64,000 nucleotides of DNA from Gemmatimonas sp. GTDB lineage: Bacteria > Gemmatimonadota > Gemmatimonadetes > Gemmatimonadales > Gemmatimonadaceae. Of the stretch, positions 1 through 64,000 are shown one piece after another. The DNA is taken from positions 1-64,000 of the forward strand of contig NZ_JAPZSK010000008.1 in NCBI RefSeq assembly GCF_027531815.1. The letters run 5' to 3'. The notes under the pieces were generated by a model. That model worked only from the letters and a program-made list of their open reading frames with translations. It made no database searches and was not told the DNA's origin. The translations under genes were made by a program, and so were the position numbers. Each line of letters opens with the position of its first letter. Positions within the stretch are counted from its first letter, which is position 1.

Positions 1-287
1 ACAGCGGGCGGCGGGGTCAGGGTCGAGGCCGGGGGCTACCTGTCGGGGCACACCACGCCAACCCCCGCCCCCCGCCCCCGCCACCGCCGCCCCCCGACGC
101 CCAGCGCAGCGAAGGCACGACCGGAGCCCCGACCCCGACCGCCCTCAAGACCCCGACCCGGGCCCAAACCCCGACTGGAGGAAGACCCCGACCGTGGTGG
201 CCGTACCCCGACCGCTGTGGCCGTACCCCGACCGTCGTGGCAGTGCCACGACTACACCCCCGACCCCGACCCCGACCCGCGTGCGGT
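1..287. other. gene-free C-rich left edge
   Basis: Low-complexity stretch dominated by the word CCCCGAC. No open frame on either strand has a credible start or a recognisable family. It lies just beyond the 3' end of tdh. It contains the 20-bp tandem repeat listed separately; otherwise I see nothing in it. Confidence 0.6.
185..244. repeat. three 20-bp tandem repeats
   Basis: Three consecutive 20-bp units starting at 185, 205 and 225. Each begins ACCCCGACCG and ends GTGGCCGT or GTGGCAGT; units differ only at positions 11-12 and 18. The same CCCCGAC word recurs on both sides, so this looks like the best-ordered part of a slippage-prone stretch. Confidence 0.8.
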
Positions 288-1313
288 CTACGCGATGCTG
301 AAGATGATCTTGCCCGCTTCGCCCGACCGGATGAGATGCATCGCCTCGTCGACCGCCTCGAGGGGGAGACGGTGCGTGATGACCGGCGTGGGGTCGAACT
401 GCCCCGAGCGAACGAAGCGCGACATCTGGTGCCAGGTGTCGTACATGCGACGGCCGACGACCCCGTAGATGGTGAGCCCCTTGAAGATGATCTCGGTCGC
501 GAAGTCCACATCGATCGTCCGCGACGGAATGCCGAGCATGTTGACCCGCCCCGCCGGCCGCGCCAGCGCGAACGCCTGGTGCACGGCGCTCGGTACGCCG
601 CTCATCTCGAGCACGACATCGGCCCCGTGGCCGTCGCTTGCCGCCATCACCGCTGCCTGCGCCTGGTCCGGGTGGACCGCGTCGTGCGCTCCCATCGTGC
701 GGGCGAGGGCGAGCCGCTTCGGGTTCACGTCGGTCGCGATGATGTGCGCCGCGCCCGCCGCCTTGCAGATTCCCACCGCGAAGGCGCCGATGGGGCCGCA
801 GCCGGTGATGAGGACCACGCTCCCCGGAATCTCAGCGGTCAGTGCCGTATGGAAGGCGTTCCCCATGGGGTCGTGGATACCGCCAATGTCGTAGCTGATG
901 GCATCATCCAGGTGCCAGATGTTCGTGGCGGGCATGGCGATGAACTCGGCGAAACAGCCGTCGCGGTCCACGCCGATGATGCGCGTGGAGGGGTCGACGT
1001 GCGCGTTCCCGGTGCGGCTGAACAGCGAACGGTCGTCCACGATGTGCCCCTCGGCCGTCACCCGGTCGCCGACCTGCACGCTTTCGACGAGGTTGCCGAC
1101 GGCGACCACATCACCGGCGAACTCGTGTCCGCAGATGAACGGCGGACGGCATCGCCCCGCGGCCCACGCATCCCACTCGTAGATGTGCACGTCGGTGCCA
1201 CAGACACCGGCGCTCCGTACGCGCACCAGGACCTCGTCGTCGCGGATCGTCGGTTCCGGAACGTCCGTCAGCGTGAGGCCGCGTCCCGCGGTCTGCTTCA
1301 CCAGCGCTTTCAT
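288..1313 (-). CDS. tdh: L-threonine 3-dehydrogenase, structural zinc site lost
   Basis: Zinc-dependent medium-chain dehydrogenase that oxidises L-threonine to 2-amino-3-ketobutyrate with NAD+ in the cytoplasm. At 341 aa it has the length of E. coli Tdh and aligns without gaps over the regions I could compare. Catalytic zinc residues are present: C38 with T40 and H43 (CGTDVHIY) and H63-E64 (CGHEFAG). The Rossmann part has VLITGCGPIG (about 166-175), and the C-terminal IFKGLTIYGVVGR block is typical of Tdh. Oddly, the four structural-zinc cysteines expected at 93, 96, 99 and 107 are Asp, Ser, Ser and Asp. No kbl partner gene is adjacent. A related polyol or alcohol dehydrogenase activity is possible, but the overall match favours Tdh. 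Confidence 0.88.
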   Translation of the reverse strand: MKALVKQTAGRGLTLTDVPEPTIRDDEVLVRVRSAGVCGTDVHIYEWDAWAAGRCRPPFICGHEFAGDVVAVGNLVESVQVGDRVTAEGHIVDDRSLFSRTGNAHVDPSTRIIGVDRDGCFAEFIAMPATNIWHLDDAISYDIGGIHDPMGNAFHTALTAEIPGSVVLITGCGPIGAFAVGICKAAGAAHIIATDVNPKRLALARTMGAHDAVHPDQAQAAVMAASDGHGADVVLEMSGVPSAVHQAFALARPAGRVNMLGIPSRTIDVDFATEIIFKGLTIYGVVGRRMYDTWHQMSRFVRSGQFDPTPVITHRLPLEAVDEAMHLIRSGEAGKIIFSIA

Positions 1314-2011
1314 GTCACTCCACGTCGTGAACCGGAGCGGCGCTCCGGAAGATGTTCGTCGCAGGGAACGACAAAAGTCGCACCATGGCGCGAGCTCTGG
1401 TAGACGTTCGCCCGCGTCAGTCTGCCGCGAGTCCGCTTAAATCGCGCGCGTTCTTTATACGCGCTATTGCGCGTTTGAATTATCCACGCGTATATTCGCG
1501 TCAATTCAACGACTTGCGCGCGCTGTCCACATCCGGAGTCCTCGAGCTGCAGAGTTCACGCAGGATCGGGGCGCGCAGTCCTCATCGGCAACGCGTGGCG
1601 ATAAAACGGCACGAGTTCCACCTGAAGTCCCGCGTCGCGATTGCGACCCCCATCTTTGAGGCTGACGACCCCTGCTCGTCGGCCTCGGCTTCGCCGTCGT
1701 TGCTCGCGCCCGTGCGCGGACCGACGGCTCGCTCCGCTGTCGCCGTCAACATCTCGGTGGCGCGTCCGAGCGGTCCCGCCCGTCAGCATGCGGTGCTGGC
1801 ACACGGCGTCGGCAGCCGGTCGGTTGCCTTGTACGCCGCTGCCACGTCTTGCCACCAACTGTCCGGTCCTCTCGCCACGCTGGCGGTGAGACGGTCCGCA
1901 GCCTTGTCTGCACCTGCCGCCGCGGTGGCGGTGCGGACACTCCACTACGCGTGCCTCCTGGAGGCCGCGTAGCGCACGACGACGCGGTGCATGCGCCGCC
2001 CGACGTGTGTG
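1314..2011. other. gene-free stretch between tdh and H1-like gene
   Basis: About 700 bp with only low-quality open frames: a 206-codon plus-strand frame and an overlapping minus frame, both of biased composition and without a family or ribosome site. The only clear structure is the AT-rich dyad near 1475-1509. I found no match to RNase P RNA, tmRNA or other structural RNA signatures by eye. Confidence 0.55.
1451..1509. promoter_or_regulatory. AT-rich nested dyad, candidate promoter/operator
   Basis: A local AT-rich island. Outer arms TTGAATT (1475-1481) and AATTCAA (1503-1509) enclose inner arms ACGCG (1486-1490) and CGCGT (1497-1501), with TATATT between them. On the plus strand TTGCGC (1467-1472), an 18-bp spacer and TATATT (1491-1496) resemble a sigma-70 promoter. 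On the minus strand TATAAA (1459-1454) could be the -10 of tdh. A regulator binding the dyad is inferred, not shown. Confidence 0.35.
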
Positions 2012-2060
2012 CTCACCTTTCCACCGGGGGAAAGTGAGCGTTTCCATCTCTCGTGAGAGG
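2012..2060 (+). promoter_or_regulatory. 5' leader hairpins of the H1-like gene
   Basis: Two small inverted repeats lie directly before the gene. The first pairs CTCACCTTTCC (2012-2022) with GGAAAGTGAG (2029-2038), with one bulged base. The second pairs CTCT (2048-2051) with AGAG (2056-2059) around a CGTG loop, so the likely ribosome site GAGAGG (2055-2060) is partly in a stem. Confidence 0.35.
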
Positions 2061-2069
2061 GTTGTTCAA

Positions 2070-2357
2070 ATGGCTCCTGCCAAGAAGGCCGCCAAGAAGG
2101 CGGCAAAGAAGCCGGCCAAGAAGGCCGCGAAGAAGGCCGCGCGCAAGCCGGCCAAGAAGGCCGCCAAGAAGGCCGCCAAGAAGCCGGCCAAGAAGGCGGC
2201 CAAGAAGGCCGTGAAGAAGGCGGCCAAGAAGGTCGTGAAGAAGGCGGCCAAGAAGGGCGCCAAGAAGGCCGCCAAGAAGGCCGCGAAGAAGACGGCTCGC
2301 AAGCCGGCCAAGCGCGCCAAGAAGGCGGCGGCGGCTCCGGCTCCTGCTGCGGCGTAA
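2070..2357 (+). CDS. histone H1-like Lys/Ala-rich protein
   Basis: A 95-residue, almost purely Lys/Ala/Pro protein built from repeats of KKAAKK and KKPAKK, with a few Arg, Val and Gly and an Ala/Pro tail. This is the composition of bacterial H1-like (HCT/AlgP-type) C-terminal tails, which bind DNA through charge and compact the nucleoid. I place the start at ATG 2070 because GAGAGG lies 9 nt before it; the frame is open upstream to 2007 but that part does not fit the repeat. There is no HU-like globular domain. A strong terminator follows, so the gene is transcribed alone. The DNA-binding role is inferred from composition only. Confidence 0.85.
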   Translation: MAPAKKAAKKAAKKPAKKAAKKAARKPAKKAAKKAAKKPAKKAAKKAVKKAAKKVVKKAAKKGAKKAAKKAAKKTARKPAKRAKKAAAAPAPAAA

Positions 2358-2394
2358 TTCGCTTTTCAGCGATCCCGCAGTACCCATACACGCG

Positions 2395-2424
2395 AAAGGC
2401 GCCGGCTTGTCTGCCGGCGCCTTT
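2395..2424 (+). terminator. rho-independent terminator of H1-like gene
   Basis: Perfect 12-bp stem AAAGGCGCCGGC / GCCGGCGCCTTT with a 6-nt loop, 38 bp past the stop codon, ending in TTT. Being symmetric, it could also stop leftward transcription from the small minus-strand gene at 2480. Confidence 0.85.
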
Positions 2425-2479
2425 CACGCTTTGCGAGAGGACCGGTCGGCGGCAGCCACCGCCACCGCGTCCCCTGGCA

Positions 2480-2659
2480 CTACGAATGAACCGCGACCAA
2501 CTCCTGCGGGTCGCGCACGAGCGCCGGCTCGTCATCCGGAACCGGCCCCCACACGAACGCCGAGAAACGGGGAGCCATTGGCGCGCGGCCACCGTCGGCA
2601 ATCACGATGCCGATCGGCTCCTGACTGGCGGTAGGCGGCAACAGTTGCTTGAGGCGCAT
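2480..2659 (-). CDS. small hypothetical protein
   Basis: A 59-residue frame beginning MRLKQLLPPTASQEPIG. The ATG at 2659 is preceded by GGAGGG at 9 nt, one of the better ribosome sites in this window, which is the main reason for calling it. The sequence is mixed in composition (IGIVIADGG, FSAFVWGPVPDDE), with no signal peptide or membrane segment. I do not recognise the family. It lies alone between the H1-like gene and the methyltransferase, and is at risk of being a chance frame. Confidence 0.5.
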   Translation of the reverse strand: MRLKQLLPPTASQEPIGIVIADGGRAPMAPRFSAFVWGPVPDDEPALVRDPQELVAVHS

Positions 2660-2895
2660 GATGGGTGACCCTCCACCCGGGATTGAAGACCCGCGACGCA
2701 CCGTGCGTCGAGGCAGGCAGCGGCACCGCCGACGGCGGTGACCTCAATCCCTCGTGCATAGCTGGTGCCATTCCGTGGAATAATCGCAAGTTCAAGAAAA
2801 ACAATAGCTTGCGAAATAACCAGGGAGCTCATCCCAGGCGCCGGTGTCCCCACGACACAGACGACGAACCGTTTCCCGTGTCGAAGTGAAACGGG

Positions 2896-3762
2896 TCAGG
2901 CGACCGCTGCCTTCCGCGCCATGAATGTTTCGCGCAACCCGGAAGTACGCTCGACCGAAATCGTCCACCCACGATAGCGGTGCGCCAGCTCCTCGAGCGG
3001 AAGTCCATCGGCGCGGCTGTCGGCACCGGCAGCGATCGTCTCGACGAGGTGCACGCCCCCGTCCACGGTCGCACTCTGCAACACCTCGATGACCCGCGCC
3101 CGATCCTGTGGCGTGAGCCCGGCAAACGCACTCGGCGAGCAGACCACCGCGTGCAGGGCCACGTCGGGCGCCCAGGCTCCCAGATCGGCGCAGTAGCCGC
3201 GAATACGCTCGGTAAGCCCCGCCGCATGGGCGGCCTTCACCACACGCTCCACGGCGTCTTCGGCGGGCTCCACGGCCGTCACCGCCGCGCCCCGCGCCGC
3301 CAGGTACAGCGCCGGCCCCTCCCGCTCGGCCCCCGCCACCAGCACGTGACGGTCGCCCGAATCGGCCAGGGCGCGCACCAGCGCGGCGTCGGGATCGATT
3401 CCCCAGTGCTCCGGCCGACGGTACGCCTCGAGCATGCGCAGCCGCCGGCGCTTCCACGTGGCGTAGGTCGGCAGCCGGAGGCGGCGCGCAATGATGCGGT
3501 CCACTTCCTGCCACACCAGCAGCTCCGTCAACGCGATCTGGTCCGCCTTGCGCAGCGCCTCGACCGCCTCGTCGCCGATCTTCAGCAGCGCGTTGCGCGA
3601 GACCGAGTCCTTGTAGTCCTCGATCTCGTGCTCGACATACTGCTCGTATTCGTACTTGAGGGACCGGGGAGAACTGATAGCGCTAGCCCTCTGGATGTGG
3701 ATGGAATGTGGACAACTTACCCGCTCCCGGCATTCCCGCAAGAGCCAGTTTTGTGATCGCAC
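2896..3762 (-). CDS. class I SAM-dependent methyltransferase-like protein
   Basis: A Rossmann methyltransferase. The SAM-binding glycine motif appears as HVLVAGAEREGPALYLA, followed by the acidic strand end VTAVEPAEDAVERV and a motif IV region ALHAVVCSPSAFAG; the C-terminal half fits the TehB/UbiE-like fold. The N-terminal 100 residues are helical and highly charged (YEYEQYVEHEIEDYKD). The substrate is unknown. The start is uncertain: GTG 3762 is the longest option with no ribosome site, and the first roughly 30 residues do not look like protein, so true translation may begin closer to the YEYEQY segment. It is divergent from mutM with about 87 bp between them. Confidence 0.7.
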   Translation of the reverse strand: MRSQNWLLRECRERVSCPHSIHIQRASAISSPRSLKYEYEQYVEHEIEDYKDSVSRNALLKIGDEAVEALRKADQIALTELLVWQEVDRIIARRLRLPTYATWKRRRLRMLEAYRRPEHWGIDPDAALVRALADSGDRHVLVAGAEREGPALYLAARGAAVTAVEPAEDAVERVVKAAHAAGLTERIRGYCADLGAWAPDVALHAVVCSPSAFAGLTPQDRARVIEVLQSATVDGGVHLVETIAAGADSRADGLPLEELAHRYRGWTISVERTSGLRETFMARKAAVA

Positions 3763-3849
3763 CGGGGGTAAGTGTTTGCGCTGCCGACAACTGACCGTCA
3801 GGGCAGAGTACGACGGGATCCTTCCGCCTCACGTGATTGTTCCCCCCGT

Positions 3850-4638
3850 ATGCCGGAGCTCCCCGAAGTCGAACACGCCGCCGGACGCCTGCGCGCGGCC
3901 GTGCTCGGCCACACCGTTGCCTGTGTCGAAACGCTGCACGCCAGCCAGCGCCGCGCCTTGCCCCCCTCGGCCTGTCAGGCGGTACACGGCCTCCGCATCG
4001 AACGCATCGAGCGGCGAGCCAAGGTCCAGCTGCTGCATCTGCACAACGGCGCCGTCCTCGAAGTCCACTTTCGCATGACCGGCGACTGGGAGTTCACCGG
4101 CCTCGACGAGGCCCCCCCCAGGCACGAACGGGTACGCCTCGAAACGCGCGAGGGCACCCGCGTGAGCCTCGTGGACAGCCGTGCGTTCAGCGTGGTGCGG
4201 CTGCACGCCCCCGGCACCTTCACGGGTATCGACGCCGGTCCCGAGCCGCTGAGCGAGGCCTTCACCGCCAGCGTGCTGCACGCCGCCCTCGCCTCACGGC
4301 GTGGGCCCATCAAGCCGGTCCTTCTCGATCAGCGGCTCGTGGCCGGCGTGGGCAACATCTATGCGAGCGAAGCCTGCTGGGAGGCGAAGATTCACCCGCA
4401 CACCCCGGCGCATTCGCTGTCCGCCGCGCGGGTGACGCGGCTGCGCGATGCCATCCGTCTCGTGCTGGAGACGGCCCCGACCGGACGCTACTGGGCGCAG
4501 GAGGGCGTGAGTGAAGACGCGATCTGGCGGGTGTACGGGCGCGACGGCGCACCGTGCCGCCGCTGCGGTTCCCGCATCGCGCGCACCGTGCAGGGGGGAC
4601 GCAGCACCTTTCACTGCGGACGCTGCCAGCGGCGCTGA
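3850..4638 (+). CDS. mutM: formamidopyrimidine-DNA glycosylase (Fpg)
   Basis: Bifunctional DNA glycosylase/AP lyase that removes 8-oxoguanine and formamidopyrimidines in base excision repair. The 262-aa product starts MPELPEVE, giving the catalytic N-terminal Pro and the following Glu. Lys58 counting Met (ERRAKVQ) matches the conserved hairpin lysine; GVGNIYASE is the helix-two-turn-helix signature. The C-terminal zinc finger is complete: CRRC then 16 residues then CGRC. The start is fixed by the obligatory N-terminal proline, although no Shine-Dalgarno sequence is visible. Its last 345 nt are overlapped on the other strand by a glycosyltransferase gene. Confidence 0.95.
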   Translation: MPELPEVEHAAGRLRAAVLGHTVACVETLHASQRRALPPSACQAVHGLRIERIERRAKVQLLHLHNGAVLEVHFRMTGDWEFTGLDEAPPRHERVRLETREGTRVSLVDSRAFSVVRLHAPGTFTGIDAGPEPLSEAFTASVLHAALASRRGPIKPVLLDQRLVAGVGNIYASEACWEAKIHPHTPAHSLSAARVTRLRDAIRLVLETAPTGRYWAQEGVSEDAIWRVYGRDGAPCRRCGSRIARTVQGGRSTFHCGRCQRR

Positions 4639-5787
4639 CGGTCCCGGCGCCGCGAGTGCCGACGACATGACCGCGCCCTGGCGACGGACCATGGCGCGAT
4701 CGAACGCCTGCAGCGTCTCGCGCGCCGTTGCCGCCCAGGACAACCGTGCTGCCTGCCGGCGCCCCGCCTCCTGGAGCGTGTGCCGCGCTCCCTCGTGCAG
4801 CGTCAGCTCCTGCATGGCATCGGCCATCGCGGCCGCATCGTTCCAGGCCACATAGCGCGCCGCGCTCCCTGCCACCTCCGGCAGCGAACTCTCCCGCGTG
4901 CAGATCACCGCGGCGCCTGCCCGCATGGCTTCCGCCACGGGCAGTCCGAAGCCTTCGTAGCGCGAAGGAAACACCAGCGCCGTGCACCGCCGGTACAGGG
5001 TGGCCAACTGGTCGTCGCTCACATACCCCACATGGTGCAGCCAGGGCGCCTTGCCGAGTCGCGCGCGCGTCTCGCGCGCCAGGGCGGGGCCGCACTGCAC
5101 GAGAGGCACACGCACCCCACGCGCCCAGAGCATACCCATCGCCTCGTAGAGCATCACCAGATTCTTCCGCGCGTCCTGTCCACCCACCGTGAGCATGAAG
5201 GGTGCGCCCACGCCTGCCGCCTCGAGTGGCTGCGCGTCGTCGCTCCCCCGCAGCGGCACGTCATCGGCGGCCAGCAGGGCCACCGTGATGCTGGCGGGAT
5301 CGGCCCGCAGGTGGTGCACGAGCTCGTCGCGCGAGAAGCAGGAGTCGGTGACAATGGCGTGCGCGAGCTGCACGGTGCGCCGATATCGGGCACGGTACTT
5401 CACACGCTTGAGCAGCTTCCACCACCGATGGTCGTGCTGCAGCATGGGGGCGATGTCGTGCACCGTGGCCACCATCGTGGCCGCCTGGGCAGGCGTCGTG
5501 ATGAAGTTCCACGGATACCACGCCACCTCGGCGGCTGTTGTCGGCAGCGCATCGATGCAGTCGATCGTGGCGTTGGAGGCCAGTGTCGGATGCACCGAGG
5601 CGAGCAGAAGGCGCAGGGCCGCCACGTCCCGGCGGTCCTTCACGAACAGCGTGAGCTGGAGCGAGGGCCGCTGGAGGGCGAACTCCCGCAGCAGATTGCG
5701 CACATACCGCGCGATGCCGCGACGCTCCTGCAGGAGGCGTGTTGCCTCCACGGCAAGGTGGCGCAAGGGGAAGGTGGCGGACATCAT
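4294..5787 (-). CDS. GT4 family glycosyltransferase with antisense-derived tail
   Basis: GT-B retaining glycosyltransferase. Residues 1 to about 385 are a normal family 4 enzyme: N-terminal acceptor domain with VATVHDIAPM, then FMLTVGGQDARKN, HHVGYVSDDQLATLY, and the donor-binding FPSRYEGFGLPVAEAM (an E-x7-E-like motif). The family usually ends near the LQAFDRAM segment. Here the frame stays open another 110 residues, of biased Ala/Arg/Pro composition, through the 3' end of mutM. ATG 5787 and ATG 5784 are both possible starts. It follows the RlmI-like gene by 112 bp on the same strand. The tail is what the sequence encodes, but its function is doubtful. Acceptor unknown, probably a surface glycan. 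Confidence 0.85.
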   Translation of the reverse strand: MMSATFPLRHLAVEATRLLQERRGIARYVRNLLREFALQRPSLQLTLFVKDRRDVAALRLLLASVHPTLASNATIDCIDALPTTAAEVAWYPWNFITTPAQAATMVATVHDIAPMLQHDHRWWKLLKRVKYRARYRRTVQLAHAIVTDSCFSRDELVHHLRADPASITVALLAADDVPLRGSDDAQPLEAAGVGAPFMLTVGGQDARKNLVMLYEAMGMLWARGVRVPLVQCGPALARETRARLGKAPWLHHVGYVSDDQLATLYRRCTALVFPSRYEGFGLPVAEAMRAGAAVICTRESSLPEVAGSAARYVAWNDAAAMADAMQELTLHEGARHTLQEAGRRQAARLSWAATARETLQAFDRAMVRRQGAVMSSALAAPGPSAPLAASAVKGAASPLHGARDAGTAAAARCAVAPVHPPDRVFTHALLRPVASGRGRLQHETDGIAQPRHPRGGQRMRRGVRVNLRLPAGFARIDVAHAGHEPLIEKDRLDGPTP

Positions 5788-5899
5788 GGGCTACCGAACG
5801 GGGGAGTGCAGCGAGGCATGACGCGAACACGCCAGTCGCGTTCCACCCTATCTGGCCCGCGGACCCATCGCGGTGCCCGGCATCACCGGCACGTCCGGT

Positions 5900-7156
5900 T
5901 CAGCTCATCGCTTCCAGCAGGGCGCCCTTGAGGTACCCCGACTCGGGGACGTTGATGAGCTCCGGGTGATCGAGGGGCTGACCGGTGATGGCGCGCAGGG
6001 CAAACGGACGGCCGCTGTCGGCCACCGCGTCGCTGAGCATCTCGAAAAAGAGCCCGCGCGACAGGTGAAAGCTGCAGCTGGCCGTGAAGAGCAGGCCACC
6101 CGGCGCCAGCAGCTTCATGGCCTGGAGGTTGATGTCCTTGTACCCGCGCAACGCCCCGTCGAGCGCGTTCCGGCTCTTCGCGAAGGCCGGCGGATCCACC
6201 ACGATGGTGTCGAAGCGTCGCCCCTCGCGATGCCACGTACGCAGCACCTCGAACGCATCACCGACGACCGGTTCGATGTTGGTGAACCCGTTGCGCGCCG
6301 CGTGGTCGTGTACCCGGGCCAGGGCGGGGGCGGAGATGTCCACCGCACAGACATGCTCGGCACGGGTGGCCAGGTGCAGCGCGAAACTGCCGTGGTACGC
6401 GAAGCAGTCCAGCGCCTGGCCACGCGCCAGTGAACCAATGAGCACGCGGTTTTCGCGCTGGTCGAGGAATGCCCCCGTCTTCTGGCCGTCCCATGGCGCG
6501 GCGAGATAGCGGACGCCGTGCTCGAGCACTTCGACCACCGGCGGCACCTCGCCGTACAGCAAGGTCACCTCGCGCGGCAGCCCTTCGCGTGCGCGCGCGG
6601 CGGGGTCGTTGCGCGCGAGGATGCCACGGCATCCCGTGAGATCGCGCAGACAGTCCACGATGAGGTCGGTGTGCGCGTGCATGCCCGCCGACAGTAACTG
6701 CACCACGAGGGAATCGTCGTATCGGTCCACCACCAGACTGGGCAGGCCGTCTCCCTCCCCGTGCACCAGGCGGTAGGCATTGGCCACGGCCTCCAGCGGC
6801 GCGCGGCGTGCCACGGCGGTGCGCAGGCGCGCGTGCCACCACGCGGCATCAATCACGACCTCGGGGTCGCGCTCGATACGCCGCAGCGAAATCTCCGACT
6901 GCGGGCTCCACAGGGCCCAGCCCAGTGCGGCGCCATTCGCTTCCTCCACCCGCACCACACCGGCAGGCAGCGCGGGCAGCCGTTCGACGTCGCTGCGAAA
7001 CACCCACGGATGCCCTTGGCGCAGGCGCTGGGCGCCCTTGCGATTGACCACGGCAATGTCGCCGCCTGTCACGGCGGTGGGCTCCCGGCGCGGCGAGGTG
7101 GCCCCTCCCCGGGAAGGGCCGGTGCGGGACGGTGAACGGCGATGGGGACGATTCAC
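5900..7156 (-). CDS. RlmI-like 23S rRNA (cytosine-5) methyltransferase
   Basis: SAM-dependent RNA m5C methyltransferase of the RlmI/YccW type. Order: an Arg/Ser/Pro-rich leader (1-30), a PUA-like domain (about 32-105, HPWVFRSDVERL), a linker domain (LVVDRYDDSLVVQ), then the catalytic Rossmann domain with ALDCFAYHGSFALHLA, VCAVDISAPAL, IVVDPPAFAKS, GYKDIN and PGGLLFTASCS, where the last Cys is the expected nucleophile. Length 418 aa against about 396 in E. coli RlmI, the excess being the leader, so a start nearer DIAVVNRKGAQRL is possible. It lies 36 bp after the GT2 gene on the same strand. Confidence 0.85.
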   Translation of the reverse strand: MNRPHRRSPSRTGPSRGGATSPRREPTAVTGGDIAVVNRKGAQRLRQGHPWVFRSDVERLPALPAGVVRVEEANGAALGWALWSPQSEISLRRIERDPEVVIDAAWWHARLRTAVARRAPLEAVANAYRLVHGEGDGLPSLVVDRYDDSLVVQLLSAGMHAHTDLIVDCLRDLTGCRGILARNDPAARAREGLPREVTLLYGEVPPVVEVLEHGVRYLAAPWDGQKTGAFLDQRENRVLIGSLARGQALDCFAYHGSFALHLATRAEHVCAVDISAPALARVHDHAARNGFTNIEPVVGDAFEVLRTWHREGRRFDTIVVDPPAFAKSRNALDGALRGYKDINLQAMKLLAPGGLLFTASCSFHLSRGLFFEMLSDAVADSGRPFALRAITGQPLDHPELINVPESGYLKGALLEAMS

Positions 7157-7192
7157 GGCAACCTCGACGTGCAGCGGGTGAAGCGCAGGCGG

Positions 7193-7858
7193 TCAGGCCA
7201 CACGATTCGCGGGGGACAGATACTGATCGAGGCCGTGATCGCACCACGTGCGCCGTTCGCGCACGGTGCGCAGGAAACGATCGTGATTGCGTGCCACCGA
7301 CTCGGTACTCGCGGAGCGGTGCCACAGATGATAGCACACCGCGGCGAACTTGAGGTTGCGCCGCACCACGCCCGCGTTGGAGAGCCGGGCGGCCAGTTCG
7401 CTGTCTTCCCGGCCCCAGCCTTCCATGGCTTCGTCGTAGCCCTTCACACGCCGCAGGTCGTCGCGCCAGAACGCCATGTGACAGCCCCGCACGCGGCGTT
7501 CGGCGCCGCGCTCGCCCCGCGCGTACGCGGCGTGCGCCTGGATGAAGCGGGGATGCAGGACAACATCTCCGTCGATCTGCACGATGTAGTCACCACGCGC
7601 CTGGGCGATGGCCTTGTTGCGGATCGCCGCCAGGCGAAAGCCCGCATCCTCGTGCCATACATGTACCAGCGGCACCGGCAACCCGGCGCGCTCCCGGTCG
7701 ATGAGCGCGCGCGTGTCGCTGCGCGATCCGTCATCGGCGATCAGCACTTCGGTGGGCCACACCTGCTGCGCACGCACACTCCGCAGCACCACGGCCAGCG
7801 CCTGCGGCCAATTGTACGTGGCAATGATGAGCGAGATGGACGGCGACGGCAAACCCAC
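7193..7858 (-). CDS. GT2 family glycosyltransferase, shortened paralogue
   Basis: Inverting GT-A glycosyltransferase with the C-terminal galactosyltransferase-type block. Visible parts: SISLIIATYNWPQAL (nucleotide-binding strand), IADDGS, QIDGDVVLHPRF (DXD metal site), RGCHMAFWRDDL and GWGREDSELAARL. I chose GTG 7858, 7 nt after the mltG stop, because the frame further upstream only shadows mltG. The product is 221 aa; its close paralogue at 32350 has 267 aa and the difference is one internal block between ARGER and RGCHMAF. Both have WHED-GFRLAAIRN. Substrate unknown; it may act on cell-surface polysaccharide. Confidence 0.85.
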   Translation of the reverse strand: MGLPSPSISLIIATYNWPQALAVVLRSVRAQQVWPTEVLIADDGSRSDTRALIDRERAGLPVPLVHVWHEDAGFRLAAIRNKAIAQARGDYIVQIDGDVVLHPRFIQAHAAYARGERGAERRVRGCHMAFWRDDLRRVKGYDEAMEGWGREDSELAARLSNAGVVRRNLKFAAVCYHLWHRSASTESVARNHDRFLRTVRERRTWCDHGLDQYLSPANRVA

Positions 7859-7865
7859 GCTGTGT

Positions 7866-8912
7866 CTACCGGCGAGCGGCGGGCGACGCCACCCCGGCGC
7901 TCGCGCGCCGCGCGGCCTTGCTGCGCGCAATGGCGCGGGTATGCTGCGCAAACGTCTCCGTGAACTCATGGCTGCCGTCGGGGCGCGCCACGAAGAAGAG
8001 ATACGGCACGTCGGCCGGTGCCAGCGCCGCGGCAATGCTGGCCTCGCCGGGGCTGGCAATCGGTCCCGGGGGAAGGCCCGCGTACCGGTACGTGTTGTAC
8101 TTCGAGTCGACCTCGAGATCCTTGTAAAGGACCCGCTCGACGTGCTGCGGCAGCGCGTACTGCACCGTGGGATCGGCCTGCAGGCGCATCCCCTTCTTCA
8201 CGCGGTTCCAGTACACGGCGCTGATGAGCGGACGTTCCTCGGCCTTGCGTGCCTCCTTCTCCACGATGCTCGCCATGGTGATGGCATCGTGGCGCGAGAG
8301 GCTCATGGCCTGCAGCCGGGCGTCCCATTCCGGCTTCCACACGTCGAGGAACCGCTCCACCATGGCGTTCACCGCGTCCCGGGCCGTGGTACCGGCGGGA
8401 AACGTGTACGTGGCGGGAAACAGATACCCCTCGAGGCTCGGTACGGGCACATCGAGTTCGCGCATCCACGCCGTGTCGGCCGTGGCGGCGCGCACCGAGT
8501 CGGCGGGCACATCGAGCGCCTTGGACAGCGCCGGCACAATGTCGCGCAAGTCGAACCCCTCGGGGATGACCACGCTCTTCATGAGCCCGCGACCGGTGAC
8601 CAGCGCATCGAGCACATCGCGATACCCCGCGTCGGCGGCAAACTGGTATGTGCCCGGCTTGATCGTGGTCTCGGCACCGGTGAGGCGGGCAAAGAGACGG
8701 AACAGCGGCGGAGAGCCGATCACCCCGTTGGCCTCCAGCGAGTCTGCCGCCACACCAAGGCTTGCCCCCTTGGGCACCACCACCCGCGCCGGTTGCCCCG
8801 TGGGGCTGCTCGCGCCGCCCACTTCGCGCCACACCCACGCCATCAGCACGATCGCCACGGCAAGGACGCCGAGCGGGATCACGCGATTGGGCGTCGAACG
8901 CTTACGGGCCAT
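7866..8912 (-). CDS. mltG: endolytic murein transglycosylase
   Basis: Inner-membrane lytic transglycosylase of the YceG family that cuts nascent glycan strands and acts as a chain-length terminase. The 348-aa product has an N-terminal membrane anchor (about 11-28, IPLGVLAVAIVLMAWVW), a LysM-like region and the catalytic block SIVEKEA, with E218 at the same number as the catalytic Glu of E. coli MltG, followed by GMRLQADPTVQYAL and YNTYRYAGLPPGPI. ATG 8912 overlaps the ruvX stop by 11 nt. The rho-ruvX-mltG order implies one transcript; ruvX-mltG pairing is common in bacteria. Confidence 0.95.
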   Translation of the reverse strand: MARKRSTPNRVIPLGVLAVAIVLMAWVWREVGGASSPTGQPARVVVPKGASLGVAADSLEANGVIGSPPLFRLFARLTGAETTIKPGTYQFAADAGYRDVLDALVTGRGLMKSVVIPEGFDLRDIVPALSKALDVPADSVRAATADTAWMRELDVPVPSLEGYLFPATYTFPAGTTARDAVNAMVERFLDVWKPEWDARLQAMSLSRHDAITMASIVEKEARKAEERPLISAVYWNRVKKGMRLQADPTVQYALPQHVERVLYKDLEVDSKYNTYRYAGLPPGPIASPGEASIAAALAPADVPYLFFVARPDGSHEFTETFAQHTRAIARSKAARRASAGVASPAARR

Positions 8913-9408
8913 CCGCGTTGTCCCCGAGCCCCATCCCCTCCGTGCCTCCCGCCACGGCCTCGCCAAGCGCGACGCCCTGCGACGCCGCACGGAGCACGCT
9001 TTCCAGCAGCACGCACGCCGCCATCGCGTCCACGTCGCCCTTGCGGCCGCGGGTGGAGCCACCCTGTTCGCGAATGCTGCGCAGCGCTGATGACGTGGTG
9101 AACCGTTCGTCCACGAGACGAATGGGGAGCGACTGGCGCGTGGCGAGCCTGGCCGCGATCTCGCGCACCTCGCGCGAGCGGTCGGTCTCGGCGCCAGCAG
9201 GGTCGAGCGGCAGGCCAAACACGTATCCGGTGGCGCCCAGCGCCTCGGCCTGACGCATGAGTTCCGCCAGCGGCGGGCGCTTGCCGGCGCGGCGGGTGAT
9301 GATGCCGACGGGCGAGGCCAGCATGCCCAGTTCGTCGCTGATCGCGAGGCCGATACGCTTGTCGCCCCAGTCCACGGCAAACAGTCGCCCCGCCGACGCG
9401 GCCGTCAC
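8902..9408 (-). CDS. ruvX: Holliday junction resolvase-like YqgF
   Basis: RNase H-fold nuclease of the YqgF/RuvX family, tied to pre-16S rRNA 5'-end processing and proposed in Holliday junction resolution. Signature pieces: [16 protein letters not shown] (first catalytic Asp), [12 protein letters not shown] (Glu) and GDVDAMAA (last Asp). Length 168 aa; the last roughly 20 residues are a Gly-rich tail beyond the usual end. The GTG start (9408) overlaps the rho TGA in a GTGA arrangement, indicating translational coupling. Confidence 0.92.
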
Positions 9409-10658
9409 GCTTCCGCCATCTGCTCGAAGAACTCCTGATTGTTCTGCGCGCGCTCCATGCGCTTGAGCAGAAACAGCATGGCCTCGTCGCTCGGCATATC
9501 GGCCAGGAAGGTGCGCAGGAGGAAGACCCGCTGCTGCTCCTTCTGCGACAGGAGCAACTCCTCGCGCCGGGTGCCGCTCTTGTTGATGTCGATCGCGGGG
9601 AAGATGCGCTTCTCGGCAAGCTTGCGATCGAGCACCAGCTCCATGTTGCCCGTACCCTTGAACTCCTCGAAGATCAGCTCGTCCATGCGCGAGTTGGTCT
9701 CGATGAGTGCCGTGGCCACGATGGTGAGCGACCCGCCCTCGGTGAGGTTGCGGGCGGCGCCGAAAAAGGCCTTGGGCTTCTGCATCGCCGTGGCCTCCAT
9801 GCCGCCGGACATGAGCCTGCCACCCTGCGGGGCCACCGCATTGTGGGCGCGCGCCAGTCGCGTGATGGAGTCCAGCAGGATCACCACGTCCTTGCCGCTC
9901 TCCACGAGCCGCTTGGCCTTCTCCAGCACCATTCCGGCCACCTGCACATGGCGTTCGGCGGTTTCGTCGAAGGTCGAGCAGATCACGTCGGCGCTCGGGC
10001 AGCTTGCCTGCATGTCGGTGACCTCCTCGGGGCGCTCATCGATCAGCAGGACGATGAGCGTGACCTCCGGATGGTTCTCCGCGATCGCGTTGGCGAGCTG
10101 CTGGAGGAGGATCGTCTTGCCCCCCTTGGGCGGCGCGACGATGAGGGCACGCTGGCCCTTGCCCAGAGGCGCGATGATGTCGCAGATGCGGGTCGCGACT
10201 TCCCCGTTCTTGCGCTCCAGATGGATACGCTCGTCGGGGTACTTGGCGGTCAGGTTGTCGAAGGCGCTGCGCAATTTGGACTGCTCGGGGTCACCACCGT
10301 TGATGCGCTCCACCTTGAGAAGCGCGAGGTACCGTTCCCACTCCTTGGGCGGCCGCACTTCGCCCATCACCGTGTCGCCGGTGCGAAGGTCGAAGCGCTT
10401 CACCTGGGAAGGGGAGACGTAGATGTCGTCGGGGCCGTGCAGGTAGTTGAAATCCTGAGCCCGCAGGAAGCCATACCCTTCGGGAAGGACCTCCAGCACC
10501 CCTTCGCCGTAGAGCGTCGTCTCGGTTTCGAGCAGGGCCTGCTCGATGCGGAAGATCAGCTCCTGCTTCTTCAACCCGTTGACGCTGGAGAGCTGCAGCG
10601 ACTCGGCCAGCACCAGGAGTTCGGGAACCGACTTCCGCTTCAGCTCGGCAACGTGCAC
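9405..10658 (-). CDS. rho: transcription termination factor Rho
   Basis: Hexameric RNA-dependent ATPase that terminates transcription. The GTG at 10658 gives [15 protein letters not shown], which aligns with the start of E. coli Rho, and a 417-aa length against 419. Parts in order: N-terminal helical domain, RNA-binding cold-shock fold ([29 protein letters not shown]), P-loop [21 protein letters not shown], Walker [15 protein letters not shown], and the R-loop/arginine finger segment [12 protein letters not shown]. There is no long acidic or Arg-rich insertion of the kind seen in some GC-rich phyla. It lies 60 nt downstream of a tRNA-Arg gene on the same strand. Confidence 0.97.
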
Positions 10659-10718
10659 GGGGCAATGAGAGCGAGGGGAGCGCGGCAACCACCCACGACC
10701 AGCCACGTGGCAGTGCCA

Positions 10719-10792
10719 TGCGCGCGGCAGGACTCGAACCTGCGACCTTCGGCTCCGGAGGCCGACGCTCTATCCAACTGAGCTACGCGCGC
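10719..10792 (-). tRNA. tRNA-Arg(CCG)
   Basis: 74-nt cloverleaf. The acceptor stem GCGCGCG pairs with CGCGCGC, with discriminator A. D-arm TAGCTCAGTTGGATAGAGC, anticodon loop CTCCGGA giving CCG, T-loop GGTTCGAGTCC. CCA is not encoded. It is directly upstream of rho and may share its transcript. Confidence 0.97.
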
Positions 10793-10953
10793 ATTGCGGC
10801 ATCCGGCGCCGACCGGAGGCCGACTCGGGAACCGCTTGGGCAGTACCACGGGAGCACGTCGTGCACCCGCATACCGCCAGACTGGGGAAGCTAACCGGGC
10901 AGGGGGGCGTGCGGCAAGGAAAGCCGGATGGGAAACACGCCGCCCCTGGCCAT

Positions 10954-11442
10954 TCACGCGTTACCGTGCACCAGATACGCTTCCACGCTCAGCAGGTTGC
11001 GCTCGCCCGCCATGCGAATGACGCCCAGCAGCCGCTGCATCTTCGTGACCTCTTCGAGCTGCTCATCGACGAACCACTGCAGGAATCCCTGCGCCAGATA
11101 GTCCCCCTCGCTCGCGGCGAGGTCCATGAGCCCCTTGATCTGCCCAGTGACCTCCCTTTCCCAGCTCAGCGCGGCCTCCACGGCCGCCTCGGCGGTGGGA
11201 AAGACGTGCATCGGGGCGCGGACGGCGGGGATGCGCAGGCCACCACCGGTTTCGAGCACATACTTGAGGAGCTTCTCCGCATGCTCGCGTTCCTCCGTCG
11301 CCTGCTTGTGGAACAGGCCCGCCAACTGGAGCAGGTGCATCTCGTGGAAGTGCGCCGCGATCTGATGGTACTGCAGGCTGGCAGCAAGCTCGTTGCCGAT
11401 CTGCGTGTTGATGGCCGCGGCGAGGGCGGAGGAGATGAGCAT
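10954..11442 (-). CDS. bacterial ferritin-like iron storage protein
   Basis: Non-haem ferritin subunit (162 aa) that oxidises Fe(II) and stores iron in a 24-mer. The four-helix pattern is clear. The ferroxidase Glu/His are in NELAASLQYHQ and EEREHAEKLL, and the second pair lies near FVDEQLEE. I chose ATG 11442 over an upstream ATG at 11484 because GGAG lies 6 nt before it and the protein then begins as bacterial FtnA proteins do. It stands alone, between tRNA-Arg and a cytochrome gene. No Fur box was recognised upstream, but I could not search systematically. Confidence 0.9.
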   Translation of the reverse strand: MLISSALAAAINTQIGNELAASLQYHQIAAHFHEMHLLQLAGLFHKQATEEREHAEKLLKYVLETGGGLRIPAVRAPMHVFPTAEAAVEAALSWEREVTGQIKGLMDLAASEGDYLAQGFLQWFVDEQLEEVTKMQRLLGVIRMAGERNLLSVEAYLVHGNA

Positions 11443-11580
11443 GGGTGACTCCGTGGCATTGAAGAGTGTCGGGAACAATCGCAAACTGGCGACGGACAGC
11501 GCGAACGGAAAGTTGATCGCGTGTCCGCGTTCAGTTCACGCGTTCCGCACGCAGTTGAACAGCGTGTGCCGATCGCACCG

Positions 11581-11991
11581 TCACTTGTGCGACAGGGTCC
11601 AGACGTAGGCCGCCACGGCGCTGATCTGCTCGTCGTTCAGATTCATGCGCCCGCCGCGGGCGCCCATGGCGTTCGGGCGCGTCGTCACCTTGATCTTTTC
11701 CTTGGGGACGCCGCTCACGATCAGGGCGCGAATCTCCTCGTAGCTGCCCGTGGCCAGCTGGTCCCAGGCATTGTCATTGAGGGCAGGGCCGTTCTGCGCG
11801 CCCACGCCCTTGGCCCCGTGGCAGCGCATGCAGCCGCCGTTGTTGAACAGCGAGTCGCCGAGCGCCACGCGCGCCGGGGTCACTTCGGTGGGCATCGCGG
11901 GCTTGGCGGCAACACCACTTCCCGTACCGGCGCCGGACGAGCGGCACGCAGCGGCAAGCAACAGCACGGACAGGGTAGCGAGGATACGCAT
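11581..11991 (-). CDS. small c-type cytochrome lipoprotein
   Basis: 136-residue periplasmic or outer-membrane-anchored cytochrome c. The N-terminus MRILATLSVLLLAAACRSS has a lipobox-like end (LAAAC). One haem site CMRCH lies about residue 54-58 within an ALGDSLFNNGG context, and the distal Met ligand is probably in the RGGRMNLNDEQ segment. It resembles mono-haem class I cytochromes that carry electrons to oxidases or dehydrogenases. No partner gene is nearby, so the donor and acceptor are unknown. Confidence 0.85.
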   Translation of the reverse strand: MRILATLSVLLLAAACRSSGAGTGSGVAAKPAMPTEVTPARVALGDSLFNNGGCMRCHGAKGVGAQNGPALNDNAWDQLATGSYEEIRALIVSGVPKEKIKVTTRPNAMGARGGRMNLNDEQISAVAAYVWTLSHK

Positions 11992-12122
11992 GGCTCTGGG
12001 GCTGGGGACGAGGATCGGTTCCCGCGTGCTCGCAGGCAGCGGGCAGGGATCAGCAGCGACCGGCTGAGTTCGGCCGCGTTCTATTCTGCTGCCCGTACCC
12101 GTTGATCGCTATGTTTCGCCGT

Positions 12123-12977
12123 ATGACGGTCATCGCCTATCTCGGAACCGGGCTGCTCGGCAGCGGTTTCGTCGAGGCCGCGCTCACGCGCGGCGACACG
12201 GTGCGGGTATGGAATCGGACGCGCGGCAAGGCACAGGCGCTGGCAGCGTTCGGCGCTCAGGTGGCGGCGTCGCCGGCCGATGCCGTGCGTGGCGCCGAGC
12301 GGGTTCACCTGGTACTCAAGGACGACGCGGTGGTGGAAGAAGTCGTCGCCGCCTTGCGCCCTGGCCTCGCGCCGGAGGCCATCATCTGTGACCACACCAC
12401 CACCCATCCCGCGCTCACGGGCGAGCGCGCCGCGCGGCTCAACGCCGAGGGCGTGCGGTATCTGCACTGCCCTGTCTTCATCGGACCGGCGGCGGCGCGG
12501 CTGGGGCAGGGGATCATCATGGTCTCCGGCCCCTCGGTGTTGTACGACGCGGTGCGTCCGGCGCTCGAACAGCAGGCGCAACGGGTCGTGTACTGGGGCG
12601 AGCGGGCCGATCTCGCCGCCGCCTACAAGCTCATGGGCAACACGCTCATCATCGGGCTGGGCGCGCTGGTCAGTGACGTCTTCACCGTGGCGCAAGGATG
12701 CGACGTGCGCGCCCCCGATGCGCTCAAGCTGCTGGAGTTCTTCAACCCCGGCAGCATGTTGCAGAACCGCGGCAAGAAGATGAGCGAGGGCGACTTCACG
12801 GCGAGCTTCGAGCTGGTGATGGCACGCAAGGACGTGCAGCTCATGCTCGAGACCACCGGCGCGCGTCCGGTGGCGGCGCTCCCGGGGATTGCGGCGCGCA
12901 TGGACGAGGTCATTGCGCAGGGCCACGGGCACGAGGACTTCGGCGTCATTGCCCGCGACGCGGTGCGCGATCGCTGA
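12123..12977 (+). CDS. NAD-binding beta-hydroxyacid dehydrogenase family protein
   Basis: 3-hydroxyisobutyrate/6-phosphogluconate dehydrogenase-like fold, 284 aa from ATG 12123. The Rossmann motif is YLGTGLLGSGFVEAAL, followed by VWNRTRGKAQAL; the substrate-binding loop is CPVFIGPAAARLGQG, where the family usually has D/E-APVSGG. The catalytic lysine is in AAAYKLMGNTL. The altered substrate loop suggests an imine-reductase or GLYR1-like relative rather than a standard hydroxyisobutyrate enzyme. The start is uncertain; ATG 12111 and TTG 12102 are in frame and none has a clear ribosome site. Confidence 0.85.
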   Translation: MTVIAYLGTGLLGSGFVEAALTRGDTVRVWNRTRGKAQALAAFGAQVAASPADAVRGAERVHLVLKDDAVVEEVVAALRPGLAPEAIICDHTTTHPALTGERAARLNAEGVRYLHCPVFIGPAAARLGQGIIMVSGPSVLYDAVRPALEQQAQRVVYWGERADLAAAYKLMGNTLIIGLGALVSDVFTVAQGCDVRAPDALKLLEFFNPGSMLQNRGKKMSEGDFTASFELVMARKDVQLMLETTGARPVAALPGIAARMDEVIAQGHGHEDFGVIARDAVRDR

Positions 12978-13001
12978 ACGTCCCCGTCAACGCGCACGAC
13001 A

Positions 13002-13034
13002 AAGGCCCGGAGCCGAGTGGCAGCTCCGGGCCTT
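13002..13034. terminator. hairpin terminator after dehydrogenase gene
   Basis: 12-bp perfect stem AAGGCCCGGAGC / GCTCCGGGCCTT with a 9-nt loop, 24 bp past the stop. The A/T ends fit use in both directions, serving also the converging small membrane protein gene. Confidence 0.75.
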
Positions 13035-13081
13035 GCAGGTGCCACGGCGGTCGGTGTCGTCGTGGCCGTCGCGTAGCAACG

Positions 13082-13264
13082 CTACGGCTGGTGCGGCCCC
13101 ATGATGTTGCGCGTGAACAGGGCGATGAACGCCGCAATGATCGCAATCTGCCCGATCGGTCCGACCGCCAGGATCACCTGAAAGATCGAGGAGATCAGCA
13201 GGAGCGGCAGCTTGATGATCGGCAGGAGGAAATCGGCGTTGATCGGGGCGCTGAACGGCGGCAT
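13082..13264 (-). CDS. small two-helix membrane protein
   Basis: 60-residue hydrophobic protein starting MPPFSAPINADFLLP. Two likely membrane segments: about 14-36 (PIIKLPLLLISSIFQVIL) and about 40-52 (QIAIIAAFIALF), ending in a short polar tail. ATG 13264 has no good ribosome site, and a GTG at 13303 extends the frame by 13 residues. TATACT on the same strand (13298-13293) could be a -10. No family recognised. Confidence 0.6.
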   Translation of the reverse strand: MPPFSAPINADFLLPIIKLPLLLISSIFQVILAVGPIGQIAIIAAFIALFTRNIMGPHQP

Positions 13265-13676
13265 GGCAGGGCTGGTTGAGGGTCCAAGGGGCAGTATAAC
13301 CACGCCCGGAGACGAACTGCAGCCCCGTTGTGCCGGTTCCGTTGTGCCGGTTCCGGGGCGCTGGGCACGAGGGCGGGGGAGCCCGAAGCCGCTTCACCGG
13401 GAGATCCGGCCCGCCGGTTCGCTTCAGCACCCGCGTGCATGGCCCCGGAGCAGGCGGCCGCCAATCCGACTCGCCCATGTGCCACAGGGGCTGGCCGCGA
13501 TGGTCAACGTCGGGCGCGAATCGTCACCTGCATGGCACCGTCCGGGGGGGCCCCACCGTCGCATGTGCGCGTTCTTGTACGCTGCATTAGGATGCTCGGA
13601 CTGGACTCCCCATCCCAATCACCCATCTGCTGCGGCCATCCCGTTCAATGGTCGCGTTCCACCCACCGGAGCCCCG
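13265..13676. other. gene-free stretch
   Basis: About 410 bp. Plus-strand open frames run through it into the gene at 13677 but are rich in Arg, Pro and Gly and lack recognisable features. I see no RNA gene or repeat here. Confidence 0.4.
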
Positions 13677-14120
13677 TTGCCGACTCAGGATGACATAGCA
13701 CCGACCGCTCGCGGCGAGAGCGCGTTGGTGAGCCCGGACGCGGATGCCCTGCTGTTCGAGGCCCGCTTGGCCCTACGCGATGTGCTGCCATCGGTGGTCC
13801 ATCAGGATCACACATGGGCGGCCTCGCTTGTGCACTGCCATGTGACCGACGAGCGCGTGCGCCATGTGCTGCAACTGCACGCTGGCACGGCGCGCGCCGT
13901 CGGCGGAACCGCCGATGTGCAGGTCCACGTGCTCGAGCGCTATCTGAGCGTCGCCGGTGTGGTTGGGCTGCTCGGCGATGGAGCCGTGCGCACGGGCAGC
14001 TTGCCCCTGCACACGGGACGGTACGTGGAGGTGACGCTCGTGGAAGGCGGCACCCGTCTGGCGACCTTCTGGATGCCCCTGGTGCCCGTGTTCCGGGTGT
14101 CGTCGCGCATGGTGGCCTGA
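13677..14120 (+). CDS. hypothetical protein
   Basis: 147 residues from TTG 13677, which has GGAG at 5 nt; GTG 13728 (VSPDADALLFE), with GAGAG at 7 nt, is an alternative. The body looks like a folded cytoplasmic beta-rich protein (HVTDERVRHVLQLHA, VHVLERYLSVAGVVG, RYVEVTLVEGGTRLATFWMP). There is no signal peptide, membrane helix or known motif. Composition is that of a real protein from about residue 15 on; the upstream open frame is not. Function unknown. Confidence 0.6.
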   Translation: MPTQDDIAPTARGESALVSPDADALLFEARLALRDVLPSVVHQDHTWAASLVHCHVTDERVRHVLQLHAGTARAVGGTADVQVHVLERYLSVAGVVGLLGDGAVRTGSLPLHTGRYVEVTLVEGGTRLATFWMPLVPVFRVSSRMVA

Positions 14121-14211
14121 CCGGCCGGACCGCGCACGCCGTGCAGACCGCCGTGAGATAGCTCGCACGGCAACTGTCGGGTAAATCCTCACGCAGGAGA
14201 GGGGGGGCGCT

Positions 14212-14242
14212 GCTGAACGGGGAGGGATCCCGTGTTCAGCTT
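14212..14242 (+). terminator. possible terminator hairpin
   Basis: GCTGAAC (14212-14218) pairs with GTTCAGC (14234-14240), with an inner GGGATCCC, and TTT follows. It sits 90 bp past the hypothetical gene and just before the decayed tract. Confidence 0.45.
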
Positions 14243-14251
14243 TCCCCCCAC

Positions 14252-14968
14252 ATGCCCACCGTCTCGCTGCTCCCTCTTTCGCTGCCAACAATCGGCGGCT
14301 CGGCGCTGCTGTGCTGGCGTCACTCGTGGCGCCCGTCCGGGCGCAGGCGCAGCCATCGGCGCTACGCGACACGGCGGCAACGCCGCGCCTCCCGTTTCCG
14401 GTGGGTGAAGTCCTCGACTACCGCGTGAACGTCGCCTTCGGCGGCAACATCGGACACGGGCAGATGCGTGTCGAGGGGCCGGTGCTCGAGCGCGGCGTGC
14501 CCACCTGGCGCCTGGTCTCCGAAACGAAGGCCAGGCGCGCGTTCGTTCGCGCCACCGATCGCACGACCTCCTGGCTCGACCCCACGCGCTTCGTCGCCGT
14601 GCGCTTCGAGCAGCGCGAGCGTCATCCGTTGTCGCAGTCGGATGCCCTGGTGGAAATGGATCTCGCCGCTACCGCTCGATGAACTCTCCTTCCTGCAGTT
14701 CCTGCGCACCATCCCGCTCGACCGGGAAGGCGCTCACCAGTTCAATCGTCACTTCGACGTGACGCGCAACCCGACGCTCGTCACGGTCGGGGCCGAGGAA
14801 GTGGTGGAAACGTTCGCCGGGGCGTTCACCACCCGGGTGGTCATCATGCATGTGCGCGATCCCAAGCACCATAAAGGGGTCGGTCCATTCAAGCTCAACA
14901 TCGAGCTGTCGTCCTGTCGCATCCCCGTGCGCATCGTGAGCCGCATGCCGATCGTCGGAGACCCCACG
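14252..14968 (+). pseudogene. broken DUF3108-type secreted protein gene
   Basis: Remnant of an exported DUF3108-like protein split over frames. A signal-peptide-like start MPTVSLLPLSLP at 14252 changes frame near 14310, where LASLVAPVRAQAQPSA continues in the next frame. The conserved core FPVGEVLDYRVNVAFGG runs to about 14665, then a second break moves the protein into the frame of PLDELSFLQFLRTIPL. That frame reaches the family's IPVRIVSRMPIVG end but without its own stop, running straight into the next remnant at 14969. The loss of sequence between SQSDALVEMD and PLDELSF implies a deletion as well as a shift. Sequencing or assembly error is an alternative for each break. Confidence 0.75.
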
Positions 14969-15292
14969 ATGCGCTCCCCGCTTTCGCATCTCACCATATC
15001 CGCCGCGGCGCTGCTCCTCGTCGCCGCCACGCCCGCCGTGCCCGGCCGTGCGCTGACCTTGCGTGACGGCATCCGCCTCTGGTTCGACGGCACCTCCACG
15101 CTGCGGAGCGGGAGCTGCAGCGCCGACAAGATCGAGGTCTCGCTCAACGCGGCCACCGACGACGTCATCGAGCATACGCTCGACGGCAGGAAGGTGAGCG
15201 GCACGGTGGAGGTCGACTTCCCCGCGGCACAGCTCGAGTGCAGGAACGACACGCGGAACGAGCACATGGGCAAGGCACTCAAGATGAAAGAG
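14969..15292 (+). pseudogene. 3'-truncated YceI-family gene
   Basis: Begins with a normal secreted-protein start, ATG 14969 with GGAG 8 nt before it and a signal peptide SHLTISAAALLLVAATP. It continues with YceI-domain sequence: LWFDGTSTLRSGSC, then VEVDFPAAQLECRND and NEHMGKALKMKE. A full YceI domain goes on for roughly another 80-90 residues; here the sequence switches at about 15292 to part of a porin with the frame kept open. YceI proteins bind isoprenoid-like lipids in a periplasmic beta-barrel pocket; this fragment cannot close that barrel. Confidence 0.75.
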
Positions 15293-15994
15293 TTCAGCAA
15301 CGGTGCCGCTGCCGATGGGGGAAACGGGCAGGTACTCTACACCCCGCTCGTGGGCAACCTCATTCTCGATGCCTTCACCACCGAGGTCGGGGCCGAGGCC
15401 ATCTTCCAGCAGCACGGCCTGCTCGGTGTGGTGGCACTGACGAACGGGGAAGTGCGGGGCCAGACGCTGCGTGCCAGTGATCGCTCCCCGGCCTTCATGG
15501 CGAAGCTTGGCTTCGACAAGCAGCTCAATGACGATCTGCGCACACGCCTCACGGGGTCGTTCCGCAATCAGGGGTCGGCGGCCAACGGCACCTTGTACAG
15601 CGGTGACCGCGCCGGCTCGCGCTACTACTACGTGCTCGAGAACACCGCGTCCACCGAAGCGGCGAACTTCACCTCGGGCATGATCAACCCGGGCTTCACC
15701 GACAAGGTCAACGCGGTCATGGTGAACCCGTTCGTCAGGTTCCGCGGCGGAAACCGCCACGCGTGAAGTGACCCAGCTGATGGGCGAAGGCACCGTCCGC
15801 CTTCTCAAGGGCGACAAGCTCTTCCTCTCGGCGCGCTGGAACCGGGTGGAAGGCGACCTGGGGTCGTACCGTGTCACCCCCAGTACCGGCGCCCCGGTGA
15901 CCGTCACCAATCGCGACGTCACGGTGGCCCGCAGGACATCCGCAGCGGCGGCAAATGGCGGGGCTTCGTACTCGCAGCGGCAACCAGCTTCTGA
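15293..15994 (+). pseudogene. 5'-truncated, multiply broken outer-membrane porin gene
   Basis: Middle and end of a barrel protein of the type with a conserved NG-x2-YTPLVGN-x3-DAFTTE strand. Frame 1 gives VLYTPLVGNLILDAFTTE to NPFVRFRG (about 15745). After a junction, frame 2 gives AAETATREVTQLMGEGTV to VTVAR (about 15930). After another junction, frame 3 gives the C-terminal strand DIRSGGKWRGFVLAA and stops at TGA 15992 after a terminal Phe, as porins do. The N-terminal half is missing. The pieces stay in the right order, so deletions rather than rearrangement explain them. A strong terminator follows at 16011. Confidence 0.75.
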
Positions 15995-16010
15995 TCGGGG
16001 CAGGTGCAAC

Positions 16011-16043
16011 GAGGCCCCCGCACCGGCATGGTGCGGGGGCCTC
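16011..16043. terminator. bidirectional terminator
   Basis: Perfect 14-bp stem GAGGCCCCCGCACC / GGTGCGGGGGCCTC with a 5-nt loop, between the converging porin remnant and the TonB receptor gene. Confidence 0.85.
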
Positions 16044-16079
16044 GTGGTGCATCGGGGGCATCCCCGATGCGGTGCGGTA

Positions 16080-18827
16080 TCAGAGCGAGTACGCCAGACG
16101 CGCGTACAGGAACCGGCCGTTGAAGCCGAACGGCGACAGCCCCGAGAAGCGGAAGACGCCGAAGGTGCCCTGACCACCGTAGCCCGTGGCTACGTCGCCC
16201 AGATCGGTGATCTGGTCGGGATACACGTCGAAGACGTTGTCCGAACCCAGCGTGAGGGTGGCCCGCTTGAGCAGCTTGTACGAGGCGCTCACGTCGGTGA
16301 TGACCTTCGCGCTCAACTCCACGTCCGGGACCTGCCGCGCTGTGCCGGTGGCGAGCAATTGCCGCCCCGTCACCTCACCGAACCGCTGCCCGCGCAGGGT
16401 AAAGGTGAAATCCTTGATGTCCCACGTGCCGTTGAGCACCAGATTGTTGCGCGGCTGTCCCACCTCGATGCGTCCGCGCTCAGCGCGACCGAACAGCGTT
16501 TCGTTCAGGTTACCCAGCTGCGGCGGCGTGTTCACCACCACGCGCGTCACCTTGGTCTGGTTCTGATTGTAGCCGGCCGTGAGCCGCACCACGCCGTTCG
16601 CCTTGAGGTCCAAGCCGTAGTTGACCACCACATCCAGGCCATTGGTGCGCGTGTCGATGGCGTTCGTGAAGTAGCGACCACCGCCAATGCCGGTGAGCCC
16701 GTTCTGGGCGAAGAAATTCACGATGCCCGTGCCAATGAAGTTCTCCGACAGCACGATGCGGTCACTGATGGCGATGTTGTAGTAGTCCGCCGTGACGGTG
16801 AGGCTCTTGTTGGGCTGGAGCGTGATGCCGGCACTCAGGTTCACCGAGTTCTCGGGCTTGAGGTCCGTGGCGCCCAGCAGACGCGCCTCACGGCTGGCCA
16901 CCGGCAGCGTCTTGATGTCTACCGGCAGGCCGTTCACGAACGTGGTGGCCGTGGACGTGAAGAAGCTCTGCTGCAGCGACGGCGCCCGAAAGCCGGTCGA
17001 GGCGGCACCACGAATGGCAAACTGCTCCACGGGGGCAAAGCGTGTGGTGAACTTGCCCGTCGCCTGCGATCCGAAGTCGCTGAAGTTCTCGAAACGCGCC
17101 GCGGCACCCACGAGCCACTTCTTGGTGATGTCGCTTTCGACGTCCACGTACGCGGCAACGGCGGTACGCGACTGGTCGGTAGCGTCGGTGGGCGAGAATC
17201 CGGGAAACACCTGCGACCCCACCAGCGCGATCGTCGTCTGGCCAGCGGCGTTGCGCACCGGTGCTCCGTTGATGTCGAGCACCGGGACGCGACCGTTGAT
17301 GTACGACGCCTCTTCGCCCTGCTCGATGCGGTAGTTCTCCCAGCGGAATTCGGCGCCGCTCGAGAGGCGCACCGGCTTGCCGGCGGCACTCACTTCACGC
17401 GTGACGTCGAAGTTCGTGAGCGCCTGCGCGAAGCCGAGGGTGCCGGCATCGAACACCGTCGGGCTGTTGAGCCCCATCGAGGCGTTGTTGGAGTTGGACA
17501 CCGTGATGCCGAACTCGTTCATGCCGAACACTTGGCTCAGGTCCCAATCCCACCCCTTGGCCGTGCCTTTGGCACCACCCCCCGCCGAGAAGTCCGTGAT
17601 GTCGCTCTCGATGTTGGGAAGGAACCCGTTGGGATACAACCGCGCGACCACCTGCGCCGTCTGGATGGGGCGCCGGAAGAAGCCCGTGGACCGCCCGTCG
17701 CGGCGGCCAAACGATCCGAACCCGTACAGCTGCAGGTTCTCGCTCACATTGTGCGCCGCGTTGACCATGCCCACCACGTCGGCGGTTGCGGCATCGCCCG
17801 ACCAGTGCGTCAAGCGGTTGGCCGTGGATTCGCGCGGATCCCCCGTGGGAAACTGCTGCCGGGGATCCTGGAAGCTCCGGTTGGTCATGGCGCGATTGCG
17901 CCACTCGATGCCGGCGTGCAGGTAGCTGCCGTTGCCCCAGGTCACCGCCTGATCGGCCGACGCGGTCGTGTTGGTCCCATCGTTCCGCTGGCCGAGTCCT
18001 TCCACGTCGGTGTTGAACTGCCCCGTCTGAATGGAGGCGCCGCCCGCCGTGGCACCCTTGAGGATGATGTTGATCACGCCCGCGATGGCGTCCGAACCGT
18101 ATTGCGCGGCGGCGCCGTCGCGCAGGATCTCGATGCGGTCAATCATGGACGCAGGAATGGCGTTGAGGTCCACCGCCGAGGTGCCGCGCCCCACCGTCCC
18201 GTTGTTGTTGATGAGCGCGCTCGTGTACCGCCGCTTGCCGTTCACCAGCACGAGCGTCTGGTCCGGGGCCAAGCCACGCAGCGTGGCGGGGCGTACATGG
18301 TCCGTGCCATCGGCGACGGCGGGGCGCGGGAAGTTCAACGACGGGGCGGCCGCCTGCAGCATCTGCGCCGTCTCGACGCGACCCGTCGACCGCAGGTCGG
18401 CGGTGGTGATGACGTCCACCGGGACGGGGCTGCTCACGAGCGTACGCTCACCACCACGCGACCCGGTCACGGCGACCGCCTCCAGCTGCGTGGTGGACTT
18501 GGCCAGCACGAAGTTCTTGGTGACCGTACGTCCCGCTTCCACCACCACGGTGTCCACGCGGCCGGCGTAACCCAGCATGCGCGCGCGCAGTTCGTACCGG
18601 CCCGGGCGCAGCGTGAAGCGGTAGCTGCCGTCGGCCCTGGTGATGGCACCGATCTGCGTACCGGTCACACCAATCGATGCCCCCTGGAGCGCCTCGCCGC
18701 TCTCCGCCACCGTCACCTTGCCCTCTACCGTGCCCGTCCCCTGAGCCTTCAGCGCGAGAGGAGACGCAAGCAGGGACAGCGCAGCACACGCTGTCGTGAC
18801 AGCATACCAACGTCGGACACATCGCAT
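16080..18827 (-). CDS. TonB-dependent outer-membrane receptor
   Basis: 915-aa TonB-dependent transporter. ATG 18827 has GGAG at 8 nt; the frame is open further upstream but without signal-peptide character. Order: signal peptide ending LASPLALKAQ, a carboxypeptidase-regulatory-like domain (about 30-110, GKVTVAESGEALQGASIGV), plug domain (about 120-260, VAVTGSRGG, VLVNGKRRYTSA, RIEILRDGAAAQYGSDAIAG, GVINIILKG), then a long 22-strand-type barrel. The usual aromatic last residue is replaced by Leu (RLAYSL). The ligand is unknown; the N-terminal regulatory-like domain is common in receptors for peptides or oligosaccharides. A terminator follows; no partner gene is adjacent. Confidence 0.9.
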   Translation of the reverse strand: MRCVRRWYAVTTACAALSLLASPLALKAQGTGTVEGKVTVAESGEALQGASIGVTGTQIGAITRADGSYRFTLRPGRYELRARMLGYAGRVDTVVVEAGRTVTKNFVLAKSTTQLEAVAVTGSRGGERTLVSSPVPVDVITTADLRSTGRVETAQMLQAAAPSLNFPRPAVADGTDHVRPATLRGLAPDQTLVLVNGKRRYTSALINNNGTVGRGTSAVDLNAIPASMIDRIEILRDGAAAQYGSDAIAGVINIILKGATAGGASIQTGQFNTDVEGLGQRNDGTNTTASADQAVTWGNGSYLHAGIEWRNRAMTNRSFQDPRQQFPTGDPRESTANRLTHWSGDAATADVVGMVNAAHNVSENLQLYGFGSFGRRDGRSTGFFRRPIQTAQVVARLYPNGFLPNIESDITDFSAGGGAKGTAKGWDWDLSQVFGMNEFGITVSNSNNASMGLNSPTVFDAGTLGFAQALTNFDVTREVSAAGKPVRLSSGAEFRWENYRIEQGEEASYINGRVPVLDINGAPVRNAAGQTTIALVGSQVFPGFSPTDATDQSRTAVAAYVDVESDITKKWLVGAAARFENFSDFGSQATGKFTTRFAPVEQFAIRGAASTGFRAPSLQQSFFTSTATTFVNGLPVDIKTLPVASREARLLGATDLKPENSVNLSAGITLQPNKSLTVTADYYNIAISDRIVLSENFIGTGIVNFFAQNGLTGIGGGRYFTNAIDTRTNGLDVVVNYGLDLKANGVVRLTAGYNQNQTKVTRVVVNTPPQLGNLNETLFGRAERGRIEVGQPRNNLVLNGTWDIKDFTFTLRGQRFGEVTGRQLLATGTARQVPDVELSAKVITDVSASYKLLKRATLTLGSDNVFDVYPDQITDLGDVATGYGGQGTFGVFRFSGLSPFGFNGRFLYARLAYSL

Positions 18828-19018
18828 GGCGGGATCTCCGTGAGGGTAACGGATGGACCGGGTGGTCCACAGAAGGGCTAATCTCCCGCTTTTCGGGCCG
18901 AGCCGCAACAAGAGGCACGCCAGACGGTTTGCCATGGGACGAAATGCGGGGCGCCATCCCCGGCATATATGTGACCGCGCGTTGACGGTCCCGTGACAGT
19001 CGGTCGCGCCGCTGAGAT

Positions 19019-20245
19019 ATGGCCGTCGCACACTCCCACCTGATGCCACGCCTTCTCGTTTGCACCGACAGCTTCCCGCCCCAGCTCAATGGAGTGAGCG
19101 TCGTGACGGCCAGCATGGTGACCGGTTTGACCGCGCGCGGGTGGGACTGCGCAGTGCTGGCGCCCGCCTACCCCCCGACGCTCTGCGCGGCGCTTTCCGA
19201 GCCACCTGTCCTGCGCCGTTTCTCGATATCGTCTCGCGCCCTGCCGTCGTACCCGGCGGTCCGACTCGCGTGGCCCCCCCTGCGGTTGGCGCACCGCATC
19301 ATCCGGGACTTCCGTCCCGATCTGGTCCACTGCGCCACCGAATTCACCGTGGGGTGGGCCGGTCTGCGCGCGGCTCGCGCGTACGACGTACCGGTGGTGA
19401 CCACGCATCACACGGACTTCTCGCGCTACTGCGATGCCTACGGCGTGCCGTTCCTGCGTCCGGTCGTGCAGCGCTGGCTCGGCGGCTTTCACCGGCGTGC
19501 GCAGCTTACGATGGCTCCGTCCACCACGGTCGAGCGCACGCTGCGCGCGATGCACGTTGGGCACACGGCCGTCTGGGGCGGAGGCGTGGATACCACGCAT
19601 TTCTCGCCACGACACTTCTCGCTGCTGAGCCGCCATCGCTTTGCCATGGGTGCCGACTTCACCTTCCTGCATGTGGGCCGGCTCGCCCCCGAGAAGAACG
19701 TGGAGTTCGTGCTCGACGCCTTCGAGCATGTGCGCGTGCGCTTTCGCGAGCGTCGACTGCGCCTCATCATCGCCGGGGCCGGGCCGATCGAACGACGACT
19801 GCGGCAACGGGCCGGCGACGACGTGATCTTCCTGGGGGCCGTCGATCGGGTGCGCGACCTGCCCGCGCTGTACGCGAGTGCCGACGGATTCGTCACCGCG
19901 TCGGAGACCGAAACGCTCGGGCTGGTGGTGCTCGAGGCCATGGCGTCAGGGTTGCCCGTGGTGGCCTGTGACGCAGCTGGCGTGGGCGAGCATCTCGAAC
20001 ATGCGCGCAACGGACTCGCCTTTGCGCCGGGTGACATGAACGGCTGCGTGTCGGCCATGTCGCGTCTGGTGGCCGACGCCTCGCTGCACGAGCGACTGCG
20101 CGTCGGTGCCCGCGCGTCGGCCGAGTCCCTGTCCACCGATCGGGCACTGGATCAGCTGGATGCCCTGCTGCACAAGGTCATGGCTGCCGCCGCCGTCAGC
20201 TGTGGACCGTCAGCCTCGCCGCTGGTGATGACCCCTGCACGGTGA
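19019..20245 (+). CDS. GT4 glycosyltransferase (mannosyltransferase-like)
   Basis: GT-B enzyme, 408 aa, resembling the MgtA/PimB group of GDP-mannose-dependent transferases. N-domain LLVCTDSFPPQLNGVSVV and LVHCATEFTVGWAGL; GVDTTHFSPRHF; donor domain FLHVGRLAPEKNVEFVLDAF and ASETETLGLVVLEAMASG (E-x7-E). Start ATG 19019 or 19043 (MPRLLVC); neither has a strong ribosome site. It is a paralogue of the gene at 20196, which faces it, and the two 3' ends overlap by 50 nt. It probably adds mannose-type sugars to a glycolipid with its neighbours. Confidence 0.88.
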   Translation: MAVAHSHLMPRLLVCTDSFPPQLNGVSVVTASMVTGLTARGWDCAVLAPAYPPTLCAALSEPPVLRRFSISSRALPSYPAVRLAWPPLRLAHRIIRDFRPDLVHCATEFTVGWAGLRAARAYDVPVVTTHHTDFSRYCDAYGVPFLRPVVQRWLGGFHRRAQLTMAPSTTVERTLRAMHVGHTAVWGGGVDTTHFSPRHFSLLSRHRFAMGADFTFLHVGRLAPEKNVEFVLDAFEHVRVRFRERRLRLIIAGAGPIERRLRQRAGDDVIFLGAVDRVRDLPALYASADGFVTASETETLGLVVLEAMASGLPVVACDAAGVGEHLEHARNGLAFAPGDMNGCVSAMSRLVADASLHERLRVGARASAESLSTDRALDQLDALLHKVMAAAAVSCGPSASPLVMTPAR

Positions 20246-21353
20246 GATAGTCGTCGAACAACCGATCCCAGACGGCATCCCACGTGCACGCTGCCGAATG
20301 CTTGAGCGCCGCCTCACGGCGCAGATGGAGCGGCGTGCGATCATCGGTCAGCTGGGTCAGCAGAGAGGCGACCGCCGCGGCATCACCAGGCGGCGCCACC
20401 CACCCTCGATCGGGGAGCAGCACTTCGCGTGTCGGCGCGACGTCCGCGCCGATCACCGGCGTGCCCGACGCCATGGCTTCCAACATGACGTTGCCGAAGG
20501 TGTCGGTGGTGCTGGGGAACAGCAGGACATCGGCGCTTGCGTACGCCTCGCTCAGCGCAGCGCCCTCGAGGCGACCGGTAAAGGTACTCCCCTCCGGCGC
20601 ACGGGATCGCGCAGACACATCACACGGCCCATCGCCAACCACCAGGAGTCGCACGGCCCCCGGTCTGGCGGCAGACGTCAGCCGCACCGCGTCGAGGGCA
20701 ACGTCCACCTGTTTTTCGGCGGCGAGGCGCCCCACGTAGGCCGCCACGAGGGTGCCGTCGTGCGCCCCGATGGCCGCGCGAAATGCCGCCGATCGATAGC
20801 GGGGAGAAAAGCGGTGGCCGTCGACTCCGCGCGTCCATACGGTGCAGCGCTCGAATCCCTCGGCTTCCACCTCCCGCACGATGGCCGCGGTGGGGCAATA
20901 CGTGCGACGACCGCCGTTGTGAAACCAGCGCAGGTAGGACCACCCGGGTCGCGCGAGAAGGCCCATACCGTAGTGCGCCGCGTACGCGGTGAAGCTGGTG
21001 TGATACGATGACACGAATGGGACATCGAGCGCTCGCGCCGCACGACGACCCGCCAACCCCATGCCGAACTCCGTCGCGGCATGGACGAGCGTTGGTTGGA
21101 ACTCGCGAAGGCGCGCCATGACCGCGGACTGCCGCGGCCACGACAGGCGCAGCTGCGGGTAGGCTGGGAACGCGCGTCCCGGTGATCGCACGACATCCAT
21201 GGCGTCGTGGGCGCCCGGTTCGTCGGTGGTGAACACCAGAACCTCACCGCCGCGCTCCCGCAGGGCGGTCGTCAGACGGTCCAGGGTGCGCGCCACCCCG
21301 TTCACCTGCGGGCTGAAGGTGTCGGAGAAGAGTGCGAGCCGCACACCCGCCAT
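20196..21353 (-). CDS. GT4 glycosyltransferase (mannosyltransferase-like)
   Basis: 385 aa from ATG 21353; the open frame upstream only shadows the next gene. Same family as the 19019 gene: LALFSDTFSPQVNGVART, LVHAATEFGMGLAG, TRGVDGHRFSPRYR, AAYVGRLAAEKQVDVALDA, LFPSTTDTFGNVMLEAMASG. In this donor motif the first acidic residue is Asp (TDTF), a known variant of E-x7-E. It lies 29 bp downstream of another GT4 gene and belongs to the minus-strand set PAP2-GT4-GT4, probably one transcript. Confidence 0.88.
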   Translation of the reverse strand: MAGVRLALFSDTFSPQVNGVARTLDRLTTALRERGGEVLVFTTDEPGAHDAMDVVRSPGRAFPAYPQLRLSWPRQSAVMARLREFQPTLVHAATEFGMGLAGRRAARALDVPFVSSYHTSFTAYAAHYGMGLLARPGWSYLRWFHNGGRRTYCPTAAIVREVEAEGFERCTVWTRGVDGHRFSPRYRSAAFRAAIGAHDGTLVAAYVGRLAAEKQVDVALDAVRLTSAARPGAVRLLVVGDGPCDVSARSRAPEGSTFTGRLEGAALSEAYASADVLLFPSTTDTFGNVMLEAMASGTPVIGADVAPTREVLLPDRGWVAPPGDAAAVASLLTQLTDDRTPLHLRREAALKHSAACTWDAVWDRLFDDYLTVQGSSPAARLTVHS

Positions 21354-21382
21354 GCGGCCGGCGCACCGTAGCGACGCGGCAT

Positions 21383-22621
21383 TCACCGTCGCAGGGACGC
21401 GTACAGGGCGAAGAGGCGGTCGAACACGTGCGCCCAACTGTGCTCCGCCACGGCATAGCCGTGCGCGCGAGCACCGAGCACCGTCAGATCCGACCCGAGC
21501 AGGCACGCCGCCGCGTGCACCAGGGAGGTCGCGTCTCCCGGTTCGTAGCAGAGGCCGGCACCGCTCTTCGCCACATGTTCCGCCACACCACCGCGGTTGA
21601 CGCTCAGGACCGGTGTGCCGCAGGCCATGGCTTCGACGGCGGCCAGGCCGAAGGTCTCCGCCGGCCCGGGAGCCACGTACAGGTCGGCCGCGGCCAGCAG
21701 TGCCGCCAACTGCGTCCGGTCGCTCACGAAGGGCTGAAACAGCACGCGCCGCGCGTACGGGTGTGCCCGCAGCCTGGCCGCGTCGGGGCCCGCGCCCACC
21801 AGCATCAGTCGGGCGCCCGTCTGCGCCTCCACGCGACTCCAGGCGTCGAGCACCACGTCGAGCTCCTTCTCGCGCGCGAACCGGCCGGCGAAGACGGCGA
21901 GCGGCGCGTCGGGGAGGCCAAGGTGCGCCCGCAACGCCCACCCTGTGGGGCGTCGCGCCGGCGTGAACGTGTCGACATCCACCCCCAGCGGGACACGCTC
22001 CACGCGCCCGAAGCCGTTGGCCTCGAGTTCGCGCTTGCCGCTCTCGGTGGCCACGATGGCCACGGCGCACCGTCGCGCAATCTGGCGCAGGTACCGCCAG
22101 ACGAGGGGCGTCACGTGCGGGCGGAGCGATGCCGGCGTGACGTTCGAGACGACACGGGCCACGTCGGTGTGATGGAAATACGCCAGCGGCACAGGCGTGT
22201 GCCGCACCGCCTGGTGCACCAGCCAAGGCACAAGGAAGGGACTCCCGATTTCGATCAGATCGGGCTGTTCGTGCCGAATGACGCGTGCGATGGAACGGGA
22301 GGCGAGCAGGAAGCGGTAGGGGCGATGACGGGGAATGGACGGGCCGCGCATCCGCACGAAGCGGACACCCGATGCATCGTCGATGGCATCTTCATTGCCG
22401 GGGACGAGCACCACCTGCCGCAGCTGACGACGCGCGGCCACGTATCGTCCTTTCTCGAGCAGGTAGGTGCGGATGCCGCCACTGGTCTCGCCAAACCACT
22501 CGGTGGCGTCGAGCACCGTGAGCTCCGCATCGGGGCGCGGGTTCGCCGGCAACTCGGCGGTGGCCAGGTGCAGGCGGCGTGGCGCCGCAGCAAGCCCAGA
22601 GGTAAGTGGAACGCTGGTCAT
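21383..22621 (-). CDS. GT4 glycosyltransferase
   Basis: 412 aa; more distant from the two neighbours than they are from each other. N-domain ATEWFGETSGGIRTYLLEKG (acceptor side), LIEIGSPFLVPWLVHQA, YFHHTDVARVV; donor side GVDVDTFTPARRP, FAGRFAREKELDVVLDAW and PAETFGLAAVEAMACG. ATG 22621 follows the phosphatase stop by 3 nt, so translation is likely coupled. Expected to act on the same surface lipid or glycan pathway. Confidence 0.88.
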   Translation of the reverse strand: MTSVPLTSGLAAAPRRLHLATAELPANPRPDAELTVLDATEWFGETSGGIRTYLLEKGRYVAARRQLRQVVLVPGNEDAIDDASGVRFVRMRGPSIPRHRPYRFLLASRSIARVIRHEQPDLIEIGSPFLVPWLVHQAVRHTPVPLAYFHHTDVARVVSNVTPASLRPHVTPLVWRYLRQIARRCAVAIVATESGKRELEANGFGRVERVPLGVDVDTFTPARRPTGWALRAHLGLPDAPLAVFAGRFAREKELDVVLDAWSRVEAQTGARLMLVGAGPDAARLRAHPYARRVLFQPFVSDRTQLAALLAAADLYVAPGPAETFGLAAVEAMACGTPVLSVNRGGVAEHVAKSGAGLCYEPGDATSLVHAAACLLGSDLTVLGARAHGYAVAEHSWAHVFDRLFALYASLRR

Positions 22622-22624
22622 GCG

Positions 22625-23140
22625 TCAGCGCAGGATCGGGAACGCTGTCATCAACGCAATGGCCTGCCCTACGACCACGTCTCCCGGGTAGTGCACACCC
22701 AGCATCACCCGCGAGAAGCCCACCAGCCCCGCCACCACCAGCAAGGGAACAGCGCAGGTGGGGAAGGCCGTGGCGAATCCAATGGCCACCGCCATGGCGG
22801 CGCAGGAGTGACCGCTGGGGAAGGAGAAGCGATCCGGAACCTCCACCAGCGACGTGAACGTCGGTGCCGTCGACGGCCGGGGACGGCCCACGGTGCGTTT
22901 CACGATCTGCACGACGAGATGCGACCACCCCAGCAGCAGCAGCGTACGCCAGCAGAGGCGCAGGTCGACGGCGGGAAAGAGCAGCGCCAGCACCGTGAGA
23001 CCGATGCTGGCGCGCGCACCCCCGAGATGCGTGATGCAGGACCAGAAGGTGCGGGCGGCGCTGCCGCTGCCCGGTGACAGGCACAGCCGGGCGAAGATCG
23101 CGCGATCACTCGCGTCGAGACGCTGAATCCATGGAGGCAT
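22625..23140 (-). CDS. PAP2-family membrane phosphatase
   Basis: 171-aa integral membrane phosphatase of the phosphatidic acid phosphatase type 2 superfamily. All three active-site motifs are visible: KRTVGRPRP, FPSGHS and SRVMLGVHYPGD, with hydrophobic helices around them (LLLLGWSHLVVQIV, VPLLVVAGLVGF). ATG 23140 is used; an in-frame TTG at 23149 is possible. It leads the tightly packed PAP2-GT4-GT4 set. In such a setting it may dephosphorylate a polyprenyl or phosphatidyl-glycan intermediate. Confidence 0.85.
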   Translation of the reverse strand: MPPWIQRLDASDRAIFARLCLSPGSGSAARTFWSCITHLGGARASIGLTVLALLFPAVDLRLCWRTLLLLGWSHLVVQIVKRTVGRPRPSTAPTFTSLVEVPDRFSFPSGHSCAAMAVAIGFATAFPTCAVPLLVVAGLVGFSRVMLGVHYPGDVVVGQAIALMTAFPILR

Positions 23141-23205
23141 GGTCGACAAGCTCGACCCGCTTCGGCACGGCGGCGTGTTGACCCGGCAACGGCTACGTAA
23201 AGGGA

Positions 23206-23233
23206 CGCCGACGGCTGTGTCATGCCGTCGGCG
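23206..23233 (-). terminator. terminator of the ankyrin/DUF1552/DUF1592 operon
   Basis: 10-bp perfect stem CGCCGACGGC / GCCGTCGGCG with an 8-nt loop, 11 bp beyond the ankyrin gene stop; read leftwards it is followed by CCCTTTACG. Confidence 0.7.
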
Positions 23234-23243
23234 ACTCAGCGCA

Positions 23244-25121
23244 TCAGCAGCTCACGCACCGGTGGTTGTTCTTCGCGCCCATCCCTTCGAGCAGCTTGAT
23301 CGTATCGAGGTAGGGCGAGGTGCGCTGCACCGGGCCGTTGGCCATGTCCACGGTGGTTTGCCCGGAGCGCGCCACCAGCGTGGGGTCGGCACCCTTCGAC
23401 ACCAGGTACAGGATCATGGCGTTGTCACCGCGCGCGGCGGCGTGGTGCAGCGGGGTGTAGCCGGCGAAGTCGCGCGCGTTCACGTCGGCGCCCAGCTCTT
23501 CCACCAGGAACTTCACGCTTGGCATCCAGCCATCGGTCACGTGACGGTGGTCGTTGGCAGCAAACCCGGTACCGTAACCCACGCCGGCCGCCGCATGAAT
23601 GGGCAGGATGCCAAGGCCGCCGACCGGTACAGGAGGCAGCCCCGACGGATCAGCGGCGGGTGCCGTCGCGCCACCACGCCGTACTCGTGCCGGTGGTTTG
23701 ATGGTGCCGACTTTGGGATCGGCACCGGCGGCCAGCAACAGCTTCATGGCCGCCACGTCGGTCGCATACGCGGCGCGCAGAAACGGCGTGGCCCCGTTGA
23801 AGTCCACGCCCAGGTTGTCGCGATTGTAGGTGGTGTACCAGAGGGAACGCGACAGACGGGCATTGGGATCGGCCTTGGCCGCAAGGAGTGCCTGCATGAC
23901 CTCGAGATACGTGGCCTTCTGCTGCAGCTGAAACGCCGGCTGCGGCGTGCGGGTGCTGGGCGCCCACTCCTTGTTGAGCACCCCGAACAGCGGTCCCGCA
24001 CCGGCGTCGCTGTACAGGTTGGGGTTGGCGCCGCGGCGCACGAGCACCATGGCCAGGTCGTAGTGGCCATTGATGGTGGCCATGAGCAGCGGGCTCGTAT
24101 GGTCGCCCAGGCTCACCTGGTTGATGTCGGCACCGCCGTCGAGGAGCGCTTCCGTGGTCTCGATTTCTCCCTCGCGGACCGCCAGCAGCAGCGCGGAGAG
24201 TCCACCCTGCCGCCCCATGAGCTCGTTGTAGGCCGGGTTGTCATCATCGAGGCCACGACCGCCCTGCGCGGCGAGTCGCGCCTCCTCCGCTGCTGTGGCA
24301 TCGCGCACGCCGGCGATGGCCTGCGCGGTTGCCTCGGCCCGCTCGACGTCACGGGACGCCTTGACGGCGGCCTGCACCTGCTCGGGGCTAGGCATCCAGT
24401 TGGGGTTGTTCGCCTGTCCCTGCTTCTCCCGCAGTTGCTGCAGCATGGCGTCGCGCCGCATCTTGGCCTGCCGATCCTGCGCGGCGCTGGCCATGATATC
24501 CATGGTGCGCGCCGCCAGTGCGGGGTTGGCACCGGCCTTGAGCAGCATTCGCACCGCCTCGGTGCGGCCACGGCCGGCGGCCAACATGAGCGGGGTCTGG
24601 TTCCACCCCGGCTCCAGGGCGTTCACATCGGCCCCCGCCTTGAGCAGCGCCGACACCGAGGCCGGTACACCGGCCAGCGCGGCGAGATGCAGCGCGGTTA
24701 CGCCTTCCGACGTCGTGGCCCGCACGTCGGCTTTGGCCGCCAGCAGCTGGCGCACAATGGCCGCGTGCCCCGCGGCGCTGGCCACATGAAGGGGCTGATA
24801 CGCCCCCACGCGCGTGGTTGCCGCCAGCGGGGCCTTCGCACGCAGCAGGAGGGCACTCATGACGGAGTCGCCGCGCTGCGCCGCCCAATGCAGGGCGGTC
24901 ATGCCGTCCCCTTGCGCCACGCTGGCGCTGACGCCCCTGGCCAGGAGGGCGCGTACCGTCGCGAGATCGCCCTGCATGGCGGCATCGGCCACGGGCGCGG
25001 CCGCCGGTTCGGCCGACACCGACCATTGCCTCCCGTGGTGCGCGTCGGGGGCGAGCGGGGGCGCGATGCCGGGACCCAGTAACACCAGCGGCAGCAGCGC
25101 CGCACTCACTCCGTGCCTCAT
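23244..25121 (-). CDS. secreted ankyrin-repeat protein
   Basis: 625 aa with a signal peptide (MRHGVSAALLPLVLLGPG) and two blocks of ankyrin repeats, about residues 45-205 and 310-600, with typical units such as GMTALHWAAQRGD, GVTALHLAALAG, NQTPLMLAAGRG and GYTPLHHAAARGD. A charged helical linker (about 205-300, QDRQAKMRRDAMLQQLREK) separates them. It is last in an operon after DUF1592 and DUF1552 genes (20 bp gap), an order seen in several phyla with planctomycete-type cytochromes. Probably a periplasmic scaffold binding the two upstream products; that role is inferred. ATG 25121 is the start. Confidence 0.88.
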   Translation of the reverse strand: MRHGVSAALLPLVLLGPGIAPPLAPDAHHGRQWSVSAEPAAAPVADAAMQGDLATVRALLARGVSASVAQGDGMTALHWAAQRGDSVMSALLLRAKAPLAATTRVGAYQPLHVASAAGHAAIVRQLLAAKADVRATTSEGVTALHLAALAGVPASVSALLKAGADVNALEPGWNQTPLMLAAGRGRTEAVRMLLKAGANPALAARTMDIMASAAQDRQAKMRRDAMLQQLREKQGQANNPNWMPSPEQVQAAVKASRDVERAEATAQAIAGVRDATAAEEARLAAQGGRGLDDDNPAYNELMGRQGGLSALLLAVREGEIETTEALLDGGADINQVSLGDHTSPLLMATINGHYDLAMVLVRRGANPNLYSDAGAGPLFGVLNKEWAPSTRTPQPAFQLQQKATYLEVMQALLAAKADPNARLSRSLWYTTYNRDNLGVDFNGATPFLRAAYATDVAAMKLLLAAGADPKVGTIKPPARVRRGGATAPAADPSGLPPVPVGGLGILPIHAAAGVGYGTGFAANDHRHVTDGWMPSVKFLVEELGADVNARDFAGYTPLHHAAARGDNAMILYLVSKGADPTLVARSGQTTVDMANGPVQRTSPYLDTIKLLEGMGAKNNHRCVSC

Positions 25122-25141
25122 GTGCTCCGTGCCTCCCCGCC

Positions 25142-26521
25142 TCAGAAGGTGAACTCGCCGGTGCTGTCGCCGAACGTCTGCAGGTCGTCCATGCCCATGC
25201 GATGCAGGAGACTGAGCATGGCGTTGGCCATGGGTGTGCCGTCGGGGGCCTTGAGGTGCTGGTTGCCGGACGCGACGCCATGGCCACCGCCGAGGAAGAT
25301 CAGCGGACAGCGGCGATGGTTGTGCGTGTTGCTGTCCGACATGGGCGAGCCGTAAATGATCGTCGTGCGATCGAGGAGCGGCACGTCGCCATCCATCGTC
25401 GTCCGGAGCTTCTCCAGCAGGTAGGGCAGGAGGCTCACATGGTACCGGTTGATCTCGGCGAACTCCTTCACGCGCGCCGGATTGTTGCCGTGGTGCGAGG
25501 CCGGGTGGAAGCCGGTCATGACCCCGCTGTCCGGGTACACACGCGCCGAGGCGTCGCGCCCCATCTTGAAGGAGAAGACGCGCGTCATGTCGGCCTGCAG
25601 CGCCAGCACCTGCAGGTCGAACATCAGCTTCACGTGATCCCCGAAGCTGTCCGGCACGCCGGCAGGAGCACCGGCCAGTTCACGCTCCTCGCCCGACTGG
25701 TTTCGCGCTTCCACCTGCTGGATGCGCCGCTCGATCTCGCGAACGTGCTCGAGATACTGCCCCATGCGCTGGCGGTCGGCGGTGCCGAGTTCGCGATTGA
25801 GTTGCGCGACCCGTCCGGTGATCCAGTCGAGAATGCTGCCGGTGCTGCGATTGCGAGCCGCGCGCTCTTCCGGCGTGCCGCCCGCCCCGAACAGCTGTTC
25901 GAACGCCACCCGTGGGTCGCGGATCATCGGCAGCGGCTCCGTCGGAGAGCTCCAGCTGATCGAGTCCGTATACATGCAGGAATAGCCGTACGCACACCCG
26001 CCCGCACGGTCGAGCGGCTCGATGCACAGCTGCATGCTGGGAATGGGCGTAGCCTGTCCGAAGCGCTGGGCGTACAGCTGATCCAGCGACGTGCCGGCAA
26101 AGATGTTCGACCCCTCGGTTTGCGTGGGGTGCGACTGCGTGAGGAACACCGCACTCGACCGGAAGTGATCACCCCCGATCTCTTCCGGCTTGTACGCCTC
26201 CGCCATGCGCACATCGGTGTTGCTGATGATCGTGAGATATTTGCGCCACGGTTCGAGCGGCGAGAGCGACGTCTTGCTGAGATCGAAGGCGCGTCCGGTC
26301 GTGGGCGGCGACCAGAGATGCTCGGTGAGCCCGAAGGGCGCGCACCCGGCCGCCCCGTGCACCATTTCCAGCGCCAGCAGGCGCGTGGGGTTGGCGGCAT
26401 GGCCGATGCGCCCCATGGCGTGCACCGGCATCATGGCCTCGAGATAGGGCAGCGCCACCATGGTGCCCATTCCCTTGAGGAACGTACGTCGTGGCAGCGG
26501 CTGGCGGAGGAGGTTGGCCAT
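25142..26521 (-). CDS. DUF1552 protein with Tat signal
   Basis: 459 aa. N-terminal Tat-type signal RRTFLKGMGTMVALP implies export in folded form. The rest is the DUF1552 domain (RLLALEMVHGAAGC, GGDHFRSSAVFLTQSHP, FHPASHHGNNP, IIYGSPMSDSNTHNHRRCP), distantly sulfatase/alkaline-phosphatase-like in its metal-type His/Asp residues. ATG 26521 starts 8 nt after the DUF1592 gene stop. Enzymatic activity is not established for the family. Co-occurrence with a DUF1592 cytochrome-like protein points to a shared periplasmic process. Confidence 0.88.
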   Translation of the reverse strand: MANLLRQPLPRRTFLKGMGTMVALPYLEAMMPVHAMGRIGHAANPTRLLALEMVHGAAGCAPFGLTEHLWSPPTTGRAFDLSKTSLSPLEPWRKYLTIISNTDVRMAEAYKPEEIGGDHFRSSAVFLTQSHPTQTEGSNIFAGTSLDQLYAQRFGQATPIPSMQLCIEPLDRAGGCAYGYSCMYTDSISWSSPTEPLPMIRDPRVAFEQLFGAGGTPEERAARNRSTGSILDWITGRVAQLNRELGTADRQRMGQYLEHVREIERRIQQVEARNQSGEERELAGAPAGVPDSFGDHVKLMFDLQVLALQADMTRVFSFKMGRDASARVYPDSGVMTGFHPASHHGNNPARVKEFAEINRYHVSLLPYLLEKLRTTMDGDVPLLDRTTIIYGSPMSDSNTHNHRRCPLIFLGGGHGVASGNQHLKAPDGTPMANAMLSLLHRMGMDDLQTFGDSTGEFTF

Positions 26522-26529
26522 GATGGGAC

Positions 26530-29043
26530 TCAGCGATGGAGTGAGGCCGCGCCGGAGGCGCCGCTTTCGACAGTGGGAGACGACTCGATCTTCTGCATGC
26601 GGAAGGCGGGACTCTTCACGACACCCATGATGTACGCCGACATGCGGTGCTGCTGGCGCCCGGCGTCGCGCACAATGCGCCGCACACTGGGCATGTCGGT
26701 GGCTTCCATCCGACGGCCCACCGCATACGCCATGAGGTTGCGGGTGAAGGTGCGCATGAGCGCCTCCTCCCGCCGCAGCAGCGCCGTTTGCAGTTGCACG
26801 GCGTTGGAGGCGGTGCTGCCGTCCCAGAGATCGCCCCTCGAGTCGATGGGCATGCCGTTGTCGCGCAGCCGCACCTTGCCCGTCGCGTCGTACTGCTCGA
26901 GCGCCAGGCCAATGGGGTCCATCATCTTGTGGCAGCTGCTGCACGAGGGGTTCTTGCGATGCTGCTCCATGCGCTCGCGCACGGTGAGCGGACGGCCCCC
27001 ATCGGTGCCGGGCGTGGCCTCGAGGTCTGGCACCCCTGGCGGTGGCGGCGGCGGCGGGCTGTTGAGCAGCACTTCCATGACCCACTTGCCACGGTCCACC
27101 GCCGAGGTGCGGGTGGCGTGCGAGGTGAGCGTGAGGATACTGGCGTGCGAGAGCAGCCCGCGACGCGTTGCGTCGGGATACGACACGCGGCGGAAGGCTG
27201 GCCCCACCACCTGCTTCATGCCGTAGTGCTGCGCCAACCGTTCGTTCACGAAGGTGTAGTCGGCGCGATACAGGTCGAGCACCGGTCGGTCCCGCCGCAC
27301 GAGATCATCGAAGAACAACTCGGTCTCGCGGCGCATGGCCGTGCGAAGCTGTTCGTCGAAGTCGGGATACTGTCGAATGTCCGGGGTGACCACGTCCAGA
27401 TCGGGCAGCCGCAGCCACTGCGCCGCGAAGCGGGTCGAGAGCGCGTGGGCGCGCGGGTCGGCCAGCATGCGCTTCACTTCGCGCTCGAGACCACCCGGTT
27501 GGGACAGCGCGCCACGAGCCGCCACGGTGAGCAAGGCGTCGTCGGGGGGCGCAGACCAGAGGAAAAAACTGAGTCGCGACGCCAGATCGATATCACGCAA
27601 CGCGTACCGCCCGCTTTTCGGCGCGGTGCTGGGGGCACGCTCGAAGCGGAAGACGAAATCGGGGCTCGCCAGCATGCCCTCGAGCGCCAGGCGCACGCCC
27701 TGTTCGAAATTGCCGCCGCGTGTCCGCTCGGCGTCGTACAGCGCCATGAGTCCCCCACGATCCTCGTCCGTGAGTGGGCGGCGATATGCCTGCGTGCCCA
27801 GCCGGTTGACGATCGACAGCGCGCACGGCCGCTCCGCCGCGGCGGTCGTGGGGTGACAGCTGAACAGCCGGCGCCGAATGTGCGAATCGCTCACCCCGCT
27901 CGGCGCATAGGGCCCCGTGATGGTGAGCTCACGCAAGTGCGGCAGCAGCGTAAAGCCGTACGCCACGGCGTTGGAGGTGCTGTTGAGCGAGTACTTGAGT
28001 GGCGAAATGAGATCCTGCACGACGCCCTGAAAGCGCGGCGGCACGAACGCGGCCGACACCTTGTGCGGCCCGGCGGTGACGCGCACCGGTGGGGCACCCT
28101 GCGCCACGCCGTTCGGATCGGAGGCGTGCATGAACCGGTCGATCTCTACCAACGCCACGCGCTCGCCGTCGATCGCGATTTCGAGCGCCTCCCCGCGGGC
28201 GAGACCGCCCGCGAACGCGCCCGTGGTCTCGTGGAAGAAGTTGACACCGAAACGATACTCCCCATCGGCCGGGAAGAGGTGGGTCACCACCATGCCGCCG
28301 CGGGTCCCGAACGGTGCCCCTTCCACGTGCGCCGTCTGCGACGCCAGCTTCGGCATGGTATAGGTCGTGGCGCCGGCGCTGGCGCGCGGATTACCCACGG
28401 CGAGCCAGCTGATGTCGCCGGCCGCGCGCAGATAGGCACCGAGCAGCGTGGGCGAAAGCGCCTGCACATCGGCAATGTTGTCGAAGTTGTCGCTCTTTGT
28501 ATCGGGGGGCAGATACTGTGCCGCATCGATTTCCACCCCCAGCAGCTGCTTCACCGCCGCCTGATACTCGGCCCGATTGAGTCGCTGAAAAGTGCGGCGG
28601 CCGGGATCGGGATCGATGGTCGCCACCGAATCGAGGCGCGTTTCGAGCTCCATCACGAGCGCGTCGAGCGTATCGCCCACCGGACGCGCCGACCCCACCG
28701 GCGGCATCATGCCGGTGCGCAACTTGGCCACCATGCGCTCGGCGATATCGGCCTGGGCGAACGGCGACGCGACGTCGAAGCGCGACAGGGTGAGGTTGCC
28801 GCGCTTCATGGTGTCGTTGTGGCACTTGCCGCAGTACTGCTTCACGACCCCGTTGAGCGCCGCCGGCGCGAGCCGGGCGGGCGCGCGCGTCGTGCCGGCC
28901 CGGCGGAGTACGGGATGAATGGCCGCCGGATTGCGGGGCGCTGCGCCAGCAGCTTCGGGGCGAGGGTTGGGACGCGCGATGCCGGGGGGAGGGGACAGCA
29001 GGGCAACGGAAAGCGTCACAGCCAGCGCGGACAGCATCTTCAT
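26530..29043 (-). CDS. DUF1587/1592/1588/1585 cytochrome-like protein
   Basis: 837-aa exported multidomain protein of the planctomycete cytochrome C-associated group. Signal peptide at 1-24; an N-terminal CGKCH haem-type motif (about 71-75) in KQYCGKCHNDTMKRGN; then DUF1587, DUF1595, DUF1592 (RLSFFLWSAPPDDALL), DUF1588 (LLNSPPPPPPPGVPDLE) and C-terminal DUF1585 with a second haem-like CSSCH followed by KMMDPIG. ATG 29043 is preceded by GAGGTG. First gene of a three-gene operon. Members are thought to be redox proteins, but a substrate is not established. Confidence 0.88.
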   Translation of the reverse strand: MKMLSALAVTLSVALLSPPPGIARPNPRPEAAGAAPRNPAAIHPVLRRAGTTRAPARLAPAALNGVVKQYCGKCHNDTMKRGNLTLSRFDVASPFAQADIAERMVAKLRTGMMPPVGSARPVGDTLDALVMELETRLDSVATIDPDPGRRTFQRLNRAEYQAAVKQLLGVEIDAAQYLPPDTKSDNFDNIADVQALSPTLLGAYLRAAGDISWLAVGNPRASAGATTYTMPKLASQTAHVEGAPFGTRGGMVVTHLFPADGEYRFGVNFFHETTGAFAGGLARGEALEIAIDGERVALVEIDRFMHASDPNGVAQGAPPVRVTAGPHKVSAAFVPPRFQGVVQDLISPLKYSLNSTSNAVAYGFTLLPHLRELTITGPYAPSGVSDSHIRRRLFSCHPTTAAAERPCALSIVNRLGTQAYRRPLTDEDRGGLMALYDAERTRGGNFEQGVRLALEGMLASPDFVFRFERAPSTAPKSGRYALRDIDLASRLSFFLWSAPPDDALLTVAARGALSQPGGLEREVKRMLADPRAHALSTRFAAQWLRLPDLDVVTPDIRQYPDFDEQLRTAMRRETELFFDDLVRRDRPVLDLYRADYTFVNERLAQHYGMKQVVGPAFRRVSYPDATRRGLLSHASILTLTSHATRTSAVDRGKWVMEVLLNSPPPPPPPGVPDLEATPGTDGGRPLTVRERMEQHRKNPSCSSCHKMMDPIGLALEQYDATGKVRLRDNGMPIDSRGDLWDGSTASNAVQLQTALLRREEALMRTFTRNLMAYAVGRRMEATDMPSVRRIVRDAGRQQHRMSAYIMGVVKSPAFRMQKIESSPTVESGASGAASLHR

Positions 29044-29216
29044 GCCGCACCTCAGTACGTGATGTCGCGAAAATCGACTTTGCAGCGCCTACCTGTAGAG
29101 GGAAGGTGCGGGGTGGAGGGACAGGGCGCAAGAAACCCGCAATCGGACGCAGCGGTATGGGGCAAAGACCGCCCCTCCATTGACGGACCGGCCACCGATC
29201 CGGAAGTTCCTGTCCC

Positions 29217-29633
29217 ATGACCGCCTCCCCCCACACCTTGCTGCCGATCGTGCTTGCGAGCGCGGTGCTCTCCCTAGCCGGGGCGACGCTCGACGCTCAG
29301 CCCCCAGTGGGTTCGCCGCCGCCCGCCAAAGCCGCGCCAGTGGTGCCCGCCGCGGTACCCGACAGCACGCGGCAGGCCATTGAATCCTTCGCCAAGCTGC
29401 AGCTCGCGCTGAACGGGCTGCGCGACCGGGAGCAGGCCGAATTGGCGGAGCCGCGCAACAAGAAGGTGGAAACACAGGCCGAGCTTCGCACCAAACACCG
29501 GGCGCTCCGCGCGGATACGCTCAAGGCGCACGGGTTCACGCCGGCGCAAGTCAGCGCCATGACGTTGCGGTTGAGTGGCGACGACGCTCTGCGCGCCCTC
29601 TTTGAGTCCACGATGGAGCGGCTGGCCAAGTAG
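29217..29633 (+). CDS. small secreted hypothetical protein
   Basis: 138 aa with signal peptide HTLLPIVLASAVLSLAGA, a Pro/Ala linker (about 28-48), and a helical C-terminal region rich in charge (QAELAEPRNKKVETQAELRTKHRALR). The end LRLSGDDALRALFESTMERL suggests a helical hairpin. Family not recognised. Divergent from the DUF1592 operon with 173 bp between starts, which must hold both promoters. Its stop codon lies inside a terminator stem. Confidence 0.65.
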   Translation: MTASPHTLLPIVLASAVLSLAGATLDAQPPVGSPPPAKAAPVVPAAVPDSTRQAIESFAKLQLALNGLRDREQAELAEPRNKKVETQAELRTKHRALRADTLKAHGFTPAQVSAMTLRLSGDDALRALFESTMERLAK

Positions 29634-29643
29634 CCGCTCCATC
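29612..29643. terminator. bidirectional terminator overlapping a stop codon
   Basis: Perfect 12-bp stem GATGGAGCGGCT / AGCCGCTCCATC with an 8-nt loop. The left arm and loop are coding, and the TAG (29631-29633) is at the loop-right arm border. It also separates the converging metalloprotease gene. Confidence 0.75.
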
Positions 29644-29663
29644 ACGTGGGATACGTGGGGGCG

Positions 29664-32207
29664 TTACTTGTCGCTGTCGAGGATGGCCGCCGCGCGTGCA
29701 GCCACGTCCGCCCAGTGTGCCTGAAGCGTGGGTGAGGTGGCGGCGCTGGCAAAGCGGCGCGCATCACTCTGGACGGAGCGCAGCTGTGCCCGGGCGAGCG
29801 CCGGCAGGTCGCTCTGCGGCACGCTGGGAGCGGAGACGAACGGGGTGTAGCGAGCCGCTTGCCCCCCGCCGAATCCACCACCGCCCGGTCCCGAAGCTGG
29901 AGCCGCTGCGGGCGGGGCAATGAGCGCCTCCAGTCGCTGCAGATAGACCCGCTGCAGCGCGCGCCGATGCGCATCGGCCCGCGCCCCGGGGAATAGCGCC
30001 CGCCGCAGGTCGGTCATGTACTCCGCCAGCGGATAGGCGTTGCCAGCGTCGTACCGCTCGGCTTCCGCGAGCCGGCCGAGCCGAGCGGGGGAGAGGAGAC
30101 TGCTGACGACGCCGGCGGCGCGTGTGCCGACCACGTTCGACGGGCCGATGCGGGTGATGATGCTGGTGGGGGCCAACCACTCCGGGGCGTCGAAGATCTG
30201 ATTGCCGATGAACGTGAGGGCCGCCTTCTGCCGTGCGCTTGGTACCACGCGAAACACCGCGCCGGGTTGCTCCGCGACCTTGAGGTCCACCTCCACGCCG
30301 CCGACCACGGTGGCCACGTGGTTGATGTTGCCGAACCAGCGCCCCACGGTTTCCTCGTACAGCTCGCGGAGTTCGGTGAAATCGGCGCCCGGGGTCGCTG
30401 TCCACGCCGCCAGGTTGGGCAGGACGCGCTTGTAGTTCGCCGTGGAATAGGTGGTGGCCTTGAGCGGATCGTCGCCAAGGTCCTCCGTCTGGTTGCGCGG
30501 ATCACCGGCGGCGAGCTGCTGCGACGCGAAGCGATAGGGGAACGGGCCGCTCTGCTGCGTCAGCCACCGATTGAGTATGACGCGTTCTGCCTCGGCGGTA
30601 GGGGCGTTCGTCACCCGATAGCCCCAGTTGATGGCGAAATCGTCGAACGGACCAACGCGTCGGATGAAGTCCTTGGGCTGGAGCCCGTCACCCGGCTGCG
30701 CCACGTAATTCTGGCGCGCGTAGTCCATGATGGTGGCACTCACGCCGTACACGCGCGTGAAGCTCGGGCTGCGCAGCGAGTCCACCGGGAAGGAGGCCGA
30801 CGCAATCATGTTGTGCTGCAGCCCCAGCGCGTGGCCGATCTCGTGGGTGATGACCTGACGCATCGTCTCGCCCATGAGCTCCTCGGGAATGTCGAGCGAG
30901 CGGGCCGCCGGGTTGGCGGCTCCGGTCTCCATAATGAGCCAGTTGCGGTAGGAGCGCATGTGGTTGTGGTACCACGTGATCTCGCTGTTGATGATCTCAC
31001 CAGAGCGCGGGTCGTGGGTGTGCGGCCCGGTGGCGTTGCGCACGAGACTCGCGGCCCAGCGCACGATGCTGTAGCGCGCGTCATCCATGTCGAAATCGGG
31101 ATCGTCGGCCTTGGACGGCGCATCCCGCGCGATGATGGCGTTCTTGAAGCCCGCCTTCTCGAACACCTGCTGCCAGTTCTCCACCCCTTCCTTCACATAG
31201 CGCCTCCAGCGCATGGGCGTTGCCGGATCGAGGTAGTAGATGATGGGCTTGACCGGCTCTACCAGTTCGCCGCGGGCGTAGGCCGCGGGATCCTTGGGTT
31301 CGAGGCGCCAGCGGGTAATGAACTCCTCCCGCTCCGCCTTCTGCACATCGAGCCCGTAGTTCACGCGGGCCACCGAGAAGTAGCCCACGCGCTCGTCGGC
31401 AAACCGCGGACGCATGGGAACCTTGGGGAGGAGCACGAGGGACTGCCGTGTCTCCATCGTGACCGTGGCGCCGTCCGCATCGCTCGGCGGGGTGGCGGCG
31501 TCGAAGGTCTGCACCTGCCGGACTTCGATGTTGATGGGGAAGCCGCGCATGCCGGCGATGTAGCTGCGCGCCGGATCGAAGCGACGCACACCGTAGGCCC
31601 GACGCTGCGCCGCGTCCAGTCCCGACGTGGCCGGGGTGTCGTTGCCGAAGAACTCCGTGACATCCACCACGTACGACGTACTGTCCTTGCCGTACGCGGC
31701 AATGGGGAAAGCGCCGATGATGGCGGGATAGTTGTTCTGCGCCACGCTCCGGGCAATGGGCAGCGAATCGTCAGCCACGGCACCGGTGCTGATGCTCTTG
31801 AGCAGCACCCGATCGTTCGCGCGTTCCCAGCGTACGAGTCGCTCGACCAGCGAACTGCCGGCGCTGAGAAACCCACCGGCACCGGCCGGCACCCCCGACA
31901 CGCGGGACACCATGAGGAAGTCACGGCCGGCCAGCGAGTCGGGTACCTCGAAGAACCAGCGGTCGTCGACCCGATGCACGGTGATGCTTCCACGATCGGT
32001 ACGCGCGCGTGCCGTGATCACCTGGGCGTAGGGCCGTGGTCCGCGGCGGGCGCCGGCGGCCGATTCCGGCGCGGTGCCTCCCGTTGCGGGCGGCTGTGCG
32101 GCGGCTCCCGGTGGCGCACCCTGCGCCATCACGGCACTCGCGACGGTACACAGCGCAAGTGCGGCACCGGAAATCGGCGCGAACGAAAAGGTTCTGGAAA
32201 TCGGCAT
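29664..32207 (-). CDS. secreted zinc metalloprotease (DUF5117/DUF5118 type)
   Basis: 847 aa. Signal peptide (SGAALALCTVASAVMAQ), Ala/Pro/Gly linker, DUF5118/DUF5117 region (RWFFEVPDSLAGRDFLMVSRV; about 90-400), then a metzincin-like catalytic site HEIGHALGLQHN (about 466-477) with a downstream Met-turn candidate ATIMDYARQNY. The C-terminal part has a Gly-rich loop (GPGGGGFGGG). ATG 32207 is used because the frame upstream lacks export features. Exported gluzincin/metzincin-type peptidases of this layout are frequent in Gemmatimonadota and Bacteroidota; the target is unknown. Confidence 0.88.
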   Translation of the reverse strand: MPISRTFSFAPISGAALALCTVASAVMAQGAPPGAAAQPPATGGTAPESAAGARRGPRPYAQVITARARTDRGSITVHRVDDRWFFEVPDSLAGRDFLMVSRVSGVPAGAGGFLSAGSSLVERLVRWERANDRVLLKSISTGAVADDSLPIARSVAQNNYPAIIGAFPIAAYGKDSTSYVVDVTEFFGNDTPATSGLDAAQRRAYGVRRFDPARSYIAGMRGFPINIEVRQVQTFDAATPPSDADGATVTMETRQSLVLLPKVPMRPRFADERVGYFSVARVNYGLDVQKAEREEFITRWRLEPKDPAAYARGELVEPVKPIIYYLDPATPMRWRRYVKEGVENWQQVFEKAGFKNAIIARDAPSKADDPDFDMDDARYSIVRWAASLVRNATGPHTHDPRSGEIINSEITWYHNHMRSYRNWLIMETGAANPAARSLDIPEELMGETMRQVITHEIGHALGLQHNMIASASFPVDSLRSPSFTRVYGVSATIMDYARQNYVAQPGDGLQPKDFIRRVGPFDDFAINWGYRVTNAPTAEAERVILNRWLTQQSGPFPYRFASQQLAAGDPRNQTEDLGDDPLKATTYSTANYKRVLPNLAAWTATPGADFTELRELYEETVGRWFGNINHVATVVGGVEVDLKVAEQPGAVFRVVPSARQKAALTFIGNQIFDAPEWLAPTSIITRIGPSNVVGTRAAGVVSSLLSPARLGRLAEAERYDAGNAYPLAEYMTDLRRALFPGARADAHRRALQRVYLQRLEALIAPPAAAPASGPGGGGFGGGQAARYTPFVSAPSVPQSDLPALARAQLRSVQSDARRFASAATSPTLQAHWADVAARAAAILDSDK

Positions 32208-32349
32208 GTGAGACGAGGGTGGCGGGAACTTCGGGAATGGGGCACGATGTAAAATACTGGTGACGGCCGCAGCATTCGCGTGGTAGAGCGGAACGGCCCA
32301 ACGCCGCAGCACCAGCGGCAATTCTCCATGTTCGCCCGCGAGCCGATCC

Positions 32350-33153
32350 GTGCCCAGTGCTTCCCTCGTGATTGCTACGTACAACTGGCCTGAGGCGCTC
32401 GATCTGGTCCTGCGCAGTGTGCGTGCCCAGCGCCAAATGCCGACCGAGGTGCTCGTGGCCGACGACGGATCCGGCGAGGCCACGCGGCACGTGGTGACGG
32501 CACACCAGACGGATTTCCCCGTGCCCTTGCTGCATGTGTGGCATGAAGATCGGGGCTTTCGCCTGGCCGCCATTCGCAACGAGGCCATTCGACGGGCATC
32601 GGGCGACTACATCATTCAGATTGACGGGGACATGGTGCTGCATCCGCGCTTCGTCGCGGCGCACGCACGCTTTGCCCAACGCGGGGCCTATGTGCAGGGG
32701 AGTCGGTGCCTCCTGGGGCCGAACCTCACGCAGGCATTGCTGCGCGACCGACAGCATGCGGTGGCGTGGTTCGCGGCCGACTTGCGCAACCGGCAGAACG
32801 CCTGGTATCTGCCATGGCTGGCCCCGTTCGTCCGCGGTCCGCGGGACCCGAACCGACGTACCCGCGGGTGTCATATGGCATTCTGGCGGGACGACCTGTG
32901 CCTCGTGAATGGCTACGACGAAAGCTTCGTGGGCTGGGGCCGCGAAGACAGTGAGCTGGCCGCGCGGCTCATCCACAGCGGCATTCGCCGACGCAACTTC
33001 AAGTTCGGCGCCGTGGCGTACCATCTGTGGCACGAGGAAGCGTGCCGTGGGCGGTTCAGCGTGAATGAAAGCCGCTACGAGGCCACGCTGCGGGAAAAAC
33101 GCCGGCGCTGCCTGCACGGGCTCGTCGGCGAGTTCCCCGAGGCCGTCGTATAG
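32350..33153 (+). CDS. GT2 family glycosyltransferase
   Basis: 267-aa full-length paralogue of the enzyme at 7193. Starts GTG 32350 (PSASLVIATYNWPEAL); no ribosome site. DXD site QIDGDMVLHPRF, then a block absent from the paralogue (SRCLLGPNLTQALLRD to FVRGPRDPNRRT), RGCHMAFWRDDLCL, GWGREDSELAARLIH. The fold is GT-A with a C-terminal galactosyltransferase-like region. It is divergent from the metalloprotease gene; the 142 bp between them must hold both promoters. Substrate unknown. Confidence 0.88.
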   Translation: MPSASLVIATYNWPEALDLVLRSVRAQRQMPTEVLVADDGSGEATRHVVTAHQTDFPVPLLHVWHEDRGFRLAAIRNEAIRRASGDYIIQIDGDMVLHPRFVAAHARFAQRGAYVQGSRCLLGPNLTQALLRDRQHAVAWFAADLRNRQNAWYLPWLAPFVRGPRDPNRRTRGCHMAFWRDDLCLVNGYDESFVGWGREDSELAARLIHSGIRRRNFKFGAVAYHLWHEEACRGRFSVNESRYEATLREKRRRCLHGLVGEFPEAVV

Positions 33154-33212
33154 CACACACCGGTGGCGTGCCGCCCATGGCGAGGGGACCGTTGAACGGC
33201 TAACGTTGCGCC

Positions 33213-33713
33213 ATGCCTCGCTCTGGTCTTCACACCGTTGCCGGCCGCGCCCTCGCCGCACGTGGCGCAAGCGTCGTGCTGGCCGCGTCCGTCTCGCTGG
33301 TGGCGGGGTGTTATTCATACAAGCCACTGGCCGTCGCCAGCGTGCCGGCGCGCACCGAGGTGCGGTTGGTGTTCAGTGCGGAAGGGGCCAGGCAGCTGCG
33401 GGAGGCAGCCGGATTCGAGATGCGGCAGCTGGACGGCATCGTGGTGCGCACGCTGGCCGACACGGCCGTGCTCATGAAGCCATCCGCCCTCATCACGGTC
33501 GACGGGGATGAACTGCCGTGGCGTCGCGGCGATCTGCTGGTGCCCTGGCGCACCGTCGCGCAATCGCAGCAGCGCACCATCGACAAGCGGCGGAGCCGAG
33601 GCTTTGCGGCGGTCATGGGCGCGGTGTTCACCGGCGTGGTGTACTTCGCCCTCAAGAGCATCGCGGGTGGCGGCGGTGCCACCGCGCAATCGGGCGGCGG
33701 TGTCCCGGAGTGA
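33213..33713 (+). CDS. lipoprotein of unknown function
   Basis: 166 aa with a lipoprotein signal: hydrophobic [13 protein letters not shown], so Cys33 would be lipidated. The mature part is a small beta-rich domain ([26 protein letters not shown]), then an Arg/Lys stretch (TIDKRRSRG) and a second hydrophobic helix ([18 protein letters not shown]) before a Gly-rich end. That arrangement would place both ends at membranes. Its stop codon lies between the ribosome site and the start of the next gene, so the two are co-translated. Confidence 0.75.
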
Positions 33714-33717
33714 CCCC

Positions 33718-34236
33718 ATGAACCTTCCCACCAACGCCGAACTCAACGCGATCGGTGTGCTGCGCCGTCGCCTCATCGAGGCGCGGGTGCTCGCGCCGGT
33801 GCTCGACGCCCTCGGCACCCGTTTCGGCCGCGACGAGGTGCTGGCGGTGGCGCGCGATGTCATCGTCGCGCTGGCGCACGAGCAGGGGGAGGAATTGGCG
33901 CAGGCGGTCGGCGGCTGTTCGCTCCGGCACTTCGAGGGCACGCTCGATCGCTGGCAGGCCGACGACGCGCTGCACATCACCGTGCGCGAGTCCGCCCCGG
34001 AACGATTCGCCTTCGACGTGACGCGCTGCCGCTACGCCGAGATGTACCGGGAGTTGGGCATCCCGGAACTCGGCGCCATTCTCTCGTGTAATCGCGACGC
34101 CGCGCTCATTGGCGGCTTCAATCCCGACGTGTCCTTTACGCGCACGCAGACCATCATGGGCGGCGCCTCACACTGCGACTTCGTGTACACCCTCACCCGC
34201 GCCACGCCACCCACGTCTTCCATCCGGACCGTGTGA
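33718..34236 (+). CDS. L-2-amino-thiazoline-4-carboxylate hydrolase-like protein
   Basis: 172 aa matching the ATC hydrolase family (PF14196). In Pseudomonas, ATC hydrolase opens 2-aminothiazoline-4-carboxylate to N-carbamoyl-cysteine. Recognisable parts: helical N-domain with [17 protein letters not shown], then [34 protein letters not shown] and [10 protein letters not shown]; the conserved Cys residues are in CRYAEM, LSCNRD and SHCDF. GGAG at 7 nt precedes ATG 33718. No carbamoyl-cysteine hydrolase lies nearby, so the true substrate may differ. Confidence 0.78.
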
Positions 34237-34676
34237 TGTACGAGATCCTGCTCAAGCTCCACAACGTGCTCGCCTGGCTGGTGCTCGGCACCGGTTTCTT
34301 CGTCATCGTGAAGGCGCTGGGCGCGCGCACCACCTGGAGTGTGCCGGAAACCGCCTGGGTGCGCCGCCTCACGCTGCTGGTGCACCTGCAGCTGGTGGCG
34401 GGGCTGGCGCTGTGGTTCGTCAGTCCGGCCGTTTCGGCGGCCCGATCGACCATGGGAGAGACCATGAAAGATGCGGCGCTTCGACGGCTCGTGGTCGAGC
34501 ATCCCACACTCATGCTTGCGGCCGTGATCACCGCAACCGTGACCAGCGTGCTGGTGCGCAAGGCGGGGAGCAGCGAGGCCCAGGCGAAAAAGGCGCTGGT
34601 CGGCACCGCCGTGACGCTGCTGCTGGTGGCCGCCATGATTCCATGGCAGCGCCTGACCGGCAGCTGGACCTCGTGA
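34236..34676 (+). CDS. four-helix integral membrane protein
   Basis: 146 aa, with four predicted membrane helices: about 5-25 (LLKLHNVLAWLVLGTGFFVIV), 45-65 (LLVHLQLVAGLALWFV), 86-105 (HPTLMLAAVITATVTSVLV) and 118-136 (VGTAVTLLLVAAMIPW). His residues in the first three helices (KLHN, LVHLQ, EHPTL) are arranged as in small b-type cytochromes, but ligation is only a suggestion. The ATG overlaps the TGA of the ATC-hydrolase-like gene (TGATG), so it is translationally coupled. Confidence 0.75.
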   Translation: MYEILLKLHNVLAWLVLGTGFFVIVKALGARTTWSVPETAWVRRLTLLVHLQLVAGLALWFVSPAVSAARSTMGETMKDAALRRLVVEHPTLMLAAVITATVTSVLVRKAGSSEAQAKKALVGTAVTLLLVAAMIPWQRLTGSWTS

Positions 34677-34704
34677 GCAACGCCTCCTGACGGCCAGCGA
34701 CTGG

Positions 34705-37122
34705 TTGTGGGGGTGGGATCCGACACCGGGCATCGTGTCGGTGTGGGCCAGCGGCGATGGACAGGTCACCGTGTGGCGTCGTGACGGCGACGGGCTGCTG
34801 TGCACGGAAACGGTGCCATTCCGCCCGTGGCTCCTGCTTGCGTCGCTCGACGCGCTGCGGGCGTCGGGGGGCTCGCATGCGGTGCGCCGCCTCGACGCCC
34901 CACCCGTACCGGGAGACGGACTCGCTGCCTGCGAACTGCAGGGGCCGGGCGCGCTGCGATGGCTCGTTTCGCACGATTCGTGGTCGGAGCTCGAACGGGT
35001 CGTTTGTCGCGGGGCCGCGCGCGGACTGGGGCGCCGCTGTACGCATCTGTCGCAGCTGCCGCGCGAGATGCGCCATGTGCTGCCGGCCGAGGAGCAGTAT
35101 CTCGTGGCCAGCGGTCGTACGTACTTCCGGGGGCTGACGTTCGCGCAGCTGCGGCGCTTGCAGTTCGACCTCGAAACCACCGGGCTCGATGCGCGCACCG
35201 ATCGCATCTTTCTCATCGCCCTGGGTGCCCCCGACGGCACGGTCGAGCTGCTGGAGGCGGAAGGCGAGGGCGATACCGCGGAAGCGGCGCTCATCGGCCG
35301 CTTCGTGCAGCGCGTTCGCGCGCTCGATCCCGACGTCATCGAGAACCACAACCTGCACGGATTCGATCTCCCGTTCCTGCGACAGCGCGCGCGACGGCTG
35401 GGGGTGCCGCTCTCGATGGGGCGTCTCGCGCACACCGATCTGGTGGAGCGCGCGGCCATGCGCGGCGTGGTTGCCGACGATGAGCGGCTGACCGGCGGCG
35501 GTGACCGTCGGGTACGGTATATCGTGCCCGGACGGGAATGCATCGACACGCTCGATGCGGTGCGCCGCTACGACTTTGCCGTGCGCGAGCTGCCAAGCTA
35601 CGGCCTCAAGGCTGTGGCACAGCACTTTCGGGTTGCGGCCCCTGCCCGGGAACGCATTCGCGGCGATCGCATCCATGCCGTGTACCAGCGCGATCCCGCC
35701 CGCGTGCGACGTTACGCGAGCGCCGACGTCACCGAGGTCGCCGCCCTGTCCCGCCTCCTGGGGGGCGCCGCCTTCGCGCTCGCCGGCATGGCGCCACGTC
35801 GCTACGAACGGCTGGCCGACGCCGGACCGGCCACCGGCGTCATCGATCCGCTGCTCGTGCGTGCCTACCTGCGCGCGGGGCAGGCACTCCCCGCCTACGC
35901 GACCGGGGACGATACCGTGCACAGCGGCGCCGCCCTCCATCTCTTCACGGTTGGAGCGCTGCACCGGGTCGTGAAGGTGGATGTGGCCAGCCTCTACCCG
36001 TCACTCATGCGCGCCTATCGCATCGGCCCTGCGCGCGATCATCTGCAGGCACTGCTCACGCTCGTGGACGGGCTGGTGGAGCAGCGTCTGGCGGCCAAGG
36101 CGCGTGCCAAGGCCGCGGCGCCGCACTCCGACGAGCGATTCACCTACGAGGCGGTGTCGGCTGCCATGAAGCTGGTGGTCAATTCGGCCTACGGCTATCT
36201 CGCCGCCAGCGACGGACTCACCCGCTTTGCCGATGTGCATGCGGCCAACGACGTCACGCGGCAGGGACGGGAGACGCTGCGCCTCATGTGCCAGGCGCTG
36301 GCCCAGCGCGGGGTGGAACTCATCGAGGCCGACACCGACGGCGTGTACTTCGCCGTGCCCGACACGTGGAGCGAGGCCGACGAGCAGCGGGTGGTGGCCG
36401 AAGTCGCTGCCCTCCTGCCACCGCTCGTGCAGCTCGAGCTGGAAGGACGATATGCGGCGATGCTGTCGCACGAAGCCAAGAACTACGCGCTGCTGACCTC
36501 CGACGGGCGGTTGCTGCTCAAGGGCGTGGCGTTTCGTTCGAGTCGCGCCGAGCCGTTCGGGGAGGAGTTCCTGCGCGTGGCCATCGCCCGCCTGCTGGCC
36601 CACGATGTGCCCGGCGTGCGCGCCGCCTATCTGGAGACACGCGACGCCCTCCACACACGCCGGCTGCCGACGCTTGCCGTGGCGGCGCGGGTGCAACTGC
36701 GCAAGTCGCCCGAGATGTACGAACGGACGCGCCACTCGCGACGGGAGTTTGCCTATGAAGCCGTGTGGCAGTGCCGAGGCGGCACATGGCGTGCCGGTGA
36801 TCGCGTGCGCGTCTATCGGGCCGCCGGTGGGAGGGGACGGGTCATCGACGAACTCGACGGCGAAGCGTATGTGGATGATGATCCGCGCGACTACGACGCG
36901 GTGTACTACGCGTCGTTGCTGCGGCGCACCTTCGCGACCCGCCTGGCGCGTGCCTTCCGCCCGCCCGACTTCGAACGGCTCTTTGCCGATGCGGAGCAGT
37001 TGCCGCTCTTCGCGCCAGCCCTCGAGGAGATCCGACCTGTCGCGACGCGTGACCCCGCCGCGTGGCGTCTGCTCGACGAGGCGGCGGGTGGCGCACGCGC
37101 AGCGGCGGACGGTCAGCGATAG
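34705..37122 (+). CDS. family B DNA polymerase with 3'-5' exonuclease
   Basis: 805-aa family B polymerase. Exonuclease motifs: FDLETTGL (D155, E157), ENHNLHGFDLPFL and YASADV. Polymerase motifs: A, DVASLYPSLM (about 426); B, KLVVNSAYGYL; C, EADTDGVYF (about 543), where the usual DTDS is DTDG. An RNase H-type proofreading domain and palm are thus complete. TTG 34705 is the first standard start, but the frame continues upstream as TASDWLWGWDP from CTG 34687, which may be the real beginning. No other replication gene is nearby. A repair or translesion role like E. coli Pol II is the likely one, by inference. Confidence 0.88.
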   Translation: MWGWDPTPGIVSVWASGDGQVTVWRRDGDGLLCTETVPFRPWLLLASLDALRASGGSHAVRRLDAPPVPGDGLAACELQGPGALRWLVSHDSWSELERVVCRGAARGLGRRCTHLSQLPREMRHVLPAEEQYLVASGRTYFRGLTFAQLRRLQFDLETTGLDARTDRIFLIALGAPDGTVELLEAEGEGDTAEAALIGRFVQRVRALDPDVIENHNLHGFDLPFLRQRARRLGVPLSMGRLAHTDLVERAAMRGVVADDERLTGGGDRRVRYIVPGRECIDTLDAVRRYDFAVRELPSYGLKAVAQHFRVAAPARERIRGDRIHAVYQRDPARVRRYASADVTEVAALSRLLGGAAFALAGMAPRRYERLADAGPATGVIDPLLVRAYLRAGQALPAYATGDDTVHSGAALHLFTVGALHRVVKVDVASLYPSLMRAYRIGPARDHLQALLTLVDGLVEQRLAAKARAKAAAPHSDERFTYEAVSAAMKLVVNSAYGYLAASDGLTRFADVHAANDVTRQGRETLRLMCQALAQRGVELIEADTDGVYFAVPDTWSEADEQRVVAEVAALLPPLVQLELEGRYAAMLSHEAKNYALLTSDGRLLLKGVAFRSSRAEPFGEEFLRVAIARLLAHDVPGVRAAYLETRDALHTRRLPTLAVAARVQLRKSPEMYERTRHSRREFAYEAVWQCRGGTWRAGDRVRVYRAAGGRGRVIDELDGEAYVDDDPRDYDAVYYASLLRRTFATRLARAFRPPDFERLFADAEQLPLFAPALEEIRPVATRDPAAWRLLDEAAGGARAAADGQR

Positions 37123-38387
37123 AGCAGATACGGCTTCACGCTCGCCTCGAACTTCATGGCGTCGGCGTTCCACTGCCGGAGCAGCAGTTCGATGGTGCCG
37201 TCGTCGACGGCCTTCGTGAGCGCATCCGTGCCGGCGAGGCGGTCGATGCCGCGGACGCGTGTGGGCGCATTCACCGTGGGTTCGCGCCACGCGAACTCCG
37301 TGGGGTGCGCCGCCCGGAAGGCCCGCAGCAGCCGCACGCCAACTTCGACCGGACGCACGGCGTTGCGGTCGGTCACCACCACCTTGATCATGGGGATCGT
37401 CTTGCCGGCGAACTTGTACCCCGGGGCGATGGTGCGCGTGGCCGTGTCGAATCGCACCCCCCCCAGCTTGAGGGCGTTGAGGCGCCCGGCGAGCGCCACG
37501 TGGTCCGTGAGGTAGTCGGCGCCGATGAGCTGGAACGGTGCGTCGGTGCCGCGCCCCTCCGTAGCATTCGTGCCCTCGAAGAACACGGTGCCTGGATACA
37601 GCAGTTCGGCGTCGGGCGTGCGCAGGTTGGGTGAAGGGTTCACCCGTGGTAGCCCCGTTTCGTCGAACCACATGGCCCGACGGTAGTGCTTCATGGGCAC
37701 CACGGTCACCGTGGCGGTGAGCGCCCTGGTGCCCACGAGAAAGCGCATGAGCTCTCCCACGGTGAGTCCGTAGCGCAGGGCCACCGCGTGCTGGCCCACG
37801 AGGGAGCGGAAGCGCAGGTCGAGGATGTTGCCTTCGAACCGGTCGGCGCGAATGGGGTTGGGACGGTCGAGCACGATGATCGGCTTCCCCGCTGCCGCCG
37901 CGGTCAGCGCCAGCGTCCACGGGTACGTGTACACGCGGGCGCCCACGTCCTGAATGTCGTACACCAGCACATCCACCTCGTCGAGCATCTCCGGGGTGGG
38001 CGTCTCCACGGTGCCATACAGCGAATAGACCTTCACGCCCGTCTTGCCGTCCACGCTGTTCGCAATCTTTTCGCCGGCGCGCGCAGCGCCCCGAATGCCA
38101 TGCTCGGGGCCGAAGAGGGCGGTGAGCGAAACGCCCGGCGCCTTGAAGAGCAGGTCGATGCTGCTTGTGCCCTGTCGATCACGCCCGGAGTGATTCGTGA
38201 TCAGCCCCACCCGCTTGCCGCGCACCAGGTGCAGCGAATCCGACAGCAGCACCTCGATGCCGGGAATCACGCCGCCGCGCGTTTGCGCTGCGAGGGGACG
38301 TGTTGCAGGCGCGAGGGGAAGGAGCACCAGCGCCGCGCAGGCGGCGGCAATGCCGCGTACGTGGCGCGCCAGACAGGGGCGGGTCAT
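37113..38387 (-). CDS. DUF1343 exo-beta-N-acetylmuramidase-like protein
   Basis: Exported protein of the DUF1343/NamZ family, whose characterised members remove terminal N-acetylmuramic acid from peptidoglycan fragments. 424 aa from ATG 38387 (an in-frame ATG at 38414 adds 9 residues). Signal peptide CAALVLLPLAPA; core VGLITNHSGRDRQG, ALFGPEHGIRG, VLVYDIQDVGARVYTY, IIVLDRPNPI, FFEGTNATEGRGTDAPFQ. The C-terminal region carries AFRAAHPTEFAWRE. It overlaps the polymerase gene tail-to-tail by 10 nt. Probably murein recycling in the periplasm. Confidence 0.88.
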   Translation of the reverse strand: MTRPCLARHVRGIAAACAALVLLPLAPATRPLAAQTRGGVIPGIEVLLSDSLHLVRGKRVGLITNHSGRDRQGTSSIDLLFKAPGVSLTALFGPEHGIRGAARAGEKIANSVDGKTGVKVYSLYGTVETPTPEMLDEVDVLVYDIQDVGARVYTYPWTLALTAAAAGKPIIVLDRPNPIRADRFEGNILDLRFRSLVGQHAVALRYGLTVGELMRFLVGTRALTATVTVVPMKHYRRAMWFDETGLPRVNPSPNLRTPDAELLYPGTVFFEGTNATEGRGTDAPFQLIGADYLTDHVALAGRLNALKLGGVRFDTATRTIAPGYKFAGKTIPMIKVVVTDRNAVRPVEVGVRLLRAFRAAHPTEFAWREPTVNAPTRVRGIDRLAGTDALTKAVDDGTIELLLRQWNADAMKFEASVKPYLLYR

Positions 38388-38438
38388 GTCGAGCCGGGAC
38401 AGGGTGGAAACCATCGTCCCGGGTAAACTACTGGTGTT

Positions 38439-38999
38439 TCACCTCGGCGGCGGCCGCATGCGCTGCATCATCTTGTCGTGCATGGCCGCCATGCCGCGGT
38501 TCACCAGCTCCGTGACCTCTGCCGCGTGTGCCTGCAGCAGCGCCACGCTCGTGCTGTCGGTCGAGGTCTCGGTCACGATCACCCCCGTGCGGGTGTGCTC
38601 CACGACACGCGTGACGGTCGCGCCCCGCGCGAGCAGCTGACGCAGCGTGGGTGAGGCTGGCGGTACGTTGAGATCCTGCGACTTGGCCATCAGCACGCCG
38701 GTGGTGGCCACGTGCGCCTGCAGCTGCGCCACCATGCTCGAGTCGTCCGACTCCGTCACCGTGCGCACGCCGTTGGGCAGGACCGTCACGGTGCGCCGCA
38801 ACTTCTGATGGTTGGTCATGAGGTCGTGCACGATGGGCATCACCGCGGCCGCGGTGGAATCCCCCATCATCCCGCGGCCTCGGCCGCGCCCCATCATGCC
38901 GCCCCCCTGCGCCGCCATGGTCGTGGGAAGCGAACTCAGCAGCAGGACACCCGCCAACAGCATGGCGGACGTGTGGATCGATCGGTATGGATAGCGCAT
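38439..38999 (-). CDS. secreted Met/Gly-rich hypothetical protein
   Basis: 186 aa. ATG 38999 has a strong ribosome site (GGAGGAG). Signal peptide SAMLLAGVLLLSSLPTTMA, then a Met-Gly-Arg run (GGGMMGRGRGRGMMG), then two similar segments with alternating beta strands: RTVTVLPNGVRTVTESDD with MVAQLQAHVATTGVLM, and VTRVVEHTRTGVIVTETSTD with VALLQAHAAEVTELV. The two segments look like an internal duplication. Met-rich starts are common in metal-binding exported proteins, but nothing here proves it. Family not recognised. Confidence 0.75.
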   Translation of the reverse strand: MRYPYRSIHTSAMLLAGVLLLSSLPTTMAAQGGGMMGRGRGRGMMGDSTAAAVMPIVHDLMTNHQKLRRTVTVLPNGVRTVTESDDSSMVAQLQAHVATTGVLMAKSQDLNVPPASPTLRQLLARGATVTRVVEHTRTGVIVTETSTDSTSVALLQAHAAEVTELVNRGMAAMHDKMMQRMRPPPR

Positions 39000-39175
39000 G
39001 ACTCCTCCGGGCGTTTCGTGAACTGTCGCCCACGCCGGGCGCACAAACCATCAGCCGGAGGAGGTCGTGCTGTGGTGCATTCCCCGACACAACCGCGCGA
39101 TCGGCAACAGGTGCCGTACCCAGCCGCGGGCGGCCGTCGTTGACGAACCCGGGCGCAGGCTGCCTCTTATGCCGC

Positions 39176-40018
39176 ATGCGATTCCTCACCCGATTCCTCG
39201 TAGCCCTGACCTGTCTGCTGCTGCCCCGCGCGGCGCATGCCACCTGGTCGGTCATCGCCGTGGACATGGCCACCGGCCGCGTCGTCATTGCCTCGGCCAC
39301 CTGCGTGGACCGTGACGATGCCTTTCTCATGGGCATTCAGGCCGTCGTCGTGCCCGGCAAGGGGGTAGCGGCCTGCCAGGCCGGCGTCGACGGCACCCAT
39401 GCCAACCAGATGCTCGTGTATCGCGAGTTGCAGAAAGGCACCGACCCGGCGCGCATCATCGAGATGCTGTCGGCCGATCCCGCCTTTCAGTCGCGACAGT
39501 TCGGCATTGTGGACCTCACGGGGCGTACCGCCGGACACTCCGGTCTGTCCAACGGCTACGTCACACAGGACATCCAGGGACAGGTGCCCGGCACGCAGAT
39601 CTACTACTCCATCCAGGGCAACATCCTGCGCACCGGTGACGTGATCCCCAATGCGGTCCGTGCGTTCGTGCACACGCAGGGCGCGCTCACGGACCGGGTG
39701 ATGGCGGCGCTGGAGACGGCCGACCGGTTCGGCGGGGACAGCCGCTGCGTGTGCCCTCCGTTGCCGGCGGACGGCAGCAAACCCGCCATCGCCTGCGAGG
39801 GGCGCACGTCGTACATCGCCTACATCCTCATGGCCAACCGCACCGACAGCAGCGGCGACTCGCACAGCAACGGCACGTACGCGCTCTACCTCACGGTGGC
39901 GCAGCCCAATCAACCGGGCCCCAACGCCATCAAGCCGGGGGAGAATCTCAACCCCGTGAAGACGCTGCGCACCCGCTACGACGCGTGGCGTCGCGGCCAG
40001 CCGGCGTCATACAAGTGA
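39176..40018 (+). CDS. DUF1028 family exported protein
   Basis: 280 aa from ATG 39176, with signal peptide LTRFLVALTCLLLPRAAHA. The DUF1028 domain begins TWSVIAVDMATGRVVIASATC and includes PGKGVAACQAGVDG, FGIVDLTGRTAGHSG and QGNILRTGDVI, in the manner of Ntn-hydrolase-like folds. Two Cys-rich spots (RCVCPPLP, IACEGRTSY) may form disulfides. Activity of the family is not established. Its TGA overlaps the GTG of the following PEBP gene. Confidence 0.85.
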   Translation: MRFLTRFLVALTCLLLPRAAHATWSVIAVDMATGRVVIASATCVDRDDAFLMGIQAVVVPGKGVAACQAGVDGTHANQMLVYRELQKGTDPARIIEMLSADPAFQSRQFGIVDLTGRTAGHSGLSNGYVTQDIQGQVPGTQIYYSIQGNILRTGDVIPNAVRAFVHTQGALTDRVMAALETADRFGGDSRCVCPPLPADGSKPAIACEGRTSYIAYILMANRTDSSGDSHSNGTYALYLTVAQPNQPGPNAIKPGENLNPVKTLRTRYDAWRRGQPASYK

Positions 40019-40632
40019 GCCGCCCCCTCTTCCGGGTCCGGCTGGCGACAGTCGCGCTGCGGGCGTGCTGCGCGATGAGCATGCTGGCACTCGCGGTGCC
40101 GGTGCACACGGCCACCGCGCAATCGCGCGTCCCCTTGCGGGTACTCACGCTCACCACGCCGGCCTTCCCCGACGGGGGCAGCATCCCCGCGCGCCACGCC
40201 CAGCCCGGACGCGATGTCTCGCCTGCGCTCACGTGGAGCGGCGCACCCGACTCCACCCGCAGCTTCGTGCTGCTGGTGCACGATGCCGATGCGGCGCAGG
40301 GTGACGGCACCGACGACACGCTGCACTGGCTCGTGTGGAACATTCCCGGCACGGCAACGGGGTTGCCCGAGGGGGTGCCAAGCGGGGCGCAGCTGGCCGA
40401 CGGGACGCGACAGATCAGCGTGAGCGGTCCGTACTATCGTGGCCCGGCGGCCGCCGCCACCGGCCCGGCGCACCATTACGTGTTCGAGCTGTACGCACTC
40501 GACACGATGCTCAACATCCAACCTACGGCCATGTCTGCCGCGGCCACCCGTGAGGCGGTCATGCGCGCCATGGCGGGGCGCGTGCGTGCCAAGGGCGTGC
40601 TCGTGGGGCTCTATCGCCGTCCAGTGCCCTGA
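40015..40632 (+). CDS. YbhB/YbcL-type PEBP-like protein
   Basis: Phosphatidylethanolamine-binding-protein fold of the bacterial YbhB/YbcL group, exported here (signal segment MSMLALAVPVHTATA). 205 aa from GTG 40015 in a GTGA overlap with the upstream stop; ATG 40075 is an alternative start. Core: LTTPAFPDGGSIP, DVSPALTWSG, FVLLVHDADAA, HWLVWNIPG, GVPSGAQLADG, YRGPAAAATGPAHHYVFELYA. The small-ligand pocket residues (D in VHDAD, H in LHWLVW) are present. Ligand unknown. Confidence 0.9.
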   Translation: MSRPLFRVRLATVALRACCAMSMLALAVPVHTATAQSRVPLRVLTLTTPAFPDGGSIPARHAQPGRDVSPALTWSGAPDSTRSFVLLVHDADAAQGDGTDDTLHWLVWNIPGTATGLPEGVPSGAQLADGTRQISVSGPYYRGPAAAATGPAHHYVFELYALDTMLNIQPTAMSAAATREAVMRAMAGRVRAKGVLVGLYRRPVP

Positions 40633-41119
40633 TCGCCGACGTTCCGTCGCGTTCACTCGCGTTCACTTTCCTCACGACGGTGGTGTCGGCATGACGCCGG
40701 TCAGGCTCGGTTCTGGACCACACCGTCTGCGGAGCGGTCCACGGGGCGCCACCACCAGACGCATCCGGGCCGGCGTTCTGCCGCGGCCAATCCGGAGCGC
40801 CTCGCCACGCGGCCTACCGCCATCGTGGTCGACGGCAACGGCGTGGTGCTCCCACCCGACGCCAGGAACCGGTACGACGAGGGGGAGATGGTGATCGTCA
40901 TGGGCACGCTGCCGAGCCACGTGCCCAGGGAGCGAGCGGAGGCGTACGTGTGGCGCGTGACACCACCGGCAACGACGTGGTGAACGTGAGGCGGGAGACC
41001 GGGGCCCCTCGCGGAATCCGGTGGTGCAGCGGGCGCAGCGCGCCGCTCCCGCCCGTTGACGTGCAACCTTGGCCGCGTCTAGCTTGCCCGCGTGCCGTTC
41101 CCCCAGGATCTGCAGCCGC
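40633..41119 (+). other. no firm gene; possible coding remnant
   Basis: Nearly 490 bp without a convincing gene. A frame ending at TGA 40981-40983 reads PTAIVVDGNGVVLPPDARN and EGEMVIVMGTLPSHVP, which looks protein-like, but its only starts give under 60 residues and there is no ribosome site. It may be a decayed gene. The rest is featureless. Confidence 0.35.
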
Positions 41120-41671
41120 GTGCGTGAGCTGCCCAACAACTGCGTTCAGCGCGTCCGTGCTGGTGACCTCGAGGCGTTTGAGTCGCTCTTTCGCGCCATG
41201 CATGCGCCGTTGCTGGCGTTCGGCGCTCGATATGTCGGCGACACGGCCCGCGCCGAGGAGCTGGTGCAGGACGTGTTCCTGGCGCTGTGGGAGCGGCGCG
41301 CCGAATGGGTCGTCACCGGCAGTGTGCCCTCCTACCTGTTCGCGGCAGTTCGCAGCCGCGCACTCAACGTGCGTCGGCGCGACGCGGTCGAGCAGCGATG
41401 GGCCGATGACGAGGCGCACGACAGCGTGCGGGCCCTGCATCCCCCCCCGCAGCGGGCCGATACCGCACTCGAGGCACGCGAGGCGCGGACGCGAGTCGAC
41501 GCGGCCATGGCCGCCCTGCCGCCCCGCCTCGCCCAGGTCATGGTGATGCGCTGGCACGGGGGATTGAGCTATGCCGAGATCGCGCGCATCCTCGGCATCT
41601 CGGTCAAGGGAGTGGAGAATCAGCTGGGGCGGGGCCTCAAGGCCCTGCGGGCGGCGCTCGACGACGGGTAG
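41120..41671 (+). CDS. ECF sigma factor (FecI-like)
   Basis: 183 aa from GTG 41120 (TTG 41069 would add 17 Cys/Arg-rich residues). Sigma region 2: LEAFESLFRAMHAPLLAFG and AEELVQDVFLALWERR. Region 4: PPRLAQVMVMRWHGGLSYAEIA and VKGVENQLGRGLKALR. The group is that of FecI-type sigma factors of Bacteroidota-like systems. It heads an operon with a FecR anti-sigma (65 bp downstream), a TonB receptor with an STN domain, and a lipoprotein, so it should be released when the receptor is occupied and then transcribe the uptake genes. Confidence 0.9.
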   Translation: MRELPNNCVQRVRAGDLEAFESLFRAMHAPLLAFGARYVGDTARAEELVQDVFLALWERRAEWVVTGSVPSYLFAAVRSRALNVRRRDAVEQRWADDEAHDSVRALHPPPQRADTALEAREARTRVDAAMAALPPRLAQVMVMRWHGGLSYAEIARILGISVKGVENQLGRGLKALRAALDDG

Positions 41672-41736
41672 TTGGCGCGCTGGTTGTGGGGGTTTTGGCG
41701 AGGGAGGTGTCTACTCCCCAACCTCAACCCCACGTC

Positions 41737-42744
41737 ATGACCAACGACGCAGAGTTTGACCCACTGCTTCTTGACCGGTATCTGGCCGGCGATCTGTCGC
41801 CGGCAGACCGGGCCAGGGTGGAAGCGTGGCTGAACGCACATCCCCGCGACGCGCAGCTGCTGCGCGAGGCGCCGCGGGCATCCCTCGGCGCCGCGCAGGC
41901 CATCGACACCGACGCCGCGTGGCGTGCGCTTTCCGCACGGCTGCAGGCGCCCGCGCAGGACGACCTTGCCGCCCGACGTGCCCGCCTGACCGGTAGTGCC
42001 AGCCGTCGAAGCGTGGCGCCGTGGGTGCGCCGTGTCGCGGCCGTGGCCGCTACCCTGTTCCTCATGATCGGTGGCGTGGCCACGTGGCAGGCGACCCGCG
42101 GTGGTTCCATCACGGCGCCCATCGGGCGCGACGTCTCGGCGCAGCTGCCGGACGGCTCCCGCGTGACGCTCGCCGCCGGCAGCCGGTTGCGCTGGGGGGG
42201 GAGTTTCGGCCGCGGTGCGCGCGACGTCGCCCTGGAGGGCGAGGGATACTTCGATGTCGTGCATGACGATACGCGCCCGTTCCGCGTGCGGACACGCAAC
42301 GCGGTGGCGGAGGACGTGGGCACGCGCTTCGTGGTGCGGGCGTGGCCCGAACTGCCGGCGGTGGATGTTGCGGTCGAAGAGGGGATCGTCGCGCTCATGG
42401 ATACCCTGCGGCCGCGCGTGGAGCGGGCGACCCTGCTCCACGCCGGACAGCGCGGACGGCTCCTCGCGTCCGGTGTGCAGGTCACGTCCGACGTCGCGTC
42501 GGCATTGGCCTGGATGCGCGGCGAGTTGGTGTTCGACGAAAGCCCGCTGTCCGAGGTGTTGCCCGCCATCGGACGGCGGTACGACGTGACCATCGCGGCG
42601 GATCCGGCGCTTGCGCAGCGGCGCCTCACGGCGCGCTTTGCGGCGCAGTCGTTGGACGAAGTGCTCGCCGCGTTGCGTCTGGCGCTTGGCGTCCGGATCA
42701 CGACCAGCGGGCGGACCGTATCCCTCACGCCGGCGGCACCGTGA
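41737..42744 (+). CDS. FecR-type anti-sigma factor
   Basis: 335 aa from ATG 41737. Cytoplasmic sigma-binding part at 1-95 (LLLDRYLAGDLSPADRARVEAWL), one membrane helix at about 98-115, and a periplasmic FecR domain (GRDVSAQLPDGSRVTL, LRWGGSFG, EGYFDVVHDDTRPFRVRT). It also has a C-terminal DUF4974/STN-like domain (ESPLSEVLPAIGRRYDV, SLDEVLAALRLALG). It transmits the signal from the TonB receptor STN domain to the ECF sigma factor encoded just before it. The TGA is followed at 3 nt by the receptor ATG. Confidence 0.92.
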   Translation: MTNDAEFDPLLLDRYLAGDLSPADRARVEAWLNAHPRDAQLLREAPRASLGAAQAIDTDAAWRALSARLQAPAQDDLAARRARLTGSASRRSVAPWVRRVAAVAATLFLMIGGVATWQATRGGSITAPIGRDVSAQLPDGSRVTLAAGSRLRWGGSFGRGARDVALEGEGYFDVVHDDTRPFRVRTRNAVAEDVGTRFVVRAWPELPAVDVAVEEGIVALMDTLRPRVERATLLHAGQRGRLLASGVQVTSDVASALAWMRGELVFDESPLSEVLPAIGRRYDVTIAADPALAQRRLTARFAAQSLDEVLAALRLALGVRITTSGRTVSLTPAAP

Positions 42745-42746
42745 CC

Positions 42747-45479
42747 ATGCTCGGTATCTTGCGCAGTATCCTCCTCTCCTGCTCGGCGGCGTCCCTGCTG
42801 GCGGCCCAGCCGCGCCCGGTGCCCGGGACCCCCGACCTTCCGCCGGGCTATCGTCGCCTTGCCGACGTGACGGACCTCAAGGGCCCGCTGGCGAAGGCCA
42901 TCACCCTCGACCTCGCCCAGGTCCCGCTCAAGGACATCCTGCGGCAGATCGCCACGCAGGCCGGCCTGTCGTACGCGGCGGATCCGGCGCAGCGCGGCAT
43001 GGAGGTGCGACGGACGTTCAAGGTCAACGCCATTCCGGCGCATCGCGCCATCGCCATGCTGCTGGAGGGCACCACGTTCGAGGCGCTCGTGAGCCCCTCC
43101 GGTCAGCTCACGGTGACCGCACGGGGGACCGGGCCGGACACGCGCACGCCGCAGTCGCCGCGGGTGCGCATGAGCGGCTATGTGCGCAGCGCCGCGTCGG
43201 GCGAAGTGCTGCGCCGGGCTCGGGTCTCGGTCGACGACGAGGCGGTCCGTGGCGAGAGCAACGATGATGGCTTCTACTCGCTGCTCCTTACGCGGGGGAC
43301 ACACCGGGTGATCGTGCGCGCACTCGGGTACGCGCCGTTCGACACCACCGTCACGCTCACCGACGACGTCACCCGCACCGTCCTGCTGCAGCGGCGCGAC
43401 GTCCAGCTGGCGGCCGTCACGGTGCAGGCCAGTCGCGCCAGTGAGGATCGACCGGACCTCGACCCGCGTACCCCCGACATGAGTGTCGTGCGCCTCGATC
43501 TTCCGGCCGTCAAGCTGCTGCCGCCGGTGCTTGGCGAGTCCGACCCCATTCGCAGCCTCACGCTGCTCCCCGGGGTTTCGCTCTCCAGCGATGCCTCCAC
43601 CGCCTTCAGCGTACGCGGAGGTGCTGCCGACCAGAATCTCTTCCTGCTCGACGAGGCCACGGTCTACAACCCGAGTCACGTGCTCGGCTTCCTCAGCACC
43701 TTCAATGCCGATGCGATCGACAACGTCACGTTGTACAAGGGCGCCATCCCGGCGCGCTTTGGTGGCCGCCTGTCGTCCGTGATCGATGTGCGTCAGCGCG
43801 AGGGGAACGCGAACGAGTTCAACGGCTCCGCGTCGATCGGCTTGCTGGCCGGCCGCGGTCTGGTGGAGGGGCCGCTGCCGAAGAAGGTCGGGTCGTACAT
43901 GATCGCGGCGCGACGGTCGTGGGCTGACCTGTTCACCGGGCTTGCCAGCGATTCGGGCGTCCAGAACACCACCGCGTTCTTCTACGACGTCAACGCCAAG
44001 GCGAACGTGCGTCTGGGGGCCACCGGGGCCTTGCTGCTCTCGGGGTATCTCGGTCGCGACCGGGTTGCCGGCATCGGCGATCTGGGTGCCGGTTGGGGGA
44101 ACCGGGCGCTCACGCTGCGCTGGAACCAGGCCCTGCGCAGCAATCTCTTTTCCAAGGTCACGGCATCGTGGGGCGATTACGACTACCGGCTCGACATTCT
44201 CACGGGAACGAGTGACAACGTCCGGTGGAACTCGCGTATCGGCAGCCTGAACGTGCGCGTCGACGAGGCGTGGTATCTCTCGCCGACCAACACCATCGAG
44301 TTCGGTGCTGAACTCACGAGCCAGCGCATCAACCCGGGTGATCTCGTGCCGGTTGGTACGGGGAACGCATTCAATGCGCGCCGAATCCAGCGCCGCAACA
44401 CCCTCATGCCGGCCGCGTGGCTGGGGCAGGAGCTGGGTATCGGACCGCGTGTCTCGGTACGCTACGGGCTGCGGGTGGCCGGGTACGAGCGCCGTGGTCC
44501 GGCCACCGTGTACTCGTACGTCAACGACTCGCCCGTCGTCTACTCGGCGGCGCTCGGGCGCTATGAACCCGGCGTCGTGCGCGACAGCACCCAATTCGGC
44601 GCCGGGGCGCGACTCGCTTCGAGCGCGGGCCTCGAGCCCCGCATCTCGGGGCGCGTCATGCTCAACGCGTCGTCGAGTGTGAAGGCGAGCTATGCGAGGA
44701 CCCAGCAGTTCCTGTTGCTGGTGTCCAACACCAACTCAATCAGCCCGCTCGACGTGTGGGAGCCGGCCGGGCAGTGGGTCAGACCCCTGCTGGCCGACCA
44801 GTATGCGGTGGGCTACAGTGCGACGCGCGGCACCGTGGAACTGTCGATCGAGGGTTTCTACAAGCAGGCGCGCAACGTCGTGGACTTCATCGACGGGGCG
44901 GACGTGCTGCTCAACCCACGCATCGAGACGCAGATGGTGCAGGGCCAGGGGCGGGCCTACGGCCTCGAACTGCTCGCCCGCCGGTCGCAGGGCCCGGTCA
45001 CGGGATGGGTCAGCTACACCCTCGGGCGGTCGGAGCAGCGCTTCACCCTGCCGGGGAATCGCGGTGGTGGCATCAACGACGGCCGCTGGTATCCGAGTCC
45101 ATTCGACAAGACGCACAACCTGAACGTCGTGGCGCTGCGGCCGCTCGGGGAGAAGTGGACCCTCGGCAGCACGTTCACGCTGGCCACCGGACTGCCGGCC
45201 ACGTTTCCCACGTCACGCTACCAGGTTGACGGGCTGCTGGTGACCGAGTACGGCGCCCGCAACGCGGGACGCCTCCCCCTCTACCACCGTCTCGACCTCT
45301 CGGCAACACGCAAGGGCAGGCGCGGCGAGTGGCAGTTCGGCCTGCTGAATGCCTACAACCGATTCAACGCCCAGGCACTCCGGTTCCGCCAGCGCGAGGG
45401 TCAACCCCTCGTCACGGAAGCGGTCCAGACCTCGATCTTCGGCATCGTCCCGAGCATTGCCTACACCTTCACTTTCTGA
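42747..45479 (+). CDS. TonB-dependent transducer-receptor with STN domain
   Basis: 910 aa. Signal peptide (ILRSILLSCSAASLLAAQ), STN signalling domain at about 48-125 (LAQVPLKDILRQIATQAG, AHRAIAMLLEGTTFEAL), carboxypeptidase-regulatory-like domain at about 130-215 (MSGYVRSAASGEVLRRARV), and plug at about 230-370 (LLPGVSLSSDASTAFSVRGG, LLDEATVYNPSHVLG, LYKGAIPARFGGRLSSV). The barrel ends SIAYTFTF with the terminal Phe typical of BamA substrates. With FecI/FecR-type partners it forms a trans-envelope signalling path. The ligand is not evident; SusC-like size and a DUF4249 partner argue against a simple siderophore receptor. Confidence 0.93.
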   Translation: MLGILRSILLSCSAASLLAAQPRPVPGTPDLPPGYRRLADVTDLKGPLAKAITLDLAQVPLKDILRQIATQAGLSYAADPAQRGMEVRRTFKVNAIPAHRAIAMLLEGTTFEALVSPSGQLTVTARGTGPDTRTPQSPRVRMSGYVRSAASGEVLRRARVSVDDEAVRGESNDDGFYSLLLTRGTHRVIVRALGYAPFDTTVTLTDDVTRTVLLQRRDVQLAAVTVQASRASEDRPDLDPRTPDMSVVRLDLPAVKLLPPVLGESDPIRSLTLLPGVSLSSDASTAFSVRGGAADQNLFLLDEATVYNPSHVLGFLSTFNADAIDNVTLYKGAIPARFGGRLSSVIDVRQREGNANEFNGSASIGLLAGRGLVEGPLPKKVGSYMIAARRSWADLFTGLASDSGVQNTTAFFYDVNAKANVRLGATGALLLSGYLGRDRVAGIGDLGAGWGNRALTLRWNQALRSNLFSKVTASWGDYDYRLDILTGTSDNVRWNSRIGSLNVRVDEAWYLSPTNTIEFGAELTSQRINPGDLVPVGTGNAFNARRIQRRNTLMPAAWLGQELGIGPRVSVRYGLRVAGYERRGPATVYSYVNDSPVVYSAALGRYEPGVVRDSTQFGAGARLASSAGLEPRISGRVMLNASSSVKASYARTQQFLLLVSNTNSISPLDVWEPAGQWVRPLLADQYAVGYSATRGTVELSIEGFYKQARNVVDFIDGADVLLNPRIETQMVQGQGRAYGLELLARRSQGPVTGWVSYTLGRSEQRFTLPGNRGGGINDGRWYPSPFDKTHNLNVVALRPLGEKWTLGSTFTLATGLPATFPTSRYQVDGLLVTEYGARNAGRLPLYHRLDLSATRKGRRGEWQFGLLNAYNRFNAQALRFRQREGQPLVTEAVQTSIFGIVPSIAYTFTF

Positions 45480-45486
45480 GCGCCTC

Positions 45487-46347
45487 ATGCCAAATCGCGG
45501 CGTACTACCGATGTTGCTCATGTCCACGCTCGCGCTGGTCGGCTGCGAACGGGTAGTGAACGTGAGCGGCCTGGAATACCAGCCGCGCCTCGTCGTGGAG
45601 GCGCGCCTGGAGCGTGAGCGGAGTGCCACCGCAGCGGACCAGGTCATCCAGCTCAGTATCACCCAAAATGTGTTCGCCACGGCGTCACCCACGCCGGCCC
45701 GCGGGGCGCGGGTCCGTGTGCTGGACGATGCCAACCGGCCCACACTCTTCGTGGAGTCGCTGCGGGACCCCGGGACGTATCGTGCGGCGGCGATGGCCTT
45801 GCCGGTGGGTCGCGCGCTCACGCTCGAGATCGAATGGGACGGCGACCTGTACCGCGCCACGGAAGTCATGCAGCCCGGCGTCGCCATGGACTCGCTGTTC
45901 TTCAGGGCGGAGTTCGACGAAGTGGACACGGGGCGGAACTGGCGGGCCACGATCGCGGTGCAGGATCCCGGATCCCAGCGGAACTTCTACCTGTGGGACC
46001 AGTGGATCGACGGGCGGCGACTGGTCTCGCCCGACAGTGAAGAGTTCTCGCGGGTCGTGCAGTCGGACGAGCGATTCAACGGCTCGAGGATTCGCCAGTT
46101 TCAACCGTACTCCGACTGGCTGGTCCGGTCCGGCCAGCTCGTGCGGGTGCGGCAGCTGTCAATCTCCGAGCAGGCGTTTCGCTTCTATACCGCGCTGTCG
46201 GCGCAGGTGGGCAACAACGGGTCGCCCTTCGGCGTGCCGGTCAGCAGCGTCCGCGGGAATGTGGCCAACACCACGAATCCCTCGAAACGGGCAGTGGGAT
46301 ACTTCATCGCCGGGGAGTACACGGAACTGGAGCGCCGGGTGCCGTAG
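45487..46347 (+). CDS. DUF4249 lipoprotein
   Basis: 286 aa with a clear lipobox (LLMSTLALVGC, Cys20). DUF4249 proteins are regularly encoded after STN-type TonB receptors and are taken to be their outer-leaflet partners. Visible family features: LVVEARLERE near the mature N-terminus, VFATASPTPARGARVRVLDD, YRATEVMQPGVAMDSL and a C-terminal YFIAGEYTELERRVP. Only 7 bp separate it from the receptor gene. It is the last gene before the tRNA-Pro-derived repeats. Confidence 0.88.
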   Translation: MPNRGVLPMLLMSTLALVGCERVVNVSGLEYQPRLVVEARLERERSATAADQVIQLSITQNVFATASPTPARGARVRVLDDANRPTLFVESLRDPGTYRAAAMALPVGRALTLEIEWDGDLYRATEVMQPGVAMDSLFFRAEFDEVDTGRNWRATIAVQDPGSQRNFYLWDQWIDGRRLVSPDSEEFSRVVQSDERFNGSRIRQFQPYSDWLVRSGQLVRVRQLSISEQAFRFYTALSAQVGNNGSPFGVPVSSVRGNVANTTNPSKRAVGYFIAGEYTELERRVP

Positions 46348-46454
46348 GGCGCGGGGGGTCCGCCTCCGCGCGTTGGCGGCGGTCATGCCGACACGCACGG
46401 CGCGAACGGGGTCCCTTCGGACGAAGGCCTCCATGGGTACCGATGCAAGCAAGC

Positions 46455-46541
46455 CCCCGCAGCGACCGAAGTCGTTGCGGGGCGTCTTGCTGTCTCAGTC
46501 GGGGCGACTGGATTTGCACCAGCGACCTCCTGCTCCCGAAG
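46455..46541 (-). repeat. att copy 1: tRNA-Pro 3' part plus terminator
   Basis: First of three direct repeats. It contains a terminator hairpin (46455-46482) and then the 3' half of tRNA-Pro up to the anticodon arm. It differs from the intact tRNA at 46517, which changes T55 of the T-loop, and after 46541. The hairpin is identical to that of copy 2. There is no 5' half, so it is not a tRNA gene. Confidence 0.88.
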
Positions 46542-46562
46542 CCGGAGCGCGGCGATGGCGAC

Positions 46563-46609
46563 CGCGACAATCGCGACAGCACAGAGGGGAAATCGCGACA
46601 ACCGCGACA
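46563..46609. repeat. four CGCGACA repeats in two pairs
   Basis: CGCGACA at 46563, 46572, 46594 and 46603: two pairs with 9-bp internal spacing, the pairs 31 bp apart. They lie next to att copy 1, where integrase arm-type or accessory protein sites are expected. Function is inferred. Confidence 0.6.
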
Positions 46610-46722
46610 CCCACAATGGGGTCTTGGCGGGCATTCTGGGAAAGTATCTGGGAATGCCCCTGGGGGCGCCGGTCAGGCCCCTGCAATCTCGCGGACGTGA
46701 CGCCCGGGAACCCCGCCCCGTC

Positions 46723-46757
46723 TTGTGGGGTGTAGCACTGGGTGCTACAGTATACGC
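46723..46757 (+). promoter_or_regulatory. toxin-antitoxin promoter with palindromic operator
   Basis: TTGTGG (46723-46728), 17 bp, TACAGT (46746-46751). Inside it is a perfect inverted repeat TGTAGCAC / GTGCTACA (46731-46738 and 46742-46749) with a 3-bp centre, the expected site for self-repression by the HTH antitoxin. The toxin ATG is 7 bp past the -10, so the mRNA would be leaderless. Confidence 0.7.
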
Positions 46758-47138
46758 ATGGCCAGTGCTCCCCGCCCGTCCCGCGTCTTCAAGACCGCCT
46801 GGTTCGCCAAGGCGGCCCGGAAGGCGACCATCGGGGACGACGAACTGTGCCGCGCCGTGAAGCAGGCAAAGGCCGGTCAGTGCGACGACCTCGGCGGCGG
46901 GGTGTACAAGAAACGGGTGAGCCGGAATCTCTACCGGAGCATCGTGCTGGCGAAGGGTGGCCGGCACTGGGTGCTGACCTACCTGTTCGCCAAGAAGGAC
47001 CGCGCCAACATCGATGCGGCGGAGCTCGCGACCTTCCGGGAGCTCGCCAAAGGGTATGAGAAGCTGACGGCCGCGCAGCTCAGCGCGCTGCTCACGTCCA
47101 AGGACCTCGAGGAGATCTGCCATGGCGACCAAGCCTAA
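46758..47138 (+). CDS. RelE/HigB-like toxin (PF06296 type)
   Basis: 126 aa. Matches the PF06296 RelE group: VFKTAWFAKAARKATIGDDEL, LGGGVYKKRVSR, HWVLTYLFAKKDRANID, ELATFRELAKGYEKL and an LEEICHG-type end. Such toxins are ribosome-dependent or free mRNA interferases. The gene precedes its antitoxin (a higBA-type order) and overlaps it by 17 nt. No ribosome site; the operator-promoter directly upstream predicts a leaderless transcript. Start ATG 46758. Confidence 0.88.
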   Translation: MASAPRPSRVFKTAWFAKAARKATIGDDELCRAVKQAKAGQCDDLGGGVYKKRVSRNLYRSIVLAKGGRHWVLTYLFAKKDRANIDAAELATFRELAKGYEKLTAAQLSALLTSKDLEEICHGDQA

Positions 47139-47445
47139 GTACAAGAGCGACGCCTTCGAGGCGATTCATTCCGCGGCCTCTGCGCTCCATCGAGCGGGTG
47201 CCATCGGCAAGACCACCATGCGCCAGTTCGACGACGCGGCGCTGAGTGCCCCCGAGCCCCTCGCCCCAGTGCAGATCAAGAAGATCCGGGAGCAGGCCAA
47301 GGTGAGTCAGGCCGTGTTCGCGCGCCGGCTCAACACCAGCGCCAGCACCGTGGAGAAGTGGGAGACGGGGGCCAAGAAGCCGAGCGGGGTGGCGCTCAAG
47401 ATGCTCGCGGTCGTGAGGAAGCACGGATTGGCGGTGCTGGACTAG
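47122..47445 (+). CDS. XRE-family antitoxin (HigA/NadS-like)
   Basis: 107 aa. The N-terminal half (FEAIHSAASALHRAGAIGK, TMRQFDDAAL) is the usual extension of the group; the C-terminal helix-turn-helix reads IKKIREQAKVSQAVFARRLN then STVEKWETGAKKPSGVALKML. It should bind the TGTAGCAC palindrome and the toxin. GGAG (47109-47112) lies 9 nt before ATG 47122. A terminator-like hairpin in att copy 2 follows, but it is oriented for the other strand. Confidence 0.9.
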   Translation: MATKPKYKSDAFEAIHSAASALHRAGAIGKTTMRQFDDAALSAPEPLAPVQIKKIREQAKVSQAVFARRLNTSASTVEKWETGAKKPSGVALKMLAVVRKHGLAVLD

Positions 47446-47469
47446 CACTTTTCGCGGGATGCCAACAGA

Positions 47470-47503
47470 AAAAAACCCCGCAGCGACCGAAGTCGTTGCG
47501 GGG
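47470..47503 (-). terminator. tRNA-Pro-derived terminator with long T-run
   Basis: Stem CCCCGCAGCGAC / GTCGTTGCGGGG around a CGAA loop; read on the minus strand it is followed by seven T. It is the best terminator of the three att copies and probably resembles the original tRNA-Pro terminator. Confidence 0.85.
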
Positions 47504-47566
47504 CTTCTGTCTCTCTCAGTCGGGGCGACTGGATTTGAACCAGCGACCTCCTGCTCCCGAAGCAGG
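47476..47566 (-). repeat. att copy 2: tRNA-Pro 3' part plus terminator
   Basis: Second direct repeat. From 47520 to 47566 it is identical to the 3' 47 nt of tRNA-Pro (discriminator to anticodon stem), then diverges. It carries its own terminator hairpin, identical in sequence to that of copy 1. It is the likely left attachment site of the 8.6-kb island. Confidence 0.9.
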
Positions 47567-47632
47567 TGGGTTGCAAGAAATGGCCGTTGGGCGCATCTTG
47601 GGGCTGTGCGCGCTCCAGAGGAGAAATGCCGC

Positions 47633-47690
47633 TGTGACCCGCTGAGAGCCGCAACCGTTCCCGGCAATTCCTGCCATTCTATGTGACCCG
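47633..47690. repeat. paired TGTGACCCG repeats before the integrase
   Basis: TGTGACCCG at 47633-47641 and 47682-47690, 49 bp apart, between att copy 2 and the integrase start. Candidate integrase arm or regulator sites. Confidence 0.4.
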
Positions 47691-47706
47691 TTTGTGTACG
47701 GTAACC

Positions 47707-49131
47707 ATGCCGAAGATTGCGCGACAGGCCATTAGCAAGCGGGTGCTTGACGCCGCGAAGCTCCAAGCCGCCCGGGAAGGGCGCCGTGTGCGCCTCTGGG
47801 ACGTTGAGCCCAAGGGGTTAGGGGCGCGGGTGCATCCGACCGGTACGGTCACGTGGTTCGTCCGGTATGCCCGCCCGGAGGGCGGGGAGAAGCGGTGGCA
47901 GACGTACAGCCTTACCGCCAGCACCGACCGTACCGACGAACGCGTTGACGAAGCCTCTACGCTGGACCATGTGCGCAAAGCGGCCAAGGCGGCGCTCTCG
48001 CGGATCGAACGGGGGCGCGACCCCCTCGCAGAGCGTGGCGCGTGGCGCACCGCCAAGAGCGTGTCCGACCTATTCCCGCTCTGGATTGCGGCGCCTTCGC
48101 CCCGTGGCGTAGCCAAGAAGGAGAGCACCACGGGTGAGTATGAGCGGCTATGGGAAGCCGAGATTCAGCCCCGGCTCGGTAGCAAGACTGTTGCATCGGT
48201 CACGCCGCTCGACGTGCGCCAGGTGATTGCCGAGGTGCGGGCCACACCTGGGGAGCGCACCGGGAAGCCGCGCGTGGTGCTGGCAAACCGTGTCGCCGCG
48301 CGACTGCGCGCGTTCTTCAACTGGTGCGAACTGGAGGGGCATCGCCCAAAGCACTCCAACCCGGTGAACACCAAGGAGGACGTAAAGCCGGAGCCGCAGC
48401 AGAAACGCGCGCTGACCGTCGCACAGTGGCATGCCCTCTACGGAGCCCTTGCCACGGCAGAGACGACAGGGTTGCCGGTGGCGCCCGCTTTGAAGGGCAA
48501 GGAGCGCGGGAAGCCCAAGACGCCGCGCGCGTCCCGTGCAAAGCCGAACGCGCGCGCCTACGTGCTCAAGCAGCCGCGTGGTGCGCGCGGGTCGTATGCC
48601 CGTGAAGCCACGGAGGTGATCCGACCGGCCAGCCCGGTGGCCGTGGCGGCACTGCGCTTTCTGCTGCTCAGTGGCTGGCGAGAATCGGAGGTGCTCACGC
48701 TCCGGTGGGAGCACATCGACTTCACGACGGGCCAAGCCACGATAGACACCAAGACCGGCGAGCGGGTGATGGAACTCGATACGGTCCACATGCTGCCGCT
48801 GCTCAAGGGGCTACCGTGGCGACAGGACACCGGCCCGGTATTCCCGGGTCGGAAGGCGGGGAAGCCGCTCAAGGAGATTCGACACCTGTGGTATGCCGTG
48901 CGTCACGCCGCAGGGGTAGGGCATGCCCGGTTGCATGACCTTCGGCATACCGTCGCGTCTATCGCGCTGTCCAGCGGCAACACCCTAGAGGAAGTGGGCG
49001 CGCTGCTGGGGCACCAGGACCCAGCGAGCACGCGCCGGTACGCGAAGCTGTACAGCAACACGGTGCGCCAAGCGCAGGACCGGACGCTGTCGGCGCTGCT
49101 CGGTACCCCCGTGCAGCCGCCGCAGTCGTGA
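47707..49131 (+). CDS. tyrosine-type integrase
   Basis: 474 aa from ATG 47707. N-terminal arm-binding DUF4102-like domain (VRLWDVEPKGLGARVHPTG), SAM-like core-binding domain (about 125-230), and the catalytic domain with R325 (SGWRESEVLTLRW), H410-x-x-R413 (LHDLRHTVAS), H436 (LLGHQDP) and Y445 (STRRYAKLY): a complete catalytic set. A Lys/Arg/Pro-rich insertion (GKERGKPKTPRASRAKPN) lies before the catalytic Arg. It should recombine the tRNA-Pro-derived att sites. GTG 47683 is an alternative start. It reads away from att copy 2. Confidence 0.93.
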   Translation: MPKIARQAISKRVLDAAKLQAAREGRRVRLWDVEPKGLGARVHPTGTVTWFVRYARPEGGEKRWQTYSLTASTDRTDERVDEASTLDHVRKAAKAALSRIERGRDPLAERGAWRTAKSVSDLFPLWIAAPSPRGVAKKESTTGEYERLWEAEIQPRLGSKTVASVTPLDVRQVIAEVRATPGERTGKPRVVLANRVAARLRAFFNWCELEGHRPKHSNPVNTKEDVKPEPQQKRALTVAQWHALYGALATAETTGLPVAPALKGKERGKPKTPRASRAKPNARAYVLKQPRGARGSYAREATEVIRPASPVAVAALRFLLLSGWRESEVLTLRWEHIDFTTGQATIDTKTGERVMELDTVHMLPLLKGLPWRQDTGPVFPGRKAGKPLKEIRHLWYAVRHAAGVGHARLHDLRHTVASIALSSGNTLEEVGALLGHQDPASTRRYAKLYSNTVRQAQDRTLSALLGTPVQPPQS

Positions 49132-49164
49132 CCGGTAGGGAGTCGCCCGTGCTACGTTCCGTGG

Positions 49165-49413
49165 ATGTCGATGGCTGACCGGTTCCTGACTCGCGCCCAA
49201 GCAGCGGCACGGCTCGGCATTGCCCCCAAGACGCTGGCGAACCTGCACAGCACCGGGGGTGATGCCCCGCCCGTGGTGTACGTCGGGCCCGGATCGCCGC
49301 GCTATTCGGAGCGGGCGCTGCTGGCGTGGCTCGCTGGGCGCACAGTGGCCAACAGTACGGAAGCCGACGCTCTAGGGTTGACGCGTCGGGGACGCCGCCA
49401 GCGAGGCGGATAG
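49165..49413 (+). CDS. small HTH protein, AlpA/excisionase-like
   Basis: 82 aa. Winged HTH of the MerR/AlpA type: RFLTRAQAAARLGIAPKTLANL, then GSPRYSERALLAWLAGRTV, followed by an Arg-rich tail. It lies 33 bp after the integrase on the same strand, a usual place for a recombination directionality factor or a regulator of it. ATG 49165 is used, with GTGG only upstream; ATG 49171 is possible. Confidence 0.8.
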   Translation: MSMADRFLTRAQAAARLGIAPKTLANLHSTGGDAPPVVYVGPGSPRYSERALLAWLAGRTVANSTEADALGLTRRGRRQRGG

Positions 49414-49638
49414 ATCCCACTGCGGGCGCGTCGGCGAGTAGGGGACTGCGCGCGCTGGCGGGGGGCTTCGCTGCGACCCACCCCCGTAGCCCTTCGGACC
49501 CCCCGGGGGCTTCGGTCGTTACCTCCCGACCCCACGTATTCCGCCGTACCGAGCGTTCACCAGACCGCAGTAGAGTCCAGAGTACATTACGTTTCAATTA
49601 AGACTCTTGACAAAAGCTCCTCTCATCGAACGTCCCTC

Positions 49639-49672
49639 TTGCTGTACGGAAATCGGGCAGTATACTACGTGT
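49639..49672 (+). promoter_or_regulatory. promoter with leaderless start
   Basis: TTGCTG (49639-49644), 16 bp, TATACT (49661-49666). The next gene's ATG is 6 bp past the -10, predicting a transcript with almost no leader, like the toxin promoter at 46723. A separate TTGACA occurs at 49607 without a matching -10. Confidence 0.6.
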
Positions 49673-49903
49673 ATGGCAACGGAGCATATCGCGCCACCGG
49701 CACCGGCTCTGCTCACCCGGCGACAGGTCGCCGAAGCCGCTGGAGTCACCTCGCAACATCTCGCCAATCTGGCGGTGCTCGGTCGGGGCCCGGTCATTAC
49801 GTATGTCGAGAACCGCCCCCGCTACGCCCTGGATGAGGTGAACGCGTGGCTTGCCGCCCGTCGCGTGTCGCGGCGGCGCCGTGCGGAACTGGTAGCCGGG
49901 TAA
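49673..49903 (+). CDS. small HTH protein, second AlpA-like regulator
   Basis: 76 aa starting MATEHIAPPAPALLT. The HTH reads RRQVAEAAGVTSQHLANLAVL, with a wing-like segment NRPRYALDEVNAWLAARRV and a basic tail. It is paralogous in layout to the protein at 49165. A TTG at 49607 in the same frame is less likely because the promoter lies between it and ATG 49673. Probably controls island gene expression. Confidence 0.78.
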   Translation: MATEHIAPPAPALLTRRQVAEAAGVTSQHLANLAVLGRGPVITYVENRPRYALDEVNAWLAARRVSRRRRAELVAG

Positions 49904-49945
49904 CCGTCCATCGCCCTCCCGTGTTGGGCGGCGCCGTATTCGCGC

Positions 49946-50152
49946 CTAGACGAAGCTAGGTACGCGCAATTCGCTGGCTGCGCGCGCTCCTAGGCTATCG
50001 CAGACGGTCAACGACACCGCGCACTCGCGCGCGCGTTCATCGTGCTGCACATGAACGACGACCTTCCCGCCGTTGGGCAGGGCAATTTCCTGCTCAAGAA
50101 ACCAGCTCGCATCATCGTTGATGCCGCTGGCGTGTTCGGTGACTTCCAGCAC
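49946..50152 (-). CDS. small hypothetical protein
   Basis: 68 aa beginning GTG 50152 (LEVTEHASGINDDASW) with GAGG 7 nt before. Pattern EIALPNGGKVVVHVQHDERA suggests a small beta-strand domain. It is the only minus-strand gene in this part of the island. No family recognised, and a chance frame cannot be excluded. Confidence 0.45.
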   Translation of the reverse strand: MLEVTEHASGINDDASWFLEQEIALPNGGKVVVHVQHDERARECAVSLTVCDSLGARAASELRVPSFV

Positions 50153-50292
50153 GGGCGCCTCGTTGGTGGAAGGGTGCTAGTGAAACAGACAGTGTCGAAG
50201 GTAGGATGCACGTAAGTCGTTGTCAAGCAAGCAGTTAGACGTGTCGCGTTGCCCTTAAGGTGTCGCGCCAGCCAATGGTAGGAGACAACACA

Positions 50293-50853
50293 GTGAACGA
50301 CCCCGTCCCGGTCCCGGCTCCGCTGCCGGAGGATGCGCGCGCACATACGGTGCTGGACCTCGTGTGCGACGGCGCCAGTGTGCGTGATGCGTGTGTGCGT
50401 GTCGGGTTGCCGCGTACGACGCTCTACCGGCTGCTCGACACCGACGCCGCACTACGCGAGCGGTACGCCCTGGCGTTGCAGCTGCGCGCACATGCTTGCG
50501 CTGATCTTATTGAGGACATCGCTAGCGGGCGCGAGAGCGCCGACGCCACCGCGCGCGCCGTGCTGAATGCCATCGCCGACGTGGACCCCGCGAAGGTGGA
50601 GAAGGTCGCGCGCGCCGTGCTGCGCGAGAGTGTCCAGCGCGACCGATTACGCATGGACGCGGCCCGCTGGATCGCCGCCCGGATGTACGCCGGACAGTAC
50701 GCCGCCGACGCGGCGCCAAGCGCCAAGGTACCCGCCGCGCACCGGGTACACATCACCTTCGAGCCGCCACCGCCCCACGTCGCCGCGCGACTCGGCGCGG
50801 GCGGTTCTACTCACGACATCCCGGAGGCTGACTTTGAGACGATAGAGCAATAG
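50293..50853 (+). CDS. terminase small subunit-like HTH protein
   Basis: 186 aa from GTG 50293, chosen for AGGAG at 8 nt; GTG 50260 and ATG 50275 are in frame. The N-terminal HTH (VLDLVCDGASVRDACVRVGLPRTTLYRLL) and the following helices (ERYALALQLRAHACADLIEDIA, DRLRMDAARWIAARMYAGQY) fit phage terminase small subunits and related satellite proteins. The C-terminal part has HRVHITFEPPPP and an acidic end. Without a large subunit nearby it could redirect a helper phage packaging machine or simply be regulatory. Confidence 0.7.
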   Translation: MNDPVPVPAPLPEDARAHTVLDLVCDGASVRDACVRVGLPRTTLYRLLDTDAALRERYALALQLRAHACADLIEDIASGRESADATARAVLNAIADVDPAKVEKVARAVLRESVQRDRLRMDAARWIAARMYAGQYAADAAPSAKVPAAHRVHITFEPPPPHVAARLGAGGSTHDIPEADFETIEQ

Positions 50854-50944
50854 ACCGCCGCAGGATCACGAAGGACCCCGCAGCACCACAACCGAAGGTA
50901 TGCCCCGCGTGATACGCGGGGGAACCGTTCTCAATGAGGCATTA

Positions 50945-51298
50945 ATGACACAGCGTTACCTCTACTCCTTCCCGGAGCTTGCCCTACTCGGCCTGCTCGA
51001 CTTCGCCACTGACCGACAGTTGCAGGACCTTGCGAGTTTGGCGGAGATATCTGAGCCGTTGCGCCGCCAGATTTGCGCCGCCGCCGCGCGCCGTGCCCGT
51101 TATCCCGATGACTGGGAGATGTACGACCACGCGCATCTCTCGCACGAAGTGACCGGCGACAACTTCGAACGCCTGACACCGGAACGCCGCATGTGGCTAC
51201 GTGCCGAGTTGGCGCGTGGCGACTACCGCGAACGGCTCCGGGAGCAAGCGACCCAACGCGAAGAAGCGCAGCGCACCGGAGGGGCGAACCATGAGTAA
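50945..51298 (+). CDS. hypothetical island protein
   Basis: 117 aa from ATG 50945 with GAGG at 5 nt; ATG 50900 adds 15 residues. Helical: YLYSFPELALLGLLDFATDRQ, EISEPLRRQICAAAARRARYP, then LTPERRMWLRAELARGDYRERL. It ends inside the start of the primase gene (8-nt overlap), so the pair is translationally coupled. Family not recognised; its position suggests a replication accessory role. Confidence 0.65.
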   Translation: MTQRYLYSFPELALLGLLDFATDRQLQDLASLAEISEPLRRQICAAAARRARYPDDWEMYDHAHLSHEVTGDNFERLTPERRMWLRAELARGDYRERLREQATQREEAQRTGGANHE

Positions 51299-53141
51299 CG
51301 GCACCCTCGTGGCCGAGTACCCGTACCGTGCAGCAGATGGCACTGTTCTCGCGACGAAGCAGCGATACGCGCCGAAGGATTTCCGGTGGACGATCCCCCT
51401 CCCCACAGGGGGCACCGCGTCGGGGCTGAACGGCTTGAAGCAATCCGACCTGCCGCTATTCCGGCTCCCGGAGTTACTCGCCGCTCCGCTGGACACGCCG
51501 GTCCTTCTAGTGGAAGGCGAGAAGGACGCCTTGACGCTGGCGGGTCTTGGGTTCGTTGCCACGACACTACCGGAAGGGGCTGGCGTGAAACACATCCCGC
51601 TCGCTCGCCTGGAGGTGCTCCGGCATCGGCGCGTGTACATCTTCGCCGACAATGACGCCGCCGGGCGCGCGTTTCGGGATCGGCTAGCGGAAGCCCTGGG
51701 CACCGTGGTTTCGTGGCTCTACGCGCCGGACCTGCCCGACCTACCGCCGAAGGGGGACGTGACCGATTGGGTCAACGCAGGGGGCACCGCTGACGAACTG
51801 TGCGCGATTATGGACGCTGCCGCCCCGTGCGGCGGCAATGGCGAGGATACCCCCGACCCAATCCCGGACGGGGCGCAGCTGGCCGATGAAGTCATGGCCG
51901 CGATTCGGCGGTTCGTAGTCATGAGCGACCACGCAATCTGCGCTTCGGCGCTGTGGTGCCTGCATACGTGGGCGTTTGAGGCCAGCGAGAACTACACGCC
52001 GTACCTCGCCATCTCATCGCCGGAGCCGGGTTGCGGGAAAACCACGGTCATTGACGTACTCGCGACCCTGGCGGCTGATCCGAAGCGGGCAGACTCCGCA
52101 ACCCCTGCGGCCATCTATCGCATGGTGGACCGTGGGCGCGGCGCGGGGAAGCCTGACGGGCGCCCGCCAACGCTGTTTCTCGACGAACTAGACACGGTGT
52201 TTAGAGGCGCCGCTGCGCGGAGCGAACGCGCCGAAGCCTTGCGCGGAGTGCTCAATTCGGGCTTCAAGCGGGACGGTATCTTCACGATCTGCCAGGGCGA
52301 CGACCACGAGGTCCGCGATTACCACACATGGTGTCCGAAGCTGTTGGCCGGAATCGGGGAGTTGCCCCCGACCGTCGCTGAACGCTCGATCCCTCTCCGT
52401 CTGTCGAAAGCGACCGACGAAGAACGGGTGCACATCGAATCCGCCCGCTCGCGCACCCTAGCGCAGCTGGAGCCAATAAAGCGCAAACTGGCCGCATGGG
52501 CGCAGGATGCGACTCCCCGACTCAAGGCCAGACCTGAGCCCTTCGCGGGGCTGAGCGCCCGTCAGGACGACATTTGGGGTCCGTTGTTGAATATCGCAGA
52601 CGACTGCGGGGGCGCATGGCCGCAGCGCGCGCGCGAAGCCGCCCGGGTGCTGCATGCGAAGACCGGAAACAGCATGGACAGCGTGGCGCCGACTGTGGCG
52701 CTACTGTCAGACCTACGCGACATCTTCGCCGAAGATCGGGCGACGTTCATTCCTTCCGCTCGCCTTGCGGAACTCCTGCGACTTATGGAGGATCGCCCGT
52801 GGCCAGAATACACACGCGGCGGGCCGATTTCCCCGCGCGGAATTGCCGTATTGCTCGGTGTCTACGGCATTCACCCTCGCGTGAGTACAACGCTCATGGC
52901 GGATGGGAGGCGGGGGCGGGGGTACTATCTGGACGACTGCCGCGAGGCGTTCCGGCGCTACCTGCCACCCCCTGACGGTGAAACCGTTCATCCGTTCATC
53001 GGGGGCACTCCCCCCTATGAAAACGCCGTGAACACTTTGACGAACGGAACGCCATCGAGACCTGTTCGCGAACTGACCATAGCGCCCTTCGACGAGGCAG
53101 CAGTGCCGCTCGCCGCAGCGGGCTACCCTGCTGACTGGTGA
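51291..53141 (+). CDS. TOPRIM plus DUF3631 primase-helicase-like protein
   Basis: 616 aa; ATG 51291 has GGAGGGG at 6 nt. The N-terminal TOPRIM domain has VLLVEGEKDAL (Glu) and YIFADNDAAGRAF (DxD) then KGDVTDWV. The ATPase has Walker A PEPGCGKTT (about 244-252) and Walker B LFLDELD, followed by the DUF3631 region (YHTWCPKLLAGIGELP, ERSIPLRLSKATDEERV). No zinc finger or AEP-type active site is visible before the TOPRIM, so primer synthesis is uncertain. It is the likely replication protein of the island. The C-terminal 60 residues look like a DNA-binding tail. Confidence 0.85.
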   Translation: MSNGTLVAEYPYRAADGTVLATKQRYAPKDFRWTIPLPTGGTASGLNGLKQSDLPLFRLPELLAAPLDTPVLLVEGEKDALTLAGLGFVATTLPEGAGVKHIPLARLEVLRHRRVYIFADNDAAGRAFRDRLAEALGTVVSWLYAPDLPDLPPKGDVTDWVNAGGTADELCAIMDAAAPCGGNGEDTPDPIPDGAQLADEVMAAIRRFVVMSDHAICASALWCLHTWAFEASENYTPYLAISSPEPGCGKTTVIDVLATLAADPKRADSATPAAIYRMVDRGRGAGKPDGRPPTLFLDELDTVFRGAAARSERAEALRGVLNSGFKRDGIFTICQGDDHEVRDYHTWCPKLLAGIGELPPTVAERSIPLRLSKATDEERVHIESARSRTLAQLEPIKRKLAAWAQDATPRLKARPEPFAGLSARQDDIWGPLLNIADDCGGAWPQRAREAARVLHAKTGNSMDSVAPTVALLSDLRDIFAEDRATFIPSARLAELLRLMEDRPWPEYTRGGPISPRGIAVLLGVYGIHPRVSTTLMADGRRGRGYYLDDCREAFRRYLPPPDGETVHPFIGGTPPYENAVNTLTNGTPSRPVRELTIAPFDEAAVPLAAAGYPADW

Positions 53142-53355
53142 CACCATGAACGAATGAACGGATCGGAACGGATTACCGCAGGTGGACGGCGCATGTTGAA
53201 TGGCCTCGCGCCGCTCCCGTACTAGTCGCCCGTCGCTCGCGCCGTAGTGCCGCGCCCTTCGCCACGTTGGCGGGGGGCGTTGTGCTTTCTTCCTACGTCG
53301 TCACTTTTCGTCCGTAGCGAATCAGCGCGACCGGGATTGGCTCGGTAAGTGGGGG

Positions 53356-53538
53356 CTAGCGTCGCTGGCGTATCTCGTCTGCGAGCCAATTCATGCACGC
53401 AAGCCCTACAGAGACAATGATCGCCATGATGGCGGTAAGGGCGAGGAAGGCCGCGATATACGGTCGATCCAAGTACAGCGCCACGCCGGTTCCGACCCAT
53501 GCGCCGCCAGCAAGTAGCAATGCCCCCGCCTGGTCCAT
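53356..53538 (-). CDS. small membrane protein A
   Basis: 60 aa; ATG 53538 has GAGG at 5 nt. Two hydrophobic helices: about 5-22 (GALLLAGGAWVGTGVALYL) and about 28-50 (IAAFLALTAIMAIIVSVGLA), with a short basic C-terminus (ADEIRQRR). Last of three consecutive small membrane-protein genes on this strand. No family recognised. Short two-helix proteins in islands are often toxins, holins or defence effectors; the sequence does not decide. Confidence 0.6.
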   Translation of the reverse strand: MDQAGALLLAGGAWVGTGVALYLDRPYIAAFLALTAIMAIIVSVGLACMNWLADEIRQRR

Positions 53539-53656
53539 TCCCGCCTCGCAATGGTTGTGGGTGAATTGACGCCACCTGAATGGAGGCGCACGCGAACCCT
53601 ACGATGCGCCTCGACAGGGGGAGGCGGCAAGCCATGCCGCCCGCGTCATCCCGTTG

Positions 53657-53995
53657 TCAGCTATCGTCGCTCGTCGGCCTCCGTCGTGGGCGCGCGCACT
53701 CCCGCCGAATCTTCATCAGGACCGCCCGTGTCTGCTCGGCATCTTCGCGGGCCGTTCGAATTGTCGTGCGCTGTAGCTCATCCGACACTACGCCGTTGAG
53801 GAACAGTATGCGGTCGATGAGCCATGAACGCACAACTAGCAGCGCGAAACCGCCCGCCACGGCTACCAGCATCGACTGGCTCAGTACAACCGCCACGAGG
53901 TACAGGACGAGGGCTGCACCGCTATGTACTGTGCGCCCCTTCGTGAAATTGCTTAGCTCGGCCTCGGTATCGACTGACTGCACTTTACCCTCCAT
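53657..53995 (-). CDS. small membrane protein B with basic tail
   Basis: 112 aa; ATG 53995 with AGG at 6 nt. Soluble N-terminus (1-24), membrane segments at about 27-43 (GAALVLYLVAVVLSQSM) and 44-62 (LVAVAGGFALLVVRSWLI), then a charged, probably coiled-coil cytoplasmic part (DELQRTTIRTAREDAEQTRAV) ending in an Arg cluster. It lies 118 bp before protein A in transcription order. Family not recognised. Confidence 0.65.
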   Translation of the reverse strand: MEGKVQSVDTEAELSNFTKGRTVHSGAALVLYLVAVVLSQSMLVAVAGGFALLVVRSWLIDRILFLNGVVSDELQRTTIRTAREDAEQTRAVLMKIRRECARPRRRPTSDDS

Positions 53996-54037
53996 TGTGT
54001 GCCTAACGCAAACGCGAACGGACCACCAGCCACCGCA

Positions 54038-54436
54038 CTACCCCCGAGCGTATCCCCACGACCACACGAGTGCCGCAAGGATGACCGCTGCGTTACTGCC
54101 TGGCGTTGACGACTCCGCGACCGTCGAAAACCTACGGTTGAGGTCTCTCTCAGAATCCGTCTCTGACGACAGAGAACGCGTCTCGAGTAGCGCGAACGGG
54201 CTACCCTCTGCCATCGAGGCGAGAAAGCCGCCGAGCAGCCAGTACGCAAGCATTCCGCCTGTCTGAGCCGTGATGCTGATGAGCGCGACCCCGATTACTC
54301 GAATCACGATATGCTCGCCTTCCATCTCAGCCCGCAGCGTATAGGCTACGACGAGCGCCGGAGCGAACTGCGCCACAAGGCTCCAACCGCCTTGCCAGTA
54401 GCGCCGCACGCGCCCCGACAATGATCCAGACGACAT
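54038..54436 (-). CDS. small membrane protein C
   Basis: 132 aa from ATG 54436; the frame is open to 54574 but the added part is not protein-like. Membrane segments at about 18-34 (WSLVAQFAPALVVAYTL), 43-73 (a long hydrophobic stretch with a TAQTGG turn) and 117-130 (AAVILAALVWSWGY). A soluble acidic loop (SSETDSERDLNRRFS) lies between the second and third. It starts 42 bp before protein B, suggesting one transcript C-B-A. Family not recognised. Confidence 0.6.
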   Translation of the reverse strand: MSSGSLSGRVRRYWQGGWSLVAQFAPALVVAYTLRAEMEGEHIVIRVIGVALISITAQTGGMLAYWLLGGFLASMAEGSPFALLETRSLSSETDSERDLNRRFSTVAESSTPGSNAAVILAALVWSWGYARG

Positions 54437-54631
54437 AGGCAACCCATTGAAAGAAGGACCGCCGATATTCGCCCCCGGTTGGATCCTTCGCAACACGCTA
54501 GCCGCGCGGCGGGAGTGCGAAGCAGGACTAGAGATGCGTCCGACGGCACCACTACGCACGCGAACATCCACCACTACCGCCCGTCATCGAGGCCCGCCGT
54601 GTTCAATCCGGCGCCCTTGAACGAGAAAGCA

Positions 54632-54648
54632 CCCCACACGAAGTGGGG
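54632..54648 (-). terminator. terminator downstream of the HsdR-N gene
   Basis: Stem CCCCAC / GTGGGG with an ACGAA loop, extended by two pairs beyond a mismatch. On the minus strand it is followed by TGCTTTCTC. It separates the nuclease gene from the three membrane-protein genes, though read-through is possible. Confidence 0.55.
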
Positions 54649-54717
54649 CGCGCCCGAGCATCGGCTAGGGCTTCATCTCTGGTACAATCACCACAAGAAG
54701 GGGAGCGATTTGGGCAG

Positions 54718-55830
54718 TTACCCATCCGCCTTGCCCTGAGGCCCGACGTAAGACTCTACCACAGCGAGGATGTCATCGGCGTGTGTGTAGATGTCGTCAA
54801 CGGAATCGATCGCGACCACCTTCTCTTCCTTCGACCCGTTGAACAGGCCGATGCGGAGCTTCTCAGGATTGTTGAAGCGCAGGCGGCAGATAGGCCTACG
54901 GTTGTTGTCATCGAGGAAGATGGCGCAGTAGCTCTGTGCGTCACGCATCACGACCCGCTTCGCCGGGACAAGTGAACGCAAGATCGCACGGACGGTATAG
55001 AAACCCTCCAGCTCTTCCTGGGTCGTCGTAACTGACGACTCGCTGACGGGGATGTCGCCGTTCCCAATTACTTGCGACAGTTCAGGCTGTTGCGGCACTT
55101 CAATGCGCGGAGGCTCAGGGGCCATCGCTCCCTTGAGTCGCTCATTGATCTTCTCTGAGACAAGCTGCTCAAAAGCGCGCCTCGTGACAGCCGTGAACTG
55201 ATCGCGAATCGCCGGTGTGAAGCGGCGGCCTCCAACAAGCTCGGCGGAAGCGAGGCGAACGAAGTCCTCGCTTGGCGACACCATCCACTCGGCAAGCTTA
55301 TTCTGAATCGCGCGCGTGTACTTCAGCTCATTTGCCGTCGTTAGAATCTGTTCAACGTCGAATGCGGCTTTCGCGAACTTCCTCAGTTCTTCGACATCGC
55401 GTTCCTTGAAGTCCAGAATGCTGAACTCAAAGAACGGTGTATCATCCATCTTGTTCGGCTGCTCAAGATCGGTGAAGAATTTGTACGTGAGTCCGTTTGT
55501 CAGAACCCCGAACCGCGCTGCGGTGACGTGGAAATAGCGAAACAACTGCCCTGCGTTGTTCACGCTGAGTTCCGCTCCCGCTTTCTTGCACTCAAAGAGC
55601 ATCACCGGCTTTCCATCCCGAAGAATGGCATAGTCAACCTTTTCTCCCTTCTTCGTTCCGATGTCCGCCACAAGCTCTGGGGTGACCTCGGTAGGGTCGA
55701 AAACGTTGTAGCCAAGGATCTGGATAAACGGCATGATCATGGCCGTCTTGGTGGCCTCTTCCGTCTGCACCATCGAGCGGGTGGTCGTAATGCGACTGGC
55801 GAGGAGCCGAAGCTGATCAATGAAGTCCAT
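54718..55830 (-). CDS. HsdR N-terminal-type restriction nuclease-like protein
   Basis: 370 aa. N-terminal PD-(D/E)xK nuclease domain of the HSDR_N_2 type (PF13588): D66 in KKGEKVDYAILRDG, E80-x-K82 in VMLFECKKAG, and Q95 in AGQLFRYFH. There is no helicase, so it is not a type I R subunit; stand-alone proteins of this kind occur widely in prophages. The C-terminal half (about 200-370) is of unknown function, with PICRLRFNNPEKLRIGLFNG. The gene is visibly lower in GC than everything around it, pointing to a separate origin. ATG 55830 lacks a clear ribosome site. A defence or DNA-modification-sensing role is inferred. Confidence 0.8.
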   Translation of the reverse strand: MDFIDQLRLLASRITTTRSMVQTEEATKTAMIMPFIQILGYNVFDPTEVTPELVADIGTKKGEKVDYAILRDGKPVMLFECKKAGAELSVNNAGQLFRYFHVTAARFGVLTNGLTYKFFTDLEQPNKMDDTPFFEFSILDFKERDVEELRKFAKAAFDVEQILTTANELKYTRAIQNKLAEWMVSPSEDFVRLASAELVGGRRFTPAIRDQFTAVTRRAFEQLVSEKINERLKGAMAPEPPRIEVPQQPELSQVIGNGDIPVSESSVTTTQEELEGFYTVRAILRSLVPAKRVVMRDAQSYCAIFLDDNNRRPICRLRFNNPEKLRIGLFNGSKEEKVVAIDSVDDIYTHADDILAVVESYVGPQGKADG

Positions 55831-56040
55831 GAATTCGGAAATAGGAGAAGGTGAGCGCCTTGCGTTTCGTGTACAGCGAGACCGGCGATACTCGGTCCGG
55901 TTCCAATATGCCGACTAGGCCGACAGTTCGTTCGTCCCACATGGTTACGGCGGGCGGTGATTCAGGTGCCACTACGCGCGCGGATGTGTCCCCATCGTGT
56001 ACAGCGGCCAAAATTCGGCTAGGGGCCCGGGATAGCAAAA

Positions 56041-56070
56041 GCCCGCCAGCGACGTAAGTCGTTGACGGGC
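56041..56070 (-). terminator. terminator of the tRNA operon (att copy 3)
   Basis: Stem GCCCG-x-CAGCGAC / GTCGTTG-x-CGGGC with a GTAA loop and one internal mismatch, followed on the minus strand by TTTT. It occupies the same place as the hairpins in att copies 1 and 2 but has diverged from them. Confidence 0.8.
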
Positions 56071-56085
56071 TTCTATCTATCTCAG

Positions 56086-56159
56086 TCGGGGCGACTGGAT
56101 TTGAACCAGCGACCTCCTGCTCCCGAAGCAGGCGCTCTACCGGGCTAAGCTACGCCCCG
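56086..56159 (-). tRNA. tRNA-Pro(CGG), island attachment gene
   Basis: 74 nt. Acceptor CGGGGCG / CGCCCCG with discriminator A; anticodon stem CCTGC / GCAGG, loop TTCGGGA giving CGG. The 3' 47 nt are duplicated at 47520-47566 and, imperfectly, at 46500-46541. It is the last tRNA of a five-gene operon and the insertion target of the island. Confidence 0.97.
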
Positions 56160-56193
56160 TGCGATACTGCGGTGCACCTACTCAACCCACCAA

Positions 56194-56267
56194 CGCGCCT
56201 GGAAGGACTCGAACCTCCAACCTTCTGATCCGTAGTCAGATGCTCTATCCAATTGAGCTACAGGCGC
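56194..56267 (-). tRNA. tRNA-Arg(ACG)
   Basis: 74 nt. Acceptor GCGCCTG / CAGGCGC, discriminator G; anticodon stem TCTGA / TCAGA with loop CTACGGA giving ACG (to be read as inosine-CG after deamination). T-loop GGTTCGAGTCC. Confidence 0.97.
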
Positions 56268-56409
56268 AACGGACCACCACGCACACCGCGGTACCACACT
56301 GCTTACTCCCCCCGTGCCCGAAGGCAGAGGACTCGCAACCTACCGGGTCGGTCGTCGCGTCGCCACTGCCCGCGCTCCCGTCCCGCTTCCAGCGGTACTG
56401 CTTCCTGCA

Positions 56410-56483
56410 TGGGTCGTACAAGACTCGAACTTGTGACCTCCACGATGTCAACGTGGCGCTCTAACCAACTGAGCTAACGACCC
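56410..56483 (-). tRNA. tRNA-Val(GAC)
   Basis: 74 nt. Acceptor GGGTCGT / ACGACCC, discriminator A; anticodon stem CCACG / CGTGG, loop TTGACAT giving GAC. T-arm AGTTCGAGTCT. Confidence 0.97.
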
Positions 56484-56501
56484 TCGACATCGGACCAACA
56501 G

Positions 56502-56574
56502 AGCGGGAAACGGGACTCGAACCCGCGACCCCAACCTTGGCAAGGTTGTGCTCTACCAACTGAGCTATTCCCGC
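56502..56574 (-). tRNA. tRNA-Gly(GCC)
   Basis: 73 nt. Acceptor GCGGGAA / TTCCCGC, discriminator T as usual for bacterial tRNA-Gly; anticodon stem CAACC / GGTTG, loop TTGCCAA giving GCC. Confidence 0.97.
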
Positions 56575-56666
56575 ATGAAACCCGAACCGCGCCAGCAATG
56601 GCCGCCGCTGGGGTGCCCTGTTTCACCGTTCGCCGCCACGAGGGGCCACCTGGGTGAACCGGGGCA

Positions 56667-56739
<73 letters not shown>

Positions 56740-56803
56740 GGACCCCGAGACGGGGTGCTGCGGCAGCCCAACGCGCCGCGCAGCAAGGTCTCAGGAACCG
56801 CGC

Positions 56804-56832
56804 AGTCTAGTCAGGTGTATGTCTGTCGTCAA
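56804..56832 (-). promoter_or_regulatory. promoter of the five-tRNA operon
   Basis: On the minus strand TTGACG (56832-56827), a 17-bp spacer and TAGACT (56809-56804), followed by a GC-rich stretch (GCGCGG) typical of growth-rate-controlled stable RNA promoters. About 64 bp upstream of tRNA-Ala. Confidence 0.8.
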
Positions 56833-57016
56833 GCAGACTCCCAGAATTCACACTGGCGCTTCCCCTGCGGTGTCGTATCTTGCATGGCTACCCCCGCTTC
56901 GCATCCGGCCGCGGTCACCACGCGGGCCTTTCACGAGGGGGGCGCGTGCCGGCGCCGCTGCCTGGCCAGCCGAATCGCCCGTTCCACCACACGCCTGTTT
57001 CTCTGTTTCCCCAGCA

Positions 57017-57034
57017 GGGATGATGTCTCATCCC
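57017..57034 (+). promoter_or_regulatory. leader hairpin of the sigma factor gene
   Basis: Perfect 7-bp stem GGGATGA / TCATCCC with a TGTC loop, ending 18 nt before the ATG at 57053. There is no T-run, so it is a leader structure rather than a terminator. Confidence 0.5.
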
Positions 57035-57052
57035 GAGGTCGCATAGCACATC

Positions 57053-57940
57053 ATGACCGAAGTCAAGCGGAAGCGCCGTCGTGCGGCCCCCGCGGGCATT
57101 GCGCCCAGCGAGCCGGAGCGCGACATCCTCGACCAGTACCTCTACGAAGTCTCGACCTACCCGCTGCTCAAGGCCGCGGAAGAAATCGACCTCGCCAAGA
57201 AGATCCGGGCTGGTGACCAGGACGCGCTGCAGGAACTTGTCAAGCGCAATCTCCGCTTCGTCATTTCCGTGGCCAAGAAGTATCAGAACCGCGGCCTGCC
57301 GCTCATCGATCTCATCGGCGAGGGCAACGTCGGGCTGCTCACCGCGGCGCGGAAGTTCGATCCCGATCAGGGCGTCAAGTTCATCTCGTACGCCGTGTGG
57401 TGGATTCGTCAGGCCATTCTCTCGTCGCTCGCCCGTCAGGGGCGCACCGTGCGCGTGCCGCTCAACCGCACCGCCGACCTCTCGCGCATCATCAAGGCGT
57501 CGGAAATCCTCCGCCAGAAGCTGCGTCGTGAGCCCTCGCCCGAGGAACTCGCGCAGGTCACCGGTCTCTCGGTCGATGTCGTGCAGTCGCTCGCGGCGCT
57601 CAACACCGGCGACGTGCGCCTCGACGCGCCCATGGATCCCGATGGCGATCGCTCGCTCATCGAGCGGTTCGTAGCCGACGAGATGCCCGACACGGAAGAG
57701 GAGGCGATGAATCGCTTCCTCACCGACGAAATCGAGCAGGCGCTCTCCACGCTCCCCCCGCGCGACGCCAAGGTGCTGCGGCTCTACTTCGGCCTCGAGG
57801 GCGGGCGTGAGCACACGCTCGAGGAAATCGGCTCCATGCTGGGCGTCACCCGCGAGCGGGTCCGCCAGTTGCGCGACCGTGCCCTCAAGCGGTTGCGTGA
57901 GGGCGATGTGGGCCGCGCGCTGGGGTCGTTCGCGGCGTAA
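57053..57940 (+). CDS. primary-type RNA polymerase sigma factor (short)
   Basis: 295 aa. Region 1.2 (DILDQYLYEVSTYPLLKAAEE), regions 2.1-2.4 with LVKRNLRFVISVAKKYQNRG, DLIGEGNVGLLTAARKFD and FISYAVWWIRQAI, region 3 (LRREPSPEELAQVTGLS), and region 4 with LPPRDAKVLRLYFGLEGG and LEEIGSMLGVTRERVRQLRDRA. Regions 2.4 and 4.2 match RpoD/SigA, but region 1.1 and the non-conserved insertion are absent. It could be the housekeeping sigma of this lineage or a group 2 sigma. Single-gene transcript with a leader hairpin and a strong terminator. Confidence 0.92.
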   Translation: MTEVKRKRRRAAPAGIAPSEPERDILDQYLYEVSTYPLLKAAEEIDLAKKIRAGDQDALQELVKRNLRFVISVAKKYQNRGLPLIDLIGEGNVGLLTAARKFDPDQGVKFISYAVWWIRQAILSSLARQGRTVRVPLNRTADLSRIIKASEILRQKLRREPSPEELAQVTGLSVDVVQSLAALNTGDVRLDAPMDPDGDRSLIERFVADEMPDTEEEAMNRFLTDEIEQALSTLPPRDAKVLRLYFGLEGGREHTLEEIGSMLGVTRERVRQLRDRALKRLREGDVGRALGSFAA

Positions 57941-57978
57941 GCGTACCGGCGGCCGCTCGGCGGCCACCCACAACACGG

Positions 57979-58032
57979 AACCCGAACTCAGTGCCCGGAA
58001 CCGATCAGCTCCGGGTCTTGGGTTCGGGTTTT
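57979..58032 (+). terminator. terminator of the sigma factor gene
   Basis: Two-part stem: outer AACCCGAAC (57979-57987) / GTTCGGGTT (58022-58030), inner CCCGGA / TCCGGG, followed by a T-rich end (TTTTG). Confidence 0.85.
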
Positions 58033-58092
58033 GAGTGTGCGGAGCTGCCGGAACTAGCCACATTCCGCGAACGGTGTCATCTTTGTGATCCG

Positions 58093-58896
58093 ATGATCGA
58101 ATTCCGCAACGTCCACAAGGCTTTTGGCCCCAAGAAGGTGCTCCGCGGCTTCTCCCTGACCGTCAAGGAAGGGGAGACCATGGTCATCATCGGCTACTCG
58201 GGGACCGGCAAGTCGGTCGCCATCAAGCACATCGTCGGACTGCTCGAGCCCGACGAAGGCGAGGTGTGGGTCGATGGCCTGCGTGTCGACGAACTCTCGC
58301 GCAAGGATCTCTACGCGCTGCGCGGGCGCATCGGGTACGTCTTCCAGTTCGCCGCCCTCTTCGACTCCATGAGCATCGGCGAGAACGTGGCGATGGGGCT
58401 GCGCAAGCAGGGGGAGCTCTCGGAACAGGAGATCGGCGTGCGTGTCGACGAGGCACTCAACCTCGTCGATCTCCCCGATGTGCAGAACCGCATGCCCGCC
58501 GAGCTCTCCGGGGGCATGCGCAAGCGCGTGGGCATTGCGCGCGCGATCGCCCTGCGCCCCAAATACATCCTCTACGACGAACCGACCACCGGCCTCGATC
58601 CGGTCACCTCGGCCACCATCGACAAGCTCATGGTGCGCATGCGGGAGCAGTTGGGGGTGACGGGCATCGTCATTACGCACGACATGCGCAGCGCCTACAC
58701 GGTAGGGACGCGCATCGCCATGCTCTACGAGGGCCGGGTGCACGCCGTGGGCACCGTGGACGAGATCCAGCACAGCACGGATCCGCTGGTGCGGCAGTTC
58801 GTGGAGGGGCGGGCCACGCTCGACGACCACACGCCGTTGGTGGCGGGGCTCCCGGGGAGTCTCCCGCCGGATGCGCTGACTACACCGCATCGGTAA
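58093..58896 (+). CDS. MlaF/Ttg2A-type ABC transporter ATPase
   Basis: 267-aa ATPase. Walker A GYSGTGKS (about 35-42), Q-loop FQFAALFDSM, signature LSGGMRKRV, Walker B YILYDEPTTGLDP, H-loop VITHDM. The FQFAALFDSM and LSGGMRKRVGIARAI motifs are those of MlaF-like ATPases that energise MCE-protein lipid transport between the membranes. The permease (MlaE) and MCE (MlaD) genes are not adjacent, so the complex is assembled from other loci. The ATG (58093) lies 59 bp after the upstream terminator. Its TAA overlaps the ATG of the Nudix gene. Confidence 0.9.
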   Translation: MIEFRNVHKAFGPKKVLRGFSLTVKEGETMVIIGYSGTGKSVAIKHIVGLLEPDEGEVWVDGLRVDELSRKDLYALRGRIGYVFQFAALFDSMSIGENVAMGLRKQGELSEQEIGVRVDEALNLVDLPDVQNRMPAELSGGMRKRVGIARAIALRPKYILYDEPTTGLDPVTSATIDKLMVRMREQLGVTGIVITHDMRSAYTVGTRIAMLYEGRVHAVGTVDEIQHSTDPLVRQFVEGRATLDDHTPLVAGLPGSLPPDALTTPHR

Positions 58897-59504
58897 TGGC
58901 CACGCCGGCCCGCGATCCGCGCCGCGACCCCGGTCGCGACGGCACCGACCCGTCATCCTCCGCCACGGGGGGCGACGCGCAAGGGCGCCGGCGTCTGCGC
59001 GCCAGGCTCGAGACGTCGGCCGGCGGGGTGGTGTACCGCGTGCACGAGGGCGAGCCGCTCTTTCTGCTCATTCGCGACAGCTACAAGAACTGGGGATTTC
59101 CCAAGGGGCATCTCGAGACCGACGAGGCACCCGACGCGGCCGCGTTGCGCGAAGTGCGCGAGGAAACGGGGCTCGACGACGTGATGCTCGACGGACAGAT
59201 CGACACGATCGACTGGTTCTTCCGCTTCCGCGGCAAGCTGGTGCACAAGGTCTGCCACTTCTTTCTCATGCGCACCGAGGCCGAGAGCACCACCCCACAG
59301 CGCGCCGAGGGGATCACGGCCTGCAAGTGGGCGCGCTTCGACGAGGCGACGCAGCTGGTGAGCTACGCGAATGCGCGCGACGTGCTGTTGCGCGCCAACG
59401 CCATGGTGCAGGGAATCGACGTGAACGTTGATCCTGCCGGAGCGCCGCGGCGTCCCACCCCGCCGGCCTCCATGCAGGCCGTGGTGGGCGACCAGACCGC
59501 CTGA
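58896..59504 (+). CDS. Nudix hydrolase
   Basis: 202 aa. A low-complexity basic N-terminus (1-38) precedes the Nudix fold (TSAGGVVYRVHEGEPLFLL). The Nudix box G71-x5-E-x7-REVREETGL (71-93) is complete. The family hydrolyses nucleoside diphosphates linked to another group; the RDSYKNWGFPKGH context resembles diadenosine or diphosphoinositol-type Nudix enzymes. The C-terminus is a Pro/Ala tail. Coupled to the ABC ATPase by a 1-nt TAATG overlap. Confidence 0.9.
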   Translation: MATPARDPRRDPGRDGTDPSSSATGGDAQGRRRLRARLETSAGGVVYRVHEGEPLFLLIRDSYKNWGFPKGHLETDEAPDAAALREVREETGLDDVMLDGQIDTIDWFFRFRGKLVHKVCHFFLMRTEAESTTPQRAEGITACKWARFDEATQLVSYANARDVLLRANAMVQGIDVNVDPAGAPRRPTPPASMQAVVGDQTA

Positions 59505-59512
59505 CGTCACGC

Positions 59513-60340
59513 ATGCCCCCGGCTTCGCGTGCCGCCGACGCGTCGGCGCCCTTGCTGTGTGTCGTCGCGCTCTGCAAGCGTGATCGGGCGCGGCAGCTCG
59601 TACGCACGGCGTTTCCGCGACGGCGCGCGCACGTGGTGTCGGCCAAGAGTGCGACCGATGTGGAATCGCACCTGGTGCGGGAGCTGGTGGACGCCGTCAT
59701 CATCGACGCGGGAGCGGGCGACGACGCGCAGCGGCTCATTGCGCGTGCCGATGAATTCCAGAGCGTCCCCTTCGTGTTGGTGACCACGCTGCTTCCCGCC
59801 GATGCGCCGCTGCTGGCGCGGGCCGCCGATGCCGGTATCTGCGAGGTACTCATCGAAGGCGTCGATGAAGGGGCCGCCCGCGAACTGGTCACGCGTCGCG
59901 CCTTCTCCGTGCGCTTCGAGCGGGCGTTGGCTGTCCCGCCGCCGGTGCTGCACCTCGAGACGCCGCTGCAGCTGGCGGTGTGGCACAGCGTGGTGCGACG
60001 CGCCGGCCGTCCGGTGCGCACGGACCAGTTGGCGAAGGAGATCGGCGTCTCCCGCGAACATCTCTCGCGCAGCTTCGCGGCAGGGCAGGCGCCCACCCTC
60101 AAGAAGATCATCGACCTGGTGCGGGTGCTGGCGGCGGCCGAGCTGTCGAAAAACGCGGGCCATGATGTGCGCGATGTGGCGGAGGTGCTGGGCTTTGCCA
60201 GCTCCTCGCATCTGAGCAGCACGACACAGCGGCTGGTCGGGGCTCGTGCTTCCAGCCTCAGTCGCCTGCGGGCGATGGACCTGCTCGAGCGGTTCTCGCG
60301 CTATGCCGCACTGCCCGACGAGGAGTCGCAGCCGGCGTAA
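59513..60340 (+). CDS. receiver-like plus AraC-type HTH regulator
   Basis: 275 aa. Residues 14-135 look like a receiver fold (LLCVVALCKRDRARQLV, LVDAVIIDAGAGDD, PFVLVTTLLPADAPLLARAAD), but the conserved phospho-acceptor setting is unclear. Residues about 165-255 are AraC-type HTH: VRTDQLAKEIGVSREHLSRSF and VRDVAEVLGFASSSHLSSTTQR. It starts 8 bp after the Nudix gene stop, so it is part of the ABC-Nudix operon. It directly precedes the ATP synthase genes, though a 288-bp gap with a dyad separates them. Confidence 0.8.
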   Translation: MPPASRAADASAPLLCVVALCKRDRARQLVRTAFPRRRAHVVSAKSATDVESHLVRELVDAVIIDAGAGDDAQRLIARADEFQSVPFVLVTTLLPADAPLLARAADAGICEVLIEGVDEGAARELVTRRAFSVRFERALAVPPPVLHLETPLQLAVWHSVVRRAGRPVRTDQLAKEIGVSREHLSRSFAAGQAPTLKKIIDLVRVLAAAELSKNAGHDVRDVAEVLGFASSSHLSSTTQRLVGARASSLSRLRAMDLLERFSRYAALPDEESQPA

Positions 60341-60495
60341 AGATCGGCCGGACGGGCGGTCCGCGGGGCGGGGTCGGGCGTTGCCCCAACCGCGGTGTGC
60401 CGTACCCCACCCTCGACCGCGGTCCCCCGAAGCCGTCCCGGAATGGACGCGCTCTCGAACAATGCCGAGCGGTCGCGGGTTGCTCTCCCTCCCCG

Positions 60496-60522
60496 CTTGT
60501 GATAATTTTCACAAGCTATACC
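60496..60522 (+). promoter_or_regulatory. AT-rich dyad upstream of atpA
   Basis: Inverted repeat CTTGTGA (60496-60502) / TCACAAG (60509-60515) around TAATTT, followed by TATACC (60517-60522). It is the only AT-rich spot in the 288-bp gap before atpA. A promoter or operator is likely; spacing to a standard -35 is not ideal. The remaining gap is GC-rich and otherwise featureless. Confidence 0.5.
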
Positions 60523-60628
60523 CGAATCGCTCCCGCAGCGGTTGTCCGAAGCGGCATCCAAATTCGCATCGCACGCGGTTCGTCCGCGTTCTTCCGCGCG
60601 TTTCCACAGCAATTACACGCCTCGCATC

Positions 60629-62200
60629 ATGGCCACCCAGACCGCCCTGCGTCCCGGCGAAATCAAGGACATCCTCCTCCGGGAGATCGAAGCCGCCGAC
60701 CTCGCCGATCTCAACGTCGAGGAAGTCGGTAGCGTCCTCGAAGTGAAGGACGGCATCGCCCGCATCTACGGCCTCGGCAAGTGCATGGCCGGCGAGATGC
60801 TCGAGTTCACGTCGTCGGAGACCAAGCAGGTCATCACCGGCATGGCGCTGAACCTCGAAGAGGACAACATCGGCGCCGTCATCCTGGGTGACTATCTCCA
60901 GCTCAAGGAAGGCGACGAAGTCCGCCGCACCGCGCGCGTGCTCGAAGTGCCCGTTGGCCCCGAGCTCATTGGTCGCGTCGTCGATCCCCTGGGCCGTCCC
61001 ATCGACGGGCTCGGCGAGATCCGCGCCACCCACTTCCGCAAGGTCGAGTCGCCGGCGCCCGGCATCATCGTGCGCCAGCCCGTGAAGGAGCCGCTGCAGA
61101 CCGGCATCAAGGCCATCGACAGCATGATTCCGATCGGCCGTGGCCAGCGCGAGCTCATCATCGGCGACCGGTCGACCGGCAAGACCGCCGTTGCGATCGA
61201 CACGATCATCAACCAGAAGGGGCAGGGCGTCATCTGCGTGTACGTCGCCATCGGCCAGAAGGCGTCCACCATTGCCTCCGTGGTCGAGAAGCTGCGCCAG
61301 TCCGGCGCGCTCGAGTACACCATCATCGTCGCCGCCTCGGCCTCCGATCCGGCGCCGATGCTCTACATCGCGCCCTACTCGGGCTGCTCGATGGCCGAGT
61401 ACTTCATGTACAACGAGGGCAAGCCCACGTTGTGCGTGTACGACGACCTGTCCAAGCAGGCCGCCGCGTATCGTCAGCTGTCGCTCGTGCTGCGTCGTCC
61501 GCCGGGCCGCGAAGCCTACCCCGGCGACGTGTTCTATCTGCACAGCCGCCTGCTCGAGCGCGCCGCGAAGCTGCGCGAAGATGATGCGGTGGTCGACGGC
61601 ACGAACATCCTCAAGCCGGGCGGGTCGCTGACCGCGCTCCCCATCATCGAAACGCAGGCCGGTGACGTGTCGGCGTACATCCCGACCAACGTCATTTCCA
61701 TCACCGACGGTCAGATCTTCCTCGAGACCGACCTGTTCAATGCCGGCATCCGCCCGGCCGTGAACGTCGGCATCTCGGTGTCGCGCGTCGGCGGCTCGGC
61801 GCAGACGAAGGCCATGAAGAGCGTGGCCGGTCGCCTGCGTCTCGACCTGGCGCAGTTCCGCGAACTCGAAGCCTTCGCGGCCTTCGCGTCGGACCTCGAT
61901 GCGGCCACGAAGCGGCAGCTGGAGCGCGGAGCGCGCACCGTGGAAATCCTCAAGCAGGGGCAGTACTCGCCGTTGCCCTTCGAGGAGCAGGTCGCGGTCA
62001 TCTACGCGGTGACCAACGGCTTCCTCGACACCATCGACACCGGCAAGGTGCGGGCGTGGGAGAAGGGCTTCCTCGAGTACCTGCGGGCGCAGTTCCCGCA
62101 GATCCTCGACGGCATGCGCAGCAGCAAGGCGCTGGCCAAGGATGCCGAGGCGGAGCTCAAGCGCGCCATCGAGCAGTACACCAAGGGTTTCGCGTCGTGA
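60629..62200 (+). CDS. atpA: ATP synthase F1 subunit alpha
   Basis: 523 aa from ATG 60629. Structural and regulatory nucleotide-binding subunit of F1. P-loop [13 protein letters not shown] (about 178-190), [42 protein letters not shown], and the arginine-finger segment [12 protein letters not shown]. The N-terminus [16 protein letters not shown] is typical. No atpB, E, F or H precedes it, so the F0 part and delta are encoded elsewhere. A 54-bp gap with a hairpin leads to atpG. Confidence 0.97.
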
Positions 62201-62239
62201 GTCGTGGGTTCTGAGTTCCACTCCTCATTCACCCACGAC
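62201..62239 (+). promoter_or_regulatory. intercistronic hairpin between atpA and atpG
   Basis: GTCGTGGGT (62201-62209) pairs with ACCCACGAC (62231-62239), 9 bp perfect, with a 21-nt loop and no T-run. It starts on the base after the atpA stop codon. Likely an mRNA processing or stability element rather than a terminator. Confidence 0.55.
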
Positions 62240-62254
62240 CTGACGTAAGCCCTC

Positions 62255-64000
<1,746 letters not shown>

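Follow-up and report, generated by a model that had tools for sequence, protein, structure and literature searches.

Probable decay of a DUF3108–YceI–porin gene cluster by successive deletions in a Gemmatimonas genome

Positions 14252–15994 of the window (the whole 64,000-nucleotide stretch of Gemmatimonas DNA analysed here, from contig C8 of a 4.31-Mb genome that comprises 27 contigs and is 99.9% complete) align collinearly with three genes that lie side by side and intact in relatives and encode a DUF3108 protein, a YceI protein and a porin-like protein. The closest intact locus is that of genome G044, where the trio spans about 3.0 kb (L057 5954–8965) versus about 1.74 kb in the window. By this reference, about 40% of the trio is missing from the window. 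Alignment to relatives places disabling mutations, namely frameshifts and truncations, in each of the three genes. The pieces had been recognised from the letters alone in the original prediction and assigned the correct internal order, and both points hold. Pfam identifies the DUF3108 pieces, while those of YceI and the porin are placed by alignment to intact neighbours. The intact G044 YceI protein is a member of Pfam PF04264, and a profile search with the outer-membrane porin-like protein of the trio gave no Pfam match. Nearly all genomes of the genus also have a diverged paralogue of DUF3108, which in the source genome lies at C6:402082–402666.

Features of the tract and its immediate surroundings are collected in Table 1, with deletion sizes taken from gap-tolerant alignment of the window to G044 and G006. 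The body of DUF3108 reads in the 14311 frame, from which small indels near 14318–14340 have separated the ATG. Frame changes had been placed at about 14310, 14670, 15745 and 15932, and alignment, mainly to G044, locates them as indels at 14318 and 14339, at 14669/14670, at about 15749, and within 15902–15933, where a further porin deletion of about 50 bp net is found. Two in-frame joins had also been proposed. One lies at 14958/14965, where a deletion of 225 bp (75 codons) took the end of DUF3108 and the spacer to just before the YceI start, leaving the YceI piece with its native ATG and a signal-peptide-like N-terminus. The other falls within 15295–15323, with a net loss of 906–918 bp, a multiple of three. 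This second join, placed at 15292, is in frame as proposed, but it is probably the product of two deletions rather than one, because a probable YceI scrap of about 19 bp sits inside the gap. The scrap (GGTGCCGCTGCCGATGGGG) aligns best to a single YceI site, common to G006, G009 and G022 (P = 0.013, 0.025 and 0.004, respectively, against shuffles); the same shuffle test gave no significant YceI-site match in G044, G001 or G020. Alignment of the fragments to intact homologues located each of at least five junctions in 1.7 kb, as predicted. The last piece is the genuine end of the porin, comprising its final 19 codons and stop.

Table 1. Features in and around the decayed tract (window coordinates)
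Feature	Position	Strand	Evidence or comparison
Ser/Thr protein kinase scrap, 39 bp, activation-segment region	13430–13468	+	82–87% identity to G006, G009, G017 and G044
Kinase 3' end and following spacer	13577–13660	+	Alignment to L022/L024 and G005
Intact 147-aa gene between the two decayed stretches	13677–14120	+	Open; conserved in G005, G044, G006 and G009
DUF3108 pseudogene, N-terminal part	14252–14669	+	Pfam PF11306 positions 2–69 of 209; alignment to G044, G006 and G009
Junction, 50-bp deletion, frameshift	14669–14670	+	Alignment
DUF3108 pseudogene, C-terminal part without its end	14670–14958	+	Pfam PF11306 positions 112–202 of 209; 79% aa identity to G044
Junction, 225-bp deletion, frames joined	14958–14959	+	Alignment
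YceI pseudogene, first ~110 codons	14969–15298	+	73% aa identity to G044 YceI
Probable YceI micro-scrap (GAAADG, from FGTAADG site)	15302–15320	+	Best matches at one YceI site
Porin pseudogene, middle part	15323–15749	+	79–82% nt identity to G006/G044; ~ residues 198–340 of G044 porin
Junction, ~50-bp deletion, frameshift	15749–15750	+	Alignment
Porin pseudogene, next part, 15768 frame	15750–15932	+	Alignment
Porin C-terminal strand and stop	15933–15994	+	67-column match, 81% identity to G044
16-bp perfect inverted repeat, terminator-like	16009–16045		Also downstream of the G006 and G017 porins

Alignment shows that decay also extends upstream of the trio. The upstream gene in relatives encodes a protein kinase of 508–510 aa (the intact G006 copy, 508 aa, matches Pfam Pkinase), and in the window it is reduced to a scrap and its 3' end. 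This corrects the original picture of the tract's upstream side: the 147-aa gene is open, but the kinase gene beyond it is decayed too. The 147-aa protein shares 91% amino-acid identity between the window and G005, and has no Pfam or NCBIfam match in a profile search. In G044, a gene that reads as S9-peptidase-like (L057 3503–5908) lies between the 147-aa gene and DUF3108; the window and G006 are without it.

The intact trio, in the same order and neighbourhood, is carried by G044, G006, G009, G017, G001, G022, G004 and G020. The window agrees with the intact Gemmatimonadaceae cluster in G044, G006 and G020 in which genes are present, in their order and orientation, and in the genes that flank them. 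The difference is that these relatives have three separate full-length genes, whereas the window version is truncated, frameshifted and fused. Relative to G009, the DUF3108 gene of G006 (L022, about 3495) is frameshifted by one base, which could reflect either an error in sequencing or another inactivation, independent of the first. Among the 30 genomes of the genus in the genome collection, the window's own included, the porin occurs in 11 and YceI in 10, and the remaining genomes have neither. By this distribution, the trio is a patchy module in the genus, and a dispensable one, found in about a third of the genomes. No literature on a DUF3108–YceI–porin unit was found.

The nearest sister, G005, is 96% identical in rho, with dS of 0.17–0.39 across seven genes, and is collinear with the window on both flanks at 90–93%. 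In G005, window positions 14125–16084 are replaced by 1.48 kb holding an intact beta-lactamase-like gene; DUF3108, YceI and the porin have left no trace at the corresponding locus. The window itself lacks the beta-lactamase-like gene. The most likely ancestral order is DUF3108–YceI–porin–beta-lactamase-like gene, because G044 carries the fourth gene right after the porin and G005 retains such a gene. G005 would thus have lost the first three genes, while the window lineage would have lost the fourth and be losing the other three. In the window, a TonB-dependent receptor gene (16080–19049) adjoins what is left of the trio; in G005 its neighbour is the beta-lactamase-like gene. The receptor gene is not at the corresponding place in G006 or G044, and was therefore either gained before the split between the window and G005 or lost in the others.

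Together, the tract is very probably a pseudogene cluster, in which the trio became dispensable, probably after the split from G005, and has been eroded by deletions, small indels and substitutions. The ancestral trio would have become dispensable in the window lineage, its loss being neutral or mildly favoured. It would then have been worn down by five or more deletions of medium size, together with a few small indels and substitutions that alter amino acids. The deletions probably arose in succession, through ordinary illegitimate joining. The mechanism is ordinary pseudogene decay, and it changes no established view. The decay tract stitched by deletions that was originally predicted is thus borne out by the aligned junctions, by the lack of the joined structure elsewhere and by the separate loss in G005.

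The substitution record of the pieces is consistent with this, although the signal is modest. In the tract, dN is 0.121 on the window branch versus 0.032 for G044 and 0.057 for G006. Amino-acid positions that are invariant in other taxa are altered at 23 of 269 sites in the window, including the YceI Trp of STLRSWSC; the same count is 26 of 291 in the outgroup G020 and 0–7 in other taxa. Since the first intact neighbours also had raised dN on the window lineage, a larger control of eight intact genes from the window, pooled, was built. The ratio of dN on the window branch to that of G044 plus G006 is 1.35 in the tract (95% range 1.00–1.81), compared with 0.68 in the controls, and the difference is weaker with other outgroups. 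With G020 as third taxon, the window branch relative to the two others together gives 0.41 versus 0.34 in controls, and with G004 it gives 0.34 versus 0.39, values that are indistinguishable. The window/G044 dN ratio remains raised, at 1.7 and 1.4 with G020 and G004 as third taxon, respectively, versus about 0.9 in controls. The excess of amino-acid change in the tract is therefore modest and depends on the outgroup. Strongly relaxed selection (omega of 0.27 on the window branch versus 0.10–0.14) had been considered, and was weakened when the larger control cut the excess to about 0.03–0.06 per site. For the 1.46 kb that survive, such an excess is equivalent to an estimated 50–100 neutral substitutions. 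No nonsense mutations are seen in the tract, where about 1–2.4 would be expected (0.020–0.024 per substitution). Given the estimated 50–100 neutral substitutions, five to seven deletions without a nonsense mutation are unremarkable. Set against dS to G005, the dN excess suggests that inactivation came after the split from that genome.

An assembly fault and a deletion hot spot are rival accounts of the tract. Collapse or misjoining during assembly would have made the junctions out of three intact genes, and would account for several of them lying within 1.7 kb and for the lack of point nonsense mutations. It is very unlikely, as the pieces contain an excess of amino-acid changes, at invariant sites too, no other YceI or porin copy exists in the source genome with which the locus could have collapsed, the adjacent kinase gene is also decayed, and the sister G005 lost the locus independently. 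Decay under relaxed selection, rather than assembly collapse, appears to be the best reading. Even less likely is a hot spot at this locus, where direct repeats or a mobile element would promote short deletions; a local hot spot had been offered in the original prediction on the strength of at least five junctions in 1.7 kb. Short direct repeats were looked for at the three clear junctions and show no excess over chance: junction homology is 1–4 bp versus a chance mean of 3.3–3.4 for random position pairs, with the ancestral sequence approximated by relatives. Such repeats as the tract contains are short, imperfect and without partners across the junctions, and the neighbouring 147-aa gene is intact. 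Comparison of the window with G005 over 47 kb shows about ten other sites of large indels, and the number of deletions in the tract is not extreme against the estimated neutral substitutions. Both the chance-level homology and the indels elsewhere tell against a hot spot confined to this locus, which stands out only in that its genes seem to have become superfluous.

The fused frame is also a candidate chimeric exported protein. This had been proposed to start at 14468; however, the first ~68 codons from there are out-of-frame DUF3108, and the only plausible start is therefore the YceI ATG at 14969. From 14969 to 15766 there are 265 open codons, in which about 110 YceI codons are joined to about 140 porin codons. 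A new protein, combining the signal peptide and N-terminal half of YceI with porin strands and kept by selection, would fit the two in-frame joins, the length of the open frame, and the retention of the native YceI start with a GGAG motif 5' of it. That such a protein is maintained is nevertheless extremely improbable. Homologues with the same joined structure, expected of a real fused gene, were looked for in 148 family genomes and the genome collection, and none was found: matches outside the window extend over pieces of one gene or over short overlaps, never the whole fused frame, and a scan of the genome collection with the chimera returned only distant porin relatives, in Bacteroidota. 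Omega inside the frame (YceI and porin pieces) is 0.29, not below the 0.25 outside it, in a comparison of low power. Furthermore, the conserved YceI Trp is lost, and long open frames often arise by chance in DNA this rich in G+C. Predicted without an alignment, the structure of the chimera has a mean pLDDT of 30, which is uninformative because the intact YceI control reached only 45. What stands of the proposed protein is an open in-frame fusion, starting later than thought and with no sign of constraint within it.

Pseudogene decay thus remains the preferred reading, and it has close parallels. Deletional bias erodes inactivated bacterial genes (Kuo and Ochman 2010, PMC2916853), and the bacterial pseudogenes of that study were likewise shortened mainly by deletions, in lineages with intact or gene-less relatives. 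Compared with them, the window tract is about 40% gone in length, yet its scraps are readable. The locus would represent an envelope gene cluster caught midway through loss, with intact (G044), half-eroded and fully lost (G005) states in one genus. This makes it a tidy case in which to measure how large the deletions are, and pseudogene decay has been little studied in its phylum.

Elsewhere in the window, positions 4632–5900, which hold the greater part of a minus-strand, glycosyltransferase-like gene, are missing in G005, where the flanks are only about 34 bp apart. Similarly, the 2.4 kb at 34681–37103 are absent from G005, with flanks about 2 bp apart, and contain an open frame that, as read from the sequence, resembles a DNA polymerase of family B that includes an exonuclease domain.
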